From NCBI RefSeq assembly GCF_001909285.1, contig NZ_MRSV01000001.1:577331-641330 (forward strand): a DNA stretch of 64,000 bases, given 5' to 3'. Below the pieces are notes generated by a model that worked only from the letters and a program-made list of their open reading frames with translations, made no database searches and had not been told where the DNA came from. The position numbers and the translations under genes are program-made. Shown in pieces: positions 1 through 64,000 of the stretch. Positions within the stretch are counted from its first letter, which is position 1, and the number at the start of each line of letters is the position of its first letter. This stretch comes from Exiguobacterium profundum. GTDB lineage: Bacteria; Bacillota; Bacilli; Exiguobacteriales; Exiguobacteriaceae.

Positions 1-1086
1 GCGTCAGACATCGAGAAGGGCACGTACGCGCACTACATGTTGAAAGAGATGGACGAACAGCCAGCCGTCATCCGTAACATCATCCAGCACTACCAGAATG
101 AGAACGGCGACATCGAGCTCGCAGAAGGCGTGCGTGAACTCGTTTCGGAAGCAGACCGCGTCTATATCGTCGCATGTGGTACAAGTTACCACGCTGGTCT
201 TGTCGGGAAGCAATTGATTGAGCGCGTTGCAGGTGTACCGACTGAAGTACACGTCGCATCAGAGTTCGGTTACAACATGCCACTTTTGACAGAGAAGCCA
301 CTCTTCCTCTTCATCTCACAATCAGGTGAGACAGCGGACAGCCGTGCCGTCCTCGTCGAAGTGAAAAAATTGGGCCATAAAGCGCTCACGTTAACGAACG
401 TGGCAGGATCGACATTGTCACGTGAAGCGAACGAGACGATGCTCCTCCACGCAGGACCAGAGATCGCGGTCGCCTCGACGAAAGCATACACGGCACAGAT
501 TGCCGTCCTCGCAATTCTCGCATACGACATCGCTCGTGCGAACGGGAAGAAACTACCGTTTGATCTCATGCAAGAACTTGCACTCGTTGCGACAACGATG
601 GACTCGATCATGGCACAAAAAGAAATCTTTGAAGAGCTTGCAGATAAGTTCTTGAAAGAGTCACGTAACGCATTCTTCCTCGGACGTGGATTGGATTCAT
701 ATGTAGGTCTCGAAGGCGCATTGAAGCTGAAAGAGATTTCATATATCCAAGCGGAAGGGTACCCAGGTGGGGAACTCAAACACGGTCCGATCGCCTTGAT
801 TGAAGACGGGACACCGGTCATCACGCTCGTGTCTCAACCAAACACACACCTCAACATCCGTGGAAACATCAAGGAAGTTGTGGCGCGTGGTGCCATCGCA
901 TGTACGATTTCAATGGAAGGAATGGAACATGAGAACGACGCATTCGTTCTTCCACGTGTTGAACCACTTCTCACGCCACTCGTGACGGTTCTTCCACTTC
1001 AACTCATCTCGTACTATGCAGCACTTGCTCGTGACTGCGATGTCGACAAGCCACGTAACTTGGCGAAGTCTGTAACGGTTGAATAA
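1..1086 (+). CDS. glmS: Glutamine-fructose-6-phosphate aminotransferase (isomerizing), 3' part
   Basis: This is the C-terminal portion of GlmS, which makes glucosamine-6-phosphate from fructose-6-phosphate and glutamine, the first step of UDP-GlcNAc and peptidoglycan precursor synthesis in the cytoplasm. The frame is open from base 1, so the gene begins upstream of the window. The visible part has the [11 protein letters not shown] linker followed by two SIS domains, with the first sugar-phosphate site seen as CGTSYHAG and SQSGETADS, the second SIS domain carrying GRG and [19 protein letters not shown], and the family's typical end [13 protein letters not shown]. The N-terminal glutaminase domain lies outside. 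A strong terminator follows at once. The identification is secure. Confidence 0.97.
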
Positions 1087-1091
1087 TGTTC

Positions 1092-1125
1092 AAGACCAAA
1101 ATCTTTCGGGATTTTGGTCTTTTTT
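1092..1125 (+). terminator. Rho-independent terminator of glmS
   Basis: An 11-bp stem (AAGACCAAAAT paired with ATTTTGGTCTT) with a CTTTCGGG loop is followed by a run of T, six bases after the glmS stop codon. Confidence 0.9.
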
Positions 1126-1226
1126 GTTGCAATGAGTTAACAAATCATCGTAATGTTCTCAAATATGTCTGTTCATTCTCGGGAACGGGTACACTCAACA
1201 TGAAAATGAAGAGAAGGAGAGATTCG

Positions 1227-1790
1227 ATGAAACAGAAGAAATGGATGACAGGTCTCGGTGTCATGATTCTCGCGACATCATTGGCCGCTTGTGGGGATAC
1301 GGCAGAGGACACATCGATGGAGATGTCAGAAGAGCAAAGCATGGACCATTCAGCGATGGATCACTCCGGGTCTGGAGAAGTTCCAGACGGGCTGATGGAA
1401 GCCAGTGATCCGACTTTTCCAGTCGGATCAACCGCGATGATGACAGCGGATCACATGCCAGGGATGGAAGGTGTGGAGGCCACGATTGTCGGTGCGTACA
1501 ATACGACCGTCTACGCCGTCAGCTATACACCGACAACAGGCGGTGACCCGGTAGAGGATCACAAATGGGTGATTCACGAAGAATTGGACAATCCAGATGA
1601 GGAACCGTTGTCTGAAGGGGATGAGGTCGTATTGGCCGCCGACCATATGGAAGGGATGGACGGCGCAGAAGCGACAATCGATACAGCGGAAGAGACGACC
1701 GTTTACATGGTTGATTACACGACCGAAGACGGGGAAGAGGTCACAAACCATAAATGGGTGACCGAAAGTGAATTAGAAACAATGAAATGA
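1227..1790 (+). CDS. YdhK-like lipoprotein with two DUF1541 repeats
   Basis: This is a 187-residue secreted lipoprotein of the YdhK/DUF1541 type. The start is the ATG at 1227 behind AAGGAGAGA; the frame is open further upstream but without a ribosome binding site. A signal peptide ends in a lipobox (SLAAC, Cys22). A Met/His/acid-rich segment (SMDHSAMDHSG) follows, then two tandem DUF1541 units, each with a DHM-GM motif (ADHMPGMEG and ADHMEGMDG) and ending in HKWV. Met/His-rich sequence of this kind often binds copper, but this is an inference and no function is established here. It is monocistronic, with terminators on both sides. Confidence 0.85.
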   Translation: MKQKKWMTGLGVMILATSLAACGDTAEDTSMEMSEEQSMDHSAMDHSGSGEVPDGLMEASDPTFPVGSTAMMTADHMPGMEGVEATIVGAYNTTVYAVSYTPTTGGDPVEDHKWVIHEELDNPDEEPLSEGDEVVLAADHMEGMDGAEATIDTAEETTVYMVDYTTEDGEEVTNHKWVTESELETMK

Positions 1791-1795
1791 ATGCG

Positions 1796-1829
1796 ATAGA
1801 CCTCGAGTACATCTCGTGGTCTATTTTTT
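1796..1829 (+). terminator. Terminator after YdhK-like gene
   Basis: The stem ATAGACC/GGTCTAT with an inner CGAG/CTCG pairing is followed by seven T residues, starting six bases after the stop codon. Confidence 0.8.
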
Positions 1830-1843
1830 TCGATAAATATTTA

Positions 1844-1872
1844 TTGATAAACGATAAAACATAGCATATGAT
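1844..1872 (+). promoter_or_regulatory. SigA-type promoter of the DUF2975/XRE pair
   Basis: TTGATA (1844-1849) and TATGAT (1867-1872) are separated by 17 bases and lie 34 bases before the ATG at 1906. Each hexamer matches the consensus at five of six positions. Confidence 0.65.
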
Positions 1873-1905
1873 AAAGAAAATAAAACTAAATGAGGTGTTT
1901 GGCAG

Positions 1906-2385
1906 ATGAAACGGGAAACCATCTTTTTGAAACTAGCAGTGATTGTCTTGTCGCTCCCGATTCTCGCGGCCTGTATCTTTTTACTCCCTTTCCTTTGGCG
2001 AGAGGCGGTGGAGAGCGGAGGATGGATTGCGAATTCGATGCGACCGATTATTGGAGGGATGTATGTAGCAGCGATTCCCTTTTTCTTTTTTTTGTCACAG
2101 TCATTCATCTTACTTGGATTGATTGATCGGAATGAGGCATTCTCCTATCGGTCGGTGAAAGCACTTCGTGTCATTAAATATTGTGCGTTGACCATCACGG
2201 CCATCTATATGGCGACACTCCCGTTCTTCTATTGGTTCGCTGAGCGTGACGACTCGCCAGGATTTTTAGTCATCGGATTCGTCTTCGTCTTCGCCGCATT
2301 TGTCATTGCGGTTTTCGCTGAGTTGTTACAGAAACTATTGAAGCGCGCCATCGACATGAAACAAGAAATCGATTTGACGGTATGA
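1906..2385 (+). CDS. DUF2975 family membrane protein
   Basis: This is a 159-residue integral membrane protein with about four hydrophobic segments (roughly residues 7-29, 47-69, 87-110 and 118-143) and a charged C-terminus, which fits the DUF2975 family. Members are commonly encoded next to a small YozG-like Cro/CI regulator, and here such a gene follows ten bases downstream. The molecular function of the family is not known. The ATG at 1906 lies behind the weak ribosome binding site TGAGGTG and downstream of a good SigA promoter. The pair probably forms one transcript ending at the 2605 hairpin. Confidence 0.8.
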   Translation: MKRETIFLKLAVIVLSLPILAACIFLLPFLWREAVESGGWIANSMRPIIGGMYVAAIPFFFFLSQSFILLGLIDRNEAFSYRSVKALRVIKYCALTITAIYMATLPFFYWFAERDDSPGFLVIGFVFVFAAFVIAVFAELLQKLLKRAIDMKQEIDLTV

Positions 2386-2395
2386 GGTGAGAGAA

Positions 2396-2614
2396 ATGGC
2401 GATGATTGTGAATCTGGATGTGATGTTGGCGAAACGGAAAATGAGTGTGACGGAACTGTCGGAACGAGTCGGGATCACGATGGCGAACTTATCGATATTG
2501 AAAAACGGAAAGGCCAAAGCGATTCGTTTCTCGACACTTGAAGCGATTTGCGAAGCACTCGACTGTCAGCCGGGAGACATATTGGAATATCGAGCGGACG
2601 AACGAGCAGAGTGA
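2396..2614 (+). CDS. Cro/CI-type small HTH regulator (YozG-like)
   Basis: This 72-residue protein is almost only a helix-turn-helix domain. The recognisable core is KMSVTELSERVGITMANLS followed by ILKNGKAKAIRFSTLEAIC and the ending QPGDILEY, typical of the YozG-like XRE proteins paired with DUF2975. The start is taken at ATG 2396, five bases after AGGTGA; ATG 2402 and an upstream GTG at 2387 are alternatives. It probably regulates its own operon; the operator was not identified. The stop codon lies inside the terminator hairpin. Confidence 0.88.
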   Translation: MAMIVNLDVMLAKRKMSVTELSERVGITMANLSILKNGKAKAIRFSTLEAICEALDCQPGDILEYRADERAE

Positions 2615-2628
2615 ATCTCTGCTTTTTT
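2605..2628 (+). terminator. Terminator of DUF2975/XRE operon
   Basis: AGCAGAG and CTCTGCT form a 7-bp stem with a 5-base loop, followed by T residues. The 5' arm is in the coding sequence and the stop codon sits in the loop. Confidence 0.75.
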
Positions 2629-2699
2629 ATATGAATTTGAAACGTGTTTGATTCAAGTTACGTATAAAAGATAAATCGTTTAAGGGGAGATTAGAAAAA

Positions 2700-3386
2700 A
2701 TGGTTCAAACATGGACGGAACGGACACATGAAGCAATCAATGGGAAACGAGGTCTACTGTTAGTCTGGTCGTTTCTCTGTGCCGTGATATTAGAGTTTAT
2801 TGCAATATTTGACCCAACGCTTTACGGGGCGAAAGCCGATTCAGTACAGGCGATTGTATTCCTTTTTAGTACGATGGTAGTATCCTTCATGTTATATCCA
2901 ATCATTATCGGTTATCACTGGGTCATCCTTTCCATCATTCGCGGACAAGACGCGCAGTTTCGTGATGTATTTCGACCGATGAAAGAACGATTTGGTAAGA
3001 ATGTGACTGCTGTCATCTTACTAGCCATCTTTCAGACGCTATGGACACTTTTGTTCATTGTCCCGGGAATCGTGAAGTTCTTCTCCTACGCGTTTACGTA
3101 CTTTATTTTGCGAGATGAACCATCATTATCGGTCAGAGAATCCATCACGAAATCACGCGCGTTGATGCATGGGCGGAAATGGGAGGCGTTCAAACTGATT
3201 TTGCCGTTCATCCCGATTTATTTGATTGGCTTCACATTGTTTATGGTCGTGAATTCTGTCTTACTCGCCGCATTATCACTATCTATAGCGACAATCCTCA
3301 TTCGTCCATTCGTCGTTGCGCGCTTCGCTGTCATGTATGAAGATACGCGTCGGGTGTACGACGAACAATGGAACGAGCCAGCCTGA
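2700..3386 (+). CDS. DUF975 family integral membrane protein
   Basis: This is a 228-residue polytopic membrane protein. It has hydrophobic segments near residues 18-37, 49-80, 101-130, 165-195 and 196-212. The motif FIVPGIVKFFSYAFTYFILR followed by a RESITKSRALMHGRKWEAFKL stretch is typical of DUF975 membrane proteins of Firmicutes, where I-x-x-S-x-x-x-M-x-G-x-K is conserved. Its function is unknown. The ATG at 2700 is preceded by AAGGGGAGA about ten bases away. It appears to be a single-gene unit. Confidence 0.75.
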   Translation: MVQTWTERTHEAINGKRGLLLVWSFLCAVILEFIAIFDPTLYGAKADSVQAIVFLFSTMVVSFMLYPIIIGYHWVILSIIRGQDAQFRDVFRPMKERFGKNVTAVILLAIFQTLWTLLFIVPGIVKFFSYAFTYFILRDEPSLSVRESITKSRALMHGRKWEAFKLILPFIPIYLIGFTLFMVVNSVLLAALSLSIATILIRPFVVARFAVMYEDTRRVYDEQWNEPA

Positions 3387-3419
3387 AGCATATCGAACAG
3401 AGGGAGAATTGAATGAACG

Positions 3420-3428
3420 TGCTACAAT
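3420..3428 (+). promoter_or_regulatory. Possible extended -10 promoter element
   Basis: TGCTACAAT matches an extended -10 element (TGnTATAAT) 28 bases before the ATG at 3456. No good -35 hexamer is seen, so this is tentative. Confidence 0.35.
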
Positions 3429-3455
3429 CTTCATGAAGAGAAAGGGGAATGCGGA

Positions 3456-4412
3456 ATGAAGATTGGGATCATCGGGGCCGGTCTGAGCGGAATCATCGCA
3501 GCGCGTGAACTCGCGCGTCAAGGTCATGACGTCGAACTGATTGAAAAGAGTCGAAGCGTCGGGGGACGCTTGGCGACACGTCGAATCGGTGATGGACGAG
3601 CCGACCATGGAGCGGTATATTTCACGGTGCGTGGAGAAGAGCTCGAACGAGAGGTACAGTCGTGGATGAATGCAAACTGGGTGCAAGTCTGGTATGCCGA
3701 CCCTTATCCACGTTATGTCGCGATTAATGGGATGAATGCACTCGCTAAGCGTTTGTCTGAAGATTTGACCGTACAGTTGAATGAACGGGTGGAGAACGTT
3801 CAAGTAGAAGAAGACGGAACCGTCACAGTCAAGACAGACGTGACGACACGTTCCTATGATCGACTCGTGATGACGGCACCCCTTCCACAGTCATTTGAAC
3901 TACTGGGAAGTTTGGTCGACCAGATTAAGCCCGCATTACGTCGTCTTATATATTCGCCGACGTTCGTCGGTCTTTTTGAATGTGCCGGTGATGTACAGAT
4001 TGGAGCAGACGATATTCTCGATCAAGAACTAGTACCTGGTGTATTAAAAATCGTCGATAATCGGAAAAAAGGAATCTCTGCGACACCACTCGTAAGTGTC
4101 TATATGGAAGAGGCGTGGAGTGAGGACTGGTATGAGCGACCGGAAGCGGAGACACTTGCTGAAATAGAGCGGTTAGTGCGTGAAGAAGTCGGAGACCTCG
4201 GCATCCAATCACGGCAGTTAAAACGTTGGCGTTACGCGCAAGCGAAAGATGTATGGCATGAGCCGTTTTATCAAGTAAGCCATCATCCCATCTATTTAGC
4301 AGGGGATGTCTTCCTTGAAGCTGATGATCCATCCGGACGAACGCGATTCGAAAGTGCCTATCTGTCTGGGTTACGTGTGGCAGAAACCATTGAAAAGAAC
4401 ATGGATCGATAA
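3456..4412 (+). CDS. NAD(P)/FAD-dependent oxidoreductase, renalase-like
   Basis: This is a 318-residue flavoprotein. The N-terminus carries the Rossmann dinucleotide motif GxGxxG (IGAGLSGIIAARELARQG) and the acidic end of beta-2 (ELIEKS), followed by GGRLATRR and DHGAVYFT, the hallmark order of the renalase/amine-oxidase-related family. The C-terminus has LAGDVF with GRTRFESAYLSG, which closes the FAD site. The substrate cannot be told from sequence. The start at 3456 follows AAAGGGG by eight bases. The gene stands alone, with a terminator overlapping its stop codon. Confidence 0.85.
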   Translation: MKIGIIGAGLSGIIAARELARQGHDVELIEKSRSVGGRLATRRIGDGRADHGAVYFTVRGEELEREVQSWMNANWVQVWYADPYPRYVAINGMNALAKRLSEDLTVQLNERVENVQVEEDGTVTVKTDVTTRSYDRLVMTAPLPQSFELLGSLVDQIKPALRRLIYSPTFVGLFECAGDVQIGADDILDQELVPGVLKIVDNRKKGISATPLVSVYMEEAWSEDWYERPEAETLAEIERLVREEVGDLGIQSRQLKRWRYAQAKDVWHEPFYQVSHHPIYLAGDVFLEADDPSGRTRFESAYLSGLRVAETIEKNMDR

Positions 4413-4436
4413 GGGCATCCCTTATCGGTCTTTTTA
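4407..4436 (+). terminator. Terminator overlapping the oxidoreductase stop codon
   Basis: CGATAAGGG and CCCTTATCG form a 9-bp perfect stem with a 3-base loop, then T residues. The TAA stop is within the 5' arm. Confidence 0.85.
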
Positions 4437-4437
4437 T

Positions 4438-4494
4438 TTGACGCCATTTAGTTTAGGGCATAAACTATAACCATCTAGTTTAGGGGGTAAACTA
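4438..4494 (+). promoter_or_regulatory. marR promoter with two identical-type palindromic operators
   Basis: TTGACG (4438-4443) and TAAACT (4461-4466) are 17 bases apart. Operator 1 is AGTTTA-GGGCA-TAAACT (4450-4466) and covers the spacer and -10. Operator 2 is TAGTTTA-GGGGG-TAAACTA (4476-4494); its central G run is the likely ribosome binding site for ATG 4498. The half-sites are the same and the centres are 27 bases apart. This is what an autorepressing MarR dimer would bind; binding itself is inferred. Confidence 0.75.
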
Positions 4495-4497
4495 AAA

Positions 4498-4941
4498 ATG
4501 AAAGCATTGATGCGTGAAGCGGTGCAGTTGTTTGAAGAAGTGATGTTCCATGGGACGGAACATGTCATCGAAGCGATGGAAGGGGATGTATGGCACGAGT
4601 ATTCGCGTGAACAGCTCCAACTGTTGAAGTTACTCGATCAGTTTGGACCAACTCCTGCTGGGCAATTGGCGCAAAAACAAGGTGTCCATAAAAGTGCGGT
4701 CTCGAATCGCCTGAAAAAGTTGGTCGAAAAAGGACTCGTCACGAGTCGACGAGGACAAGATCAACGGGAACGGTTGATTGAATTGACCCCAGAAGGGAAA
4801 CGGCTCGTCGAAGAAGTGGACGGTGCCGTCTATCGATATGTGGAATCCCTCATCGATGGAGAAGTAGACGAAATTGAAATCGAGCAGTTTGTTCGGACGT
4901 TCCGAAAAATAAAGCAATTGCTCCGAATCGGGGAGGAATAA
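4498..4941 (+). CDS. MarR family transcriptional regulator
   Basis: This 147-residue winged-helix repressor has the MarR core: the HTH region PAGQLAQKQGVHKSAVSNRL followed by KLVEKGLVTSRRGQDQRERL, which is the wing with its D-x-R motif, and the usual LTPEGKRL. It is encoded three bases upstream of an MMPL exporter, so it most probably represses that exporter and itself and is relieved by a small ligand. Two palindromes with AGTTTA half-sites lie over its promoter and ribosome binding site. The ATG at 4498 sits directly after operator 2. Confidence 0.93.
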   Translation: MKALMREAVQLFEEVMFHGTEHVIEAMEGDVWHEYSREQLQLLKLLDQFGPTPAGQLAQKQGVHKSAVSNRLKKLVEKGLVTSRRGQDQRERLIELTPEGKRLVEEVDGAVYRYVESLIDGEVDEIEIEQFVRTFRKIKQLLRIGEE

Positions 4942-4944
4942 CAC

Positions 4945-7599
4945 ATGCATAAAATCATTCAATGGCGCTGGGGAATTTTCATTTCCCTCATCGTATTGAC
5001 GGCAGCATTATTTGTCGCAGCACCGAACTTAACGAAACAAGCAGAAGAGGCAGGGAGCTTCCAACTTGCGGACGACATGGACTCACAACGCGCACAAGCG
5101 ATTTTAGATGAAGCCGGGAAGAGTGACAAGACCATCTCCCTCGTCTATGAGTTTGAATCAATCGGAGAGACGGAGCGAACAGATGTCGCGCGTGTCATCG
5201 AAGAACTTAAACAAAATGAAACGGTCGTGACAGATGTTCTCGATCCGTTCGAAAACGAGGAGACAGAGGCACAGCTTGTCTCGGAAGACGGACGCATCGT
5301 CCTCGTCCCCATCACGGTAGAAGGTACGACGGAAGAAATCAATGCGTTTGCTGATGATGTCCGTGAAAACGTGCTCCCGCAAGAGGAGACAGTATATATC
5401 ACCGGGGAAGAAATCATTAACAATGATGTGAATCTAAGTGCACAGGAAGGGTTGAAAAAGACAGAAATCATCACGGTCGTGTTGATTTTTGGATTACTCC
5501 TTCTCGTCTTCCGTTCCATCGTGACCCCGTTCATCCCGCTCATCGCGGTCGGATTCACTTATCTATTGAGTCAATCCTTTGTCGCGTTCTTCGTGGATTG
5601 GTTCGGGTTCCCGGTGTCCAACTACACGCAGATCTTCCTTGTCGCCATCTTGTTCGGGATTGGGACAGACTACTGTATCCTGCTTCTTAGCCGTTATAAA
5701 GAAGAACTCAGTGCAGGACATGCCATCGAAGACGCCATCGTCAATACGTACAAGACGGCAGGACGGACGGTCCTCATCAGTGGACTCGCGGTCTTCGTCG
5801 GTTTTGCCGCCATCGGATTTGCTGATTTTCCAATCTTTAAATCAGCGGTCGCCGTCGCAGTCGGGATTGCGGTGTTGCTGCTGATTCTCTTCACGGTCGT
5901 CCCATTCTTTATGGCGACGCTCAAACAGCGACTGTTTTGGCAGTCGAAAAAGGCAGGCGAGCATCATGACAGCAAGCTTTGGGCTAGCTTGAGCCGATTG
6001 TCGGTCAATCGCCCGTTCGTATCGATTTTGGTCGTCGGGTTGATTACAGTACCCGTCTTATTCACATATGACGATGCCCGTTCGTTCAATACGGTCGATG
6101 AGATTGGAGACGGGTACGATTCGGTTCGTGGACTGAATTTGATCTCAGAAGGGTTCGGTCAAGGGGAATCCCTTCCGGTACAAGTCATTTTGAGACAAGA
6201 TCAAGCCATTACAGAATCAGAAGTTCCCTATATCGAAAAGTTTGCAAGTGAGCTTGAAAAAGTCGAAGGTGTGAATGGTGTCCGTGCGCTCACACGTCCT
6301 ACTGGTGAAGTCATCGACGATTTTTATGTCGATACGCAGCTCAGTGAAGTCAGCGATGGCTTGTCTGAAGCGCAGACGGGTCTCGGGGATGTTCAAACTG
6401 GATTGGATGAGATTGAGCAAGGATTGAACGGGATTGTTGGACAACTACCAAGCGGTTCAACCAATGCTGGGGCACCGCTTGCAGAAGCAGCAGCGGGACT
6501 AAATCAGTTGAATGGTCAACTTGGTCTCATTGGGCAAGGATTGACAGCGACTCAAAACATCCCGGCCGCAGTCGGACAGCTCGGTCAAGTATCAGCTGGC
6601 CTCACACAAATTGAGTCAGGAATCAACGAAGCGGCGTCCGCATTAAATGCACAAGGTTCTCAGGTCGGTGAACTTGGTAGCGGGTTAGCGCAACTGGCGA
6701 CAGGTGTCGCGGAAGCGAACGACGGGCTAGGACAAATTGAGTCTGGTCTCGGCGAAGCCGTTTCGTTCTTACAACAGTTGAGTGAAGCAGATGCGCTTCG
6801 GGAGACAGGCGTGTATCTTCCGGAAGGGACGCTCACATCAGATGAGTTCTCACCTGCAGTCGAACGATATGTCTTCGATGAAGGAATGGCGACTCAGCTC
6901 GAGGTCGTCTTAGAGATGGACCCGTATTCGCCAGAAGCGATTGATACCGTTGAGACAATCAAAGAGACGATGAATCGTGCCGTGACGGGAACACCGTATG
7001 CGGATGCGACCATCGGATATGCCGGGATCTCAAGTATCAATAGCGATTTAAATGAAACATCGACGAATGATTTTAATCGAACGGTAGCCATCATGCTCGT
7101 GACGTTGTTCATCGTTTTGACAGCACTGTTCCGCTCGATGATCATGCCACTCTATATGATCGCTTCGCTTCTCTTGACGTACTATACGTCAGCGGCAATC
7201 ACAGAGCTGATCTTTGTAGAAGGACTCGGCTATGACGGGATTAGCTGGGCCGTTCCGTTCTTTGGCTTTGTCATGTTGATTGCCCTTGGAATTGACTACT
7301 CTATCTTCTTGTTAGATCGATTCCGGGAAGAGACAATCAATGGGAAGACGGTCCGTGAGGCGCTCATCCACTCGATGACGAAGATGGGTACCGTCATTAT
7401 GACCGCCGCGGTCATCCTCGCCGGGACGTTCGGTGCCATGATTCCGTCAGGCGTGCTCAGTCTCGTCCAAATCGCGACAATCGTCATCACCGGTTTGTTA
7501 TTGTATGGCTTGATTGTGTTACCCCTCTTGATCCCAGCCATTACGATTTCATTTGGCGATGGTGTCTGGTGGCCATTCCGACAAAAGAAACAGTCATAA
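4945..7599 (+). CDS. MMPL/RND family transporter (YdfJ-like exporter)
   Basis: This 884-residue membrane protein has the two-fold RND/MMPL plan. There is one helix at the N-terminus (residues 9-27), a first external domain, five helices (about 177-325), one helix near 352-370, a second external domain and a last bundle (about 715-870). The pattern FGIGTDYCILLLSRYKEE and its repeat ALGIDYSIFLLDRFREE mark the proton-relay helices. The second external domain, about residues 465-615, is a low-complexity coil rich in GL(x)xIE/Q repeats. It probably exports lipids or hydrophobic toxic compounds using the proton gradient. It is co-transcribed with marR (4498). Length is normal for the family. Confidence 0.92.
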   Translation: MHKIIQWRWGIFISLIVLTAALFVAAPNLTKQAEEAGSFQLADDMDSQRAQAILDEAGKSDKTISLVYEFESIGETERTDVARVIEELKQNETVVTDVLDPFENEETEAQLVSEDGRIVLVPITVEGTTEEINAFADDVRENVLPQEETVYITGEEIINNDVNLSAQEGLKKTEIITVVLIFGLLLLVFRSIVTPFIPLIAVGFTYLLSQSFVAFFVDWFGFPVSNYTQIFLVAILFGIGTDYCILLLSRYKEELSAGHAIEDAIVNTYKTAGRTVLISGLAVFVGFAAIGFADFPIFKSAVAVAVGIAVLLLILFTVVPFFMATLKQRLFWQSKKAGEHHDSKLWASLSRLSVNRPFVSILVVGLITVPVLFTYDDARSFNTVDEIGDGYDSVRGLNLISEGFGQGESLPVQVILRQDQAITESEVPYIEKFASELEKVEGVNGVRALTRPTGEVIDDFYVDTQLSEVSDGLSEAQTGLGDVQTGLDEIEQGLNGIVGQLPSGSTNAGAPLAEAAAGLNQLNGQLGLIGQGLTATQNIPAAVGQLGQVSAGLTQIESGINEAASALNAQGSQVGELGSGLAQLATGVAEANDGLGQIESGLGEAVSFLQQLSEADALRETGVYLPEGTLTSDEFSPAVERYVFDEGMATQLEVVLEMDPYSPEAIDTVETIKETMNRAVTGTPYADATIGYAGISSINSDLNETSTNDFNRTVAIMLVTLFIVLTALFRSMIMPLYMIASLLLTYYTSAAITELIFVEGLGYDGISWAVPFFGFVMLIALGIDYSIFLLDRFREETINGKTVREALIHSMTKMGTVIMTAAVILAGTFGAMIPSGVLSLVQIATIVITGLLLYGLIVLPLLIPAITISFGDGVWWPFRQKKQS

Positions 7600-7603
7600 G
7601 CAG

Positions 7604-7639
7604 AAACGGATGTCTCGTATGATGAGATATCCGTTTTTT
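7604..7639 (+). terminator. Terminator of marR-MMPL operon
   Basis: AAACGGATGTCTC and GAGATATCCGTTT form a stem with one wobble and a 7-base loop, followed by T residues, five bases after the stop codon. Confidence 0.85.
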
Positions 7640-7702
7640 GGGATTTTTTTTGGTGGATTCGGGAACAGAAAGGCAGGTCCATTATTGAAGGAGGAATACT
7701 GT

Positions 7703-7987
7703 ATGGAAATCGTCATTACTGCAATCTTGAAAGCCCATCCCGGAAAAGAAGAGGCGTTACGTGACGCGCTGCACCGTGTGATTCCGCCGTCGCGTTCGGA
7801 AGAAGGGTGTCTCGCGTACGTTCTTCACGAGGCGATTGATGCACCAGGTACGTTTGTCTTCTATGAAAAGTATAAGGATGAAAATGCACTCAATCACCAT
7901 ATCCATTCGTCGCACTATCAGGCGTATCGTGATGAAGCCGGAGAGCTTCTCGCCGTACGTGAGGTCTATCGTTTGCATGAAGTCTGA
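7703..7987 (+). CDS. Antibiotic biosynthesis monooxygenase (ABM) family protein
   Basis: This is a 94-residue ferredoxin-like ABM-domain protein. It starts with the typical beta strand (VITAILKAHPGKEEALRDAL) and has the family's SRSEEGCLAYVLHE and FVFYEKYKDENALNHHIHS segments. ABM proteins include quinol monooxygenases (YgiN) and heme-degrading enzymes; this one looks YgiN-like, but the substrate is not known. The start at 7703 follows GAAGGAGGA, and the frame upstream of it lacks a signal. It is 14 bases from the next gene and probably shares its transcript. Confidence 0.85.
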   Translation: MEIVITAILKAHPGKEEALRDALHRVIPPSRSEEGCLAYVLHEAIDAPGTFVFYEKYKDENALNHHIHSSHYQAYRDEAGELLAVREVYRLHEV

Positions 7988-8001
7988 AAGGAGACATTCT
8001 C

Positions 8002-8886
8002 ATGATTACGCAACCCGTGATTCCATGTATTTGGTTTGAGCAGGACGTTGAAGAGATTGCCGAGTGGTATGTATCCATCTTTCCAGATTCGTTTGTCGAC
8101 TATACGACGAGATTTTCAAGTTCACCAGCAGGCGAGACGACGATTGTGACGCTATCACTCGCTGGACAATTCTTTCAGTTGCTTGGGGGAGGGACGGTGC
8201 AAGAACGGAATCCGTCCATTTCCTACATGGTGTCGCTTCCGACGACGGAAGAGATCAATGCGCTTTGGGAACGATTATCTGACGGAGCGGATATCTTTAT
8301 TCCATTAGACACGTACGACTTCAGTCAGCGTTATGGGTGGTTGCAGGACCGCTATGGGGTTTCTTGGCAAATCATGCATGATGGCGGGATGGACATTCAG
8401 CTCGTGACGCCATGTCTATTGTTTGTCAAAGAAGCGTTCGGTCGTGCCGAGGCGGCGATGAACGATTGGATCTCTATTTTCAAAGATTCATATGTATTGG
8501 ACGGACATACGGTAAGATATACAGAAGAAGATGGGGACGAGCTTGACGGGAAAATCAACTATGCTCGTTTCGTCTTATCCGGTCGAGAATTTGTCGTGAT
8601 GGACAGTAATGAAAATCATACATTTTCGTTTAACGAGACCCAGTCGCTCATTGCTTTTTGTGAGTCGCATGAAGAAGTCGATTCGTACTGGGAGCAACTA
8701 TCGGCTGTACCGGAAGCAGAGGAGTGCGGTTGGCTGAAAGATTGCTATGGCGTCTCCTGGCAAATCATCCCGTGGGAAATGGAAGAGATGATGGCGGTTG
8801 GTTCGCAAGAGCAGATTGAACAGGTCGTACAGGCATGTCTGCCCATGAAAAAGCTTGATATCGCAACGTTGCGTAAAGCTTACTAA
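8002..8886 (+). CDS. Two-domain VOC (PhnB-like) protein
   Basis: This 294-residue protein consists of two PhnB/3-demethylubiquinone-methyltransferase-like VOC modules. The first (about residues 3-128) has PCIWFEQDVEEIAEWYVSIF and ends in RYGVSWQIM. The second (about 133-262) repeats the plan with PCLLFVKEAFGRAEAAMNDW, a VMDSNENHTFSFN segment and CYGVSWQII. In the family the first module usually matches the methyltransferase-like annotation, but no enzyme activity is proven. The substrate is unknown. It lies 14 bases after the ABM gene and ends at a strong shared terminator. Confidence 0.85.
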   Translation: MITQPVIPCIWFEQDVEEIAEWYVSIFPDSFVDYTTRFSSSPAGETTIVTLSLAGQFFQLLGGGTVQERNPSISYMVSLPTTEEINALWERLSDGADIFIPLDTYDFSQRYGWLQDRYGVSWQIMHDGGMDIQLVTPCLLFVKEAFGRAEAAMNDWISIFKDSYVLDGHTVRYTEEDGDELDGKINYARFVLSGREFVVMDSNENHTFSFNETQSLIAFCESHEEVDSYWEQLSAVPEAEECGWLKDCYGVSWQIIPWEMEEMMAVGSQEQIEQVVQACLPMKKLDIATLRKAY

Positions 8887-8889
8887 ACA

Positions 8890-8922
8890 AAGCTCCCGAG
8901 ACAAATGCTCGGGAGCTTTTTC
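8890..8922. terminator. Terminator between convergent genes
   Basis: AAGCTCCCGAG and CTCGGGAGCTT form a perfect 11-bp stem with a 7-base loop, followed by T on the plus strand. It closes the ABM-VOC operon and reaches the end of the LtaS-like gene. Confidence 0.88.
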
Positions 8923-10735
8923 ATGGACTCATTTGCGAGAGGGCATCCTTCTCGATGATGGTATCCGAGAGCCGGAGCTGACTGGCCGCACGGTCGATGT
9001 AAGGGGCGCATCGATCGAATGCGACTTGTTCTTCCGTCTCAATGGAATAGCATGTGCCGTTACCAGCACGTTCGGTCAAGTCTGGTTCATAGTAATGATC
9101 TTCGTATCGGAAAGCGCCCGTCCGAAAGACGGTTAGATTTGACGTATCATTCAATAAGGAGTCGCCAAGCATATATGCTGGAGAGATTCCAAGTAAATCG
9201 AGAATCGTCGGGGCGATATCGATTTGTCCACCACTCGCCTCCATGACTTCTCCTGTCGTCGGTCCAGATGGTTTGATGAAGAGAGGGACAGCACGGTCAA
9301 GTTGAAACGCGTCAACCGTTGAGTTCACTTCTTCGAGGGTAGCCATCTCTTCTCCTGGTGCCGTCAGACCGCTATCGTGGTCACCATACATGACGAGAAG
9401 CGTCTCATCCCAGAAACCATCTTGTTTCAATCGTTCGATGAACTGACCGACAGCGGCATCGACGAAATGAACGGTATGGTAATAGTTTTCGAGAAGGGGA
9501 TCGTCGATATCAGATAGGTCCAACCGCTTCTCGTCTTCCGGGATATCGTACGGTGTATGACTCGTTAAAGCGACTAAAAATGCGTAAAATGGTTCATCCA
9601 ACTCTTCCATAAATCCGACCGACGTATTTAAGAATTCCTGATCGTTGAGTGCCATCCCGATGATTCCTTGATCGGGGTAGTCTTTGTCGCTAAAGAAATG
9701 ATTGAACCCGATATTGTCATAAAAGTCATCGCGATTCCAAAAGTCTTTTCGGAACGAATGCATGGCTGCCGTATCGTAGCCCGCCTCATTCAAAGATTGA
9801 GAGAGCGCGCTGAATTGATTCCCCGGGAAACGCGTGTAGACGGAACCAGATTTGACAGGATAAAGTGACGTGTTGACGATGAACTCTGCATCAGACGTTC
9901 GCCCTTCATGCGTTTGATGATACACGTTCGGGAAGTAAAGCATGTCACGTCGCAGTCGGTTCAAATTCGGGGTCAGTTCCTGTCCATCAATCTGTTGATC
10001 GATGACGGATGTTTGGAATGATTCGAGTTGTAAAACGATAACGTTCGTATCTGGACTTGGGGCACTTAATTCTTGATAAGAGAGTGCTTGAATTTGAGAA
10101 CGCTCTTCGTCTGTCAGGGCTTCGTTCCATCCCATAGCACGTTCGACGCCTCGGGCGACATCCATCGCGTGATAGCCCCAAAATCCAAGATGATAGTATT
10201 CACGCATATTCGAGATGGGGTCATCTGCGATCCACTTTTCTCCACGCTGAAAACTGAGGGTGAGCGGGATTGTGAAGAGAAGGAATCCGAGTGCGAAGCC
10301 AGCGAGCGCCAATCGTCTTCCGTTCCGCTTCCCTTCACGGACAGGATGACGTTTCATATAACGCAAAATCAAACCGTAGATGATGAGGTCGATGAAGAAG
10401 AACGCATCGATTGGGCGGATGAGCGTCAAGAAGCCACCCCCGACATCTCCCATCTGCCCGATATCAGATAGTAAGGCGACGGATAATAAGTCTTCAAAAT
10501 AGCGATAGTACCAGACGTCCGAGACGAGCAGGGTACTATGCAGGAACAGAGAAACGTATAAAATCCATCGGCGGATCGGATAAGACACGGCGAGTGCCCA
10601 ACTCGTCAGGAGCAAAATCGTCGCCAAATTGATGAGGAAGAATGAGAAGTCGAACGCCGTCGCGGTCAACCAGCTAAAAAAGAAGAGCTTTGCCAGAGAG
10701 AGTGACAAGTAGCTCCAATAATCGAGATATTTCAT
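8921..10735 (-). CDS. LTA synthase family protein (phosphoglycerol transferase)
   Basis: This 604-residue protein has about five N-terminal membrane helices (residues 1-170) and an extracellular sulfatase-fold domain. LtaS enzymes move glycerol phosphate from phosphatidylglycerol onto lipoteichoic acid at the outer face of the membrane. The metal-ligand Glu is in VLQLESFQTS (E238). The catalytic threonine is in EGRTSDAEF (T280), matching the KTSD motif of LtaS, and the metal site GDHDSG is at 451-456. S. aureus LtaS is about 646 residues, so it is near full length. It is a single gene with the ribosome binding site TTAGGAGA. Whether it is the main synthase or a YfnI/YqgS/YvgJ-like paralogue cannot be told. 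Confidence 0.9.
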   Translation of the reverse strand: MKYLDYWSYLSLSLAKLFFFSWLTATAFDFSFFLINLATILLLTSWALAVSYPIRRWILYVSLFLHSTLLVSDVWYYRYFEDLLSVALLSDIGQMGDVGGGFLTLIRPIDAFFFIDLIIYGLILRYMKRHPVREGKRNGRRLALAGFALGFLLFTIPLTLSFQRGEKWIADDPISNMREYYHLGFWGYHAMDVARGVERAMGWNEALTDEERSQIQALSYQELSAPSPDTNVIVLQLESFQTSVIDQQIDGQELTPNLNRLRRDMLYFPNVYHQTHEGRTSDAEFIVNTSLYPVKSGSVYTRFPGNQFSALSQSLNEAGYDTAAMHSFRKDFWNRDDFYDNIGFNHFFSDKDYPDQGIIGMALNDQEFLNTSVGFMEELDEPFYAFLVALTSHTPYDIPEDEKRLDLSDIDDPLLENYYHTVHFVDAAVGQFIERLKQDGFWDETLLVMYGDHDSGLTAPGEEMATLEEVNSTVDAFQLDRAVPLFIKPSGPTTGEVMEASGGQIDIAPTILDLLGISPAYMLGDSLLNDTSNLTVFRTGAFRYEDHYYEPDLTERAGNGTCYSIETEEQVAFDRCAPYIDRAASQLRLSDTIIEKDALSQMSP

Positions 10736-10836
10736 TAGTGATCTCCTAACTCAAAATGTAGTTACTGTATCCTTTCCTTTCTTATGAACAGAGAAAACGT
10801 AGAAAGTGTGATGGAGATTCATTCGTAATCAAAAAT

Positions 10837-10878
10837 ATGTAATATATATATTGCGTTAATGGAATATATATATTACAT
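10837..10878. repeat. Perfect 16-bp inverted repeat upstream of the XRE gene
   Basis: ATGTAATATATATATT (10837-10852) and its exact reverse complement (10863-10878) flank the 10-base spacer GCGTTAATGG. It lies 35 bases before the XRE start at 10913 in a very AT-rich gap. The likely role is an operator for the XRE protein; a hairpin at the mRNA 5' end is the other possibility. Confidence 0.7.
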
Positions 10879-10912
10879 TTTAGGTATTGCGCAACTAAAT
10901 TAGGAGACAGAC

Positions 10913-11104
10913 ATGGGAAATAGAGTAAAAGAACATCGAGTAGAAAAGAATCTTACTCAAACCGATTTGGCAGAGGCGATCGGTGTGACTAGACAGACAA
11001 TCGGTTTGATCGAATCGAATAAATATAATCCCTCTTTGAAACTCTGTATTGCCATTGCGAGGGTTCTGGGCGTCACTCTAAATGATTTATTCTGGGAGGA
11101 GTAA
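10913..11104 (+). CDS. Small XRE family transcriptional regulator
   Basis: This 63-residue protein is a single Cro/CI helix-turn-helix: the core KNLTQTDLAEAIGVTRQTIG is followed by LIESNKYNPSLKLCIAIARV and the ending LNDLFWEE. This short YozG/YgzD-like class is commonly paired with a small membrane protein, as here three bases downstream. The ATG at 10913 follows TTAGGAGAC. Base composition is clearly more AT-rich than the neighbouring genes, which hints at transfer. The inverted repeat at 10837 is its probable binding site. Confidence 0.9.
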   Translation: MGNRVKEHRVEKNLTQTDLAEAIGVTRQTIGLIESNKYNPSLKLCIAIARVLGVTLNDLFWEE

Positions 11105-11107
11105 AAG

Positions 11108-11575
11108 ATGAAAGAATCATGGGTCACAATGTTTTTACCAAATGACGAATATAAAGAAAGGCGGATGTTGTACTTTATAGCCGAGGCTTTCGTTTTGTTC
11201 ATTGGATTTTTGGGAGTAGTCTTTCTATTGAATAGATTTTCAGGTATATTCAACACTGAGTCTTCATATATTTTATTGAGTGTTATAGCAATTCTAAGTC
11301 TCTATGTATGGATTCGTTATATTGTCTCAGGTATGGAGTATGCAAACGTTGTTGAGAAATCTGAATATAAAATGGAACTAAGGAAACTGATTGGTTCTAC
11401 ATCGAAGTTTGCTGTTTTGTTTGCTGGAGTGGCAATAGCATTAAAGGTGACGGGTGTAGTGGTTTACTCTTGGGTGGACTTGTTAGCAATGACACTTCTT
11501 ACAAATGGGTTACTTCTGGTCGCACAATTCATTTCACTTCAACGGTCATTTAGAAAAAATCGTGAGCTTTCATGA
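11108..11575 (+). CDS. Membrane protein of unknown function, partner of XRE gene
   Basis: I do not recognise this 155-residue protein. It has four hydrophobic stretches (about residues 16-38, 46-67, 95-115 and 118-140), no signal peptide and a basic C-terminus (SLQRSFRKNRELS). It is three bases downstream of the XRE gene behind GGAGG, so both are on one transcript. Small XRE plus small multi-spanning membrane protein pairs are frequent in Bacillales and Lactobacillales (for example the DUF3278-type), but I cannot assign this one to such a family with certainty. The AT-rich codons set it apart from its neighbours. Confidence 0.7.
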   Translation: MKESWVTMFLPNDEYKERRMLYFIAEAFVLFIGFLGVVFLLNRFSGIFNTESSYILLSVIAILSLYVWIRYIVSGMEYANVVEKSEYKMELRKLIGSTSKFAVLFAGVAIALKVTGVVVYSWVDLLAMTLLTNGLLLVAQFISLQRSFRKNRELS

Positions 11576-11632
11576 CCGAGGTGATATATTCGTTTTACTT
11601 CAAATAGGACATCTATGTCTTTAAGAGTGCAT

Positions 11633-11673
11633 AACAAAACCAGGTCCCATGCAAACATGGACCTGGTTTTGTT
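11633..11673. terminator. Bidirectional hairpin between convergent genes
   Basis: AACAAAACCAGGTCC and GGACCTGGTTTTGTT form a perfect 15-bp stem. The T and A runs are inside the stem, so it could end transcription from both sides. Confidence 0.7.
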
Positions 11674-11693
11674 GGATAACTGTGAAGCTCTGA

Positions 11694-12092
11694 TTATGTA
11701 ATCTCGAACGTATCACGCAGTTCAATGATGGTTCCTTCCGGTGCTTTTAATTTACTTAAATGTCCATCGACGACGAAGTAGATGTTGCCACCGTGCTTCG
11801 GTAAAAACGTGACGCCGAGTTGTTCGAGTCGTGCGACTTCCGCTTTGAGGTCATCTACATAGAGGGCGAAATGGACGGGACCGGCCGCATGTTTCGAGTA
11901 GTCTTGTAACGTTTCATCCGCTTTAGCAGTCTGGAGCTCAATATAAAAATCACCGAGCTTGAGCCAACTGTTGAAGTCACGCGTATGAAAGTTTGGCGAC
12001 TCCTGGACGAGTTCAAAACCGAGCGCTTCGTAAAATGACTTCGATGCGGCATAATCCGGGGTTTGGATACAGATATGATGGATTTGTTTCAT
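11694..12092 (-). CDS. VOC family protein (glyoxalase/bleomycin-resistance fold)
   Basis: This 132-residue protein has the VOC pattern: a metal-ligand type His near the N-terminus (IHHICIQTPDYAASKSFYEA), then EALGFELVQE, a central AGPVHFALYVDDLKAEVARL strand-helix pair, and the closing PEGTIIELRD with the usual Glu. Family members bind small hydrophobic or electrophilic compounds or act as metal-dependent lyases or dioxygenases; the substrate is unknown here. The ATG overlaps the end of the upstream VOC gene by four bases, so the two are translationally coupled and may work together. Confidence 0.82.
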   Translation of the reverse strand: MKQIHHICIQTPDYAASKSFYEALGFELVQESPNFHTRDFNSWLKLGDFYIELQTAKADETLQDYSKHAAGPVHFALYVDDLKAEVARLEQLGVTFLPKHGGNIYFVVDGHLSKLKAPEGTIIELRDTFEIT

Positions 12093-12514
12093 TGGTTGTT
12101 TCCTTTCGTTTGCAACTCTTTCACTCGATCACGGTGGAACGGGGAAGTCAATTCTTCTGAGATGAGGCTGATCGTATGTCCATCCGGGTCTCGTACGTCA
12201 AAACAGGACATACCACCGAAATCGTGAAGCGGGGTCGCAATTAACCCTGCTTGTTCGAACGATTGATACGCGAGCTGGATGTCTTCACAGATGATATTGA
12301 AATAAACATGGGCTTGTCCGGACGCATCCTTAAATGTTGTGGGTTGCGTTGAAGTAGTTTGAATCAATCCGAGTTGAGTTGAGCCATCTGGCAGACAGAT
12401 TCCGATGCCCCCTTCCCAGCGCCCGATTTCTTGGGCATGAAAATAAGTTGTATACCAGTTCAGAGACTGTTCTACATCTGATACGGGAATAAAGATACTT
12501 CCGATTCGGAACAT
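12089..12514 (-). CDS. VOC family protein
   Basis: This 141-residue VOC protein starts with the fold's first strand (MFRIGSIFIPVSDVEQSLNW) and ends with CFDVRDPDGHTISLISEEL, where D-P-D-G-H is the usual C-terminal motif of the family. It is the first gene of a two-gene operon with another VOC protein, read behind a strong AAAAGGAGGGG site. The two are different in sequence, so this is probably not a recent duplication. Function is not known. It shares its upstream gap with the divergent GNAT gene at 12631. Confidence 0.82.
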   Translation of the reverse strand: MFRIGSIFIPVSDVEQSLNWYTTYFHAQEIGRWEGGIGICLPDGSTQLGLIQTTSTQPTTFKDASGQAHVYFNIICEDIQLAYQSFEQAGLIATPLHDFGGMSCFDVRDPDGHTISLISEELTSPFHRDRVKELQTKGNNQ

Positions 12515-12630
12515 AAGATCCCCTCCTTTTCTATTGTTAGTGTAGCGAATACAAGCCTTCGAAGATACGGGAGAAGAAACTTTTTACGGGAGAAATCGTA
12601 TGGAAGAGAGAAAATCAATGAGGTGAATGT

Positions 12631-13107
12631 ATGAAAGTAAACGAAATCACGATTCAACCGGTTGATGCAGTCAATCGAGAGGCGGTCATCGCCCTGACAG
12701 TGGACGAGAAACAATCTCGATTCATCGAGACGAATGCCGAATCCCTTCGAGAGATGATTGAGGATACGAAATACAATTGGCAGAGCTTTGCATTTTATGA
12801 AGGCGAGCGACCGGTTGGCTTCATGATGGTCGGAGCGGAAAACCAGTCAGAACGTTACATGTGGCTCGACCGTTTCATGATTGATCAAAACGAACAGGGG
12901 AAAGGCATTGGAACGAAGTGCCTACGCATGGCAGTGGAATTCATCCAGACACAATACGACGTGGATGATATCATCCTCAGTCTCCATCAAGAGAATGAAG
13001 TCGCGAAACGATTTTATGCGAAGAACGGCTTTGTCGACAGCGGCTTAATCGATGAATGGAATGGTGAAGCGATTTGGGTCTATCATACAGAAAACCGACC
13101 GTCATGA
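12631..13107 (+). CDS. GNAT family N-acetyltransferase (BltD/PaiA-like)
   Basis: This 158-residue GNAT has the acetyl-CoA binding motif A as DRFMIDQNEQGKGIGTKCLR (Q-x-x-G-x-G, with R/K), followed by the motif B NEVAKRFYAKNGF. The overall pattern, VDEKQSRFIETNAESL near the start and RYMWLDRFMID, resembles spermine/spermidine acetyltransferases such as BltD. This substrate is only suggested. The start follows GAGGTGAA. Its last six bases overlap the end of the convergent gene at 13102. Confidence 0.85.
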   Translation: MKVNEITIQPVDAVNREAVIALTVDEKQSRFIETNAESLREMIEDTKYNWQSFAFYEGERPVGFMMVGAENQSERYMWLDRFMIDQNEQGKGIGTKCLRMAVEFIQTQYDVDDIILSLHQENEVAKRFYAKNGFVDSGLIDEWNGEAIWVYHTENRPS

Positions 13108-13365
13108 GTCGGTCGGATTCTCGGATGGACTTATTTTTTGCGTGACATTCATAGCTGCCAAGAAGAAGGGAATAGCGGCAAAGAGAAACAAGGTAACGAA
13201 CCAGTTTTGGAGAAATGGATCGACAAACGACGGTTTTTCCAACCAGCTCCCGGTTGAGATTTCGGCGTACCAACGTATGTAGAGTGCGATGCGTTCGAGC
13301 TTATATAAGAGTCCGGACAAAAACAACAAAATACCACCCGCTACAAGTTGATTGAAACGAGACAT
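13102..13365 (-). CDS. Small membrane protein of unknown function
   Basis: I do not recognise this 87-residue protein. It has two hydrophobic segments, about residues 6-24 and 54-74, with an aromatic-rich external loop between (YIRWYAEISTGSWLEKPSF). It is of a size similar to YfzA-like proteins of Bacillus, but the match is too weak to call. The start is set at 13365, where AGGAGGGG lies five bases upstream; an in-frame ATG at 13410 has no such signal. Its 3' end overlaps the convergent GNAT by six bases. Confidence 0.6.
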   Translation of the reverse strand: MSRFNQLVAGGILLFLSGLLYKLERIALYIRWYAEISTGSWLEKPSFVDPFLQNWFVTLFLFAAIPFFLAAMNVTQKISPSENPTDS

Positions 13366-13425
13366 AAAACCCCTCCTCTGTAGATGTTGTCTATAGTTTA
13401 CCATTTTCATCCAAAAAGGGAGCTT

Positions 13426-13911
13426 TTATTTGAGTACGCTCGGTCGCAACTGTTTGATACGCGACAAGACGAGCCAACCGAGAAGCGCGCCCGTCAAACT
13501 AGAGGCAAGGAACGCCGGGAAAAAAAAAAATGCACCGAACGTCGAACCCATCAACAGTTTTGCGTACGGGACGGCAATCAACGAAGCGATGACGCCGGTC
13601 CCGATGATTTCTCCGAGAGCGGCCGCATAGACGCGGTTCGTGCGAACGAAGAAAATGCCGGCAAGAAACGCGCCAATCATGCCACCAGGGAATGCGAGCA
13701 GTGATCCTGTACCGGTCATGACGCGAATGAGTCCGGTGACGAAAGCGACGAGAACGGCTCCGATTGGACCGACGGTGACTGCGGCAATCACGTTCACCAT
13801 ATGTTGAATCGGATAAGCGCGGGCGACACCTGTAGGAATCGAGATGAACATCGAACCGACGACGGCGATGGCAACGAGCATCGCCATCCAAGTGAGTTGT
13901 TGAATACGCAT
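13426..13911 (-). CDS. thiW: ThiW, substrate-binding (S) component of an ECF thiamine-precursor transporter
   Basis: This 161-residue membrane protein has five to six helices and matches ThiW, a predicted ECF-type S component for a thiamine precursor, probably hydroxyethylthiazole. Typical stretches are SIPTGVARAYPIQHMVNVIA, GTGSLLAFPGGMIGAFLAG and the hydrophobic AFFFFPAFLASSLTGALLG. It uses a shared energising module encoded elsewhere. The start at 13911 follows AAAGGAGA. A TPP aptamer and an attenuator hairpin precede it on the same strand, so it is switched off when thiamine pyrophosphate is abundant. It fits the thiM/tenA salvage operon at 45.7 kb. Confidence 0.9.
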   Translation of the reverse strand: MRIQQLTWMAMLVAIAVVGSMFISIPTGVARAYPIQHMVNVIAAVTVGPIGAVLVAFVTGLIRVMTGTGSLLAFPGGMIGAFLAGIFFVRTNRVYAAALGEIIGTGVIASLIAVPYAKLLMGSTFGAFFFFPAFLASSLTGALLGWLVLSRIKQLRPSVLK

Positions 13912-13926
13912 GAATAGTCTCCTTTC

Positions 13927-13967
13927 AAAATAAAAACGCCACGTTTCCAGACGGAAAAATGGCGTGG
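13927..13967 (-). terminator. Attenuator hairpin between TPP aptamer and thiW
   Basis: On the minus strand, CGCCA..TTTCC pairs with GGAAA..TGGCG around a GTCT loop and is followed by TTTTTATTTT, 16 bases before the thiW start. It is the likely off-state terminator of the riboswitch. Confidence 0.75.
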
Positions 13968-13984
13968 ACATACAGAGACGTATT

Positions 13985-14074
13985 CCAAGCCACTTCCCTA
14001 CGCTGGTATGAGCCAGATCAGGTTCAAAGGGTCCGGCAAATGCCGTCTCAGCCCGAAGGCTCCCCTAGTGGTCG
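13985..14074 (-). ncRNA. TPP riboswitch (THI element) controlling thiW
   Basis: Read on the minus strand the region has the THI-box core: CTAGGGGAGCC at the 5' side, the CTGAGA signature followed by a variable P3a-like hairpin (CGGCATTTGCCG), then ACCCTTTGAACCTGATCTGG, and the 3' TAGGGAAGTGG closing P1. All conserved blocks are intact. Binding of thiamine pyrophosphate is known for the class. Confidence 0.95.
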
Positions 14075-14086
14075 TTTATTGATTTG

Positions 14087-14095
14087 AGTATAGCA
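14087..14095 (-). promoter_or_regulatory. Extended -10 promoter of the thiW riboswitch transcript
   Basis: On the minus strand TGCTATACT is an extended -10 element placed 12 bases before the aptamer. The -35 region is poor, which is common with TGn elements. Confidence 0.5.
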
Positions 14096-14115
14096 TAAAT
14101 TGGAAGGGGACGAAT

Positions 14116-15075
14116 ATGGAACAACTATCTGTTTTCTGGGAAAACACTGATCTCAAGCATGAGTTTGATCAGTGGATTGATGAATATATTTCGAATGAGA
14201 CGTGGCATCTAGAAAAAGATACGGATTTGACGTATCTGGTTCATGGCAATGGCGTCTATGCTAAAGCGGTCACTTCAATCAGTCAGAGTGAAGGAATGTT
14301 GTCACAATATCTTGCTCATATGTTGCCTGGGCTCGTGCCAGACGTAGTCGCTGTGCATCCGGTTCATCCATGGTTCATCTTGCGAAAAGTTTCCGGTCAC
14401 CCGTTACGTGATGTACCTGATCAGGAACAGTATGAGGTTGCGCTACGAGAGTATGCCAAATTACAGCAACGAATGAGTGGTGAGACGGAGCAACTTTTAA
14501 AAATGGGGGTTCCAGACCGTCGTCCGTCTATGCTCAGGGAGGAAATCGAATCGACGTTCGTTGAGATGAGTCTAAATCTGGAGCGGGTGCAGCGGGAAGA
14601 AGTGTTGGCACTAAAACCTGAACTTCTGTCGATGTGTGAAGAACTAGAAAGTGGTATACCGATGAGTCTCGACCACGGCGATTTGCATGGAGGGAATATT
14701 TTCTGGGAGCCTGAAAGCAATCAACCGGTGATTCTCGATTGGGGAGATGCAACAATCACACATCCATTCTTTAGCATGCGTGTCTTTTGGAACATCTTGT
14801 TCGATTTATTGCCGGAAGAGGACGATACATTATGGATAGAGAAAATCCATGAGTTACGAAAGGTTTATTTGAAAGAATGGAGACACGTCGCGCCAACAGA
14901 AATACTCGAGCGTCATATGAAGATTGCGGAGGAATTGGGATGCGTGTATCGGGCCATCTCATGGCACACCTACGTCACAGCACATCGTCGGGACAAAAAA
15001 GATCCCAGCGACAAACCGGCACAATGGCTCAAGTTGTTGCTGGAATATCGTAAGTTACAACGTGACACGCATTAA
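14116..15075 (+). CDS. Aminoglycoside phosphotransferase-like kinase (APH family)
   Basis: This 319-residue protein has the APH/choline kinase fold. The catalytic loop is LDHGDLHGGNIF (H187-N194, Brenner motif) and the metal-binding DxD-like segment is ILDWGDATITH (D208, D211). The N-lobe contains the ATP-binding strands up to FILRKVSGHPLRDV. Such proteins phosphorylate small hydroxyl-bearing compounds, and only some give antibiotic resistance, so the substrate is open. It is transcribed away from thiW and its stop codon overlaps that of the convergent lipoprotein gene. The ribosome binding site is GGAAGGGG. Confidence 0.85.
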   Translation: MEQLSVFWENTDLKHEFDQWIDEYISNETWHLEKDTDLTYLVHGNGVYAKAVTSISQSEGMLSQYLAHMLPGLVPDVVAVHPVHPWFILRKVSGHPLRDVPDQEQYEVALREYAKLQQRMSGETEQLLKMGVPDRRPSMLREEIESTFVEMSLNLERVQREEVLALKPELLSMCEELESGIPMSLDHGDLHGGNIFWEPESNQPVILDWGDATITHPFFSMRVFWNILFDLLPEEDDTLWIEKIHELRKVYLKEWRHVAPTEILERHMKIAEELGCVYRAISWHTYVTAHRRDKKDPSDKPAQWLKLLLEYRKLQRDTH

Positions 15076-15812
15076 CTTTCATTCTTGGCTAACAGGTCCA
15101 CATAGTCCTTCTCGTTCCAAAAGAGCGGTGAGATGGATTCGGGGCCTTTTAAAATTTCTCCGTCCTGATCATATACGATGGCATACCCGCTCTCGACATC
15201 GAATACGAACAAGTCGGCAGTGACTTCGGTCACGCCGTTCCCGGCAATGATCACGTCATCGATTGGCTCCCGTGCCAGTTCGACGCCCGCTTCATCGAGT
15301 TCGACGAGGAGGGCTGACGTGTAGGCATGGCGGTCATAGACCGTTTGGAATTCATCCTGCGTGAGGACGACATCGGTAGGTGGGGCACTTGTACCGAATT
15401 TCCGATTTTCAATCTCTTCGACGTATTGAAGGAAGGATTCCTCTTGCCAAAATAGCGGAGCGACCGACTCAGAACCATTGATCACCGTTCCGTCCTGACT
15501 ATCGAAAATGGTAGCATACGTCCCGTCATCGAGCTTAAATGGGTAAATATCCGCATACGTATGCTCGAGACCGTTGCCGGCGATGATGACCCGTTCGAAC
15601 GTCTCCCGAAACGGTTTGATTCCTTGTTGTTCAAGGGCAGTAAGGAGCGGTTTCGTTTGTTCGTATTGGTCATAGACGTCTTTAAAGTCCTCACGCGTCC
15701 ATTCGGTGATGGGTTCATCGGGTGATTCGATTGGGATTGGATTGTCTGCCACCGTATCTGTACAACCCGTGAGTAAAAGTGCACTTAATCCGAATATCGC
15801 CCATCGTTTCAT
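15072..15812 (-). CDS. Lipoprotein built of two tandem ~93-residue repeats
   Basis: I do not recognise the family. The 246-residue protein has a signal peptide with lipobox LLTGC (Cys17), so it is anchored outside the membrane. Two homologous units follow, about residues 38-131 and 150-241. Both carry the same landmarks in the same order: an x-F-x-x-VYD start, an Leu/Glu-rich helix, VIIAGNG, a YAxxxD-QDG strand, ESxxPLFW and a final helix. The G-N-G and W positions are kept in both. The pattern suggests a duplicated binding domain. Its 3' end overlaps the convergent APH gene by four bases. Confidence 0.75.
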   Translation of the reverse strand: MKRWAIFGLSALLLTGCTDTVADNPIPIESPDEPITEWTREDFKDVYDQYEQTKPLLTALEQQGIKPFRETFERVIIAGNGLEHTYADIYPFKLDDGTYATIFDSQDGTVINGSESVAPLFWQEESFLQYVEEIENRKFGTSAPPTDVVLTQDEFQTVYDRHAYTSALLVELDEAGVELAREPIDDVIIAGNGVTEVTADLFVFDVESGYAIVYDQDGEILKGPESISPLFWNEKDYVDLLAKNES

Positions 15813-15885
15813 GTTTCCATCCCCTTAACTGACATTTTCCACCATTTTATCATTCATGATGAAAAAGCAGAACCTGTGCACATTC

Positions 15886-16578
15886 TCACTCGGGGTGAGG
15901 ACGTGTCGCGTAGGTATCGAGTGTTCTCTTGAAGTGAAGTGTGTCTTCTTCAGAAATCGTCACACCTGAAGAGGTGCCGTAGCGAACCGCATGATAAACG
16001 GACGGGTTCATCGGTAAATCGATGCGTTGGAACCACTCTTGCAATGTCTCATGAGCACGCAATCGCTTGACTGGTACGAGAGATTGGTTGAATGTGATCA
16101 GTGCATCGCGAATCGGGACGTTCGTGAACGCTGTGAGCGTCGAAACGGACGAGGCGTTCTTGTGTTGTAGCGATTCTACAAGCGGGTCTATGCTTGAATC
16201 ATCATCATCTCGTGCGTTCGTCAAATGCCATTTTCGTTTTCGATAGACATAGAAACTGAAGCAACAGAATGCGATCAAAGCGACGAATAGTCCGAGATTT
16301 CGTCGTGTTGATTCTCCAGATCCCGTGATTCTAACAAAAAAGTGATGTTTTCCTTTTTGAGGATCCAATTCAAACGGGTAATCTGCTTTGGATTCACCAA
16401 TTAAAATTCCATCATCCTCATCCGATAGGAGATCAGTTGGAAGACTATGACTTTCCTCGACCGGTATCGTTTCCGGGTTATAGAGCCACTCGAATACACT
16501 CGTCGCAATCACCATTATCGTAAAGGTGCCGAGGAGTGTGGCGACAATCATGAGAAGAAACTTGTTCGTCCAGCGCAA
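15886..16578 (-). CDS. Membrane protein with DUF4129-like C-terminus
   Basis: This 230-residue protein has one helix near the N-terminus (residues 7-29), an external region, a second helix (about 94-111) and a cytoplasmic tail. The tail ends in ETLQEWFQRIDLP followed by SVYHAVRYGTSSG, which resembles the DUF4129 domain found at the C-terminus of many transglutaminase-like membrane proteins. It is divergent from a MoxR-DUF58 pair, the classic companions of DUF4129. The transglutaminase core itself is missing, so this is either a shortened relative or a separate subunit. Function is inferred only from context. Confidence 0.6.
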   Translation of the reverse strand: MRWTNKFLLMIVATLLGTFTIMVIATSVFEWLYNPETIPVEESHSLPTDLLSDEDDGILIGESKADYPFELDPQKGKHHFFVRITGSGESTRRNLGLFVALIAFCCFSFYVYRKRKWHLTNARDDDDSSIDPLVESLQHKNASSVSTLTAFTNVPIRDALITFNQSLVPVKRLRAHETLQEWFQRIDLPMNPSVYHAVRYGTSSGVTISEEDTLHFKRTLDTYATRPHPE

Positions 16579-16671
16579 GAGGGTACCTCCTTTTGAATTT
16601 TCAGACTATTTGTTGTTTATCTTACCATAAAAAGGTAAAGTTTGAAAAAAACAAAAAATGGAGGTCGTCAT

Positions 16672-17592
16672 ATGGGCATGGAGCAGGTCATCAAACAGTT
16701 GAACGAAGTGTATTTAGGAAAAGAGGATGTCGTACGCCTCTGTTGTACGGCGTTACTCGCGGAAGGACATATTCTATTAGAAGATGTGCCAGGCACGGGA
16801 AAAACGTTACTTGCCAAAACAATTGCGGCCAGCTTCGACGGGGTGTTTTCCCGGATTCAATTCACGGCCGACTTGTTACCGTCTGATGTGATCGGAGCAG
16901 ACTATTTCAACATGCAGACGCAGACGTTCGATCATCGCCAAGGACCAATCTTTGCGAACATCGTCTTGATTGATGAAATTAACCGAGCGGTTCCACGAAC
17001 GCAGTCCGCCTTGCTTGAGGCGATGGAAGAACGACAAGTTTCCATCGGGGGAGAGACATATCCGATGCCGAAACCATTTTTCGTCATCGCGTCGCAAAAC
17101 CCGATTGAATCAGCGGGGACGTTCCCCTTACCGGATGCCCAACTCGATCGCTTCTTGATTTCGATTCCAGTCGGTTATCCTGCTGTTGCGGAAGAGAGAG
17201 AACTCCTCTTACAAGTGATGCGTCAAACGAGGAAAACCGTAGAGGCGGTTGCGACGTTAGACGAGTTACGCCGTGCTCAGGAGGAAGTGAAGCAAGTATC
17301 GATTCAAGATGATGTCCTCGATTACTTACTCGGGCTCGTTCACGCGACCCGGGAACATGCATCCGTCGAGGTCGGTGTCAGTCCACGTGGAGCCATCGCG
17401 CTCATGCGAGCGTCTCAAAGTTATGCCTATCTGAACGATCGATTGTACGTCATTCCGGAAGATGTGAAAGCCGTGGCACCTTATGTCTTGTCCCATCGTT
17501 TGACGTTGACGCTTGAAGGAGGCATCAAATCGACGAAACAGGACATTATCCGTTACATCTTAGACACCGTCTCTGTGCCGGTAGAGGGCTGA
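16672..17592 (+). CDS. MoxR family AAA+ ATPase
   Basis: This 306-residue MoxR-type AAA+ ATPase has Walker A GTGKT (residues 41-45), Walker B VLIDEINRA (D101-E102), sensor-1 in FFVIASQNP and the arginine-rich LPDAQLDRFL. MoxR proteins act as chaperones that assist folding or metal insertion for partner proteins, often those with a von Willebrand factor-like DUF58 domain; here the DUF58 gene follows after two bases. The start is set at ATG 16672, seven bases after GGAGG; an upstream in-frame TTG lacks a site. Confidence 0.92.
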   Translation: MGMEQVIKQLNEVYLGKEDVVRLCCTALLAEGHILLEDVPGTGKTLLAKTIAASFDGVFSRIQFTADLLPSDVIGADYFNMQTQTFDHRQGPIFANIVLIDEINRAVPRTQSALLEAMEERQVSIGGETYPMPKPFFVIASQNPIESAGTFPLPDAQLDRFLISIPVGYPAVAEERELLLQVMRQTRKTVEAVATLDELRRAQEEVKQVSIQDDVLDYLLGLVHATREHASVEVGVSPRGAIALMRASQSYAYLNDRLYVIPEDVKAVAPYVLSHRLTLTLEGGIKSTKQDIIRYILDTVSVPVEG

Positions 17593-17594
17593 AG

Positions 17595-18647
17595 ATGACC
17601 TTCTCGACACATAACGCCCTACAGAAACAATGGATTCCGGTTTATGGATTCGCTGGGGTGATTCTCGTATTCGTCCCGTACATGGAGATTGTCGGATATG
17701 CGCTTTGTTTACTTGCGGGCATCGTTTGGTTCTTTGAACGGACACGGAAACAGTTGGAACAAGCTCTTCGGCTTCACATACATAGCCATGAATCCCTTCT
17801 CTTTGTCGGGGATGAGACGGAGGTACAACTGATTTTAGATGGAAGTGAAGTCGTCGAACGACTCGGGCTTCCGGTTCGTGTTCGGCTGAAATCCAATACA
17901 GCGCTCAGTTTTCCAGCCCACGACCGGTCCCCGAATAGTTTGGATTTGACATTACGGACAGATCAGGCTCGTCAGATGCTTCACATTCAAGCCGAATTCC
18001 GAGGTCCTGCCTACATCGAAGAATGCATACTTGCTGTGACGCTCCCGTTTCATCTCGGGACGTACTTACTCGAGTGCCCCATCGAGAAGCGGTGGACGGT
18101 ATTACCGTCCCTTACGTTACACCCACCGGTCGGCACGAAACGTTTAGCGCTTGGTGACCGGCCTTTGACCGCATCACCACTTCGGAATCCACTGCAGGTT
18201 CTGGGGTCAAAGCCTTATGAAGGGGAACCGGTAAAAGAGATTGACTGGGTCGCGACGGCAAAACTTGGACGAGTCCAGTCGAAAGTCTTTCAAAAGACAT
18301 CGCTCGATACGTTCACGTTCGCAGTAGATTTGAGTGGGCCGTCCGGCTACACGTTACATCACGACTTCGAGTCGATCATCAGCCAAGTCGCATATGTGAC
18401 GACCCGACTCTTAAAAGAAGAGTGTAAAGTCGAGCTGTTCATCAACCGCTTCAACGGAGAAGGGAAGATGGAACATATCTCTCTTCAAGAGGGAGAGCGA
18501 GGTTCACGCCTCATCCTCTTGATGCTGGCCGACCTCCATCCCGGGAACCGTTTCATCTCGACAGACGCGTTCGTCCGTATGGTCGAGCGGAAACGCTTGA
18601 AGCAAAGTCATCTCGTCTGGTTCAATCAGCATAACCTGTATGACTAA
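17595..18647 (+). CDS. DUF58 domain-containing membrane protein
   Basis: This 350-residue protein has two helices close together at the N-terminus (about residues 14-47), an extracellular or cytosolic beta-rich section, and the DUF58 domain. The diagnostic motif is EGEPVKEIDWVATAKLGRV (about residues 211-229), followed by a vWA-like TFTFAVDLSGPSG strand. It is co-transcribed with moxR and presumably its client. MoxR-DUF58 loci are tied to cell-envelope or stress functions in other bacteria, but no specific role is shown here. Confidence 0.85.
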   Translation: MTFSTHNALQKQWIPVYGFAGVILVFVPYMEIVGYALCLLAGIVWFFERTRKQLEQALRLHIHSHESLLFVGDETEVQLILDGSEVVERLGLPVRVRLKSNTALSFPAHDRSPNSLDLTLRTDQARQMLHIQAEFRGPAYIEECILAVTLPFHLGTYLLECPIEKRWTVLPSLTLHPPVGTKRLALGDRPLTASPLRNPLQVLGSKPYEGEPVKEIDWVATAKLGRVQSKVFQKTSLDTFTFAVDLSGPSGYTLHHDFESIISQVAYVTTRLLKEECKVELFINRFNGEGKMEHISLQEGERGSRLILLMLADLHPGNRFISTDAFVRMVERKRLKQSHLVWFNQHNLYD

Positions 18648-18709
18648 CAAGGAACTTTCTTTCTTCTGGCGAACTGTATCATACAGAGATGACCAAAGGG
18701 GAGATCCAT

Positions 18710-19249
18710 ATGGCAAAACGAAAGTATGCGAATCGACGAGACTGGGAACGAATTTTAAAGAACCGCTACGCGCAAATTCGTGTTCAGACGGAACAATTTT
18801 CAGGCGTCGTCGCCTTATTCCAAATCGATGAGGTTCGGGCACCATTATATAAAAAGCATAAAGGGGAAGAATTCATCGTGGCGGATGCCGGGTTTGCTTG
18901 GCTCCAATATTTCCCGGACAATGAACCGTTCGGTGTGACAGCGATGATCAATCCGGAAGGCGAAATCGTGCAGTGGTATATCGACCTCGTTGACCGAATC
19001 GGCGAAGAAGAGGGTATCCCTTATATGGATGACTTGTTGCTCGATATTCTTGTGTTTCCGAACGGAGATATTGTCAAAAAGGATGAGGATGAGTTTGAAG
19101 AGGCGACCAAGAGCGGCGAGCTGACACCTGAACAGGTCGAACGTGGATGGCGTGAATTCGAAGCGACACTCGAACGAATCGAACGTGGAGACTTCATCTA
19201 CTTTGATTTGGCAAAAGGACATTACGAACAGTTAAAACAAAAGCTATGA
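18710..19249 (+). CDS. DUF402 domain-containing protein
   Basis: This 179-residue protein contains a DUF402 domain. The core is IVQWYIDLVDRIG...PYMDDLLLDILVFPNGDI, with the Asp pairs that bind divalent metal in the related S. aureus nucleoside tri/diphosphate phosphatase, followed by DEDEFEEATKSGELT. A phosphatase role is therefore possible but unproven. The start at 18710 lies behind AAAGGGGAGA; the upstream in-frame ATG at 18689 has no signal. It is probably its own unit, lying 60 bases after the DUF58 gene. Confidence 0.82.
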   Translation: MAKRKYANRRDWERILKNRYAQIRVQTEQFSGVVALFQIDEVRAPLYKKHKGEEFIVADAGFAWLQYFPDNEPFGVTAMINPEGEIVQWYIDLVDRIGEEEGIPYMDDLLLDILVFPNGDIVKKDEDEFEEATKSGELTPEQVERGWREFEATLERIERGDFIYFDLAKGHYEQLKQKL

Positions 19250-19298
19250 GCGAATTCACTCTCTCTGCTACAGTAAGAGCGTAGGAGGGGGAGTTTTT

Positions 19299-20429
19299 AT
19301 GAAAAAAATTGAAATTGAGACGTGGGCACGACGTAAGCACTTCGAGTTTTTCAAAGCGTTTGATGCGCCACATTTCAACGTGACGGCAAACGTAGATGTC
19401 ACGAACCTATATACATATGCAAAGGAGAGCAATCAATCGTTCTTCAAACTCTTTTTATACGGTGCGGTGAGAGCGGCGAACGCGACTCCGGAATTGCGCT
19501 ATCGTATCCGTGGTGAAGAGGTCGTCGAACACGAGGTGGTCCACCCTTCGTTCACGGTCATGTTAGACGAGGATGTCTTCAACTTTTGTGCGGCTACGTT
19601 CTATGAAGATTTACCGACATTCTTACAGGAAGTGACGACGCGGATGGAGCGAGCTGCCGATAAAGTCGTGGTCGGGGATGACGAGCCCGACGACTTACTG
19701 TATATCACGAGTGTTCCGTGGGTCACGTTCACGAGTATCATGCACCCGACGCATCAGCAACAACATGACAGCGTGCCGCGCATCGCCTGGGGCAAGTTCG
19801 AACGTCAAGGCGAGCGTCTGGTTATGCCGTTATCCGTCCAAGCCCATCATGCACTCGTCGATGGAGTACATATCGGTAAGTATTATGAAACGTTACAAGC
19901 ATGGTTAGATCAAGAATTCGCACAGGAGGGGACCGACGTGACAGAAGAGAATGAGTTTGATCGAGCCGTTCGTCTCCGTGAGGATGGACAACTCGAGCAG
20001 GCGAAGCAACTGTTCTTGTCGCTCTTGCGGAAAGATGAAAAGAATCCGAGGCTACATGCGTACTGTGCGTGGTGCTATGACTCGCTCGGTGAAGAACGTC
20101 AAGCGGTCCCGCATTATGAACGGGCCATCCGACTCGGGTTGACGGGGGAAGAGTTGGCGGAATCATATCTCGGACTCGGCAGTACGTATCGGGCACTCGG
20201 ACGATACGCAGAGGCGGAACAGTTATTTAAAGAGGCGATTGAGCAATTCCCGAATCACGGGGCGCTCAAGGTATTTCAAGCGATGACCCATTACAACGTC
20301 GGTCGCCATGAAGAAGCGACGGGAACGTTACTTGAACTGCTTGCAAGTCCGAAAGCGGACGAGAGCATCGCGCGGTACCGGCGTGCCATCGCATTTTATG
20401 CAAGAAACTTAAATGAGACATATGACTAA
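19299..20429 (+). CDS. Chloramphenicol acetyltransferase-like domain fused to TPR domain
   Basis: This 376-residue protein joins two domains. Residues 1-213 match the chloramphenicol acetyltransferase fold: FNVTANVDVTNLY at the start, the mid-part FNFCAATFYED and the catalytic HHxxxDG in QAHHALVDGVHIGKYYE (H183-G189). Residues 214-376 are tetratricopeptide repeats (EQAKQLFLSLLRKDEKNP, YLGLGSTYRALGRYAEAEQL, and others). CAT proteins are normally about 215 residues, so domain one is complete. An AGGAGGGG site and GTG sit exactly at the junction. The acceptor substrate is unknown; many CAT-like proteins do not acetylate chloramphenicol. Confidence 0.85.
   Translation: MKKIEIETWARRKHFEFFKAFDAPHFNVTANVDVTNLYTYAKESNQSFFKLFLYGAVRAANATPELRYRIRGEEVVEHEVVHPSFTVMLDEDVFNFCAATFYEDLPTFLQEVTTRMERAADKVVVGDDEPDDLLYITSVPWVTFTSIMHPTHQQQHDSVPRIAWGKFERQGERLVMPLSVQAHHALVDGVHIGKYYETLQAWLDQEFAQEGTDVTEENEFDRAVRLREDGQLEQAKQLFLSLLRKDEKNPRLHAYCAWCYDSLGEERQAVPHYERAIRLGLTGEELAESYLGLGSTYRALGRYAEAEQLFKEAIEQFPNHGALKVFQAMTHYNVGRHEEATGTLLELLASPKADESIARYRRAIAFYARNLNETYD
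19924..19940 (+). promoter_or_regulatory. Internal ribosome binding site and GTG at the CAT/TPR junction
   Basis: AGGAGGGG (19924-19931) lies six bases before an in-frame GTG (19938, codon 214), just where the CAT fold ends. This would allow a separate 163-residue TPR protein to be made from the same mRNA. Confidence 0.6.
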
Positions 20430-20440
20430 AGGAGAATGAC

Positions 20441-20872
20441 ATGATTTCACTACGTCCGATTGATGCACAAAATTGGTATACATGCTGTCAATTGGCATTA
20501 AGTGACCAACAACAGTCGTATATGGAGCCGAATGCGATTTCGTTACTTCAAGCGATGTACGAACCGACATTACGTCCACGTGCGATTTATGAAGATGAGA
20601 CGATGGTCGGCTTCCTCATGTACAACACAGAACTTGAAGAGTTGGATGCATTGTGGATTTACCGAATCATGATCGACCATGCTCATCAAGGCAAAGGGAT
20701 TGGTCGACAGGCGGCAGAGCTGATGCTTGAAGAAATCGGCGAGGGGAAACCGATTGTCGTCGGCTATCACCTCGAGAACGAGGCAGCGCATCACTTATAT
20801 GGAAGCCTAGGATTCGTTGATGAAGGCCATCGATTCGGTCGTGAAATGGCTGTAATTCGGCGAGGGGAATGA
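20441..20872 (+). CDS. GNAT family N-acetyltransferase
   Basis: This is a 143-residue GNAT. The acetyl-CoA motif is IDHAHQGKGIGRQAAELML and motif B is NEAAHHLYGSLGFVDEG. It resembles spermidine acetyltransferase-like proteins in its start (SLRPIDAQNWYTCCQLALS), yet the substrate is not known. It starts 11 bases after the CAT-TPR gene behind AAAGGAG, so it belongs to that transcript, which ends in the hairpin at 20872. Confidence 0.85.
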   Translation: MISLRPIDAQNWYTCCQLALSDQQQSYMEPNAISLLQAMYEPTLRPRAIYEDETMVGFLMYNTELEELDALWIYRIMIDHAHQGKGIGRQAAELMLEEIGEGKPIVVGYHLENEAAHHLYGSLGFVDEGHRFGREMAVIRRGE

Positions 20873-20898
20873 GACGGGAACAACCCGTCTTATTTTTT
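20872..20898 (+). terminator. Terminator after CAT-TPR/GNAT operon
   Basis: AGACGGG and CCCGTCT form a 7-bp stem with a 5-base loop, followed by TATTTTTT. It begins at the last base of the stop codon. Confidence 0.8.
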
Positions 20899-20910
20899 AA
20901 ATCAAATCGA

Positions 20911-20957
20911 TTGACGGGAAAATCTTCGCATGATATATTTATCTCGAATTAAAGATA
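20911..20957 (+). promoter_or_regulatory. mhqR promoter with MhqR box
   Basis: TTGACG (20911-20916), a 17-base spacer and TATATT (20934-20939) form a good SigA promoter. TATCTCGAATTAAAGATA (20940-20957) follows directly and matches the published B. subtilis MhqR operator pattern (ATCT-N-AGAT palindrome with CGAAT). This indicates autorepression. Confidence 0.75.
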
Positions 20958-21002
20958 TTTAAATTTAAGTTAATGGCTCTCTTGGACAAAGGAGGGAGAC
21001 AG

Positions 21003-21446
21003 ATGGAACCATCTGATGCATTAAAAACAATTACTGTGCTGTTACGTGCCTCTCAGTCGTTACAAGACCTGGTGAAGCAGGAAGTGGCGTCTTACGGATT
21101 GAACGCGACCGAGTTCGCCGTACTCGAGTTTTTATATCATAAAGGAGATCAACCGATTCAAGTCATCGGGAAGAAAATTCTCCTCTCGAGCGGAAGTATG
21201 ACGTACGTCGTGGACCGGTTAGAAGAAAAAAGGTATCTCATTCGTAAGGCTTGTCCGAGCGATCGTCGCATCACATACGCGGCGCTGACGGATGACGGAG
21301 AGCGCTTGATGCAAGATATTTTCCCTAAGCATACGGAGCATATGAACGCCGTGTTTGAAGGGATGCAATTAAACGAAACGATTGAACAGTTGAAACAAAT
21401 AGGAAAGCGGGCAGAAGCAGCAAAAAATTTTAATCATGTATCTTGA
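21003..21446 (+). CDS. mhqR: MarR-type regulator, MhqR-like
   Basis: This 147-residue MarR protein resembles MhqR, the repressor of quinone and diamide stress genes in B. subtilis. Typical stretches are YGLNATEFAVLEFLYHKGDQ, ILLSSGSMTYVVDRLEEK and the wing RKACPSDRRITYAALTDDG. The start is ATG 21003 behind AAAGGAGGGA. It has an MhqR box at its promoter and another at its 3' end in front of a ring-cleaving dioxygenase and an FMN reductase, which is just the gene set MhqR controls in Bacillus. The symbol rests on this combination. Confidence 0.85.
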   Translation: MEPSDALKTITVLLRASQSLQDLVKQEVASYGLNATEFAVLEFLYHKGDQPIQVIGKKILLSSGSMTYVVDRLEEKRYLIRKACPSDRRITYAALTDDGERLMQDIFPKHTEHMNAVFEGMQLNETIEQLKQIGKRAEAAKNFNHVS

Positions 21447-21456
21447 AATCAAGATA
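21439..21456 (+). promoter_or_regulatory. Second MhqR box, before the dioxygenase gene
   Basis: TATCTTGAAATCAAGATA is a near-perfect palindrome and the best MhqR box in the window. It overlaps the mhqR stop codon and lies 18 bases before ATG 21474, so a repressor bound here would act on the downstream genes. Confidence 0.75.
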
Positions 21457-21473
21457 TAAAAGGAGAGAGAATG

Positions 21474-22466
21474 ATGAATCATGTTAAAGGAATTCACCAC
21501 GTCACAGCAATCACGAGTAGTGCCGAAAAAAACTACGATTTCTTCACTCACGTGTTAGGCATGCGTTTGGTGAAAAAAACGGTCAACCAGGACGACATTC
21601 AAACGTATCACTTATTCTTTGCGGACGATAAAGGAAACGCAGGGACAGACATGACCTTCTTCGACTTCCCAGGTATCCCGAAAGGTAAGCACGGAACAAA
21701 TGAAATCGCGAAGACGTCGTTCCGCGTACCGACAGATGAAGCGTTGACGTATTGGGTCCGTCGATTCGACCGTCTCGGTGTCGAGCACGAAGGGATTCAA
21801 GAACAGTTCGGGAAGAAGACGCTCTCGTTCATCGACTTTGATGAGCAGGCGTATCAACTCATCTCGGATGAGTTCAACGAAGGCATCGCGTCGGGCGAGC
21901 CGTGGAAGAACGGTCCAATCCCGCTTGAATACGCGATCACGGGACTCGGTCCAATCTTTATTCGCATCGCCGATATCACATATTTCAAACAAGTGATGGA
22001 GCAAGTGATGCTATTTAAAGAGATCGGGCGAGAAGGTGATGTGTATCTCTTTGAAGGAGGTGAAGGTGGAAACGGAGCGCAAGTGATCGTCATTCACGAC
22101 GAGACATCTCCACAAGCGCGTCAAGGGTTCGGTACCGTGCACCATGTCGCATTCCGTGTCGAAGACCGTAGCGTCCTCGATGAATGGACAGCACGTCTCC
22201 AACAGTTCGGTTTGCCGACTTCTGGCTACGTCGATCGCTTCTTCTTTGAATCATCCTATGCACGTGTCGCGCCGCAAATCTTGTTCGAATGGGCGACAGA
22301 TGGACCTGGATTCATGGGAGACGAGCCGTACGAGACGGTCGGTGAGAAGTTGTCACTCCCGCCGTTCCTCGAAGCGAAACGTTCGCAAATCGAGGCGATG
22401 GTACGACCAATCGATACGGTCAGAAGCACGAAAACATTTGAGAAAGAATATGAGGGCATGAAATGA
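21474..22466 (+). CDS. Ring-cleaving dioxygenase (MhqA/MhqE/MhqO-type glyoxalase fold)
   Basis: This 330-residue enzyme is made of two VOC modules, as in hydroquinone-specific extradiol dioxygenases. The start HVKGIHHVTAITSSAEKNYD carries the first metal His. The second module has QGFGTVHHVAFRVEDRS and the Glu ligand lies in SPQILFEWATDGPGF-type sequence (RVAPQILFEWATDGPG). Such enzymes break down (methyl)hydroquinones and catechols as a detoxification step. ATG 21474 is seven bases after AGGAGA; ATG 21471 is an alternative. It is in the mhqR locus and its end overlaps the next frame by four bases. Confidence 0.9.
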   Translation: MNHVKGIHHVTAITSSAEKNYDFFTHVLGMRLVKKTVNQDDIQTYHLFFADDKGNAGTDMTFFDFPGIPKGKHGTNEIAKTSFRVPTDEALTYWVRRFDRLGVEHEGIQEQFGKKTLSFIDFDEQAYQLISDEFNEGIASGEPWKNGPIPLEYAITGLGPIFIRIADITYFKQVMEQVMLFKEIGREGDVYLFEGGEGGNGAQVIVIHDETSPQARQGFGTVHHVAFRVEDRSVLDEWTARLQQFGLPTSGYVDRFFFESSYARVAPQILFEWATDGPGFMGDEPYETVGEKLSLPPFLEAKRSQIEAMVRPIDTVRSTKTFEKEYEGMK

Positions 22467-22528
22467 GTTTCTTAAATCGCTTGTTTGGAAAATCAGATGC
22501 ATCACAACATAACCAAGGAGGAACTACT

Positions 22529-23092
22529 ATGTTAAACATCGGAATCGTACTCGGATCAACTCGTGAAGGTCGCGTCAGTCCACAAGTCGGGGAATGGGTG
22601 AAAGAACTCGCCGACAAACGTGGCGATGCCAACTATGAAGTCATCGACATCGCAGACTACAACTTGCCACTTCTCGGCGAAGCGGGTCAAGACGCATCTG
22701 GCGTTGCAGCCTGGTCGGAGAAAATTGCGCAAATGGACGGATTCATCTTCATCGTCCAAGAATATAACCATTCCATCTCAGCATCTCTTAAAAACGCTCT
22801 CGACTACTTACGCGTCGAATGGAACAACAAAGCAGCCGGAATCGTCTCATACGGTTCTGTTGGTGGAGCACGGGCAACAGAACATTTACGGGGCATTTTG
22901 AGTGAATTGTCAATCGCTCACGTACGTGTCCATCCTGCACTCTCACTCTTCACGGACTTCGAGAACGGTACGCATTTCGCTCCGAAAGAAGTTCAAGCAC
23001 AATCGGTCAACGATATGCTCGACCAACTCCTTCCATGGACGGAAGCGATGCAATCGGTCCGTACGAAAGCCGGAGAAGTTGCAAACAATTAA
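22529..23092 (+). CDS. NADPH-dependent FMN reductase family protein
   Basis: This 187-residue flavodoxin-like reductase has the FMN phosphate-binding loop GSTREGRVSPQVGEW, the mid motif FIVQEYNHSISASLKNALDY and SYGSVGGARATEHLRG, all diagnostic of NADPH-dependent FMN reductases and quinone/azo reductases. In this locus it probably reduces quinones by two electrons. The start is set at 22529 behind AAGGAGGAA. The frame is also open from an ATG at 22463, which overlaps the dioxygenase stop and would add 22 residues (MSFLNRLFGKSD...). A terminator follows. Confidence 0.88.
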   Translation: MLNIGIVLGSTREGRVSPQVGEWVKELADKRGDANYEVIDIADYNLPLLGEAGQDASGVAAWSEKIAQMDGFIFIVQEYNHSISASLKNALDYLRVEWNNKAAGIVSYGSVGGARATEHLRGILSELSIAHVRVHPALSLFTDFENGTHFAPKEVQAQSVNDMLDQLLPWTEAMQSVRTKAGEVANN

Positions 23093-23101
23093 CAAATCGC
23101 G

Positions 23102-23129
23102 AAGCCAGCCTGAATTTAGGCTGGTTTTT
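23102..23129 (+). terminator. Terminator of the mhqR locus
   Basis: AAGCCAGCCT and AGGCTGGTTT pair around GAATTT with T residues following. Confidence 0.82.
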
Positions 23130-23182
23130 GTGCGTTTTCAGAACAGGTCGTGTAAAGTTGGAAGGGATTAGGGGGAGTGCAG

Positions 23183-23662
23183 ATGTGGAATCGTAAAATC
23201 GTCACAGCATCCATCGCTTCGCCCGTCTATGCGATTTTGTTAGCGTGTGGGGTCACTATGATGGGTCTACGAGAAAATGGAGGGATGAGTGGCGTACTGA
23301 ATGGCTTCCTTTTGATGACGGTTGCCTATGTAGCGGTCAGTTTTCCGATTATGTTGACCTACGGTGTCGTGACCTCATGGTGCAGTGACTGGTTGGCGAA
23401 TCGACTCAGTTCGAAACGATTCAGGTGGTTCACTTCGTTTGTTTTACATATACTATTCGGACTCGTCTTGTCATGGCTCAGTCTTCTCGCAGCGACTTTG
23501 TTTTACTTGGTGGATCGTCTACTACAGCATCGGGGAGACATAACAAAACTACAAACAGTGAAAAGTCTGCTCATCCCAATCGGATATTTGCTTATTGTAA
23601 CGGGAAGTGTGTATATCATCGATGTCATCCAAGATCTTTTCGTTCGATTCAACTTCTTTTAG
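23183..23662 (+). CDS. Membrane protein of unknown function
   Basis: I do not recognise this 159-residue protein. It has four hydrophobic segments at about residues 9-27, 39-63, 82-112 and 128-148, with a short positive loop (NRLSSKRFR) that would be cytoplasmic. No signal peptide or known motif is seen. ATG 23183 is preceded by GGGGGAG at a good distance; a GTG two codons upstream overlaps that site. It stands between two terminated or unrelated transcripts. Confidence 0.6.
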   Translation: MWNRKIVTASIASPVYAILLACGVTMMGLRENGGMSGVLNGFLLMTVAYVAVSFPIMLTYGVVTSWCSDWLANRLSSKRFRWFTSFVLHILFGLVLSWLSLLAATLFYLVDRLLQHRGDITKLQTVKSLLIPIGYLLIVTGSVYIIDVIQDLFVRFNFF

Positions 23663-23702
23663 GGAAACGAACAAGGATACATTAACATAAGGAGGGGTAA
23701 AA

Positions 23703-24770
23703 ATGAGATGGATGATTTATGGGGCGAATGGCTATACGGGTGAGCTGATTGCACGACAAGCCGCTCGTGACGGAATGCGTCCGGTTCTTGCCGGACGAAA
23801 CGCAAGAGCGATTCATCGCCTAGGAGATGAACTGGGTTGCGAAACATCGATTTTCGCATTGAGTCGTGAAGCCGCAATCGAGGCGCTTCACGATGTAGAT
23901 TTAGTCCTTCATTGTGCAGGTCCTTTCACGGATACGAGCCAAGTGATGATCGAGGCATGTCTAGAGACAGGTACGCATTACTTAGATATTACCGGGGAAA
24001 TCGACGTGTTCGAATATGTCCATTCTAAACAGCGAGCGGCTCAAGCCAAAGAACGTGGTGTGATTTTATGCTCGGGTGTCGGATTTGATGTCATTCCGAC
24101 CGACTGTGTCGCGCGGAAATTAAAAGAGTTGATACCGGATGCGACAACACTCGCTCTTGGCTTTTCGGCGGCAGCCGGCATCTCACCAGGAACCATGAAG
24201 ACGGCCGTTCGTGGACTAGGGTCGAGTAGTGTGGAACGTGTGAACGGCAAATTATCATCATTTCCAATTGGGGCAAAGCGGAGAACGATTGATTTTGGTC
24301 GCGGAAGCCGTACCGCCATTGCGATTCCGTGGGGAGACGTTTCGACCGCCTACTACACAACAGACATTCCGAATATTACGACTTGGGTTCCTGTACCGAC
24401 AGCGGCCGCCTATGCTGCTCGCGCTTTGTCATGGTTCAGCCCGATTCTCGGAAAAGAGGCCGTGCAGGAACGATTGCTCCGTTATGTCGACGAAAACGTA
24501 TCGGGACCAGATGAGGCTGTACGTGAAAAATCATCGACGTACGTATGGGGCGAAGCAACGAATGAGGAAGGACGAAAAGTAGTCGTCCGTATTCAAACGG
24601 CAAGTACGTATGCCTTCACCGTGTACGGGGCGCTCGCCGTCGTCAAGCGGTTGCTCGGTTCGGGTGGGATGCTTGCCGGAAGCTTCACACCAGCCATGCT
24701 ATTCGGATCTCACTTTATCGAAGAGATTCAAGGTTCCTCTTCGTTCGTGATTGATGAGATTCGTCCATGA
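23703..24770 (+). CDS. Saccharopine dehydrogenase-like NAD(P)-binding protein
   Basis: This 355-residue protein has an N-terminal Rossmann fold (MIYGANGYTGELIARQA, with the ARGxAG-like PVLAGRNARAI) and the saccharopine dehydrogenase/trans-acting enoyl reductase arrangement with HCAGPFTD, YLDITGE and GVGFDVIPTDC. Family members act on varied substrates, so lysine metabolism should not be assumed. It starts behind AAGGAGGGG. Its stop codon overlaps the NUDIX start by four bases, so the two are coupled. Confidence 0.85.
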   Translation: MRWMIYGANGYTGELIARQAARDGMRPVLAGRNARAIHRLGDELGCETSIFALSREAAIEALHDVDLVLHCAGPFTDTSQVMIEACLETGTHYLDITGEIDVFEYVHSKQRAAQAKERGVILCSGVGFDVIPTDCVARKLKELIPDATTLALGFSAAAGISPGTMKTAVRGLGSSSVERVNGKLSSFPIGAKRRTIDFGRGSRTAIAIPWGDVSTAYYTTDIPNITTWVPVPTAAAYAARALSWFSPILGKEAVQERLLRYVDENVSGPDEAVREKSSTYVWGEATNEEGRKVVVRIQTASTYAFTVYGALAVVKRLLGSGGMLAGSFTPAMLFGSHFIEEIQGSSSFVIDEIRP

Positions 24771-25264
24771 ATCGAGAAGTATGGGATTTACTCGACGAAA
24801 ACCGGCAACCGCTCGGTCGAACGCACTTTCGTGGGGATGAATTAGAGCCGCATACGTTTCACACGGTCATCGAAGTGTTCACGTTCAATCCGGATGGGAG
24901 ATTATTGCTGTCGAAGCGTCATCCGGATAAGACGTATCCGCTTCTTTGGGAAGGAACGGGCGGCTCGATTTTGGCTGGAGAAACGAGTCGACAAGGTGCG
25001 GTCCGTGAGCTAAAAGAAGAGTTGGGACTATATGTATTGCCTGAGCAACTCCGGTTCGTGACAACGATTAAGCGGGGCACATATTTCTTGGATATGTATT
25101 GTCTCGTGTGCGAGAAACCAATCGACTTCGAACAACTGTCACTGCAAGCAGATGAAGTCGTCGATGTGACGTTACAAGAATGGGAGACGGTCCTTGAGTG
25201 TGTAGAACTTGTTCCTTCTGTCCGGGAACGGCTGATTCAATACGGTCATCTCATCCGACCGTGA
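24767..25264 (+). CDS. NUDIX hydrolase
   Basis: This 165-residue NUDIX protein shows the Nudix box in GSILAGETSRQGAVRELKEE followed by LG, matching GX5EX7REUXEEXGU. The N-terminal WDLLDENRQPLGRTHFRGDE resembles the isopentenyl-diphosphate isomerase-like/YfcD group of NUDIX proteins. The substrate is unknown. It overlaps the upstream gene by ATGA. Confidence 0.88.
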   Translation: MNREVWDLLDENRQPLGRTHFRGDELEPHTFHTVIEVFTFNPDGRLLLSKRHPDKTYPLLWEGTGGSILAGETSRQGAVRELKEELGLYVLPEQLRFVTTIKRGTYFLDMYCLVCEKPIDFEQLSLQADEVVDVTLQEWETVLECVELVPSVRERLIQYGHLIRP

Positions 25265-25308
25265 ACATATGCTACACTCAACATGGAATATACAAGGGAG
25301 GGAAGAGC

Positions 25309-26103
25309 GTGAAACGTTTAGAATTGGCAAGGCGTATCGAACGCATCAAAGCAGAGGGGACGTCTGCTTACATTCGACATCGTAAACAAACCCCTCCCTA
25401 TGAAGGTGCGGAACTACACGTAGAAGGAAAAGGGCATGTGTTCAAAATGGGAAATATGAGTTTTGCGGTCGGATTTGGATTGAATCGGCCGACAAGCTTT
25501 TACGACCTGCATCAAATGGAAAAATGGGTACGCGGGAAAAATGTCTCGCGTCTACATATTGAGGTTTGTCCATTAGCGGAAGACTCCTTGCTCCGCTTAT
25601 TGCAAGAACGTAACTACACGCTCGATCATTTTTTGGACGTATGGACGTTGGATTTGACACAGCATGCCTCCACATCTGTACCGACTCAGGTCAAAAAAGT
25701 GAAGGATGAGACACTCCATGAGTGGGCATACGCCGTTGCGGCTGGATTCGCCGAGTCGGGCACAATCCTTCAAGAGACGGTCGATACAGCCAAAGGCTTT
25801 TACGCACTACCGAGTAATCATGCTTATCTCGTGCGAGAAGAGGATGCTGTCGTAGCGGGTGGGATTTTAGCCACGCAAGACGGGATTGGAGAGTTGTTTC
25901 TGACGAGCACCGTTCCGACGTATCGGCAAAAAGGGTACCAGACGCAACTTATTTTGGAACGAATTGCCGAAGCGAAAGCACTTGGATGCAATCTGTTGAC
26001 GGTTACGACGAAAGTCGATTCGGCGTCTGGTCGCAATATGGAACGGCTTGGATTTCAGCCGTTCTATCAAAAAGCGGTCATGAAAAGTCCAATCCTTAAA
26101 TAA
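25309..26103 (+). CDS. GNAT family N-acetyltransferase, two-domain
   Basis: This 264-residue protein has a degenerate N-terminal GNAT-like half (residues 30-115) and an active-looking C-terminal GNAT domain with LFLTSTVPTYRQKGYQTQLI (Q/R-x-x-G-x) and SASGRNMERLGFQPFYQKAV. The plan fits small-molecule acetyltransferases with a duplicated fold. The start is GTG 25309 behind AGGGAGGG; the longer frame overlaps the NUDIX gene and has no signal. The substrate is unknown. A strong terminator closes the unit. Confidence 0.82.
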   Translation: MKRLELARRIERIKAEGTSAYIRHRKQTPPYEGAELHVEGKGHVFKMGNMSFAVGFGLNRPTSFYDLHQMEKWVRGKNVSRLHIEVCPLAEDSLLRLLQERNYTLDHFLDVWTLDLTQHASTSVPTQVKKVKDETLHEWAYAVAAGFAESGTILQETVDTAKGFYALPSNHAYLVREEDAVVAGGILATQDGIGELFLTSTVPTYRQKGYQTQLILERIAEAKALGCNLLTVTTKVDSASGRNMERLGFQPFYQKAVMKSPILK

Positions 26104-26136
26104 GCAGGTCGCCTCGGGTGAGGTGACCTGCTTTTC
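26102..26136 (+). terminator. Terminator after GNAT gene
   Basis: AAGCAGGTC and GACCTGCTT pair, with an inner CCT/AGG extension, followed by TTTTC, between convergent genes. Confidence 0.78.
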
Positions 26137-26138
26137 GA

Positions 26139-26924
26139 TTACAAGAGCGATTCAGCCCCATCGACGTATACTTCAGAGCCGGTCACGTGGCTCGACATGT
26201 TGCTCGCGAAAAATAAGACGACATCGGCGACTTGTTTCGCGGAGCCCGATTTTCCGGCAAGCGGTTGATTCCCAAGTGGATATTCGATTGGAATAACGAC
26301 TTCTTCGAGCAACGCATCGTCTCGATTGGTCGAATCGTCAATATTCGTATCGATGGCCCCGGGACAGATGGAATTGACACGAATCCCGAATTGAGCGAGT
26401 TCCGCAGCAGCCATTTTCGCAAAGCCGGTTTGACCTGCTTTCGTCGTCGCGTAGCCACTGAATCCGAAATTTTTAAAATAGCGGTTCCCGTTAATCGATG
26501 AAGTGATAATGATACTACCGCCATTCTCTTTCAAATGGGGAATAGCATGTTTGACGGTCAAAAAGGTTCCCGTGAGGTTCGTCTCCACCACTCCATTCCA
26601 ATCATCCAATGATAAATGTTCGATCGGTGTGATGGTCCCGTTTCGACCGGCGTTAGCGAAGACGATATCGAGTTGACCAAATCGTTCCATTGTCCGTTCG
26701 TAGGCCTCTTTCATTGCAGATTCATCTGACACATCTGCACTGATGCCGATGGCGCGTTCTTCCCCGACAAGGCTTGCGAGACGCATCGCATCTTCTTCAT
26801 TCAAATCGACAATGGCGACTTTCGCTCCGGCTTGAATGAAGCGGATGACCGCGGCACGTCCGATTCCGGAGGCTGCCCCGGTCACAAAAGCTACTTTTCC
26901 AGATAGTAATTTATTTGAAATCAA
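26139..26924 (-). CDS. SDR family oxidoreductase
   Basis: This 261-residue classical short-chain dehydrogenase has the cofactor motif TGAASGIG, the NAG strand (VFANAGRNG), the catalytic Ser in IITSSINGN, the Tyr-x-x-x-Lys GYATTKAG, and PGAIDTNID after it. The acid residue at the end of beta-2 (IVDLNEED) suggests NAD preference. The substrate is not known. The start is set at TTG 26924, eight bases from AAGGAG; the GTG three codons upstream overlaps the binding site itself. Confidence 0.88.
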   Translation of the reverse strand: MISNKLLSGKVAFVTGAASGIGRAAVIRFIQAGAKVAIVDLNEEDAMRLASLVGEERAIGISADVSDESAMKEAYERTMERFGQLDIVFANAGRNGTITPIEHLSLDDWNGVVETNLTGTFLTVKHAIPHLKENGGSIIITSSINGNRYFKNFGFSGYATTKAGQTGFAKMAAAELAQFGIRVNSICPGAIDTNIDDSTNRDDALLEEVVIPIEYPLGNQPLAGKSGSAKQVADVVLFFASNMSSHVTGSEVYVDGAESLL

Positions 26925-26997
26925 TCCGATCACTCCTTTTTATGTTTCTGTTCTCATATTCCACAGTTCTGGAAAAGTTACGCTTCATTTCAAAAAA

Positions 26998-27312
26998 TCA
27001 TGGAGCGTTGACTTCGATGGTGCGTGCGATGTTCAAATTCGAATCCGTCGGGATGACCTCGATTGTCACCAGTTGTCCGCTCTGTAACCCTTGTACGCTA
27101 TTGACGATGCCGGTGACTTCGGTTTGATCATTGATCAAGACGACGCGCAATGTGACTTCTTCCGAGGATCCGGTAGATTCAATCAATATTTGGGGGATAT
27201 CGACTCGTTCAATCTGTCCCTCGACTAAGTTGTCATTCCACGTGCTCATCCAATAAACGGCGAAAAAAAAAAGACCGAGAAAGATTAAGGCAAAGGTTAA
27301 TCGTGAACGCAT
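26998..27312 (-). CDS. Membrane-anchored small protein of unknown function
   Basis: I do not recognise this 104-residue protein. It has one N-terminal helix (about residues 5-21) after a basic start (MRSRLTF), so it is probably anchored with a 75-residue external beta-rich domain. That domain contains VDIPQILIESTGSSEEVTLR and ends NLNIARTIEVNAP, rather like a small OB- or beta-sandwich fold. The start at 27312 follows GAGGTG; a GTG two codons before is less well placed. It is in front of the SDR gene on the same strand with a 73-base gap. Confidence 0.6.
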   Translation of the reverse strand: MRSRLTFALIFLGLFFFAVYWMSTWNDNLVEGQIERVDIPQILIESTGSSEEVTLRVVLINDQTEVTGIVNSVQGLQSGQLVTIEVIPTDSNLNIARTIEVNAP

Positions 27313-27454
27313 GCACACCTCACTCCTTTGTTGTCCCGTTTCGCATCTTGTCTAATTTACCTTTACCCGGAAATTCTCTCATTACTTAAAAAAATAGTAG
27401 GAATAACAAGAAAAATGGGGAATAGAAAGGAAAACGAAAAGGTGAGGTGTGGGC

Positions 27455-27763
27455 ATGTGGATGATGGTTGGTGCGCTAGGATTGGTTGCTTGTGTATGGA
27501 TCGCGTTCGGTTGGTTCACCATTGGTAATGCAAAGCGACGGGTATGGGGAGGTCTTTTTTCACTCAGTATGACTTGTCTGTTTGCACCGCTCTTCCTCGT
27601 GAAACTGGGAGAACAGTATGGTTTTGTTGGGATTCAAGTAGGGTTGACCGCTTTATTCGGCGTACTCGCAGGTGCATTTTTCTTTGTTGCACTCGGATGG
27701 ACAGGACGCCCGGCGAAAGTTCGAAAAGTGAGAACGTTATCAGAAGACCCTGATTTATTTTGA
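27455..27763 (+). CDS. Small membrane protein of unknown function
   Basis: This 102-residue protein has three hydrophobic segments (residues 3-23, 31-50, 60-81) and a basic tail ending DPDLF. I see no known domain. ATG 27455 is preceded by AAAAGGTGAGGTG. It is a single gene between a divergent neighbour and the LD-carboxypeptidase-like gene, and probably not coupled to either. Confidence 0.6.
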   Translation: MWMMVGALGLVACVWIAFGWFTIGNAKRRVWGGLFSLSMTCLFAPLFLVKLGEQYGFVGIQVGLTALFGVLAGAFFFVALGWTGRPAKVRKVRTLSEDPDLF

Positions 27764-27826
27764 AGCATGACTTACCACTCCTACGGTATAATGCGGTCAT
27801 AATGATGTTGTGAGGGAGTGGGGATC

Positions 27827-28831
27827 ATGATTAAACCGCCAATGTTGCAAGTGGGGGATACGATAGGGATCATTACGCCTTCTTTTCCGGCACCTGTTCA
27901 GTTTGAGGGGCGTTACCAACGTGGGGTTGAACAGCTCAAGCGGATGGGATTCAAGGTGAAAGAGGGCACGTGTACATATAAAACAGAAGGATATCGGTCC
28001 TCGTCCATTCGGGATCGTGCTGACGAATTGAACGCATTTTTACATGATCCTGAAGTGAAAGCGATCATCAGTACAATTGGTGGAACAAATTCGAACTCGG
28101 TGTTACCATATATCGATTATGAACAACTCCGACGTCATCCAAAAATCATCATGGGATATAGTGATGTCACGGCAATCTTGATGGCCTGTTATGCCAAAAC
28201 GGACGTCGTCACATTTTACGGTCCGGCAATCGTCCCCTCATTCGGTGAATACGGAGGGATGTTCGAGACGGGGGAGCAATATGTCAAAGACATCCTCTGT
28301 TTAGAACGAACGGCTCCGTTTCAGTTACATATCCCTGATGAATGGACGGAAGAGATGCTCGATTGGTCGACGCAACAACGTGTCAAGACGTTCCAACCGA
28401 ATGAAGGATGGATTTCTCTGAAGGATGGAAAGGCACAAGGAACGTTGATTGGCGGGAATCTGAACACGATGTCTGGGTTCTTCAAGTCGGATTATTATCC
28501 CGATTTGAAAGGCGCGATTCTATTCCTAGAAGACTCGTTTAAGACGATGGCTGAAGAAGAACGTTCGCTTAGTATGCTGAAGCTGGCGGGTGTGTTTGAT
28601 GAGATTTCGGGTCTGATTATCGGGAAGCACGAGCATTTTCAAGATCAATCAGCTCCCTTCTCATTCAACGACTTGTTGCTTGAAATCATCGGAGAAAAAG
28701 ATTTTCCGATTTTGACGAATGTCGATATCGGTCACACGTTTCCATCACACGTTTTCCCGATTGGGATTCAAGTTGAGTTAGATACGACGAATGGGATTAT
28801 CCGATTTTTAGAAGATGGGGTGTCGGAATGA
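27827..28831 (+). CDS. S66 family peptidase (LD-carboxypeptidase/MccF-like)
   Basis: This 334-residue protein is an S66-family serine peptidase. The nucleophile Ser is in IIMGYSDVTAILMACY, after the VKAIISTIGGTNSN strand, the Glu of the triad is in ILFLEDSF and the His in VDIGHTFPSHV. The family includes LD-carboxypeptidases that trim the murein tetrapeptide and MccF-type enzymes that cleave microcin C7; the long loop here and the GGNLNTMSGFF segment look more like MccF-type members. It starts at ATG 27827 and overlaps the NUDIX gene by four bases. Confidence 0.88.
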   Translation: MIKPPMLQVGDTIGIITPSFPAPVQFEGRYQRGVEQLKRMGFKVKEGTCTYKTEGYRSSSIRDRADELNAFLHDPEVKAIISTIGGTNSNSVLPYIDYEQLRRHPKIIMGYSDVTAILMACYAKTDVVTFYGPAIVPSFGEYGGMFETGEQYVKDILCLERTAPFQLHIPDEWTEEMLDWSTQQRVKTFQPNEGWISLKDGKAQGTLIGGNLNTMSGFFKSDYYPDLKGAILFLEDSFKTMAEEERSLSMLKLAGVFDEISGLIIGKHEHFQDQSAPFSFNDLLLEIIGEKDFPILTNVDIGHTFPSHVFPIGIQVELDTTNGIIRFLEDGVSE

Positions 28832-29418
28832 AGGAGCACCTCACTATTTTTGACGAGAATCTCCGGAAAATAGGGGAGAAGGAGCGAAATCAAGTTCATC
28901 TTGACGGGGATTGGCATGAGACGTTCCACTGCTGGTTCTGGAAAGAAGACCTCATTTATCTTCAGCGAAGAAGCATGGAGAAACAGGATTTCCCCGGGAA
29001 ATATGATATTACGGCAGCGGGACACCTCGCAACAGATGAGACAATAGCGAATGGCGTTCGTGAAATTGAAGAAGAGCTCGGACTGTCATTGACGTTCGAA
29101 CAGCTCACCTTTATGGGAATCTTTGAAGACGTGATTGAACTGGACGAGTTTCTTGATCGCGAGTTTGCACATACGTATTGCTATCTCTATCAAGGTGAGC
29201 CGATTCATTTTGACGACCAGGAAGTGATGGATGTCGTAGCTGTTCAAAGAAATGAACTGAGGTCGCTGACAGAAGGATGCATGTGTACGATTGAAGGATG
29301 CTCTCTTATGACGAATCATCTTGTTCAAATCACGCAAGCCGATTTAGTTCCGCATCGTCAGACTTACTGGCAAAACATATTTGAGAGTTTGACACGAATG
29401 GATGCTTTAAATCGTTAA
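28828..29418 (+). CDS. NUDIX hydrolase (IPP isomerase-like group)
   Basis: This 196-residue NUDIX protein begins with ITFDENLRKIG-type sequence (TIFDENLRKIGEKERNQVH) and has the Nudix box AAGHLATDETIANGVREIEE followed by ELG, where the G and first E of the box are replaced as in the YfcD/IPP-isomerase-like group. The substrate is unknown. It is coupled to the S66 peptidase by an ATGA overlap, a pairing which suggests a shared role that sequence alone does not show. Its 3' end overlaps the convergent GNAT by 12 bases. Confidence 0.85.
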   Translation: MKEHLTIFDENLRKIGEKERNQVHLDGDWHETFHCWFWKEDLIYLQRRSMEKQDFPGKYDITAAGHLATDETIANGVREIEEELGLSLTFEQLTFMGIFEDVIELDEFLDREFAHTYCYLYQGEPIHFDDQEVMDVVAVQRNELRSLTEGCMCTIEGCSLMTNHLVQITQADLVPHRQTYWQNIFESLTRMDALNR

Positions 29419-29871
29419 GGAAAGAATACGCTGTTCGCCGATCGGTCCACCGATTCGACGTCCAGTATCGCTCCACCCAACGCTCATATAAAGGCAGAAG
29501 GCGGCTTCGTTTTTCAGATTGACCGACAGGACGATTTCACGAATGTGAGGGAAATGTTGCTTTACGAACTGCGGAAGTGCTTGGAGTGCCGCTTTAGCGT
29601 AGCCTTTCCCTTGGTCCTCATAGTTAATGGCAAAGGCGGAGAAGAGCAAAGCATTCGACTCGGTCGTATAGGAAGTGACGCGTTCGTTGTCATGCAGTAA
29701 GAACATCCCGACTGGTTTCGATGCGACGATGACAATCGGATGAACGCCATTAGGTAATGAATCATCCATGTCTTTGGGCAGGGTCGTATACTTTTCTTGG
29801 TCCGTCGGTAGTGCGAACGTATCGAGAATCGATTGATGCGTATCATTTCGATATTCGAGCGTAATTTTCAT
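29407..29871 (-). CDS. GNAT family N-acetyltransferase
   Basis: This is a 154-residue GNAT with the acetyl-CoA motif FAINYEDQGKGYAKAALQAL and the motif B NEAAFCLYMSVGWSDTGRR. The substrate is not known. The start at 29871 is preceded by AAGGAG seven bases away. The protein end overlaps the NUDIX stop on the other strand, and there is no terminator between them. Confidence 0.85.
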   Translation of the reverse strand: MKITLEYRNDTHQSILDTFALPTDQEKYTTLPKDMDDSLPNGVHPIVIVASKPVGMFLLHDNERVTSYTTESNALLFSAFAINYEDQGKGYAKAALQALPQFVKQHFPHIREIVLSVNLKNEAAFCLYMSVGWSDTGRRIGGPIGEQRILSLTI

Positions 29872-29921
29872 AAGGAGTCTCCTTCGGGCTTTATTGATTT
29901 TCATTCAGAAAGGGGAATTAT

Positions 29922-30710
29922 ATGTCGACACAGTTTACATACCGTCAAAATCCACCATTACAAGATTTATATCGTGCGTTTATGAGCGGTTTTTCTGATT
30001 ACATCATTCCGTTTCAATTCGATGAGCAGACTTTCGAAGATGTTTTTCTTGTTCTTGTTCAAAATCAGCCGTCCCGTTCCATTGTAGCCTATGATGGTGA
30101 AGAACCTGTCGGTGTCGTGTTAACCGGGATTGCACATCTTGATTCAGGATGGCAGACACGTTGTGGTGGGCTTGCTGTCGCCCCACATGTCCGAAAAGCA
30201 GGAGTCGCGACCGAATTGATGAAACGATTTGAAGAGGCGGCAGTAGGCACTCGTTTACTCGAAGTCATTCAAGGCAATGATGCGGCAGTGTCTCTCTATG
30301 AACGACTAGGTTACGAAACGACTCGAGAAATCCTCTACTTCCAAGCGGTGTCATTAGAAACGAACGCAGACATAACGTATGAACCGATTCAAACGTTATT
30401 TGATGAGTTGTATCCGGCGGCGAGTCACGTTCCGATTTGGCAACGCGATGTGCGCGTGACCCAACAAGCTGCTGAGTTAGTGAAAGTCGTAGAAGGGAAT
30501 CGAATAGGATTTTTGTTATACCGCGATCACGTCTTGCTCGATGTTTTTGGACAAGCAGAAGAAGCGGAATGGCTATTGCGGGCGGCCGCGAGCCGATCGC
30601 CACTTCATATCACGTTGACATCAGACCGTCCTGAATGGGTTGAAGCGGCACGACGATTGGGATTTGTCCAAGACGAGATTGCCCAATTTGAAATGGTGAA
30701 GGACGCTTGA
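29922..30710 (+). CDS. GNAT family N-acetyltransferase with C-terminal second domain
   Basis: This 262-residue protein has one clear GNAT domain (residues 1-140; acetyl-CoA motif GLAVAPHVRKAGVATELMKR, and NDAAVSLYERLGYE) followed by a C-terminal half with a GNAT-like remnant (ITLTSDRPEWVEAARRLGFV). The start matches Bacillus YitI-like proteins (LYRAFMSGFSDYIIPFQF). The substrate is unknown. It is divergent from the GNAT at 29407 and its stop overlaps a small membrane protein gene. Confidence 0.82.
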   Translation: MSTQFTYRQNPPLQDLYRAFMSGFSDYIIPFQFDEQTFEDVFLVLVQNQPSRSIVAYDGEEPVGVVLTGIAHLDSGWQTRCGGLAVAPHVRKAGVATELMKRFEEAAVGTRLLEVIQGNDAAVSLYERLGYETTREILYFQAVSLETNADITYEPIQTLFDELYPAASHVPIWQRDVRVTQQAAELVKVVEGNRIGFLLYRDHVLLDVFGQAEEAEWLLRAAASRSPLHITLTSDRPEWVEAARRLGFVQDEIAQFEMVKDA

Positions 30711-30874
30711 TGAAGCGGTTGTTGGTCATCTGTATCATTGCGCTGATTAGTGGAAATACCGCGACCCTGATTGCGCTGACAACAAATCTTTCTCCCGACC
30801 TGTCGCGAGGTATACTAGTAGTTAGTGTGAGTGTAACACTCCTTTCCATCGGTGGTATCGTCTGGGTGGGATAA
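30710..30874 (+). CDS. 54-residue membrane protein
   Basis: This small frame encodes a very hydrophobic 54-residue protein with two likely helices, residues 4-23 and 33-52, parted by the short loop TTNLSPDLSRG. It begins MKRLLVIC at an ATG that shares one base with the stop codon of the GNAT (TGATG). No own ribosome binding site is obvious, so it would depend on translational coupling. No family is recognised. The even spread of hydrophobic codons over the whole frame makes it likely to be real. Confidence 0.5.
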   Translation: MKRLLVICIIALISGNTATLIALTTNLSPDLSRGILVVSVSVTLLSIGGIVWVG

Positions 30875-30934
30875 AATACAAAAAAACGCTAGTGAAATCC
30901 TTGTGAAGTGACACTTGAAAATATCACATCATGC

Positions 30935-30999
30935 TGTCATGTATGACATGAAAATGAAAAACTTCATATATTGAAATTTTTAACCCCCAGTGGTATATT
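30935..30999 (+). promoter_or_regulatory. Promoter and upstream palindrome of the M23 hydrolase gene
   Basis: TTGAAA (30971-30976), a 17-base spacer and TATATT (30994-30999) form a good SigA promoter 60 bases before the ATG. TGTCAT-GT-ATGACA (30935-30948) is a palindrome 22 bases upstream of the -35, a normal position for an activator. Its protein is unknown. Confidence 0.6.
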
Positions 31000-31058
31000 C
31001 GCACATGTAGCTTTTTTGAATTTCTTGAATGTATCAATTTGGAGGGTTTATTATATAT

Positions 31059-32042
31059 ATGTGGAAACAACTCATCATGACAGCGGGTGTTGGTGTTCTC
31101 TTATTCCAAGGACAAACCGCATCTGCCGACAACATGTCCCCGCAAGATCTCGTTCAAACTGAAAAGTCATTGCAACAAACGAAGCAGCAGGTTAAAGATA
31201 CGAAGCAATCGATTCAAGCCATTCAAACAAAGTTGAAGCAAGTCGACCATAAGGCGGAGGCGTTGCGAGATAAAATTGAAGGGACTTCTAAAGAATTAGA
31301 AGAAGTGGAAGAGTCGCTCGTTCCGGCAGAACAGTCACTCTTCGCAAAAGTCGTTTCTTCCGTGTTGCCGAGTGCGAAAGCTGAGGCCGCTGAAGCGGAA
31401 GAAGCGCATCAAGAGCTTGTTAAAAAAAAAAACCAAGCAAACGAAGTATTGAAGCAACTGAAAGAAGAGCAAGAGCAAATTGAAGCGACACGTCAAGACG
31501 TGAAAGCGTCGTATGACGAAAAGTCGAAACAATATAAGAAACAAACGAATCAATTGAGTGACTTGAAGAAACAGTATGAAGCGATGGCACCCGATCGGTT
31601 CTTAATGCCGGCGGAAGGTCGCCTCTCTCAAGGATTCGGTTCGGCGAGTGGGCAGTTCGGATACACATTCCATAACGGTCTCGATATCGCCGCCAAAACA
31701 GGCACACCTGTATACGCCGCGGAAGCTGGAAAAGTGACAAAAGTCAGCTCCAGTGGACCATATGGAAACCACATACAAATCGAACACAACGTAGACGGTC
31801 AAAAATGGACGACCGTGTATGCACACTTGCACAAAGTGGATGTCAAGACAGGTCAGTTGGTACACCAAGGTGAACCGATCGGTCAAATCGGAAACACGGG
31901 CAACTCGTCAGGTCCGCACTTACACTTTGAGATTCATAAAGGGGACTACAATTTCTCGGCTAGTTCAGCTGGGAATGCCGTCGACCCGATGAAACTGGCA
32001 GAGCGCCTCGGTGGTGCTTCTCCGGTAAAAGCCACGTTTTAA
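31059..32042 (+). CDS. Murein hydrolase activator/M23 family peptidase
   Basis: This 327-residue secreted protein has a signal peptide (ending TASA, about residue 23), a long coiled coil (about 30-185, rich in Lys/Gln/Glu heptads) and a C-terminal LytM/M23 domain. The domain keeps the zinc ligands in FHNGLDIAAKTGTPVYA and GPHLHFEIHKGD. It therefore cleaves or activates cleavage of peptidoglycan cross-bridges outside the cell, like EnvC or CwlK-type partners. The SD GGAGG is 13 bases from ATG 31059, longer than normal. It has its own promoter and a strong terminator. Confidence 0.9.
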   Translation: MWKQLIMTAGVGVLLFQGQTASADNMSPQDLVQTEKSLQQTKQQVKDTKQSIQAIQTKLKQVDHKAEALRDKIEGTSKELEEVEESLVPAEQSLFAKVVSSVLPSAKAEAAEAEEAHQELVKKKNQANEVLKQLKEEQEQIEATRQDVKASYDEKSKQYKKQTNQLSDLKKQYEAMAPDRFLMPAEGRLSQGFGSASGQFGYTFHNGLDIAAKTGTPVYAAEAGKVTKVSSSGPYGNHIQIEHNVDGQKWTTVYAHLHKVDVKTGQLVHQGEPIGQIGNTGNSSGPHLHFEIHKGDYNFSASSAGNAVDPMKLAERLGGASPVKATF

Positions 32043-32050
32043 GCAGACAG

Positions 32051-32088
32051 ATGCCCTGAGCCTCTCGGATGAGGTCAGGGCATTTTTT
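32051..32088 (+). terminator. Terminator of M23 gene
   Basis: ATGCCCTGAGCCTC pairs with GAGG-TCAGGGCAT and is followed by six T. Confidence 0.85.
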
Positions 32089-32638
32089 ACTGTTCGCGCG
32101 TCGGATCGTGGTTGCCTTCGCTGTCGGCAATCGTATCTGAGCTTCCGTAGTCTTCTACTTGGGAGAAGGCGTCCGTTTTTTGACCAGGTTGATCCGTTCC
32201 GTCTAACTCTTTGCGTCGAGCTGTCTCATTAGGGTTCAACACGTCTTCTTCAACCGGTCGATCGACTTCATGCGCGTGTTCTTCCTCTTCTTGTGCCCGG
32301 GCGTGTTCGATGCAAAGGGTGGCTTCTGGAATGACTTCCAGACGGTCTAGTTCAATGTCTTTCCCACACACCTCACATTGTCCATATGTCCCATTCTGAA
32401 TGGCTAATAGCGCCTTATCGACGTCACTCAAGAACTCTTCATCGAGCTCATTAAGGGCTTGGTCTCGTTCTCGTAAAAAGAGCTCTTCGCCCGAGTCGGC
32501 AGGGTGGTTGTCGTAATGAGAGAGCTCTCCTTCATCATATGTCTCTTCCCGATTATCCATGTATCCTTCGGTTTTTGTTTTTTTTTTCAATAATCGTTTT
32601 TTAAACGTTTCGATTTGTTCTTCAGTCAACATATCCAT
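32087..32638 (-). CDS. TraR/DksA C4-type zinc finger protein (YteA-like)
   Basis: This 183-residue protein fits the YteA family of Firmicutes. An N-terminal helical region (LTEEQIETFKKRLLKKKTKT, then ELSHYDNHPADSGEELF) precedes a DksA-like zinc finger, CEVCGKDIELDRLEVIPEAT followed by LCIEH, in which the last ligand is a His. The tail is acidic and disordered. YteA-like proteins are linked to sporulation or stationary phase in Bacillus, but the function is not settled. The ATG at 32638 follows GGAG. Confidence 0.88.
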   Translation of the reverse strand: MDMLTEEQIETFKKRLLKKKTKTEGYMDNREETYDEGELSHYDNHPADSGEELFLRERDQALNELDEEFLSDVDKALLAIQNGTYGQCEVCGKDIELDRLEVIPEATLCIEHARAQEEEEHAHEVDRPVEEDVLNPNETARRKELDGTDQPGQKTDAFSQVEDYGSSDTIADSEGNHDPTREQ

Positions 32639-32784
32639 TCACTCTCCAGTTCTCAAGTCATTAATATAAGGTTTCCCATTTTATTTGTGTACAAACCATT
32701 TGAAGTGGAATCCCTCATGTCGAGCGATGTTTAGAAAGGGTATGATGAGAATAAAGAGTTCTTTAAAAAAAGGAGGAACGAATC

Positions 32785-33309
32785 ATGAGAAAAGTCGAAG
32801 TAGTGAAATACAATCCAGAATGGAATCAAAAGTTTGAAGAAGAGGCTGGTAAATTGAGTCGGTTATTCGAAGAGGAGCTTGTCGCGATCCATCACATTGG
32901 AAGTACATCGGTCGAAGGATTGGCGGCAAAACCAATCATCGACATGATGCCGGTCGTACGGGACATCGAACGAGTCGATGACTACACGGAGCGGATGGAG
33001 GCACTCGGGTACCGTGGACTTGGTGAATATGGGATTCCGAAGCGTCGCTATTTCCGTAAAGGAGAAGAAGAACGGACGGTTCACGTGCATGTGTTTGAAG
33101 AAGGGAATCCGGATGTCATAAGACACCTTGCCTTCCGGGATTACTTGCGAGCTTATCCTGACGTTCGCGATGCGTATGGTGAGCTGAAGCTTCAACTTGC
33201 GGCACAGCACCCAGAAGACATGGAAGGATACATTCAAGGAAAGCATGACTGGGTCATCGAGACGGAACGGTTGGCGACGAAGTGGTATAAAGAAAATCAA
33301 GACGCGTGA
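32785..33309 (+). CDS. GrpB family protein
   Basis: This 174-residue protein is of the GrpB (UPF0157) family, a nucleotidyltransferase-like fold of unknown role. The core is VVKYNPEWNQKFEEEAGKL followed by IHHIGSTSVEGLAAKPIIDM, where G-S-T-S and the Asp match the nucleotidyltransferase pattern, and HVHVFEEGNPDVIRHLAFRD. In the family C-terminal CoaE fusions occur, not here. The start is preceded by AAAGGAGGAA. Confidence 0.9.
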   Translation: MRKVEVVKYNPEWNQKFEEEAGKLSRLFEEELVAIHHIGSTSVEGLAAKPIIDMMPVVRDIERVDDYTERMEALGYRGLGEYGIPKRRYFRKGEEERTVHVHVFEEGNPDVIRHLAFRDYLRAYPDVRDAYGELKLQLAAQHPEDMEGYIQGKHDWVIETERLATKWYKENQDA

Positions 33310-33366
33310 AACCTTTTTATGGAAATGGTCGTATAATACATCAAACCTTAAAGGGGGAGATGTCAT

Positions 33367-33663
33367 ATGAAAAGATTTCTCGGGAAATGTGTGGAATACT
33401 CTTTGGCCGCACTTGTCTTCGTCGGTCTGTTCTTTGTCCTTCGCGCGATTGCCGGTGACTCGGACAAAGGGTACATGTTGACATTGCTCGGTACATTTTT
33501 TCTCGTCTTTCCTAGTTCGCTCTTGATTGGTTACTTTTTGGCCCGTCCGCTTCAACGTCGCCTAAATGGGAAAGGAACGGAGGCTTCGAGTGAGCATACG
33601 TTGCGCGGAACTGAAAAACCGCACGGTGTAAACGAAGATCGAAACCATTCAAACTATACCTGA
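33367..33663 (+). CDS. Small membrane protein of unknown function
   Basis: I do not recognise this 98-residue protein. It has two helices (about residues 12-28 and 37-58) and a polar C-terminal tail of some 40 residues. ATG 33367 follows AAAGGGGGAG. Its stop codon overlaps the start of the broken GNAT gene, so they would have been one transcript. Confidence 0.55.
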   Translation: MKRFLGKCVEYSLAALVFVGLFFVLRAIAGDSDKGYMLTLLGTFFLVFPSSLLIGYFLARPLQRRLNGKGTEASSEHTLRGTEKPHGVNEDRNHSNYT

Positions 33664-34139
33664 TGATGGAGATCACATTTATCCCTACGATTGATGCCCG
33701 TCTCATCGCACGGTTGAATCGTTCCATCCATGAGCATCACGTCCATATGAATCCGACCTTTTTTGCGGAGTATTAGGAAGAGAAGATGTACGAAGCCTTT
33801 TCGACACTGATTGGAAGACCCGGCCATCACTATATGGTGATGCAGCTTGAAGCAACTCCAATCGGTTACATATGGTTCGAAGAGAAAGTGGGTGAGGCGA
33901 ACGCGTTTCGTCAAGCCGTTCGCGTGGTGTATGTTCATCACATCAGTATCGACCCCATGTATCAACGGAACGGTTACGGTCGACGTGTGATGGAATGGAT
34001 GGAGCAATGGGCACTTGACCACCAATTCAGATCGATTGAACTAGATTACTGGATGAGCAATACGGATGCCGCCTCGTTTTATAGCGAAATCGGGTTCACC
34101 CCAAAACGTCAGATTGTCATGAAAAAATTGGAGGAATGA
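33663..34139 (+). pseudogene. GNAT acetyltransferase gene interrupted by in-frame TAG
   Basis: From the ATG at 33663 (or 33666) the frame reads MEITFIPTIDARLIARLNRS up to NPTFFAEY, then meets TAG at 33774-33776 and goes on in the same frame as an ordinary GNAT: EEKMYEAFSTLIG, HHISIDPMYQRNGYGRRVME with the acetyl-CoA motif, and NTDAASFYSEIGFTPKR. The joined length (157 codons) is normal for GNAT. One base change would restore a sense codon. The piece from ATG 33786 (117 residues, AGGAAGAG in front) may still be made, but it lacks the first strand and helices. It is either a recent nonsense mutation or a sequence error. Confidence 0.75.
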
Positions 34140-34143
34140 GATC

Positions 34144-34449
34144 ATGGAGGAGTTACTTACAATTGGAATTGGTATTCTCGGAGTTCTGTCGTTAGGTTGG
34201 TTCTTTTATAGTTACTGGCTCGGATATAAAGGGGGCAATATCGTCATGACCCTCGATGAGCACTATACAAAACTAGAAGAGTACGTACCTGCTATCTTGT
34301 CGAAACTATACGAAGATGGGAAAAGCGCTCACTATCTTGGCGACCGCAAGTTTGAAGTGGAGGGCAAGCGTTACGTTCTCGTCGAACGGACCGTACCGAT
34401 TGGTCATGTTCCGACACAACAGACGGTGTTACAACCGGATCGATCATAA
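34144..34449 (+). CDS. Small protein with N-terminal membrane helix
   Basis: This 101-residue protein has an N-terminal helix (residues 4-24, ending YSYWLGYKGG) and a soluble C-terminal part of about 75 residues with HYTKLEEYVPAILSKLYEDG and a KFEVEGKRYVLVERTVPIGH hairpin. I know no family for it. It starts five bases after the GNAT remnant, behind GGAGGA, and ends at a terminator. Confidence 0.55.
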   Translation: MEELLTIGIGILGVLSLGWFFYSYWLGYKGGNIVMTLDEHYTKLEEYVPAILSKLYEDGKSAHYLGDRKFEVEGKRYVLVERTVPIGHVPTQQTVLQPDRS

Positions 34450-34454
34450 TCAGA

Positions 34455-34493
34455 AAAGGGAGCTCTCAAGTCGAGAGACTCCCTTTGTTTATT
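34455..34493 (+). terminator. Terminator between convergent genes
   Basis: AAAGGGAG-CTCTC pairs with GAGAG-A-CTCCCTTT (one bulged base), followed by TGTTTATTT. Confidence 0.75.
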
Positions 34494-35346
34494 TGACGGC
34501 TGGGGGACCGAACCCGCCGCTATGATAATCGCGGAAAGCTTGGCGGATTTCTTCTTCCGTGTTCATCACGAATGGACCATGCGCAATATAGTCTTCGCGA
34601 ATCGGTTTTCCGGAATAGATGAGCACCCGTGTACGCGTCGTGGCCTTCAGTTGAAGTGTGCTCATCGCTTCAGATGTTTCATCGAACGTCAGTGTCGCCA
34701 CATCAGTTTTACTGAGCGGAATTTTGGAAGACCCAACTTCAATTGAACCAGCGAGTACGTACAAAAAGCTGTTATGATTCGCAGGCAAGATGTGTTCGTA
34801 TTCGCCACCTTCTTTCAGCGTTATTTCTGTCATCGTGATGGGGACGAGACTTTCCATCGGCCCTTTTACACCCACAATTTCGCCGGAATAGACACGAAGC
34901 TGCCCGCCGTCGAAAGGAACGAGGGGTGCGTCCTCGACGTATACGTTCTGATAGGAAGTGGTTGTTGTTTTTAACGACTTCGGCAAATTCAACCAGAGCT
35001 GCAGCGTATGGATCAAATCATCGTCAACCGCTTCTTCGGCGTGTCTAGCGGCCCATCCGGCGTTCATATACTGAACATCACCGGCGTCCAAAATCGAATG
35101 TCCCCCATGATTATCAATATGTTCTAGACGACCATCGATGACATACGTGATGGTTTGAAACCCACGATGGGGATGGTCCGAAAACGTCCCACGCTTGAAC
35201 CAGTCTTCTGCCATCAAAATAAATGGATCGAACTCCTCTTTTTGTTCTGGAGGTAACACCCAGCCCTGTTGCACATGGGGATACCCGTTTTGTCGATAGG
35301 AGACGCGCCAATGATGGTTCACGTCACGTATAAATGGATTTGTCAC
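34489..35346 (-). CDS. Pirin family protein
   Basis: This 285-residue bicupin is a pirin. The metal-binding N-terminal cupin has FSDHPHRGFQTITYVIDGRL and EHIDNHGG, with His ligands for iron, then the pirin signature AGWAARHAEE and LQLWLNLP. The C-terminal cupin has SFLYVLAGSI and the final HGPFVMNTEEEIRQAFRDY. Some bacterial pirins are quercetinases that oxidise flavonols; others regulate enzymes. The start is GTG 35346 behind AAAGGAGTGA. It is a single gene. Confidence 0.92.
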   Translation of the reverse strand: MTNPFIRDVNHHWRVSYRQNGYPHVQQGWVLPPEQKEEFDPFILMAEDWFKRGTFSDHPHRGFQTITYVIDGRLEHIDNHGGHSILDAGDVQYMNAGWAARHAEEAVDDDLIHTLQLWLNLPKSLKTTTTSYQNVYVEDAPLVPFDGGQLRVYSGEIVGVKGPMESLVPITMTEITLKEGGEYEHILPANHNSFLYVLAGSIEVGSSKIPLSKTDVATLTFDETSEAMSTLQLKATTRTRVLIYSGKPIREDYIAHGPFVMNTEEEIRQAFRDYHSGGFGPPAVK

Positions 35347-35420
35347 AAAAATTCACTCCTTTCCCTTCCTATCTTACCAAAAAATATGTCTCATCGTACT
35401 ATATTTGCTTCATGAATATG

Positions 35421-35448
35421 CAAAAAGACAGACGCATTCGCATCTGTC
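35421..35448 (-). terminator. Terminator of the 421-residue lipoprotein gene
   Basis: On the minus strand GACAGATGC and GCGTCTGTC pair with one wobble around GAAT, followed by TTTTTG. It is three bases after the stop codon. Confidence 0.8.
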
Positions 35449-35451
35449 AGA

Positions 35452-36717
35452 TTAAGTGTTTTGTTCAAACAGGTTATACCACTTGATGGCATCCTCACGT
35501 AGTAGCTTAAAATGGGCGCCTGTCTCTGAATTGGTCACGTACACATCTGCACCATCATAGCTAACATCAAACGTTTGGGCGCATATCCCTTGAAATAGGG
35601 TCACATAAGGTGTGGAAGCGGTCTTGCCTGCATAGGCGGTCGCGTTAGCTCGTTTGATGGCGCCAAAAATAAATTCCATTTCATCTTGACCGACATGTTG
35701 TAGGAAGGAGGCATCTTTTGATTCCGTTCCAAGGAGTGCCAAGTCATGAAAAATGACATGACGTTGACTACTTAATTTGTCGTGAATTTGTTCACTCAAT
35801 TCTTTTCCATACAACAACTTGGGTTCATGATACGTCAAGGAGACGTTCTGACGATGGGCCGTTCCGTTTTTCATGAACGTATAACTGTAGAGTGGATACT
35901 CGTGACCCGGTACAAGAACCGAAGGGAGTTGCGGAGCTGTTTTGGCTCCGAACATTTGTGAAATATGCGCTTCTTTCGGTCGCAATACTTCTTGATAGTC
36001 ATTTTGATCTCGGCTCGTATAAATCGCGTATTGTAACACCTCATCAGACTTTTCTGTCCCGAGCCCGAGTGACAAATAGGGATGCCTTATTGATTCGACA
36101 GGAATGACGAGGCGGTCTTTGGCTTCGGACGATGTAAAGGTCAGTTCAAATTCACCACTGAAAGGCATCGTGATATGGAAAAGTGTATGCTCGATCCCTT
36201 TTCTTTCTGGATAGGGCTCATTACCTATCGGCTTTTTCTTTTTTTGTTCGAAATGCTCATATTCATGGGGCTCAGCAAATCGGAATTTCGGAACATCCGG
36301 ATAAGGTTCGGCCGTATACTGAACATCGTTTAAACTTTCAGGAAGCGTGTTAATTTCGGTGGCATATGTGACGGAATCGAGTTGACATTGGACATATGAT
36401 TTATTTTCGACAGTGAAAAAAGTTGCGGTTGGAAAAGAAGATTCGGTGGCGGCATCAGTCAACGGTTGGTTCAATGTGACCGTCCCGAGCCAATGTCTTT
36501 CACCACTTGGAATTCTTTGAATCGCGTTGTCAGGCTGACATAACTCGATAATCGCTGCACGATCCGATTCGGGCATTTCAATTTGTTGTCCGTTTGGTAA
36601 CAGGGCACGTCCTTGATAATATTCAGGAGCGGGTTGGAGTCGGAGTGCGCGTTCTTCCTCGCATCCGAAAAAAAAAAACAGGATGACGAGGGTACTGAAA
36701 ATCAGGTACTTTTTCAC
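35452..36717 (-). CDS. Secreted lipoprotein of unknown function
   Basis: I do not recognise this 421-residue protein. It has a short signal peptide with a Phe-rich core and a Cys at 19 (ILFFFFGCEEE), so it is a probable lipoprotein, although the position before Cys lacks the usual Leu at -3. The mature part is polar with many beta-type stretches and no repeat or catalytic motif I can name. GTG 36717 is preceded by AAGGAGA. An 11-T tract encodes the Phe run, a spot where slippage could break the frame. It is monocistronic. Confidence 0.6.
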   Translation of the reverse strand: MKKYLIFSTLVILFFFFGCEEERALRLQPAPEYYQGRALLPNGQQIEMPESDRAAIIELCQPDNAIQRIPSGERHWLGTVTLNQPLTDAATESSFPTATFFTVENKSYVQCQLDSVTYATEINTLPESLNDVQYTAEPYPDVPKFRFAEPHEYEHFEQKKKKPIGNEPYPERKGIEHTLFHITMPFSGEFELTFTSSEAKDRLVIPVESIRHPYLSLGLGTEKSDEVLQYAIYTSRDQNDYQEVLRPKEAHISQMFGAKTAPQLPSVLVPGHEYPLYSYTFMKNGTAHRQNVSLTYHEPKLLYGKELSEQIHDKLSSQRHVIFHDLALLGTESKDASFLQHVGQDEMEFIFGAIKRANATAYAGKTASTPYVTLFQGICAQTFDVSYDGADVYVTNSETGAHFKLLREDAIKWYNLFEQNT

Positions 36718-36806
36718 ATCGTTACTCTCCTTCGATGAATCACTTTCACCATTCTAGCACCAATTTTTTGTGACTTTATTCTTAGGAAAATTAATTTGTT
36801 ATTTAG

Positions 36807-36845
36807 AAAAAAAAAAAAAAAAACCGTCCAACTTGAACTGGACGG
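36807..36845 (-). terminator. Strong terminator downstream of the aldo/keto reductase gene
   Basis: On the minus strand CCGTCCA and TGGACGG pair and are followed by 17 T. It is 160 bases after the reductase stop. The gap 36846-37003 is AT-rich and holds only a short TTTTTTCGT/ACGAAAAAA inverted repeat (36884-36914). Confidence 0.8.
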
Positions 36846-37003
36846 GGGATAAAACCATTTATGACTTATTTTTACTTTTTAACTTTTTTCGTATGTCGAT
36901 TTTTGACGAAAAAACGTTGATATTATGAGACATTGAAAAAAGTCGATTATTCTTCTAAATTATCACTTTATAATTCAGTGGGATTTATTTGATGAAGTTT
37001 CCT

Positions 37004-37900
37004 TCAATCAACATCTCGACCGCGTGCCGCCTTCAAAATTTCGAACCATTCTTCACGAGTGAGGTCGATTTGAAGGGCGTCGACTCCCGTCTGAACGCGC
37101 TCGATTTTTCCGGATCCGATAATCGGCATAATGTTTGCAGGATGTTTGACGAGCCATGCATACACAATCGAGTCAATTCCGCTTGCATTGTGACGTGAAC
37201 GAATTTCCTCGAGTTTTTCACGAAGGGGTGCATACAGTTCATCTTTGAAGAGTTGACCACCGGCTAGTGGACTCCAAGCCATAAGTGGCATTCGTTTTTC
37301 GTGACACATTTCGACCGATCCATCCTCAAAATGTTTCAATTGCATCGGAGAGAGTTCGAGTTGATTCGTCACAAGTTGGAATGGAAGACGAGATTGAAGC
37401 AAGTTCTGTGTAGCCGGAACATGGTTAGATACACCGAACTCACGTACTTTACCACTATCGCGCAAGATGATGAAGGCTTCGGCCACTTCATCCGGATTCA
37501 TCAGCGGATCTGGACGGTGGATGAGTAATGTATCAATGTGGTCAATGGCCAACTCTTTTAACGAACGCTCTACTTGCGCGATGATATGCTCTTTTGTCGT
37601 ATCGTAATAATTGAGTGTTTGACCTGGGTTAAATGACCCCGTCAATTTAATTCCTGTCTTTGTGACGATCTCCATTTGGTCTCGGAGTTCAGGCTTTAAC
37701 TTTAAGGCTTCTCCAAATAAACCTTCACATGTGTAACCGCCATAAATGTCTGCATGGTCGAATGTCGTGATGCCAAGCTCGAGACATTGTTCGATGAATG
37801 TGAGGCGTTCCTGTGGGGTCATGTCCCAATCAGCGAGCCGCCACATCCCATGGACGATGCGTGAGAATGATAATTCTTCTGTCAAAGCGATACGTTGCAT
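37004..37900 (-). CDS. Aldo/keto reductase (YdhF-like)
   Basis: This 298-residue aldo/keto reductase has the TIM-barrel pattern: GITTFDHADIYGGYTCEGLF with the catalytic Asp and Tyr, the Lys in EIVTKTGIK, the His in DTLLIHRPDP, and the NADPH-binding end with IIGSGKIERVQTGVDAL. Motifs are complete. It resembles the E. coli YdhF group; the substrate is unknown. It starts behind AAGGAGGAG. Confidence 0.92.
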   Translation of the reverse strand: MQRIALTEELSFSRIVHGMWRLADWDMTPQERLTFIEQCLELGITTFDHADIYGGYTCEGLFGEALKLKPELRDQMEIVTKTGIKLTGSFNPGQTLNYYDTTKEHIIAQVERSLKELAIDHIDTLLIHRPDPLMNPDEVAEAFIILRDSGKVREFGVSNHVPATQNLLQSRLPFQLVTNQLELSPMQLKHFEDGSVEMCHEKRMPLMAWSPLAGGQLFKDELYAPLREKLEEIRSRHNASGIDSIVYAWLVKHPANIMPIIGSGKIERVQTGVDALQIDLTREEWFEILKAARGRDVD

Positions 37901-38048
37901 TATAACTCCTCCTTGGTTGTCAGTCGCTCTTCATTATACGTCTTACGAGAATGGACGTCACTTGTCACCTACTCAAGCAGTTTTGGCGTCAAATGAGCTT
38001 GTATGCGCTATGATGAGAGGGAAGAGAAATAGGAAAGAGGCGTGACAG

Positions 38049-38660
38049 ATGAGTGACTATGAACAATATGCGGACGTCACCTTCGAACAGGTGGGTGACT
38101 CGTTTCAGGTAGCCTCGATGCACCCAGATCTTCGTTTACATGGGATTGGACGAAGTGCGGCCGTGTTTCGTTTAAAGGAAAAGGATCGTGTCATTAAAGT
38201 GTTCTTTCCAGGTTATGAACAAATCGCAACCGAAGAGGCAGCAATCTATGAAAAACTTAAGGGACTCCCTTACTTTCCGAAGTGCTATGATTCTGGTCCG
38301 TCATATTTAGTGATGGATTACATCGAAGGAAAGACGCTGTTTGAGTGTCTGACGGAAGGCGTCTGGATTGACCCTTCTTACATCGAGGTAGTGGATGAAG
38401 CGCTTCGACAGGCACGTTTACTAGGACTGACACCATCGGATGTCCACTTGCGTAATATCATTTTGACGCCAAACGGACAGATATTCTTGATTGATTTGGC
38501 ACGCTTCAGACAAGGGCAACAAATCGATCATCAGTGGGAAGACTTGAAACGAATGTATCGATTATATCGCTATCGTTTCATGCCGAAACAATATGACGAG
38601 ACATTACTGAATCGAATCGCTTACTTGTATCGCAGGTTCGTGAACGATCCGGATTCTTGA
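38049..38660 (+). CDS. Minimal protein kinase-like protein
   Basis: This 203-residue protein looks like a reduced kinase. A short glycine loop (GIGRSAAVFRLK), a Lys in RVIKVFFPGYE, Glu in EEAAIYEKL, a hinge YLVMDYIEGKTL and a catalytic loop LTPSDVHLRNIIL (the HRD motif reads S-D) are seen, followed by FLIDLARFR in place of DFG. The C-lobe is trimmed. Similar proteins occur in Bacillus (YrzF-type). It may phosphorylate a protein or small molecule; the substrate is not known. A terminator overlaps the stop codon. Confidence 0.75.
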   Translation: MSDYEQYADVTFEQVGDSFQVASMHPDLRLHGIGRSAAVFRLKEKDRVIKVFFPGYEQIATEEAAIYEKLKGLPYFPKCYDSGPSYLVMDYIEGKTLFECLTEGVWIDPSYIEVVDEALRQARLLGLTPSDVHLRNIILTPNGQIFLIDLARFRQGQQIDHQWEDLKRMYRLYRYRFMPKQYDETLLNRIAYLYRRFVNDPDS

Positions 38661-38676
38661 GCCGGATCGTTTTTCT
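38644..38676 (+). terminator. Terminator overlapping kinase-like gene end
   Basis: ACGATCCGG and CCGGATCGT form a perfect 9-bp stem with the stop codon in the loop, followed by TTTTCTTTT. Confidence 0.82.
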
Positions 38677-38741
38677 TTTGCCGATTAGGGAACAGGAGTA
38701 ACGTGTCCGAAATTGCAGAAGAAACGAAAGGGGAATGATGT

Positions 38742-39071
38742 ATGGCTCATCGTATCTATGCGAACGAACTCGAAATGCTCCACGAATGTGTGGAAACGTG
38801 CAACTATTGTCTGGAATCTTGTTTAGAAGAAAAAGATGTACAGATGATGGTTGATTGTATCCGACTGGATCGGGAATGTGCCGCTGCCTGTGCGTTTCTT
38901 GCGGAAGCGATGACGCGTGATTCGGCATTCGTTCCTGAACTCGCGCGAGCGTGTGCAGTCATCTGTAAAGCATGCGCACAGGAGTGCGGGAAACATAAGC
39001 ACGCACATTGCCAGGAATGCGCAAGAGTTTGTACAGAATGCGCCTCAATGTGTGACCGCTTGGCCGCATGA
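38742..39071 (+). CDS. Four-helix bundle copper-binding protein (Csp-like, DUF326)
   Basis: This 109-residue protein is a cysteine-rich helical bundle of the copper storage family. Cysteines are spaced along the helices as in HECVETCNYCLESC, CIRLDRECAAACAF, ACAVICKACAQECGKH and CQECARVCTECASMCD. In Csp1/Csp3 these line the core and bind many Cu(I) ions. There is no signal peptide, so it is cytosolic like Csp3. It is monocistronic, with GAAAGGGG before the start and a strong terminator after it. Confidence 0.9.
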   Translation: MAHRIYANELEMLHECVETCNYCLESCLEEKDVQMMVDCIRLDRECAAACAFLAEAMTRDSAFVPELARACAVICKACAQECGKHKHAHCQECARVCTECASMCDRLAA

Positions 39072-39075
39072 TTTG

Positions 39076-39108
39076 AGTGACCGGTTGATGGGACCGGTCA
39101 CTTTTTTC
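39076..39108 (+). terminator. Terminator of the copper-binding protein gene
   Basis: AGTGACCGGT and ACCGGTCACT pair perfectly around TGATGGG, followed by TTTTTC. Confidence 0.88.
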
Positions 39109-39163
39109 GTGTCTTTTGAAGAGGGGATTCGAATAAAAAAAAAAACGAAAAGGTGGTATGGGG

Positions 39164-39676
39164 ATGATTCGCAATTGTCGACGAGATGATCTTCAAATGA
39201 TTTTACATATTTACAATGATGCGATTGTAAACAGTACGGCCGTCTATCACTATCAACCGGTGACACTCGAGAATCGAGTGGCATGGTATGAGGAGAAGAA
39301 AGAGCAAGATTGTCCAATCATCGTATGGGTAGAGGATGACGTCGTCATGGGGTTTGCGACGTTCGGTCCGTTCCGTCCGTGGCCAGCGTACCATTATACG
39401 GTTGAACATTCTGTATACGTGCATCCCGGTTACCGCGGGAAAGGCATTGGCAACAAACTGTTAAAAGAAATCATCCGTATCGCCGAAGTGAGAGGAATGA
39501 AAACGGTGATTGGTGGAATTGACGCATCGAACGTGACGAGTATCCGTGCGCATGAAAAAGTTGGATTCGTTCATTCCGGTACGATTCGAAATGCCGGATA
39601 TAAATTCGGCAAATGGCTCGATTTATCGTTTTATCAACTTGATTTAGAAGGTCCTGCATCGCCTACCGAAGAGTGA
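39164..39676 (+). CDS. GNAT acetyltransferase, phosphinothricin/methionine sulfoximine type
   Basis: This 170-residue GNAT follows the phosphinothricin N-acetyltransferase (Pat/Bar, YncA) pattern: IRNCRRDDLQMILHIYNDAI, then VTLENRVAWYEEKKEQDCPI, FGPFRPWPAYHYTVEHSVYV, YRGKGIGNKLLKEIIRIAE and VTSIRAHEKVGFVHSG. Such proteins acetylate methionine sulfoximine/sulfone or similar amino acids. The start is ATG 39164, eight bases after AAAGGTGG; an ATG two codons earlier is too close to the site. Confidence 0.88.
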   Translation: MIRNCRRDDLQMILHIYNDAIVNSTAVYHYQPVTLENRVAWYEEKKEQDCPIIVWVEDDVVMGFATFGPFRPWPAYHYTVEHSVYVHPGYRGKGIGNKLLKEIIRIAEVRGMKTVIGGIDASNVTSIRAHEKVGFVHSGTIRNAGYKFGKWLDLSFYQLDLEGPASPTEE

Positions 39677-39742
39677 ACGGTCTAGAAAGATGGAGCCACC
39701 ATACGATATACTGGAACGAGTGAATCGAATGGAGGAAATAGA

Positions 39743-40081
39743 ATGACTGAGTACCCGAATTGCCCAAAATGCCAATCATCTTATGTGTACGAGGATGGCC
39801 CGTTGCTTGTATGCCCAGAATGTGCCTATGAATGGTCACCGAGTGAGGCGGCAGAAGCAGAAGCAGCGTCACAAATCAAAGATGCGAACGGAAACCCGCT
39901 TCAAGACGGAGACACTGTCACCGTGATCAAGGATTTGAAAGTGAAAGGAACCTCGCTTGTCGTCAAACAAGGAACGAAAGTGAAGGGGATTCGACTCGTG
40001 GAAGGTGACCATGATATCGACTGTAAAATCGAGGGACTTGGTGCGATGAAACTGAAGTCGGAGTTCGTGAAGAAAATCTAA
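39743..40081 (+). CDS. Zinc ribbon protein, YjdM/PhnA family
   Basis: This 112-residue protein matches the YjdM (former PhnA) family. The N-terminal zinc ribbon [20 protein letters not shown] is followed by PECAYEW, and the C-terminal SH3-like part starts [20 protein letters not shown] and ends [19 protein letters not shown]. The family's role is not established, and the old phosphonoacetate hydrolase label is known to be wrong. It starts behind GGAGGAAA and has a strong terminator. Confidence 0.92.
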
Positions 40082-40117
40082 AAAAGTGTTTCGGCGAGTT
40101 GCCGAAACACTTTTTGT
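40081..40117. terminator. Bidirectional terminator between convergent genes
   Basis: AAAAAGTGTTTCGGC and GCCGAAACACTTTTT form a perfect 15-bp stem with A and T runs on either side, so it serves both the yjdM-like and aldehyde dehydrogenase genes. Confidence 0.88.
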
Positions 40118-40118
40118 A

Positions 40119-41576
40119 TTACGAGAAGAACGGTTTGTACTCGCGACGTTCATGCATGATGGACACCCATTGAAGCGTCGTGAACTCTTCGAGTACCCAT
40201 TCACCGTTGAAGCGTCCGAGACCAGAGTTTTTCTCGCCTCCGAACGGCATGTGCGGTTCATCGTTGACCGACTGATCGTTGACGTGAATCATGCCAGTTT
40301 CGACTTTTCGTGCAAAATTGGTTGCACGGTAAACCGAGCCATGAACGGCACCGCTCAATCCGTACGGTAATTCGTTCGAAAGACGAACAGCCTCTTCGTC
40401 ATCTTTAAACGAAAGGATGACCGCGACCGGACCGAATATTTCGTTTTTCGCGAGCGGCATGTCATTCGTGACGCCACTGAGGACGGTCGGTTCGAGGACG
40501 TTGCCGTCCGCTGTCCCGCCAGTATGAACGGTCGCACCGGCATCAACCGTTTTCTCGATTTGGTCTAAGATGCGATCGACTTGATCGTGGTCGATGAGCG
40601 GGCCGACTTGTGTATCTTTTTCATTCGGTTTACCCGCTTTCAACTGTTTAACGCGCTCGACATAGCGCTCCACGAATTCGTCATGAATCGACTCGGCGAC
40701 GAGGATTCGGTTCGTCGACATACAGATTTGTCCTTGGTGGAAGAACTTGCTATAGACGGCTGATTCGACGGCACGGTCGAGGTCGGCATCATCGAGAACG
40801 ACAAACACGTTATTCCCACCGAGTTCAAGTGCTGTTTTCTTCAACAAACGACCTGCCTTTTCCGCAATCCCTTGACCGACCTCGGTCGAACCTGTGAACG
40901 AGATGAGGCGCGGGATTGGGTGTTCGACGATGGCGTCCCCGATTTCAGACCCTCGTCCGACGACAACGTTGAGCACACCTTTTGGAAGTCCTGCTTCTTC
41001 GAAGAGGGATGCGAATAGGAGACCACCCGTGACTGGTGTCGCCGTAGCCGGTTTGACGACGGCCGTATTCCCCGTCGCGAGAGCTGTCACGATTGAACGG
41101 ACAGCCAAGTGGAACGGGAAGTTCCATGGGCTGATGATGCCGATGACCCCAAGTGGTTTGCGATATACCCGGTTCTCTTTATTCGGAACGATCGAAGGTT
41201 TGATGAGCCCGTCCATACGGAAAGGGAACGTCGCGGCTTCTTTGATGATTGCCATTGATGCAGCGAACTCACTCTCTGCTTTGATACGTGTACTACCGGA
41301 CTCTTTCACGAGCCAGTCGACGATAAAGTCTTTGTTGTCCATCGTCAGCTGGGCAAACTTCTCAATCAACTCACGTCGTGCTTGTGGAAGCATGTCGGCC
41401 CAGTCCGTCTGAGACGCTTTCGCTGCTTCATAAGCACGATTCAAGTCCTCTTCATCCGCTGATTGAATCGAGAAGAGAGTCTCGTTCGAGAATGGATTGA
41501 CGTTGTCGATCGACTTTTCACTTGATCCATTTACCCACTCACCATTGATGTACATGTTCGTAAAATCTGTATGCAT
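40119..41576 (-). CDS. Aldehyde dehydrogenase family protein
   Basis: This 485-residue protein is a complete NAD(P)-dependent aldehyde dehydrogenase. It has the cofactor region GVIGIISPWNFPFHLAVRSI, ISFTGSTEVGQGIAEKAG, the catalytic Glu in ALELGGNNVFVVLDDADL and Cys in FHQGQICMSTNR, and IFGPVAVILSFKDD. It is close to the benzaldehyde/vanillin dehydrogenase-like group (YfmT type), but the substrate is unproven. The start is set at ATG 41576 behind AAAGGAGTG, although the frame is open for 33 more codons upstream. Confidence 0.92.
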   Translation of the reverse strand: MHTDFTNMYINGEWVNGSSEKSIDNVNPFSNETLFSIQSADEEDLNRAYEAAKASQTDWADMLPQARRELIEKFAQLTMDNKDFIVDWLVKESGSTRIKAESEFAASMAIIKEAATFPFRMDGLIKPSIVPNKENRVYRKPLGVIGIISPWNFPFHLAVRSIVTALATGNTAVVKPATATPVTGGLLFASLFEEAGLPKGVLNVVVGRGSEIGDAIVEHPIPRLISFTGSTEVGQGIAEKAGRLLKKTALELGGNNVFVVLDDADLDRAVESAVYSKFFHQGQICMSTNRILVAESIHDEFVERYVERVKQLKAGKPNEKDTQVGPLIDHDQVDRILDQIEKTVDAGATVHTGGTADGNVLEPTVLSGVTNDMPLAKNEIFGPVAVILSFKDDEEAVRLSNELPYGLSGAVHGSVYRATNFARKVETGMIHVNDQSVNDEPHMPFGGEKNSGLGRFNGEWVLEEFTTLQWVSIMHERREYKPFFS

Positions 41577-41661
41577 ATTTGAACACTCCTTTGTTTTTTC
41601 TTCACCATAAGAAGTATTCACTTGTTTTAGAAAAATAAACATATCAATGTATTGGATTTGG

Positions 41662-41693
41662 TAAACTTGAATCAAGTAAATTCAACAAGTTTA
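41662..41693. repeat. Nested inverted repeats in divergent gap
   Basis: TAAACTTG (41662-41669) and CAAGTTTA (41686-41693) are perfect inverted copies, and the nested ACTTGA-A-TCAAGT (41665-41677) is a second palindrome. They lie 11 bases before the ATG of the gene at 41704. A regulator site is possible. Confidence 0.45.
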
Positions 41694-41703
41694 GGAGCAG
41701 ACG

Positions 41704-42039
41704 ATGAAAACTTGCTGTGTGAGTTTATTCCTCTTCGTGCCTTGGGCATTTTTTGTGGCGGCAATGGATTATGTATGGGGTTTTCCATTTGGATATTTGA
41801 TTGTACCGGTGATCATTTGGTGGGTAACAAAACAATCTTTGAGGCATTTGCAAATACGCTTTGTATTAGCTTTCTTGCTTGGATCGTATGGTGTGTCGGT
41901 TTATTTGGCCTACTTGTTTGAGAACGATTGGGGATACTTCTTCAAGCCGTTAACGCTCAGTGGGGTTGTTCACGCATGGTCGGTCGCGATATTGATTGGG
42001 GTACTCGTGATATTGATTAATTATGGAGCTCAAAAATAA
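41704..42039 (+). CDS. Membrane protein of unknown function
   Basis: This 111-residue protein has four hydrophobic stretches (residues 5-21, 27-42, 52-70, 86-106) and few charges. I do not recognise it. ATG 41704 is preceded by TTAGGAG. It is divergent from the aldehyde dehydrogenase gene and closed by a terminator. Confidence 0.55.
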   Translation: MKTCCVSLFLFVPWAFFVAAMDYVWGFPFGYLIVPVIIWWVTKQSLRHLQIRFVLAFLLGSYGVSVYLAYLFENDWGYFFKPLTLSGVVHAWSVAILIGVLVILINYGAQK

Positions 42040-42063
42040 AACCAGTCATCTAATAGACATTGA

Positions 42064-42092
42064 GAGGGGGATACGGCATATCTCCCTTTTTT
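42064..42092 (+). terminator. Terminator of the 111-residue membrane protein gene
   Basis: AGGGGGATA and TATCTCCC pair with one wobble around CGGCA, followed by TTTTTT. Confidence 0.72.
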
Positions 42093-42119
42093 GATGTTTG
42101 TTTCTACTTCCTGTACAGT
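42091..42119 (+). promoter_or_regulatory. Promoter of the YjjG-like gene
   Basis: TTGATG (42091-42096) and TACAGT (42114-42119) are 17 bases apart. The -35 lies directly at the end of the preceding terminator. Confidence 0.5.
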
Positions 42120-42148
42120 TAAGACGAAGAGAGGGGGTAGAAAGAAAT

Positions 42149-42826
42149 ATGAAACGTTATGAAGCGATTTTATTTGATATTGATGACACACTACTAGATT
42201 TTAAACAAAGTGAACATGTCGCCTTGGAACAGTTACTTGCATCCTACAACGTCCGGATGACGGATGAAGTGAAGTCGCGCTATGTCGACATCAACACGGA
42301 CCTGTGGCGTGCGTTTGAGCGCGGCGAAGTGGACCGGGAAGAAGTGCTCATCGGTCGTCACACGAAACTGTTCGATTCGCTCGGTCTCACGGTCGATGGA
42401 CCATATGTCGAACAGCAATATCGAGACTATTTACATGCAGGCGTGCACATGGTTGATGGTGCTTTGGAGGTCGTGCGAAAGCTGAGCAAGGATTATCCGC
42501 TCTATATCGTCACAAACGGTGTGACGGAGACGCAATTCAAACGGTTAGAGTCATCTGGACTATTGCCGTACTTCCAAGATGTCTTCGTATCGGATGCGAC
42601 CGGCTCGCAAAAACCGATGAAACCGTTTTTCGACTACGTCTTCGACCGAATCCCGAATGTAGCGCCAGAGAAAGGTTTGATTATCGGTGACTCGGTCACG
42701 GCAGACATCGCCGGTGGGCGGATGTATGGTTTGGATACGTGCTGGTTCAATCCGAACGAAGTGGCTGCGACGATTGAGTCAACGTATGAGATTCGACATT
42801 TAAACGAGTTGAAATCGCTACTCTAA
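42149..42826 (+). CDS. YjjG family noncanonical pyrimidine nucleotidase (HAD)
   Basis: This 225-residue HAD hydrolase fits the YjjG/YfnB group that removes phosphate from noncanonical pyrimidine nucleotides. Motif I is LFDIDDTLLDF (nucleophile Asp and D+2), motif II is YIVTNGVTETQ, the Lys of motif III is in SQKPMKPFFDYVF and motif IV is LIIGDSVTADIAGG. The helical cap follows motif I. Start at ATG 42149 behind GAGGGGGT; the longer frame has no site. Confidence 0.88.
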   Translation: MKRYEAILFDIDDTLLDFKQSEHVALEQLLASYNVRMTDEVKSRYVDINTDLWRAFERGEVDREEVLIGRHTKLFDSLGLTVDGPYVEQQYRDYLHAGVHMVDGALEVVRKLSKDYPLYIVTNGVTETQFKRLESSGLLPYFQDVFVSDATGSQKPMKPFFDYVFDRIPNVAPEKGLIIGDSVTADIAGGRMYGLDTCWFNPNEVAATIESTYEIRHLNELKSLL

Positions 42827-42828
42827 GT

Positions 42829-43278
42829 TCAAGCTGGATTGAGTGAATGAGTTGGCAAACGGTTCGGGAGTTGAGCGAGTATTTCCGGATAAAGCGTGAC
42901 GTCTTGTAGACGGTCAAGCTTTATCCAACGATAAATCAGGTGATCTCCTTCAGGTCCATAAAAGTCTCCGTCTTGGAGCGGGAGGTCACCGTCTACATAA
43001 AAGTACAGTCCAATCTCATGAAACGGCTGATTGTTGTACGTAAATAAGTTCTCGTGCACGAAAGCGAACGTGGTATCAGTCACGTGCATGTTCAACTCTT
43101 CATGTAGCTCGCGTGCGAGGGCGGTTGCGGCTTCTTCACCGAGCGTGACGCGCCCCCCGGGTAATGCCCAAAAGTCATCTCGGATGTTTCGGTGAATCAA
43201 TAAGTGACCGTCTTTCACAAAAATACCAGCAACGCGGTAATTGAAAACGCCGTGTTCAGTAGGAAATACGAGATCCAT
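42829..43278 (-). CDS. NUDIX hydrolase
   Basis: This 149-residue NUDIX protein has the box GGRVTLGEEAATALARELHE followed by ELN and begins with a strand pair FNYRVAGIFVKDGHLLIHRN. It resembles the ADP-ribose/8-oxo-dGTP type of small NUDIX proteins; the real substrate is unknown. Its stop codon is three bases from the convergent nucleotidase end, with no separate terminator. Confidence 0.87.
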   Translation of the reverse strand: MDLVFPTEHGVFNYRVAGIFVKDGHLLIHRNIRDDFWALPGGRVTLGEEAATALARELHEELNMHVTDTTFAFVHENLFTYNNQPFHEIGLYFYVDGDLPLQDGDFYGPEGDHLIYRWIKLDRLQDVTLYPEILAQLPNRLPTHSLNPA

Positions 43279-43333
43279 CTATATCACTTCCAATCATTGT
43301 AATCTGTTCTAGTATACCTGAAGGAGGGATCAT

Positions 43334-43936
43334 ATGTTTCAACCACATACGCAATATCGAGATGAAGATTTCCGTGACGTGACACTCCGTGACGAAGTGT
43401 TGTCACACGTCACGTTCGAGAACTGTCGCTTCACATACGTCGATGCGACGGAACTACAGACGGAGCGCTGTCAGTTCATCAACTGTGATTTCACGGATTC
43501 GAAATGGAATGCGTCCCGTCATGTCGGGAGTTCATTTTTAAACTGTCAATTTCATGGTGCCAATTTGTTCACGAGTGAGTTTGAACAATGTAAAATGACC
43601 GGGTCATCTTTTGAAGAAAGTCAGTTTGAAGGCGTCCTTGTAACAGAGGGGGACTGGTCGTTCGTCAACCTTCGTCACGTGTCGCTCAAGAAGATGGATT
43701 GGTCCCACGTACGATTGGTTGAGGCGGACCTGTACGGTGCCGATTTGACCGAAACCGTTTGGCATCAGGCCGATTTGACCCGTGCGACACTCCAACATGC
43801 GGTGTGCCGTGGTGCCGACTTCAAAGGAGCACTCGTCGATGGGGTTGATTTTTCGAACGTGACGTTACAACAAACAAAACTAGACGCGATGCAGGCGATT
43901 CAAGTCGCGCGCTCATTGGGGGCGATTGTAGAATGA
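43334..43936 (+). CDS. Pentapeptide repeat protein
   Basis: This 200-residue protein is made of pentapeptide repeats (A/C-D/N-L/F-x-x), such as CQFINCDFTDSKW, ANLFTSEFEQCKMTGSSFEE and ADLYGADLTETVWHQADLTR, which fold into a right-handed beta helix. The length is close to Qnr-type DNA gyrase-protecting proteins (about 210-218 residues), but I cannot say it protects from quinolones. It starts behind GAAGGAGGG and overlaps the ANT(6)-like gene by four bases. Confidence 0.85.
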   Translation: MFQPHTQYRDEDFRDVTLRDEVLSHVTFENCRFTYVDATELQTERCQFINCDFTDSKWNASRHVGSSFLNCQFHGANLFTSEFEQCKMTGSSFEESQFEGVLVTEGDWSFVNLRHVSLKKMDWSHVRLVEADLYGADLTETVWHQADLTRATLQHAVCRGADFKGALVDGVDFSNVTLQQTKLDAMQAIQVARSLGAIVE

Positions 43937-44760
43937 AACCAGAACAAATCATTGAGCAATTGACTGCGTTCGCAAAAGAACGTGAACACATTCGAACGGT
44001 CGTCTTGAACGGCTCACTCGTCAATCCGAACATCCGACCAGACCCGTACCAGGATGTCGACCTTGCCTTTTATGTGGAAGACGTCCGAGCGGTTGCGGTC
44101 GATCGCTCATGGATTGACACGTTTGGAGAGGTCTTGATCATGCAGACACCTGAAACGACTGATTCCGAACGACATATAACGTTTTTAGTGCAATATGTGG
44201 ACGGACATCGGATTGATTTGACGATTCGAAGTGTGGATCAACTTGAAACCATGCTTGAAGCCGACTCGCTCAGTCAAATAATCTTTGACCGAGATCATCA
44301 TCCGGTCGTCACGCCTTCTGACCTGTCGTATCGCGTGAAACGTCCGTCTGCTGACGAGTATGCGGCATGTTGGAATGAGTTTTGGTGGGTGTCACTTTAT
44401 GTTGTCAAAGGAATCAAGCGACACCAGGTGTTATACGCGCTCGACCACCTCGATATCATGCGGAATATGCTCCGTCAGATGATGGAGTGGAACATTGGCT
44501 ATGCGACGGAATTCTCCGTGAATCTAGGGAAGTCCGGTGACGGGATCCGCGACCATTTGCCAGAAGAGTTATGGGAGATGCTCACGGCAACATACGCTTC
44601 AGCTGAGTTGAGTGCCATTGAAGATACACATGATCGGTTGCAGTCGCTCTTCTTCTTTTGTGCACAACGTGTCGCCGAACAAGGGGATTTCGTGTTTCGA
44701 GAAGAGGAAGCCAGACGCGTTCGTGCCGCATGTGCAACACTTCGACATTCAAACGATTAA
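43933..44760 (+). CDS. Aminoglycoside 6-adenylyltransferase-like protein (ANT(6)/AadK)
   Basis: This 275-residue protein is a nucleotidyltransferase of the streptomycin 6-adenylyltransferase family. The N-terminus has VVLNGSLVNPNIRPDPYQDV followed by DLAFYV, giving the GS and D-x-D metal site, then YVDGHRIDLTIRSVDQLE with the third Asp. The C-terminal helical part has CWNEFWWVSLYVVKGIKRHQ, as in AadK of B. subtilis. It would inactivate streptomycin by adenylation if the substrate is conserved. It is coupled to the pentapeptide gene. Confidence 0.9.
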   Translation: MKPEQIIEQLTAFAKEREHIRTVVLNGSLVNPNIRPDPYQDVDLAFYVEDVRAVAVDRSWIDTFGEVLIMQTPETTDSERHITFLVQYVDGHRIDLTIRSVDQLETMLEADSLSQIIFDRDHHPVVTPSDLSYRVKRPSADEYAACWNEFWWVSLYVVKGIKRHQVLYALDHLDIMRNMLRQMMEWNIGYATEFSVNLGKSGDGIRDHLPEELWEMLTATYASAELSAIEDTHDRLQSLFFFCAQRVAEQGDFVFREEEARRVRAACATLRHSND

Positions 44761-44777
44761 TGACGGCGAGAGCCGGG

Positions 44778-44807
44778 AAACGCTCCTTATAGAGAAAGGA
44801 GCGTTTT
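44778..44807 (+). terminator. Terminator that also contains a ribosome binding site
   Basis: AAACGCTCCTT and AAGGAGCGTTT pair perfectly around ATAGAGA, followed by TTTTTC. The 3' arm contains AAGGAG, nine bases before the ATG at 44811. Confidence 0.82.
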
Positions 44808-44810
44808 TTC

Positions 44811-44963
44811 ATGAATTTTTACACGACATTTATTGCCCTACTTGTTGGGAGTCTGGTCCTCTTTGTCGGCATTCGTCTAAAGAAATGGCCGATCATTCTG
44901 GTTGCGATGCTTCCCCTTGGTCTTGTGGCATTTAATATGTTTTTACTCATCACGGGACGATAG
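44811..44963 (+). CDS. 50-residue membrane protein
   Basis: This short frame codes for a hydrophobic 50-residue protein with two likely helices (residues 5-21 and 26-47) joined by IRLKKWP. It begins MNFYTTFIALL and is preceded by AAAGGAG at nine bases. That site lies in the 3' arm of the terminator of the preceding operon, so translation would need the hairpin open. It has no known family. It ends eight bases before the convergent channel gene. Confidence 0.5.
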   Translation: MNFYTTFIALLVGSLVLFVGIRLKKWPIILVAMLPLGLVAFNMFLLITGR

Positions 44964-44971
44964 GAAGATTT

Positions 44972-45367
44972 TCACTTGTCTTTTTGATAAATCGATTTGA
45001 TGAAGAAGGCACTCGGTAACAAAATACCGATGGCTTCTTCGATGATAGCGAATAATCGGGTTAAACCGACCGGTAACAAATCACCAAAGCCAATCGAAAG
45101 TAAAGTGACACCGCTAAAATACAATAAATTTTCCCAAGTCGGTTCGACGGCATTCATGGATTCGAGTGAAGTCACGAGAATGACTGAATCACGAGACAGT
45201 GCATAATAAATCAATGTGAATCCTAACATGACACCGAATAGGCTGACGAACAACTGAGTGAACAATCTTCCATCAAATCCTGTTTGCTTGTACGTTCGAC
45301 GTTTGAAAAACCAAAATACGTTCAAACTGATGAACAGTAAGGCAATCGTCAATAAAATGGTATTCAA
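44972..45367 (-). CDS. Small potassium channel-like protein (Ion_trans_2)
   Basis: This 131-residue protein has three or four helices and a pore loop with the filter-like sequence GVTLLSIGFGDLLPVG, where the T-x-x-S-x-GFGD pattern resembles the TVGYGD filter of K+ channels. No RCK or nucleotide-binding domain is attached. It belongs to the two-pore-domain-like small ion channel proteins of Bacillales. Start is TTG 45367 after AAGGA at a somewhat long distance. It is a single gene. Confidence 0.75.
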   Translation of the reverse strand: MNTILLTIALLFISLNVFWFFKRRTYKQTGFDGRLFTQLFVSLFGVMLGFTLIYYALSRDSVILVTSLESMNAVEPTWENLLYFSGVTLLSIGFGDLLPVGLTRLFAIIEEAIGILLPSAFFIKSIYQKDK

Positions 45368-45448
45368 TCTCTACACATCCTTTTCAGTACGAACAGAGTC
45401 ACTTACCCATTCCCGTAACGAAGAATAGGAAACGGAATCAGAAAAGGT

Positions 45449-45476
45449 TTGCAATTGATGAAAAGATTGATAGAAT
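45449..45476 (+). promoter_or_regulatory. Promoter of the TPP riboswitch/tenA operon
   Basis: TTGCAA (45449-45454) and TAGAAT (45471-45476), 16 bases apart, lie about 30 bases before the aptamer. Confidence 0.55.
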
Positions 45477-45507
45477 GTGGTCGAAGACGACTGAATTTCA
45501 TAATGTT

Positions 45508-45600
45508 TGCCACTAGGGGAGTCGCGTCACGCGGCTGAGATGGACATGGTCCAGACCCTTCGAACCTGATCTAGTTCACGCTAGCGTAGGGAAGTGGGCG
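45508..45600 (+). ncRNA. TPP riboswitch (THI element) controlling tenA-thiMDE
   Basis: The conserved blocks are in order: CACTAGGGGAGTCG, the CTGAGA signature, a short variable hairpin (TGGACATGGTCCA), ACCCTTCGAACCTGATCTAG and CGTAGGGAAGTGG closing P1. It is the second TPP riboswitch of the window and is on the plus strand. An attenuator follows 38 bases later. Confidence 0.96.
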
Positions 45601-45638
45601 AGACGACTCATATGGCTTCACCTAGATATGATTGTTCG

Positions 45639-45676
45639 AGACGCCGCTTCCGTTATGGGAGGCGGCGTCTTTTTTA
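45639..45676 (+). terminator. Attenuator terminator of the TPP riboswitch
   Basis: AGACGCCGC-TTCC pairs with GGGA-GGCGGCGTCT and is followed by TTTTTT, 24 bases before the tenA start. Confidence 0.82.
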
Positions 45677-45699
45677 TCAGTTTATAAGGGGGAGTTATT

Positions 45700-46374
45700 A
45701 TGAAATTTACAGATCACTTACGTCAAGAGGCGGATGGATTGTTTGAAGCAAGCTTTCATCACCCATTTGTTCGTTCACTCGGAGAAGGGACGCTCGATGA
45801 GAAGAAATTCAGACATTACGTCATGCAAGACTCATACTATTTGAATCAGTTTTCAAAAGTGCAGGCCAAAGGGGCAACCCTCGCTCCGACGATGGAACTA
45901 TCGAGCCGCTTTTTGACGCATGCGCTACACACGATTGAGGCGGAACTCTCCCTTCATCGAGAGTTCTTTACGATGCTCAACGTGACGGATGTCGAATTGG
46001 CGACATTTGAGCCAGCACCGACCGCTTATGCATATGCCCTTCATATGCAACAGGCAGGACCGACTCTCGGGGACGTATTGGCGTCAATCCTTCCGTGTTA
46101 TTGGGTGTATTACGAGATTGGAGAACGTCTTAAAGACAAGCGTCCTGATCATCCGATTTATTCAGCTTGGATTGCGACGTATGGTTCGGAGTGGTTCCGT
46201 GAGCTGGTGGAAGAGCAAATTGATCGGTTGGATGAACTGGCTGGTCAAGCGACAGAAGAAGAGCGCGTGCGCTATACGAAACTATTCTTGAAGAGTTGCT
46301 ATTACGAAGTCGCTTTTTGGGAAATGGTTTGGACGCTTGAGTCGTGGTCATTGTCGCAGGAGGTCAACCAATGA
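45700..46374 (+). CDS. tenA: Aminopyrimidine aminohydrolase/thiaminase II
   Basis: This 224-residue helical protein is TenA, which releases the hydroxymethyl pyrimidine from thiamine breakdown products for salvage. The family marks are the N-terminal FEASFHHPFVRSLGEGTLDE, the FRHYVMQDSYYLNQF helix with the Tyr residues lining the pocket, LPCYWVYYEIGERL and the Cys region near LKSCYYEVAFWEMVW with the usual C-terminal Glu/Tyr. It is the first gene after the riboswitch. It starts behind AAGGGGGAG and overlaps thiM by four bases. Confidence 0.93.
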   Translation: MKFTDHLRQEADGLFEASFHHPFVRSLGEGTLDEKKFRHYVMQDSYYLNQFSKVQAKGATLAPTMELSSRFLTHALHTIEAELSLHREFFTMLNVTDVELATFEPAPTAYAYALHMQQAGPTLGDVLASILPCYWVYYEIGERLKDKRPDHPIYSAWIATYGSEWFRELVEEQIDRLDELAGQATEEERVRYTKLFLKSCYYEVAFWEMVWTLESWSLSQEVNQ

Positions 46375-47162
46375 GACATGAGATTTGGAATGAGATTCGA
46401 CAGCAGGCGCCATTGATTCACAATATCACGAACACGGTCGTGGCGAACTTTTCGGCGAATGGATTGCTCGCCATCGGCGCCTCTCCTGTCATGGCGGATG
46501 CAATCGAAGAAGTAGCGGAGATGACATTCGTGAGCGATGCGCTCGTACTTAACATCGGTACACTTGGAACGATGACGGAAGCGACGATGATTCGCGCAGG
46601 TCAGGCTGCGAACGAAGCGGGATGCCCGATTATACTCGACCCGGTCGGTGTCGGAGCGACGTCATTTCGACGAGATGTGGTCGAACGCATTTTGCGTCAT
46701 GTTCGTGTATCGGTCATTCGAGGGAATGCAGGAGAGATTGCGACATTGATTGGCGTCGATTGGGCGGCTCGTGGTGTCGATGCTGGTGACGGTGCATGCG
46801 AGCCTCGACAATTGGCGCTTGAAGCAGCGAGACGATACGGATGTGTCGTGGCCGTGACAGGAAAAGAAGATATGGTAAGTGACGGGAACGTCGTTATGGA
46901 AATACATGGCGGGACGAAACGCATGACCGAGACGACCGGTACGGGATGTTTACTCAGTGCAGTGGTCGGGGCTTGCTTAGCAGTCGAAAAGAACACCCTT
47001 AAAGCGACGGTGACCGCCATGTCAGGTTATGCCTACTGCGGTGAGTTGGCGAGTGAACGAGCGGAAGGACCTGGAGACTTCGCGATTCACTTTGTAAATG
47101 CTCTTCATCAATTGGCACAGCATACCATCCCGACGAATCGAATTGAGGTGTCGACATCATGA
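46371..47162 (+). CDS. thiM: Hydroxyethylthiazole kinase
   Basis: This 263-residue ThiM phosphorylates the thiazole alcohol THZ for thiamine salvage. It begins IRQQAPLIHNITNTVVANFS and has the ribokinase-like PVGVGATSFRRD, RGNAGEIATLIG and the catalytic TGTGCLLSAVVGA motif. The start is ATG 46371 behind CAGGAGG; the longer frame (from 46344) overlaps tenA coding sequence. It overlaps both neighbours by four bases, so the operon is tightly coupled. Confidence 0.95.
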   Translation: MRHEIWNEIRQQAPLIHNITNTVVANFSANGLLAIGASPVMADAIEEVAEMTFVSDALVLNIGTLGTMTEATMIRAGQAANEAGCPIILDPVGVGATSFRRDVVERILRHVRVSVIRGNAGEIATLIGVDWAARGVDAGDGACEPRQLALEAARRYGCVVAVTGKEDMVSDGNVVMEIHGGTKRMTETTGTGCLLSAVVGACLAVEKNTLKATVTAMSGYAYCGELASERAEGPGDFAIHFVNALHQLAQHTIPTNRIEVSTS

Positions 47163-47998
47163 GACCTCAAGTGTTGACGATTGCAGGATCTGACTCAGGA
47201 GGAGGGGCCGGTATTCAAGCCGATCTTAAAACGTTTCAAGAACTCGGTGTATTCGGGACGAGCGTGTTGACTGCGATTACCGCTCAAAACACACTTGGGG
47301 TCCATGGAATCGAGGCGATTTCCACGGAAATGATTATCCGACAAATTGATGCGGTAGCGGATGATTTTAACATCACCGCCTGTAAAACCGGGATGTTGGT
47401 GGACGCTGAACGAATTGAAGCGGTAGCGAAGGGGCTCGAACGATATCGTTTCGAACATGTAGTAGTCGATCCGGTCATGGTGGCGAAAGGTGGCGCTTCC
47501 TTGTTGCAAGTTAGTGCAGTCGAAGCACTGCGCACGAAGCTGCTACCACAGGCGACCATCGTGACCCCAAATATTCCTGAAGCAGAAGTGCTGGCAGGAA
47601 TGGAAATTCGAACCGAGGCAGACCGCATGAAAGCCGCACAGGCGATTCGAGCACTTGGTGTCGATACCGTCATTATCAAAGGTGGGCATACGGATGATGT
47701 GGAGGCCGTTGATTTGATTATGAGCGAGACTGAAACGTTCTGTGTAAAAGCGCCTAGAATCCAAACGAAAGATACGCACGGGACGGGATGTACGTTCTCT
47801 GCCGCATTGACGGCCGAACTAGCGTATGGGAAGACACTACGCCAAGCCGTCGTAGATGCGAAGCAGTTTATTCATCAGGCGATTGCACATGGATTATCGA
47901 TTGGACAGGGGCATGGACCGACGAATCATTGGGGACATCGTTTAGCGAAAGAAGAGGTGATTACCGTTGACGTTCTGTACGAAACAAGCGCTCGCTAA
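47159..47998 (+). CDS. thiD: Bifunctional hydroxymethylpyrimidine kinase/phosphomethylpyrimidine kinase
   Basis: This 279-residue ThiD phosphorylates HMP twice to HMP-PP. It has the ribokinase-like start VLTIAGSDSGGGAGIQADLK, the pyrimidine site TAITAQNTLGVHGI, VVDPVMVAKGG, TPNIPEAEVL and the ATP-binding, catalytic KDTHGTGCTFSAALTA. Its C-terminus overlaps the thiE start by 32 bases. Length is normal for the family. Confidence 0.95.
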   Translation: MRPQVLTIAGSDSGGGAGIQADLKTFQELGVFGTSVLTAITAQNTLGVHGIEAISTEMIIRQIDAVADDFNITACKTGMLVDAERIEAVAKGLERYRFEHVVVDPVMVAKGGASLLQVSAVEALRTKLLPQATIVTPNIPEAEVLAGMEIRTEADRMKAAQAIRALGVDTVIIKGGHTDDVEAVDLIMSETETFCVKAPRIQTKDTHGTGCTFSAALTAELAYGKTLRQAVVDAKQFIHQAIAHGLSIGQGHGPTNHWGHRLAKEEVITVDVLYETSAR

Positions 47999-48608
47999 GC
48001 AGCTTCGCCTTTACTTTGTGTGTGGAACGACGGACGCGTCCGATTTGGTGGCGACCGTCAAAACGGCACTTCGATGTGGTGTGACATGTTTTCAATTTCG
48101 CGAAAAAGGTAAAGATGCATTGTATGGAGATAAAAAAGAAGCGATGGCAAGGACGCTCCAACGTCTGTGTCGAGAAACGGGTGTTCCGTTCATAATCAAC
48201 GACGACGTCGACTTGGCGCTCGCGATTGACGCGGATGGCATTCACGTCGGACAAGACGACTTACCTGCCAAACAGGTTCGAGAACGGCTAGGACCAGATA
48301 AATGGTTGGGGGTGTCTGTCCATACGATGGAGGAAGTCAGAACGGCTCTTCCATTTGCAGATTATGTCGGCATTGGTCCGATTCATGAGACGCAAAGTAA
48401 ACTGGATGCAGGACATGTGCGTGGCACGGAACTGATTCAACAAGTTCGCCATCACTATCCACTGCTTCCGATTGTGGGGATCGGAGGTATTCGTCCAGAG
48501 CATGTGCCTTCAATCATTCGTGACGGGGCAGACGGCGTTGCCGTCATTTCTGCCATTGCTTCTGCACCGGATGTAGCAACGGCTACCCGGCGTTTCGCTT
48601 GTCTCTGA
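47967..48608 (+). CDS. thiE: Thiamine phosphate synthase
   Basis: This 213-residue TIM-barrel ThiE joins HMP-PP and thiazole phosphate to thiamine monophosphate, the last step of this operon. It has CFQFREKGKDALYG, the pyrimidine-PP site FIINDDVDLALAIDADGIHV, GQDDLP, YVGIGPIHETQSK and PIVGIGGIRPEHV. The start is TTG 47967, six bases after AGAGGTGA; no ATG is placed as well. No thiC, thiG or thiF are nearby, so the operon looks like salvage. Confidence 0.94.
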   Translation: MTFCTKQALAKQLRLYFVCGTTDASDLVATVKTALRCGVTCFQFREKGKDALYGDKKEAMARTLQRLCRETGVPFIINDDVDLALAIDADGIHVGQDDLPAKQVRERLGPDKWLGVSVHTMEEVRTALPFADYVGIGPIHETQSKLDAGHVRGTELIQQVRHHYPLLPIVGIGGIRPEHVPSIIRDGADGVAVISAIASAPDVATATRRFACL

Positions 48609-48632
48609 ATTCATTTTTGAGGAGGAAGACAG

Positions 48633-49271
48633 ATGAACGTATTTGTAATCGGTGCAAACGGTCAAATTGGCCATCAATTGGTGGAGAAGTTACACAAGGA
48701 AGGAAAGCATCACGTCACGGCGATGGTGCGTAAAAAAAAACAACTCGAGGATTTTAAGTCAAAAGGGTACAATGCGGTACTCGGTGACCTCGAAGGTTCA
48801 GTAGATGATTTGCAAAAAGCGATTGATGGAATGGATGTTATCGTATTCGCGGCAGGTTCTGGTGGAAGTACTGGAGCAGACAAGACACTCTTGATCGACC
48901 TAGACGGTGCAGCGAAGAGTATCGAAGCAGCACAAGCGAACGGGAACATCAAACACTTCGTCATGGTCAGTGCCTTGAAAGCGGAGGATCGCTCAGCTTG
49001 GCCAGATTCGATGAAGCCGTACTACGTAGCGAAGCATCATGCAGATCGTTTACTCGAACAGAGTGGACTCACGTACACGATTGTTCGTCCGGGTGCATTG
49101 ACAGATGATGCGGGAACGGGCAAAGTGAACACGAAATTCGAGGGAAGTGGAGAGATCCCACGCGAAGACGTCGCATCATTCTTGGTGCATGTCCTTCATA
49201 ACCATTCAAACGTGCAGAACAAAGCAATTGATTTGATCAAAGGGGATACCCCAATCGAAGAAACGCTATAA
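48633..49271 (+). CDS. NAD(P)-binding SDR-like protein (YhfK type)
   Basis: This 212-residue protein has the atypical SDR fold with NAD(P) motif VIGANGQIGHQLVEKL, AAGSGG in the central strand and ALKAEDRSAWPDS, and the end YTIVRPGALTDD. It resembles B. subtilis YhfK and similar NmrA-like proteins of unknown function. It starts behind GAGGAGGA. A 9-A tract (48732-48740) is in the coding sequence. It is followed by a terminator. Confidence 0.88.
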   Translation: MNVFVIGANGQIGHQLVEKLHKEGKHHVTAMVRKKKQLEDFKSKGYNAVLGDLEGSVDDLQKAIDGMDVIVFAAGSGGSTGADKTLLIDLDGAAKSIEAAQANGNIKHFVMVSALKAEDRSAWPDSMKPYYVAKHHADRLLEQSGLTYTIVRPGALTDDAGTGKVNTKFEGSGEIPREDVASFLVHVLHNHSNVQNKAIDLIKGDTPIEETL

Positions 49272-49283
49272 GTGTGTGACATC

Positions 49284-49316
49284 AAAAACGGGATGAGAAA
49301 ACCATCCCGTTTTTTG
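49284..49316 (+). terminator. Terminator after the YhfK-like gene
   Basis: AAAACGGGATG and CATCCCGTTTT pair around AGAAAAC, followed by T residues. Confidence 0.85.
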
Positions 49317-49385
49317 TTGCGTTAAAGAGGGAAAAGAACGCAGGATAACGAAATAGAAGAATACGAACAGGTGAGGAGGTTCCGC

Positions 49386-50951
49386 ATGACCGAGATGTTC
49401 ATTTATCTGGCGGTCTATTTGTTGCCGTCATTTTTACTCGGCTTTTTAGCACTCGATTTCTTTCAACGAAATCCGAATAAAGTCGAGCATCGTTTGCTGA
49501 GCCTGTTTGTGTTCGGTTATTCGATGCTCTTCTTGGCTGAATTTGTCCGCCATCTATCGCCGATTGAATACAGTCCGGCACTCATTGCCTATTGGTTTGG
49601 GAACGCTGGGATTTTCATTTTTATCTTCTCTGTTCATTTCATATTAAGTATCACAGGCGTCGGCGCAAAGGCACCGAAGTGGTTGTATCCATGGGTCGTC
49701 TATTTACCATTGATTCCTGTTGTGTTGACGTATGTCCGTCAGGAGAATATCATCAACAGTCAACAGTTTGAACAAGTAGGCATTTGGATTTATCCTGAGT
49801 TCAACTCATCGTATTTAACTACGTTGACCGTCGGAAACATTTTTCATCTATTGATTATTGGTCTCATTTTTTATGCATTGAAGCGTGCGGAACGAAGAGA
49901 ACACCAACGCGTATTGCGCATGCTTTTTTGGACTGCAAATGCCGTACTAATATGGGATATTGTATTCGGCTACTTTCAATTTCGTGGGTTGATCCCACCC
50001 TATTCATACATGTATGGGGGGCTTGTTTGGGCGGTAGCATTGGTCGTTGCGATGAATCGTTTAGACTTCTTAACCTCTTATGTAAAACGATATGGGACAC
50101 TTTATAATTTAAATCCATCCGCCATCTTGTTGATTGACCCGGATGGGAGGGTGGAAAGTGCGAATCCGGCCGCACGCACGCTATTTCATACTGTCCGTGT
50201 CGTGAATGAACGGTTTATCGATTTGTTGCAAGAAAAGAAAAAAGCAGAGTGGATGGAACACTACAGCCAACATTTTCGGACACGTAAAAAGTTTATAGAG
50301 TTTGAAACGAAGATTATGACAAAGTCTGGGCAAGAGCTTTACGTCGTCATCGATGGTGATTTTGTCGATATCGACCGCACGATTCACGGGATGATTATCA
50401 TTCGGGATGTCCACTCGTTTAAAGAGGCCGAGCAAACAATCCGATTCTTTGCCTATCATGACCCACTGACGAAGCTGGCGAACCGACGTGCATTTTATGA
50501 ACGCGCAGACCAGGCGTTGCTTAGTTCCTCGATGCTGTCTTTATTGATTATTGATCTGGACGGTTTTAAAGCAGTCAATGATACGTACGGTCACCAGATT
50601 GGAGATTATTTCTTAACTCATTTGGGTGGATTGCTGGAAGCGTCGACACGAGACGTTGGCTTGGCCTCTCGTGTTGGCGGGGATGAGTTTTATATTTATT
50701 TAGTGGATCTAACAGAATCGGAAGTGCTTGCATTTATTCACGAACTTCAGATGACGTTAAATCAAAACCCTTACCACACGTCCGATGTGACGATTCCAAT
50801 CCGTGCGAGTATTGGGGTCAGTCATGCTCCCGACCAAGGAACAAATTTAGACACGTTGATCCATAAAGCGGATCAGGCGATGTATCAGATCAAGCAAAAA
50901 AAAAAAAATGATTACGCCATCTATGACGAGGCGTTACATGGTCCGAAATAA
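49386..50951 (+). CDS. Membrane diguanylate cyclase: 7TM histidine-kinase-type sensor, PAS, GGDEF
   Basis: This 521-residue protein has a seven-helix N-terminal sensor (about residues 1-230), a PAS domain (about 238-355; SAILLIDPDGRVESANPAAR) and a GGDEF domain (about 360-520). The active-site motif RVGGDEF is intact (GGDEF at 431-435), and DLDGFKAVNDTYGHQIGDYF precedes it, so it should make cyclic di-GMP from GTP. No RxxD inhibition site is seen. The start at ATG 49386 follows GAGGAGGT. A 13-A tract near the end encodes a Lys run. Confidence 0.92.
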   Translation: MTEMFIYLAVYLLPSFLLGFLALDFFQRNPNKVEHRLLSLFVFGYSMLFLAEFVRHLSPIEYSPALIAYWFGNAGIFIFIFSVHFILSITGVGAKAPKWLYPWVVYLPLIPVVLTYVRQENIINSQQFEQVGIWIYPEFNSSYLTTLTVGNIFHLLIIGLIFYALKRAERREHQRVLRMLFWTANAVLIWDIVFGYFQFRGLIPPYSYMYGGLVWAVALVVAMNRLDFLTSYVKRYGTLYNLNPSAILLIDPDGRVESANPAARTLFHTVRVVNERFIDLLQEKKKAEWMEHYSQHFRTRKKFIEFETKIMTKSGQELYVVIDGDFVDIDRTIHGMIIIRDVHSFKEAEQTIRFFAYHDPLTKLANRRAFYERADQALLSSSMLSLLIIDLDGFKAVNDTYGHQIGDYFLTHLGGLLEASTRDVGLASRVGGDEFYIYLVDLTESEVLAFIHELQMTLNQNPYHTSDVTIPIRASIGVSHAPDQGTNLDTLIHKADQAMYQIKQKKKNDYAIYDEALHGPK

Positions 50952-50993
50952 AGGGAAAATAGTTGTGTTTGATTATGGAGAGGAGGATGCAAC

Positions 50994-51443
50994 ATGTCAG
51001 AAAGACCATTAGTAACGATGCGCGCCGAAGGAGAAGCCGGAGGCGTTAAGACGACTGTGCGTGTAGGCGATCACACCCCATTTATCGTGGATGAGCCAGA
51101 ACGACTCGGTGGGACGAACAAGGGACCGAATCCACTCGAGTATCTTCTCGGTGCCCAGTCGTCCTGTACGACCATCATGATTGCCTATGCCGCCCAGGAT
51201 TTGAACTTTGAGTATGAAGGGGTCGAGTTTGTAACAGAAGGGACGCTCGATCCTCGAGGATTCCAAGGGATGGAAGGTGTCCGAACTTACTTTGAGTCGA
51301 CACATATGAAAATCGTATTGGATACGACCGAATCGGATGAGCGAATCGAAGCATTAAGGAAGGCTGTCGAGGCACGTTGTCCAATTCATAATCTCATGCA
51401 TGCAGCAGACGTAGCGATGACGGCAGAATGGACTCGAAAATAA
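50994..51443 (+). CDS. OsmC family protein
   Basis: This 149-residue OsmC/YhfA-like protein has the family's GGTNKGPNPLEYLLGAQSSC with the first reactive Cys, and the second Cys in EARCPIHNLMHAADV. OsmC proteins reduce organic hydroperoxides with thiol cofactors. A different group binds fatty acids, so the function here is only probable. It begins behind AGAGGAGGA, and a terminator overlaps the stop codon. Confidence 0.9.
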   Translation: MSERPLVTMRAEGEAGGVKTTVRVGDHTPFIVDEPERLGGTNKGPNPLEYLLGAQSSCTTIMIAYAAQDLNFEYEGVEFVTEGTLDPRGFQGMEGVRTYFESTHMKIVLDTTESDERIEALRKAVEARCPIHNLMHAADVAMTAEWTRK

Positions 51444-51469
51444 GGATGAGGGCAACCTCATCTTTTTTA
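51443..51469 (+). terminator. Terminator of osmC-like gene
   Basis: GATGAGG and CCTCATC pair around GCAA, followed by TTTTTT, beginning at the stop codon. Confidence 0.8.
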
Positions 51470-51505
51470 CATAGAAATCGTGAAAAGAGTACGGAGGGAA
51501 GACGA

Positions 51506-51949
51506 ATGCATCACCGACCGATGACGCGTGAATGGGCATGTCAAATTCAAGAATGGACCTATGAAGCTCCTTATGACTTCTATAATCAATCGCCTTCTGA
51601 AGAGGGAATCGCCGAGTTGATGACGTATCAGGTGATTGTAGAGGAGCATGAGCTGATTGGATTTTATTGCATCGGTTCCCCGGCTCAAGTGCCCAATTCG
51701 ACATATCCGTATTGTTTAGAATTTACGGATATCGGGTTGGGGATGCGACCCGATATGACGGGGAAAGGACATGGCCGATTGTTTGTGACGTACGTCATGG
51801 AGAGAGCGATGGAACGGGGCAAACCGCTTCGCTTGACCGTCGCCGCTTTTAACGAACGAGCGATTCATCTATACGATACGGTCGGATTTCGCACCATCAC
51901 ATCATTCGAGCGGAATGGTACCCCGTTTAAAGTGATGGTGCGCGATTAA
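51506..51949 (+). CDS. GNAT family N-acetyltransferase
   Basis: This 147-residue GNAT has the acetyl-CoA motif GLGMRPDMTGKGHGRLFVTY and motif B NERAIHLYDTVGFRTITSF. The N-terminal part (IQEWTYEAPYDFYNQS) resembles Bacillus YkkB/YwnH-type proteins. Substrate unknown. ATG 51506 is preceded by GGAGGG; the frame upstream runs back into the osmC-like gene without a site. Its end overlaps the convergent DUF4385 gene by four bases. Confidence 0.85.
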   Translation: MHHRPMTREWACQIQEWTYEAPYDFYNQSPSEEGIAELMTYQVIVEEHELIGFYCIGSPAQVPNSTYPYCLEFTDIGLGMRPDMTGKGHGRLFVTYVMERAMERGKPLRLTVAAFNERAIHLYDTVGFRTITSFERNGTPFKVMVRD

Positions 51950-52392
51950 CCATATTGTTTTTGATGTGCCTTTTTACGTCGTAAATAATCCTCATCGGCA
52001 CGAAGTTGATCCCAATACGTTTTGAAGATGCGAGCAGACTCTGCCTTCTCTTCGTCGATTTCGCGCTCATGGAGGTCACCGTCTTCTTTATATTTACGAC
52101 CGCCTTTATAATTGGCATAGCGTCGGGCCCGCGTGTAGCCCATTTGGATGAACTTTCGGGCCATGTCCATCCCGACGAAATCGTCATTCGCGCGATACGC
52201 TTCAAACAATTCCATAATTTCTTCAGCAGATTGCTTCGCAATCTCGGGCGTCTTGAATCGCCAATGTGGCAAAATCTCACTTTTATACGGTTCGACGAGT
52301 AGTACGCCTTGTTCGCCACGCCCGACCCGATACAATTCGGGTTGTTGTCGGAAGTCGATTTCATCGAAGTTTAAGTCATAATCAAATGGCAT
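51946..52392 (-). CDS. DUF4385 domain-containing protein
   Basis: This 148-residue protein is almost wholly a DUF4385 domain: FDEIDFRQQPELYRVGRGEQ, GVLLVEPYKSEILPHWRFKT, DDFVGMDMARKFIQMGYTRA and RRYANYKGGRKY. The function is unknown; the strong conservation of charged and aromatic residues suggests an enzyme or nucleic acid-binding role. ATG 52392 is seven bases after GAGGAGGA, better spaced than the ATG two codons before it. Confidence 0.9.
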   Translation of the reverse strand: MPFDYDLNFDEIDFRQQPELYRVGRGEQGVLLVEPYKSEILPHWRFKTPEIAKQSAEEIMELFEAYRANDDFVGMDMARKFIQMGYTRARRYANYKGGRKYKEDGDLHEREIDEEKAESARIFKTYWDQLRADEDYLRRKKAHQKQYG

Positions 52393-52466
52393 GTTCATTC
52401 CTCCTCGCCTAACGTTTCCCATTAGGTCGGTGGAGAAAACAACTTGAAGGAAAAGGACGGGTTGAT

Positions 52467-53009
52467 ATGATCACTCTAGAGACAGAACGATTGATTTTAC
52501 GGGCATTTACGTTAAAAGACGCAGAAGATATGTATCATTATGCAAAAGATGAACGAGTCGGACCGATGGCTGGTTGGGCACCCCATGAATCGATTGAAGA
52601 AACAAGGGACGTCATTCAACTGTTTATCGAGGAAGCAGATGTATGGGCCATCGTCTTGAAAGAGACTGGGCAAGTAATCGGTAGCATCGGGTTACACGAC
52701 CGAAGACCAGACCCTTCGATTCAACATGAGGCACAGCGTGAGATTGGTTATGTGCTCAGTCCAGACAATTGGGGGAATGGTTACGCGCCGGAAGCCGTTC
52801 AGGCGATGATTCGATTTGGGTTCGAAGCGTTAGGGTTAGAGCGGATTTGGTGCGGCTACTTCAGCTTCAATGACCAATCGCGACGCGTCGTTGAAAAGTC
52901 TGGATTCACTTATGCGTTTACAAAACAACAGGAATTGACCCGGCTCGATGGACGAACGGTAGAATGTCTCGTCTATGTTCAACTAAATCCTACGTTCTCT
53001 ACACATTGA
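52467..53009 (+). CDS. GNAT family N-acetyltransferase (RimJ/RimL-like)
   Basis: This 180-residue GNAT has the RimJ-type start LETERLILRAFTLKDAEDMY, the motif IGYVLSPDNWGNGYAPEAVQ and the end FNDQSRRVVEKSGFTYAF. Such proteins acetylate N-terminal or side-chain amines of proteins or small molecules. The substrate is unknown. It is a single gene with a terminator overlapping its end. Confidence 0.88.
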   Translation: MITLETERLILRAFTLKDAEDMYHYAKDERVGPMAGWAPHESIEETRDVIQLFIEEADVWAIVLKETGQVIGSIGLHDRRPDPSIQHEAQREIGYVLSPDNWGNGYAPEAVQAMIRFGFEALGLERIWCGYFSFNDQSRRVVEKSGFTYAFTKQQELTRLDGRTVECLVYVQLNPTFSTH

Positions 53010-53032
53010 AGCACGATTTCAATGTGTTTTTT
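53001..53032 (+). terminator. Terminator overlapping the GNAT stop codon
   Basis: ACACATTGAA and TTCAATGTGT pair perfectly around GCACGAT, followed by TTTTTC. Confidence 0.85.
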
Positions 53033-53052
53033 CATGAAATCTTAAAAATCTC

Positions 53053-53100
53053 TTGATATGTAACCGGTTACACATTAAGATGGTTTTGTAAGCGTTTCCA
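53053..53100 (+). promoter_or_regulatory. rbs operon promoter, RbsR operator and cre-like site
   Basis: TTGATA (53053-53058) and TAAGAT (53076-53081) are 17 bases apart. The perfect palindrome TGTAACCGGTTACA (53059-53072), a LacI-family type operator, fills the spacer. TGTAAGCGTTTCCA (53087-53100) follows and matches the cre consensus TGWAANCGNTNWCA except one base. Repression by RbsR and by CcpA is inferred. Confidence 0.75.
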
Positions 53101-53116
53101 GAACGGAGGATGTCAA

Positions 53117-54094
53117 ATGGCGACCATCAAACAAGTAGCAAAACATGCGAACGTCTCAGTGGCGACCGTATCACGCGTTATGAATAAAAGCGGATATGTG
53201 AGCGAAGAGGCGAAAGAAGCGGTCGAAAAGGCGATTGCGGAACTGAATTACGCGCCGAACCGAGTTGCTCGTTCGCTCTATAAAAAATCGTCGAATTTGA
53301 TTGGACTTATCATGCCAGATATCACGAACCCGTTCTTTCCACAGCTGGCTCGGGCGATTGAGGATGTCGCCAATCAACATGGGTATCAAGTCGTCTTATG
53401 TAACACGGATGAACAACTTAAAAAAGAACAGACGTATTTAGTCGCCTTGCAAACGATGCACGTCGATGGCCTGATTATTACAACAAATCATTCGCACAAT
53501 CCGAATTATGAGACGTTGGATTTACCGATGGTCGCACTAGACCGAATCGTAAAAGCGGGGATCGACGCCGTTGTATCAGATGGATATGAGGGTGGAAAGT
53601 TGGCGGCCGACACGCTGTTACAACGTGGTGCGACACGACTGGCACACATTGCCGGACCGGATCATCTCAAAACGGTCAAACGCCGAACCGAAGGATTTGT
53701 CGAAGTAGCGGGAGAGAAGCTCGTCGGGATGACCGAGTCCACGTTCACGTTCAAAGACGCCTTGAAAGCGTCCCAAGAGCTGTTCGACCATGCTTGGCCA
53801 TTCGATGGCATTTTCGCAGCGAACGATGTGATTGCAGCCGCCGTATTACAGGAAGCAGTCCGTCGAGACATTCGTGTCCCAGAAGAGCTACAGGTCATCG
53901 GATATGACGGGATCGAATTAGGCGAGATGACGTCTCCGCCGCTGACGACCATCGTCCAGCCTATCTATGAGATGGGGCGAGTGGCGACAGAACGATTGCT
54001 CGATTTGATTGAGAAAAAAGACACGCGACCGAAAGAGATGTTATTACCGGTCACGTTACTTGAAAGACACACGACAAAGCGGAAGGAGAGATAA
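53117..54094 (+). CDS. rbsR: LacI family ribose operon repressor
   Basis: This 325-residue LacI/GalR protein starts with the HTH ATIKQVAKHANVSVATVSRV and the hinge LNYAPNRVARSLYKKSSN, followed by a periplasmic-binding-protein-like sugar domain (IGLIMPDITNPFFPQLARAI, FAANDVIAAAVLQEAV, RVPEELQVIGYDGIELGEM). It heads rbsKDACB and its likely operator is the palindrome in its own promoter. ATG 53117 is behind GGAGGATG. Confidence 0.95.
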   Translation: MATIKQVAKHANVSVATVSRVMNKSGYVSEEAKEAVEKAIAELNYAPNRVARSLYKKSSNLIGLIMPDITNPFFPQLARAIEDVANQHGYQVVLCNTDEQLKKEQTYLVALQTMHVDGLIITTNHSHNPNYETLDLPMVALDRIVKAGIDAVVSDGYEGGKLAADTLLQRGATRLAHIAGPDHLKTVKRRTEGFVEVAGEKLVGMTESTFTFKDALKASQELFDHAWPFDGIFAANDVIAAAVLQEAVRRDIRVPEELQVIGYDGIELGEMTSPPLTTIVQPIYEMGRVATERLLDLIEKKDTRPKEMLLPVTLLERHTTKRKER

Positions 54095-54097
54095 AGA

Positions 54098-54982
54098 ATG
54101 AAACGCATTGTTGTCATTGGCAGTATATCGATGGATCTTGTCGTCACATCCGACAAACGGCCACAAGCCGGAGAAACGGTCATCGGTGAGTCGTTCCGCA
54201 CCGTTCCAGGGGGAAAAGGTGCGAACCAAGCGGTCGCTGCCTCCAAATTAGGCGGCACTGTTCAGATGGTCGGTTGCGTGGGAAGTGATCCGTTCGGTCA
54301 ACAGGTTGTTGAAAACTTCAAACGACACGATGTCGATGTCACGCATGTTCAGATCATACCGGAGGAAGTGACGGGTACGGCCCATATCGTAGTAGCAGAA
54401 GGGGATAATTCGATTGTCGTCGTCCAATCGGCGAACAAACGAGTCGTTTTCACGGATGAGGAGCTCGAACATTTTCTCGACGAGCAGGCGTTCGTGCTCC
54501 TGCAACTCGAAATTCCAATCGAGACGGTAAAACAAGTGACCGCTTACTGTAAAGAGAAAGGGATTCCGGTGCTACTCAATCCGGCACCGTCTCAACCGCT
54601 TCCACCAGAAGTGATTGAGGACGTCACGTATTTAACGCCGAACGAACATGAATGCCGTGACTTATTCAACGGAATGTCCGTAGATGATGTTCTCAAACGT
54701 TATCCGAACAAGTTACTCGTCACGGAAGGCGTCCATGGCGTTCGATTCCATGACGGACGAGACGTCCGTCATGTGCCAGCCATCCGAGCAAACGTCGTCG
54801 ACACAACGGGAGCAGGTGACACGTTCAACGGTGCACTTGCTGTCTCCCTCATCGAACAAGACGATTTGGAGACGGCCGTACGGTTTGCCGTAGTCGCATC
54901 CGGCATGAGTGTCGAAGGCTTCGGTGCACAAGGTGGTATGCCGACACGACAAGATGTACAACAACGATTGGAGCGCGTGTGA
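54098..54982 (+). CDS. rbsK: Ribokinase
   Basis: This 294-residue PfkB-family ribokinase phosphorylates ribose to ribose-5-phosphate in the cytoplasm. It has VVIGSISMDLVVTSDKRPQA, the first PfkB signature GGKGANQAVAASKLGG, the NPAPS stretch and the second signature DTTGAGDTFNGALAV with catalytic Asp. It sits three bases after rbsR and shares one base with rbsD. Confidence 0.96.
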   Translation: MKRIVVIGSISMDLVVTSDKRPQAGETVIGESFRTVPGGKGANQAVAASKLGGTVQMVGCVGSDPFGQQVVENFKRHDVDVTHVQIIPEEVTGTAHIVVAEGDNSIVVVQSANKRVVFTDEELEHFLDEQAFVLLQLEIPIETVKQVTAYCKEKGIPVLLNPAPSQPLPPEVIEDVTYLTPNEHECRDLFNGMSVDDVLKRYPNKLLVTEGVHGVRFHDGRDVRHVPAIRANVVDTTGAGDTFNGALAVSLIEQDDLETAVRFAVVASGMSVEGFGAQGGMPTRQDVQQRLERV

Positions 54983-55371
54983 TGAAAAAACAAGGAATTT
55001 TGAATAGTCATTTAGCAAAAATCTTTGCCGACCTCGGGCATACGGATCGCGTCGTCATCGCCGATTGTGGGCTACCGATTCCAGACGGGGTCAAGCGGGT
55101 CGATCTTAGTCTCCGCATCGGAGAACCTTCCTTTCTTGAGGTGCTCGATGTCGTCGAATCAGATTTGGTCGTAGAGCGCATCACGATTGCTGAGGAAATC
55201 CTCACACACAACTCGACGATTGCGGATTCACTGAAAGAACGGTACACGAGCATCGACATGTGTTCGCATGAAGACTTCAAACGGGAGGTCGCAAAAGCGA
55301 AAGTGGTCATTCGAACTGGGGAAGCGACACCTTACGCAAACGTCATCTTACATGCCGGGGTCATTTTTTAA
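54982..55371 (+). CDS. rbsD: D-ribose pyranase
   Basis: This 129-residue RbsD interconverts the pyranose and furanose forms of ribose so that ribokinase can use it. It begins KKQGILNSHLAKIFADLGHT with the active-site His, followed by ADCGLPIPDGVKRVDLSL and the ending TGEATPYANVILHAGVIF. The ATG at 54982 shares a base with the rbsK stop. Length is normal. Confidence 0.96.
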   Translation: MKKQGILNSHLAKIFADLGHTDRVVIADCGLPIPDGVKRVDLSLRIGEPSFLEVLDVVESDLVVERITIAEEILTHNSTIADSLKERYTSIDMCSHEDFKREVAKAKVVIRTGEATPYANVILHAGVIF

Positions 55372-55382
55372 GGGGGGATTCG

Positions 55383-56861
55383 ATGCATATTCAGTTGAAA
55401 GGCATCCATAAGTCGTTCGGGCCAGTCTCCGTCTTAAAAGGAGTCGATTTCGAACTGTTGCCTGGAGAGATTCATGCCCTTATGGGCGAGAACGGGGCCG
55501 GGAAGTCGACATTGATGAAGGTGATGACCGGTCTGTATGCACAGGATGAAGGCGAGATTCTCATCGACGGCGCGAAACGTCAATTCAAGCACCCAAAAGA
55601 AGCGGAGCAAGAAGGCATCGCCTTCATCCATCAGGAGCTCAATATCTTACCGGAGATGACGGTGACAGAAAATCTGTTTTTAGGTCGAGAACTGACGGGA
55701 CCGTTCGGGATGGTCAAACAGCAGGAAATGACCAGACGTGCCCGAGAATACTTGGCTGAATTGAACGTGTTCATGGATGTCGATGAAGTGGCGCGCAATT
55801 TGTCGGTCGGTCAGCAACAGATGATTGAGATTGCCAAGGCGCTCATGACGGATGCGAAGGTCATCGTCATGGATGAACCGACGGCCGCCTTGACGGATCG
55901 TGAAATCCAGGCACTCTTCGCAGTGTCACGGGCCTTACGTGATCAAGGTGTGTCCATCATCTATATCTCACACCGAATGGAAGAAATTTTTGACTTATGT
56001 GTTCGGATCACGGTACTTCGGGATGGACAATCCATTTCGACTCGCATGATTCAAGACACCTCATTTGAGGAAACGGTGCGCGATATGGTCGGTCGTGAGA
56101 TTGGAGAACGCTATCCGACGCGTACCGCTACACTTGGGGACGTCGTGATCGAGGTGGATGATTTAATAGGTAACCGGTTCCACAACGTATCGTTCAACGT
56201 TCGTGCCGGAGAAATCGTTGGGTTTTCTGGATTGATGGGAGCGGGGCGTACCGAGGTGATGCGTGCGCTATTCGGAGCAGACACCCACAAAGGGGGAGTC
56301 ATTAAACTGAATGGGAAACCGATTCGAATCAAGACCCCAGCCGACGCCATCGAGCACGGTATCGCGTTTTTGACAGAGGACCGAAAAGGAGAGGGCTTAC
56401 TCCTCGATTTCTCGCTAAGAGAAAACCTGTCGCTCCCGACACTTGATAAACGAGCAAAAGGATCGGTCATCTCGAAGCAACAGGAGGAGACGTTCGCCGA
56501 GACAAAAAAACAAAAATTGCGGGTCAAACATCATTCGATGGAAAAAAAAGTGAAGTCGCTGTCTGGTGGGAATCAACAGAAGGTTGTGCTCGGTAAATGG
56601 TTAGGTGTCGAACCGGACGTCTTGATTTTGGATGAACCAACCCGAGGCGTCGACGTCGGTGCTAAGAAAGAGATTTACAATATCATGAGTGATCTCGCGG
56701 AATCAGGTGTCGCCATCATCATGGTCTCTTCTGATTTACCGGAAGTGCTTGGGATGAGTGATCGGATCGTCGTCATGCGGGAAGGTGTCGTAACCGGAAC
56801 GCTCACGAAAGAAGAGGCGACAAAAAAAAAAGTAATGACGTATGCGACAGGAGGGCAATGA
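55383..56861 (+). CDS. rbsA: Ribose ABC transporter, ATP-binding protein
   Basis: This 492-residue protein carries two ABC domains. The first has Walker A GENGAGKST, signature LSVGQQQM and Walker B VIVMDEPTAALT. The second has the degenerate Walker A LMGAGRTEVM as usual in RbsA/MglA, with LSGGNQQKVVLGKWLG and LILDEPTRGVDVG intact. It energises the RbsC pore for ribose uptake. The 3' end has a 10-A run (56822-56831). It starts behind AAGGGGGG. Confidence 0.96.
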   Translation: MHIQLKGIHKSFGPVSVLKGVDFELLPGEIHALMGENGAGKSTLMKVMTGLYAQDEGEILIDGAKRQFKHPKEAEQEGIAFIHQELNILPEMTVTENLFLGRELTGPFGMVKQQEMTRRAREYLAELNVFMDVDEVARNLSVGQQQMIEIAKALMTDAKVIVMDEPTAALTDREIQALFAVSRALRDQGVSIIYISHRMEEIFDLCVRITVLRDGQSISTRMIQDTSFEETVRDMVGREIGERYPTRTATLGDVVIEVDDLIGNRFHNVSFNVRAGEIVGFSGLMGAGRTEVMRALFGADTHKGGVIKLNGKPIRIKTPADAIEHGIAFLTEDRKGEGLLLDFSLRENLSLPTLDKRAKGSVISKQQEETFAETKKQKLRVKHHSMEKKVKSLSGGNQQKVVLGKWLGVEPDVLILDEPTRGVDVGAKKEIYNIMSDLAESGVAIIMVSSDLPEVLGMSDRIVVMREGVVTGTLTKEEATKKKVMTYATGGQ

Positions 56862-56862
56862 T

Positions 56863-57828
56863 ATGGAATTGAAAGCAACAACTTCGCTGAAGCGCCCGGG
56901 TCGACTCGGATGGGGACAAAAATTAGGACCGCTGTTCGGTCTACTCGTCATCGTCGTCGTCGTGACGGCGCTCGAACCAGGATTTTTATCATTAAATAAT
57001 ATCTTTAACGTACTCCGCCAAGTGTCGATCAATGCCTTGATTGCCTTCGGGATGACGTTTGTCATCTTGACAGGGGGCATCGATTTATCGATCGGTTCGA
57101 TTTTGGCGCTCGCTTCTGCACTGGTGGCAGGCATGATGGTGGACGGTCAACATGCGGTTATGGCCGTTGCACTCGGCTTGATTGCAGGTGCCGTTCTCGG
57201 AGCGTTCAACGGGGCGGTCATCACGTACGGAAAAGTGGCACCGTTCATCGCGACATTGGCTACGATGACCATTTATCGGGGATTGACGCTCGTCTATACG
57301 GACGGAAGACCGATTACAGGTCTCGGGAATTCCGGTTGGTTTGAGATGCTCGGACGTGGTTATTTCTGGATCATTCCGGTGCCGGCATTGACGATGCTAC
57401 TCGCATTCGGTGTCCTTTACTTCATCTTGAAGAAGACGACATTTGGTCGTCATACGTATGCGATTGGTGGGAATGAAGAAGCGGCTAAATTGATGGGGAT
57501 TGGCGTCAATAAAGTCAAAATCATGATTTATTCGCTATCCGGTATGCTTGCGGCACTCGCTGGCATCATCTTGACGTCACGTCTCAATTCCGCACAACCT
57601 ACAGCAGGAACGTCGTATGAACTCGATGCCATCGCAGCGGTCGTTCTCGGGGGAACGAGTCTTGCGGGTGGTCGCGGCTGGATTGTCGGGACGTTGATTG
57701 GGGCGTTGATCATCGGAACATTAAATAACGGATTGAACCTTCTTGGCGTATCATCATTCTTCCAACTCGTCGTAAAAGGTGCAGTTATATTGTTTGCAGT
57801 ATTGCTTGATCGTCGACAAAACGCGTAA
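56863..57828 (+). CDS. rbsC: Ribose ABC transporter, permease
   Basis: This 321-residue inner-membrane permease has about ten helices. The typical motifs are LRQVSINALIAFGMTFVILT, GGIDLSIGSILALAS and the cytoplasmic loop IGGNEEAAKLMGIGVNKVKI, followed by VLGGTSLAGGRGWIVGTLIG. The start is ATG 56863 behind AGGAGGG; a longer frame begins inside rbsA. It starts one base after the rbsA stop codon. Confidence 0.96.
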   Translation: MELKATTSLKRPGRLGWGQKLGPLFGLLVIVVVVTALEPGFLSLNNIFNVLRQVSINALIAFGMTFVILTGGIDLSIGSILALASALVAGMMVDGQHAVMAVALGLIAGAVLGAFNGAVITYGKVAPFIATLATMTIYRGLTLVYTDGRPITGLGNSGWFEMLGRGYFWIIPVPALTMLLAFGVLYFILKKTTFGRHTYAIGGNEEAAKLMGIGVNKVKIMIYSLSGMLAALAGIILTSRLNSAQPTAGTSYELDAIAAVVLGGTSLAGGRGWIVGTLIGALIIGTLNNGLNLLGVSSFFQLVVKGAVILFAVLLDRRQNA

Positions 57829-57887
57829 CACGCGAAAGGGGAAAACGGAAAAAAAAAAAATGGACAGCTTGGCTACTCGCACTGACA

Positions 57888-58763
57888 ATGGTACTGATGG
57901 CAGCTTGCTCGACTGAACAACCGGGGTCATCGTCTGAAACGGAAACGAAAGATGGCGATTATGAAATCGGCTTATCGATCTCAACATTGAATAACCCGTT
58001 CTTCGTCGCACTGAAAGAAGGCGCAGAAGAACAGGCGAACGAAATGGATGCGACGTTGACGGTAGCGGATGCGCAAAACGACGCGGCGAAGCAAGTGAAT
58101 GACGTCGAAGATATGATTCAAAAGGGGATGGATTTGATTCTCATCAACCCGACAGATTCAGAAGCAGTCGGCGCGGCGGTACAAGCAGCGAACGATGCAG
58201 GCATTCCCGTCATCACGGTAGACCGTAACGCTGAAACAGGGGACGTCGTCGCCCACGTGGCATCAGATAACGTCGCAGGTGGACAGTTGGCGGGTGACTA
58301 CATGGTCGAACTCGTAGGCGAAGGGCAAAAAGTCGTCGAGCTCGAGGGGATTCCAGGAGCGTCTGCGACACGTGACCGCGGACAAGGATTCAACGAAGCG
58401 ATCGATGGGAAATTGGAAGTCGTGGCAAAACAATCGGCAAACTTTGACCGTGCAGAAGGATTGACGGTCATGGAGAACATCTTACAGGACAATAAAGACA
58501 TCGTCGCTGTATTCGCACATAACGATGAGATGGCACTCGGGGCCGTTCAAGCACTCGAAGCGGCTGGAATGAGTGACGTGAAGGTCATCGGATTCGATGC
58601 GACAGACGATGCCGTCAAAGCGGTCGAAGGTGGGACGATGGCAGCAACGGTTGCCCAAAAACCAGCTGAGATTGGGAAGTTGGGTGTAGAAGCGGCAATC
58701 AACCACCTGAAAGGTGAAACAGTAGAGGAAAACATTCCGGTCGAACTCGAATTAATCAAATAA
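57888..58763 (+). CDS. rbsB: Ribose ABC transporter substrate-binding lipoprotein, start codon lost
   Basis: This is RbsB, the ribose-binding lipoprotein, with DYEIGLSISTLNNPFFVALK, INPTDSEAVGAAVQAAND, VITVDRN and VAVFAHNDEMALGAVQALEA. The reading frame clearly begins earlier than the first in-frame ATG (57888): KKKKWTAWLLALTMVLMAAC would be a normal lipoprotein signal with lipobox LMAAC. However, between the rbsC stop and that ATG no ATG, GTG or TTG exists in this frame. The only ATG near the ribosome binding site (57860, after GAAAGGGG and a 12-A run) is in another frame and stops after 18 codons. Translation from 57888 would lack a working signal. Confidence 0.75.
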   Translation: MVLMAACSTEQPGSSSETETKDGDYEIGLSISTLNNPFFVALKEGAEEQANEMDATLTVADAQNDAAKQVNDVEDMIQKGMDLILINPTDSEAVGAAVQAANDAGIPVITVDRNAETGDVVAHVASDNVAGGQLAGDYMVELVGEGQKVVELEGIPGASATRDRGQGFNEAIDGKLEVVAKQSANFDRAEGLTVMENILQDNKDIVAVFAHNDEMALGAVQALEAAGMSDVKVIGFDATDDAVKAVEGGTMAATVAQKPAEIGKLGVEAAINHLKGETVEENIPVELELIK

Positions 58764-58774
58764 GTAAGAAGAAA

Positions 58775-58819
58775 CCTCACGATGCCTTGATTTCGGGTAG
58801 AGCTCGTGAGGTCATTTTT
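58775..58819. terminator. Terminator after rbsB
   Basis: CCTCACGA and TCGTGAGG form an 8-bp stem with a 21-base loop, followed by TCATTTTTAT. It lies between the rbs operon and the convergent pseudogene. Confidence 0.6.
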
Positions 58820-60146
58820 ATTTATATGGGGAAATGAGAAATTGTGTATCGTTGTTCATATATTTTAAAGAGTACTGCACTTCTATTAAAATGACGGTTT
58901 CGCTTGCTTTTAACATATGTGCTTTTCCGCGTTGAATTGAGATGGCATTGGTCGGTCTTACCTCAAATGATTCTCCATCAATCGTCACGATTGCTGTGCC
59001 TTGGAGAATCGTCCAAATTGTATCGGTCTCTTCATGATAATGGTAACTGAGTTCTTTCCCTGCTTGAACGAGCATGCGACGTGTCACACTGTGATGCCCA
59101 TCGGCGAGTGTCTCATGATGGATGACTTCCGACTGCCCCCATCGCTTCCATTTGAATTTTGGATAGTCGTCGGATGAGGCGAGATAATCTTTCAGCTGCG
59201 GGGTCGCCTCTTTCTTCGAGACGAGAATTCCATCCGCGTTGACGGCGACGACAAGGTCTTCTAGCCCAATCCCAATCAAAGGAAGGTTCAATTCATTGAT
59301 CACATGCGTGTTCGTCGATTCGAACAGTTCGACTTGACCGTGAGTTGTGGACGTCATTTCTTCAGTCAATGTGTTCCATGTTCCTAAGTCTTTCCAATCG
59401 CCATCGTAGCGGTGAACGAATACCGACTCTGCATGTTCGACAACGGCATAGTCAAACGAAGTCTTTTCTAATTCGTCATAGCGTGAAGTGAGGTCTGAAT
59501 AAGTTGTCGGTAAGTTTCGTTCTGCTAGTTCATCAAGTAACAGATGTAACTTGCAAGCAAAGATTCCACAGTTCCAAAGGGCACCTTGTCCAATCAACTG
59601 TTCTGCTACATCGACGGTCGGTTTTTCCTGAAATATTCGAACCGAGGACATTTGGGCCGTCTCGTCTGGAACGATATATCCGTATTTTGATGTCGGATGA
59701 AGGGGTGTGACCCCAATTAGATGCAAAGCATCATCGTTCGCTTGGACTGCTTCATCGACTTGAGGGAAATATTCAAAGAAGCGGAGGTCGACGTAAGCAT
59801 CGACCGGCATCACAAGTACCGTTTCATCCAGAGGCACATGTTGCTCGTTTAAATAGCTTGCCCCGAGAACGATAGCGGGAAATGTATCACGACGAGTTGG
59901 TTCGGAAATGATATTAGTATCTGTACCAACTTGATGAATGACACAATCTTTTTGTTTTACATTTGTGATAATGAAAGCGTTAGTGTCTAAATCTTGTGTT
60001 TTTAGTTGATTTTAAACTCTTTCAAGCATTGATTGTTTCGTTCCACCTCTGCTAGGCAATAAACGAATGAATTGTTTGGCATTCGAATTGTTCGAAAGTG
60101 GCCATAGTCTTTTTCCATCACCGTCAGATAATAATAGAATCTTCAT
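58818..60146 (-). pseudogene. manC: Mannose-1-phosphate guanylyltransferase gene with in-frame TAA
   Basis: On the minus strand a 443-codon frame starts at ATG 60146 (AGAGGAC in front): MKILLLSDGDGKRLWPLSNN, SNAKQFIRLL and QSMLERV, where a TAA follows (60012-60014). The frame then goes on with NQLKTQDLD, EPTRRDTFPAIVLGA, VMPVDAYVD, FQEKPTVDVAEQLI, ALWNCGIFACK and a C-terminal cupin (SYHYHEETDTIWTILQG). The N-terminal GDG-KRLWP is the GTP-binding motif of the family, and the gap position is normally an aromatic residue. A shorter product from GTG 59837 would lack that site. The first 100 codons are more AT-rich than the rest. Confidence 0.78.
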
Positions 60147-60212
60147 CGAATGTCCTCTCTTCAAATAGAGTTTCTCATCTATTTCGCCAAACGTCGGACT
60201 ATCCCTGTCTAA

Positions 60213-60245
60213 TCAAAAAAGAGACAGCCGATTCCGGCTATCTCT
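60213..60245 (-). terminator. Terminator of the kyn operon
   Basis: On the minus strand AGAGATAGCCG and CGGCTGTCTCT pair with one wobble around GAAT, followed by TTTTTG. It directly follows the kynB stop. Confidence 0.85.
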
Positions 60246-60869
60246 TTACAATATAGGGCGAAGCAATGCGCGAACGGGACTTCCATCCCCTTCGACGATT
60301 GGGAGAGGGACGGCATTTAAATCGTAATCTCCCGGTAAGATATTGTCTAAAACGAGTCCTTCTAGGATATGCACACTATTTCGTGCTAACGCGTGATGGC
60401 CGCTCATCTCTTTACTGTCAATCGCATCAACGGACGGTAAGTCGAGTCCGATCAAGAAGATTCCAAGTTCCCCGAGACGATCGGCAAGAGCGGGTGTCAG
60501 TTCAGGGATCGTCTCGGGGAAGACGCTCTTATCGGGCCAACCATCCGTTTTTAAGATGAGGCGTTCCACCCCAGTCAAATCATGACCATCCAAATCAGAT
60601 GCTTCAATCTTTGCCTTATGCGGTAGATGAATCACACGGGCTGGTCCGATATATACAGACGGATCGAGGTCGATCACGCGCTTCCCATGGTCGTCAAAAT
60701 GAAACGGTGCATCGATGTGGGTCCCGAGATGTAAACTCAATGTCATCTTCCCGACATTGACCGAACCACTCTCTGCCATCGGCCACGCGATTTCATACGA
60801 AAATTTTGTATCTCCCGGCCATGTCGCAACATCGGCATGAAGTGGCTGTGATACATCAATCCAAGTCAT
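60246..60869 (-). CDS. kynB: Kynurenine formamidase
   Basis: This 207-residue cyclase-family hydrolase converts N-formylkynurenine to kynurenine and formate. It has the metal motif LSLHLGTHIDAPFHFDDHG (H-x-G-T-H-x-D) and the C-terminal LIGLDLPSVDAIDSKEMSGH followed by HEAL-type HHALARNSVHILEGL. It is the last gene of kynUAB, 15 bases after kynA, and its stop abuts the terminator. The order and proximity to kynA support the call. Confidence 0.93.
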   Translation of the reverse strand: MTWIDVSQPLHADVATWPGDTKFSYEIAWPMAESGSVNVGKMTLSLHLGTHIDAPFHFDDHGKRVIDLDPSVYIGPARVIHLPHKAKIEASDLDGHDLTGVERLILKTDGWPDKSVFPETIPELTPALADRLGELGIFLIGLDLPSVDAIDSKEMSGHHALARNSVHILEGLVLDNILPGDYDLNAVPLPIVEGDGSPVRALLRPIL

Positions 60870-60884
60870 TGCATTCAGCTCCTC

Positions 60885-61724
60885 TTATAGTGATGTCCGG
60901 ACCGTCCACAGTTCTGGGAAGAAGCGATGGTCGAGCACGCGACGTAAATAGTTCACGCCAGACGAACCACCTGTCCCCATCTTCTGTCCGATAATGCGTT
61001 CCACGGTGCTCATATGGTTAAAGCGCCACATCTGTTGCTGGCTACCGATATCGAGTAGCTTTTCACCGAGCTCATATAAGTCCCAATACGTGTCGACGTC
61101 TCGATAGACCTCGACCCACGCTTTTTCAACACTCTCGTTCCATTCCCAGTCCTGAGTGACATCACGTTCGAGTACACTCGCATCAATCGGAAGACCGCGG
61201 CGATGCATTTCGCGGACGGTCACATCGTAAATACTAGGAGCTTGTAGCGAGCCTTCGAGCAATGGATACAGTTTTTTATCGTGCGCGTAAACACTGAGCG
61301 TCCGTGCGTTTTTGAAGCCGAGCGCGAATTCGATTTGTCGGTTCTGGTAAGATTGAAAACCAGATGAAGAGCCGAGTTGATCTCGGAACTCTAAATACTC
61401 GGCCGGCGTCAACGTCGCGAGAACGCCCCATGACTGGATGAGTTGTTGCTGAATCTTCGAAACGCGAGCGAGCATCTTGAACGAACGTTCGAGTTCGCCG
61501 TTCGTGATGGCCGTCGTGGCTGCTGTCAATTCATGCAAAATGAGTTTCATCCACAACTCGCTCGTCTGGTGGATGATGATGAACAGCATCTCATCATGAT
61601 GGTCAGAAAGGCGATGTTGACTTGATAAAATCGGGTCGAGCTGGAGATAGTCCCCGTACGACATGTCTTTTGAGAAATCTGTTTGAATCGATTTTTCTTT
61701 TTTTTGTTCTGTGCGTTCACTCAT
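60885..61724 (-). CDS. kynA: Tryptophan 2,3-dioxygenase
   Basis: This 279-residue heme enzyme opens the indole ring of tryptophan to N-formylkynurenine. It has [40 protein letters not shown] with substrate-contacting residues, the [20 protein letters not shown] region and the heme His in [20 protein letters not shown], followed by GGSSGVNYL. The start is ATG 61724 behind GGGAGGAAC; a longer frame lacks a site. It follows kynU by 13 bases. Confidence 0.96.
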
Positions 61725-61737
61725 GACAGTTCCTCCC

Positions 61738-63012
61738 TTATGCGACCACTTCGCGGACGTTCTCGAACGCCTCATATTCTTTGTCGTCCATGATTTTCTT
61801 CAACGTCACGATCACATCATACACGTCGGTAAACGTGTTATATAGTGCGACCGGCGCGAGACGGATGATATTCGGTGCGCGGAAGTCAGGGATGATGTGA
61901 TGTTTCTTCAACGCTTTACAGATGCGTGCCGCTTCAGGATGCTCGAGGCTCAAATGAGCGCCGCGCTGTCGTGTGTCAGTCGGGCTACCGATGAAGAATC
62001 CGTGAGGTGCGAGCATCTCTTCGATCAAATCCATCATATACGTCGTGAGCGCGAGTGATTTTTGACGAATCGCTTCCATCCCGACCTCGTTGAACATCTC
62101 AAGCGCACCAAGTTGAGGAGCGAGGCTCATAACGTGTGGTGTTCCGATTTGGAACGCACCGGCATGTTCGGCTGGTGTCATCGTATGGTCCATATCGAAT
62201 TGCTTATCTTTGCGCGAACCGAACCAACCGGCGAGTCCAGGTGTCGTGCCGAAGTGACGTTCATGAACAAATAAGCCCCCGACCGTTCCTGGACCCCCGT
62301 TCAAATGTTTATAGTTGCACCAGTATGCGAAGTCGACACCCCAGTCGTGGAAGTCATGAGGAATGGCGCCGACGGAGTGACAGGCATCGAAGCCAATCAA
62401 AATTCCACGCTCGTGTGCCGCCTTCGTTAGACGAGGCATATCTAAAATCTGACCACTCCGATAGAGGACGGTCGGCAATACGATCAGGGCAATCTCGTCG
62501 GTCATCGCGGCAATCAAGTCGTCTTCTACCAAGAAGCGCCCATCCGGACTGTCGACTTGAACGAGGTGCTCAGAAGGGTCGAGTCCACGCAATTCGAGCT
62601 GGCTCTTTAAAGCGTAAATGTCAGACGGGAACGTGAGGGCGTCTGCCAAAATCTTCGTGCGTTTGCCTTCTGGTTTGAAGAACGATGCGACGAGTTGATG
62701 CAAGTTCACGGTCGTCGAACCAGTGACCATCACTTCTTCCGGCTTTCCACCGATGAGCGGCGCGTTCAGTGCGGCCAACTCTTCGGACAAGTTGAACCAA
62801 GGATGGCGACCTGACATCCAGCCGTCGATCCCGAGCTCTCTCCAGTCCGCAAGTGATTCAAGGAGTGTGCGCTCGGCTCGTTTCGATAAGAGACCGAGTG
62901 AATTCCCATCCATATAAATCCCGTGTTCCGGTAAATAAAATTCTTCCCGATACGATGCGAGCGGGTCTTGTTTGTCTAGTTGTTGTGCGTAAGCACGTGT
63001 GAAATCGTTCAT
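61738..63012 (-). CDS. kynU: Kynureninase
   Basis: This 424-residue PLP enzyme splits kynurenine to anthranilate and alanine. It has [55 protein letters not shown] and the PLP Lys in [19 protein letters not shown]. The start is ATG 63012, where the protein begins [19 protein letters not shown] as other kynureninases do; the frame runs upstream without a good site. It heads the operon, and a promoter is seen at 63052-63080. Confidence 0.95.
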
Positions 63013-63051
63013 CTCCCCATATTCCCCCTTTAAAGCTTGTACGTTGTCAAA

Positions 63052-63080
63052 ATCGTAGCAATCGGACATAAGGAAGTCAA
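63052..63080 (-). promoter_or_regulatory. Promoter of the kynUAB operon
   Basis: On the minus strand TTGACT (63080-63075) and TACGAT (63057-63052) are 17 bases apart, about 40 bases before the kynU start. No operator palindrome was found. Confidence 0.5.
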
Positions 63081-63178
63081 CAAACAACGAGGGCAGGTAG
63101 ACATCATACACATTGGTATTCCCTTCATCGTGTTTTACGCAGTTGAATCGGGAAAAGAACTAAGGAGGAGGGAACGAT

Positions 63179-64000
63179 ATGAAATTGATTGCGATTGATT
63201 TAGACGGGACGCTGTTATCGCGCACGGGCGTGATAACAAAGGCAAACCAGGAGGCGATTCGTCGTCGGCAAGAACAGGGTGATATCGTCACGATTTGTTC
63301 AGGACGTTCGATTCATGATATCGAGGAGCTGTTGAAGCGAAGTGACCTCGTCTGTCCGATTTTGTCAGGTAACGGAGCAATCGGGTTCTATGAGAACGAG
63401 CGAATTTACTATCATGCGATGGATCAGACAATCGTAGATGAACTGTGGGAAATCGCTGATGCGGACGATGCGTACGTTGAATTTTATACGAATGCGGGAG
63501 TGAAGGTTCTCCGTTCAGGAAGCGATTTACTGAAGCGGGAACTCGATGAGGTGTTGCCACACGATCAATCGTTCACTCGCGAGTGGGCGGAACGTGAGAT
63601 TGAAATTCAAAATGAGCAATTCGGTCTGACGTATATGGATTCGATGGCAGACATCGACTTTGCACGAGATGAAGTGTACAAAGTATTTGTTTATTCGTTC
63701 GATCGCCAAAAGCTACACCGGTTGCGTAAAATCTATGAACCGCGGAACGATATTTTGATTACGACAGCAGGGTGGACGAAAATTGAAATCGGACATCCTC
63801 ATGCGAGTAAAGGTGCAGCATTGAAACAGCTAGCTGAGCATTATCAGATTCCGATGCGTGATGTCGTCGCCATCGGAGACAATCTGAATGATGTGTCGAT
63901 GTTCGAAGTGGCAGAAACAAGGATTGCGATGGGGAATGCTGTGGATCCGTTAAAAGATTTGAGCACGCATATTACAAAGGATGTAGAAGAGGACGGGGTC
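63179..64000 (+). CDS. Cof-type HAD phosphatase, 5' part
   Basis: This HAD hydrolase (Cof/YidA type) begins LIAIDLDGTLLSRTGVI (nucleophile Asp in motif I) and has TICSGRS in motif II, a cap domain, the Lys in HASKGAALKQLAEHY (motif III) and VVAIGDNLNDVSMFEVA (motif IV), followed by AMGNAVDPLKD. Such proteins remove phosphate from sugar phosphates or flavin/PLP cofactors; the substrate is unknown. ATG 63179 lies behind AAGGAGGAGGG. The frame runs off the window after 274 codons, close to the normal end of about 270-290. It is divergent from kynU. Confidence 0.92.
   Translation, partial: MKLIAIDLDGTLLSRTGVITKANQEAIRRRQEQGDIVTICSGRSIHDIEELLKRSDLVCPILSGNGAIGFYENERIYYHAMDQTIVDELWEIADADDAYVEFYTNAGVKVLRSGSDLLKRELDEVLPHDQSFTREWAEREIEIQNEQFGLTYMDSMADIDFARDEVYKVFVYSFDRQKLHRLRKIYEPRNDILITTAGWTKIEIGHPHASKGAALKQLAEHYQIPMRDVVAIGDNLNDVSMFEVAETRIAMGNAVDPLKDLSTHITKDVEEDGV

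Follow-up and report, generated by a model that had tools for sequence, protein, structure and literature searches.

A CAT-fold acetyltransferase fused to a BH0479-type TPR domain in a conserved gene of Exiguobacterium

Introduction

A gene at 19299..20429 of a 64-kb stretch of Exiguobacterium profundum DNA (hereafter the window, meaning the whole stretch analysed) joins a CAT-like acetyltransferase to a TPR domain, and at the border between the two lie a Shine-Dalgarno (SD)-like sequence and an in-frame GTG. This arrangement raises the question of whether the locus makes one two-domain protein or two products. The original prediction regarded the junction as a kept ribosome binding site, and offered two accounts of it: the merger of two formerly separate genes by loss of a stop codon, or a single gene that yields both a fusion and a free TPR protein. 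Here, we describe a computational analysis of the gene, its relatives in the Bacilli and the constraint on its parts.

Results

One reading frame encodes two complete domains

The gene, which like the parts of it described below lies on the + strand, begins with ATG and comprises 376 codons plus a stop, encoding 376 amino acids without an internal stop codon in the list of open reading frames. It consists of a complete CAT-fold O-acetyltransferase (residues 1-209, 19299..19925) followed by a complete BH0479-type TPR protein (residues 218-376, 19950..20426). Both halves score above the curated Pfam cut-offs: CAT (PF00302) matches residues 2-200 with an E value of 4.2e-36 (125.3 bits against a cut-off of 23.5), and TPR_5 (PF12688) matches residues 259-371 with an E value of 1e-16 (61.7 bits against 24.2). 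The open reading frame list and Pfam together bear out the proposed layout of a single 376-codon frame with a whole CAT fold containing HHxxxDG and then TPR repeats. The TPR half aligns end to end with 23 separate TPR proteins and starts and ends at the same places as these free-standing relatives. The nearest solved structures by sequence are BH0479 (3k9i) for the TPR part (E value of 3.2e-34 over residues 263-375) and type III CAT for the CAT part (approximately 1e-31). This is certainly a two-domain fusion beyond chance.

An AlphaFold2 model of the monomer, built from a 57-row alignment that included 22 of 33 separate TPR proteins plus genome G003 (see below), has a mean pLDDT of 88.5 but a pTM of only 0.57; it replaced a 17-row run that was weak for the CAT half (mean pLDDT 68.7). 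The model contains two confident domains. The last CAT helix spans residues 189-205, the first TPR helix starts at residue 219, and between them residues 210-217 (19926..19949) form a disordered linker with a pLDDT below 50. The CAT half superimposes best on a Bacteroides uniformis O-acetyltransferase, 9xc8 (Z 28.0, rmsd 1.7, 206 residues aligned, about 30% identity), and nearly as well on 3cla (Z 27.7, rmsd 2.0, 208 residues). The TPR half matches consensus TPR superhelices (Z 17.8, rmsd 1.7-2.0, 133-134 residues).

The fusion is old and probably maintained within the genus

The fusion gene was matched in all 19 genomes of the genus, one branch of Exiguobacterium, and 17 of them carry it as a single unbroken frame; named carriers include Exiguobacterium aestuarii, qingdaonense, chiriqhucha, alkaliphilum and aurantiacum. 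The two exceptions are G014, in which the gene is divided between two contig ends and stop codons occur close to the gap (reflecting either an interrupted assembly or an insertion), and G003, in which the body of the CAT is gone and the TPR remains as a free gene. The gene occupies a fixed position, between a DUF402 gene and MarR and MhqO-like genes in 12/12 named loci examined, and as far as these 6-kb loci reach the gene order is DUF402, CAT-TPR, GNAT (variable), MarR, MhqO-like. The variable GNAT gene (20441-20872 in the window) closely follows the 3' end of the fusion, and is absent from that place in loci L123, L125 and L132 and in G003.

The 17 fused orthologues comprise six members of a near clade and 11 of a far clade, and their 17-row alignment leaves out G003 and G014. 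Both halves are under purifying constraint, with dN/dS values of 0.069 (CAT) and 0.046 (TPR) in the near clade and 0.078 and 0.051 in the far clade. Between the two clades, synonymous sites have reached or nearly reached saturation, and dS exceeds 1 for the CAT half within the far clade; dS was likewise saturated between G003 and the near clade, so that dN/dS could not be computed for that pair. The fusion is real and old. We think it probable that it happened once, before the genus diversified, and that selection has maintained the fused form.

Free-standing relatives occur, unlinked, in other Bacilli

Among 398 Bacilli genomes, TPR matches were found in 122 (129 rows). Frames of at least 300 amino acids account for 18 of these rows in the genus, six in a sister genus and six elsewhere (one of the last, in G171, has an internal stop), and the remaining 99 rows lie in frames of 249 amino acids or fewer. 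CAT matches were found in 68 of the 398 genomes: 18/19 in the genus, 0/19 in the sister genus and 50 elsewhere, and all 50 of the latter lie in frames shorter than 300 amino acids. The free-standing relatives in other Bacilli share 45-56% identity with the CAT half and mostly 40-51% with the TPR half. Thus, two formerly separate families have merged, as had been proposed, and the same architecture recurs in 17 of the 19 genomes of the genus while separate, unlinked genes are found elsewhere. Merger of adjacent genes through loss of a stop codon fared less well: no TPR gene was found within the approximately 1.5-kb flanks of the eight nearer CAT relatives (45-56% identity).

The CAT-TPR pairing is a new architecture built from known parts. 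It was not found outside this genus among the 398 Bacilli genomes or in a search of genome contigs, where the 12 full-length matches and one N-terminal fragment were all from Exiguobacterium and five CAT-only matches came from Bacteroidota and Ignavibacteriae bins. In a plasmid search 1442 records matched, none over 80% of the query. No description of a CAT-TPR fusion was found in the titles and opening lines of abstracts listed by literature searches.

Of the 92 rows that lie beyond the family, 31 were inspected for the surroundings of the free TPR genes. Upstream, the closest genes vary between the loci inspected, and a conserved neighbourhood was rejected; they include a proline dehydrogenase-like gene (by eye) and, by Pfam, genes for an alpha/beta hydrolase, a GNAT and an aspartate dehydrogenase. 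A functional link between DUF402 and TPR was also dropped, as a DUF402-like gene lies 3' of the TPR in only 2/49 loci (L042 and L049), with 22% identity to the DUF402 of the window.

The start-like signal at the seam most likely arose by chance

The seam, as read from the sequence, consists of the SD-like AGGAGGGG (19924..19931), the spacer ACCGAC (19932-19937) and an in-frame GTG, codon 214 (19938..19940). The helix and linker boundaries of the predicted structure place this GTG at the domain border, where the original prediction had put the SD, six bases and GTG. These elements could direct a second product, a free 163-residue TPR protein, alongside the fusion: the SD is good, the spacing is suitable and the in-frame GTG stands exactly where free-standing TPR proteins start. 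Within the near clade the GTG, and likewise the GAC that precedes it, is unchanged in 6/6 genes and AGGAGG is present in 4/6. At the aligned place in the far clade both AGGAGG and GTG are absent from all 11 orthologues, so that AGGAGG is found in 4/17 fused orthologues and GTG in 6/17. The predicted retention of a ribosome binding site at the junction is not supported by these counts, nor by the linker: near-clade dN/dS reaches 0.48 at residues 205-217 (a rough value, from 13 codons), compared with 0.07 for the CAT and 0.05 for the TPR domain.

Conservation at the nucleotide level points the same way. Ordered by codon identity within the near clade, the 12 codons from codon 208 come 19th from the bottom among 364 stretches, the opposite of what is expected of a selected ribosome binding site; genes with a second product would be expected to have a conserved internal ribosome binding site and start, and here the junction is among the least conserved codons. 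Moreover, two internal sites with AGGAGG 5-9 nt from a start codon were found in the 70 open reading frames of the window, versus the 1.74 obtained on average when codons are shuffled within genes. Such sites are about as numerous as chance would make them; only the position of this one is notable, and that position had been indicated beforehand by the original prediction. Base-pairing of the local RNA with the SD region is also possible (-16.4 kcal/mol, z -1.74), which argues further against its use. The test of dual products that the original prediction had itself named, conservation of the GTG and SD in homologues, thus comes out largely against them, and we consider a second product unlikely. 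Most likely, the SD-GTG pair arose by chance in a linker under hardly any constraint and does not act as a second start.

One genome has lost the enzyme half and kept the TPR

G003 represents a natural experiment, having discarded its enzyme half while retaining the adaptor. The usual leader is followed by approximately 110 bases unlike CAT and then by a TPR open reading frame with AAAGGAG and GTG, in a gene order like that of its relatives minus the CAT and GNAT genes. No CAT match was found elsewhere in this genome at an E value of 1e-12. The approximately 110-base stretch (L019 / L057) matched only itself in the four genomes searched, and the idea that the segment from leader to TPR is a known mobile element was dropped on that result. 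A free TPR is useful in G003, so the tether is not strictly required.

Because this TPR reading frame survives loss of the CAT with its own SD, a free TPR product is conceivable, and the presence in G003 of a free TPR, with an SD-GTG start close by, speaks for dual products in the fused genes as well. Its SD, though, stands in a different codon register (AGG AGT versus CAG GAG GGG) and its GTG lies two codons nearer the TPR, which is not what one signal inherited without indels would give. This difference, together with a fusion older than the split of the two clades and synonymous sites near or at saturation, by which time an unselected relic should have vanished, makes it very unlikely that the SD and GTG have survived unaltered from the start of a TPR gene that preceded the fusion, even though the GTG lies within a few codons of the starts of free TPR proteins.

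The start of the fusion gene lies beside a hairpin kept in the near clade

Within 19258-19298, the SD of the main start is contained in the 3' arm of a hairpin (-19.1 kcal/mol, z -1.65), and TTTTT comes next, immediately ahead of the ATG. This arrangement is kept in 6/6 near-clade genes; G003 has it too, with altered paired bases, despite its loss of the CAT. The T run is missing from the far clade. The element looks like either an attenuator or a terminator for the upstream DUF402 gene that overlaps the ribosome binding site. A scan for promoters and terminators around the fusion gene gave counts no higher than in shuffled sequences.

The CAT half keeps the His/Asp pair and falls below resistance-enzyme cut-offs

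The CAT half is a member of the CAT superfamily. Its active-site motif, HHALVDG (residues 183-189, 19845..19865), aligns with that of CAT III, such that H184, D188 and R11 are the equivalents of His195, Asp199 and Arg18. These three residues are invariant in 17/17 fused and 17/17 separate CATs, and we predict the His and Asp of HHxxxDG to be catalytic in the fused protein too. Titles of CAT entries in the PDB name Ser148, His195 and Asp199. The Ser148 position is Thr137 in 17/17 fused proteins and either Thr (8/17) or Ser (9/17) in the separate relatives, for which reason the predicted catalysis is not assured.

With CAT III and CAT I as its closest solved structures and with the His/Asp pair and R11 present, the fused enzyme might be suspected of conferring chloramphenicol resistance, the TPR being a passenger. 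Its identity to CATs of solved structure reaches about 30% at best, and the scores of 129.7 bits for type A CAT (NF000491, cut-off 270) and 130.9 bits for the CatA_like_1 O-acetyltransferases (NF033155, cut-off 300) lie far enough below the NCBIfam cut-offs that the protein is not a chloramphenicol acetyltransferase by membership. In addition, the gene sits at a core genomic place, is vertical in the genus and has no mobile context. The TPR is more strongly constrained than the CAT and so is no passenger. We regard a resistance enzyme as highly doubtful.

The TPR half belongs to a family joined to other enzymes

The TPR half is a member of the BH0479 family. Six groove-type residues, R227, D261, E266, S295, R298 and N333, are identical in the protein of the window and in 23/23 separate TPR proteins.

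Other members of the family are fused to enzymes as well. A GNAT-TPR protein of 303-339 amino acids is encoded in six genomes of the sister genus (6/18 of those bearing the TPR; loci L050-L055), and the three scanned matched Pfam Acetyltransf_3 and TPR_5. In G169 (L071), from elsewhere in the Bacilli, a 421-amino acid protein combines HAD_2 with TPR_5. In a TPR tree of 67 rows, made without G014, the six GNAT-fused TPRs and a damaged copy from G037 form one clade (100/98), and the CAT-fused TPRs with G003 form another (100/99). The GNAT-TPR fusions apparently have a single origin, and the separate clades imply that acetyltransferases of two unrelated folds captured the TPR on different occasions. 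We read the TPR as a free adaptor that enzymes have captured repeatedly. Two further observations concern this family: the shortened GNAT-TPR gene of G037 (L056) adjoins an IS605-type TnpB-like gene (by eye), and in L072-L075, a branch of the family, the TPR is N-terminal with an extension behind it, that of L072, the one scanned, having no non-TPR Pfam match.

Discussion

Taken as a whole, the explanation that we find reasonably likely is that one gene makes a single two-domain protein, in which a CatA-like, acetyl-CoA-dependent O-acetyltransferase would be joined by a short flexible linker to a TPR adaptor, probably with no free TPR product. Proteins of the CAT family are homotrimers with the active site at the subunit interface. 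By analogy the CAT half would be expected to work as a trimer, and a trimer carrying TPR arms would be plausible. The invariant residues of both halves lead us to predict an active acyltransferase and a TPR with the binding partner of its free relatives. The enzyme would acetylate a small-molecule hydroxyl through the conserved His/Asp pair, and the TPR may place it beside a partner shared with those relatives.

A TPR family widespread in the Bacilli is here tied to a class of enzyme, and the CAT, GNAT and HAD fusions together offer a handle on what the free proteins bind. One speculative extension, which we think improbable, is that the free TPR of Bacilli serves as a docking module in the acetylation of small molecules or proteins, with CAT, GNAT and HAD enzymes independently fused to it and acting on, or next to, one partner bound in the groove.

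The fusion resembles several known systems in part. The GNAT-TPR proteins of the sister genus have the same C-terminal TPR family and an N-terminal acetyltransferase, but that enzyme has the GNAT rather than the CAT fold and arose from a separate fusion event at another genomic place. The HAD hydrolase-TPR protein of G169 likewise bears this TPR at the C-terminus of an enzyme, which is of the HAD phosphatase type and is found in one genome. BH0479 of Bacillus halodurans (3k9i, TPR_5 PF12688) is a relative of the TPR half over residues 263-375; proteins of its type are free, whereas the TPR described here makes up the C-terminal half of a larger enzyme. Type III CAT (3cla, 6x7q) has the same fold, with equivalents of His195, Asp199 and Arg18 in the fused CAT, which differs in its 29% identity, its Thr in place of Ser148, its C-terminal TPR and its score far below the type A cut-off. 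Finally, the Bacteroides uniformis O-acetyltransferase (9xc8), although the best structural match of the CAT half, is 30% identical to it, and its matched chain of 216 residues contains no TPR domain.
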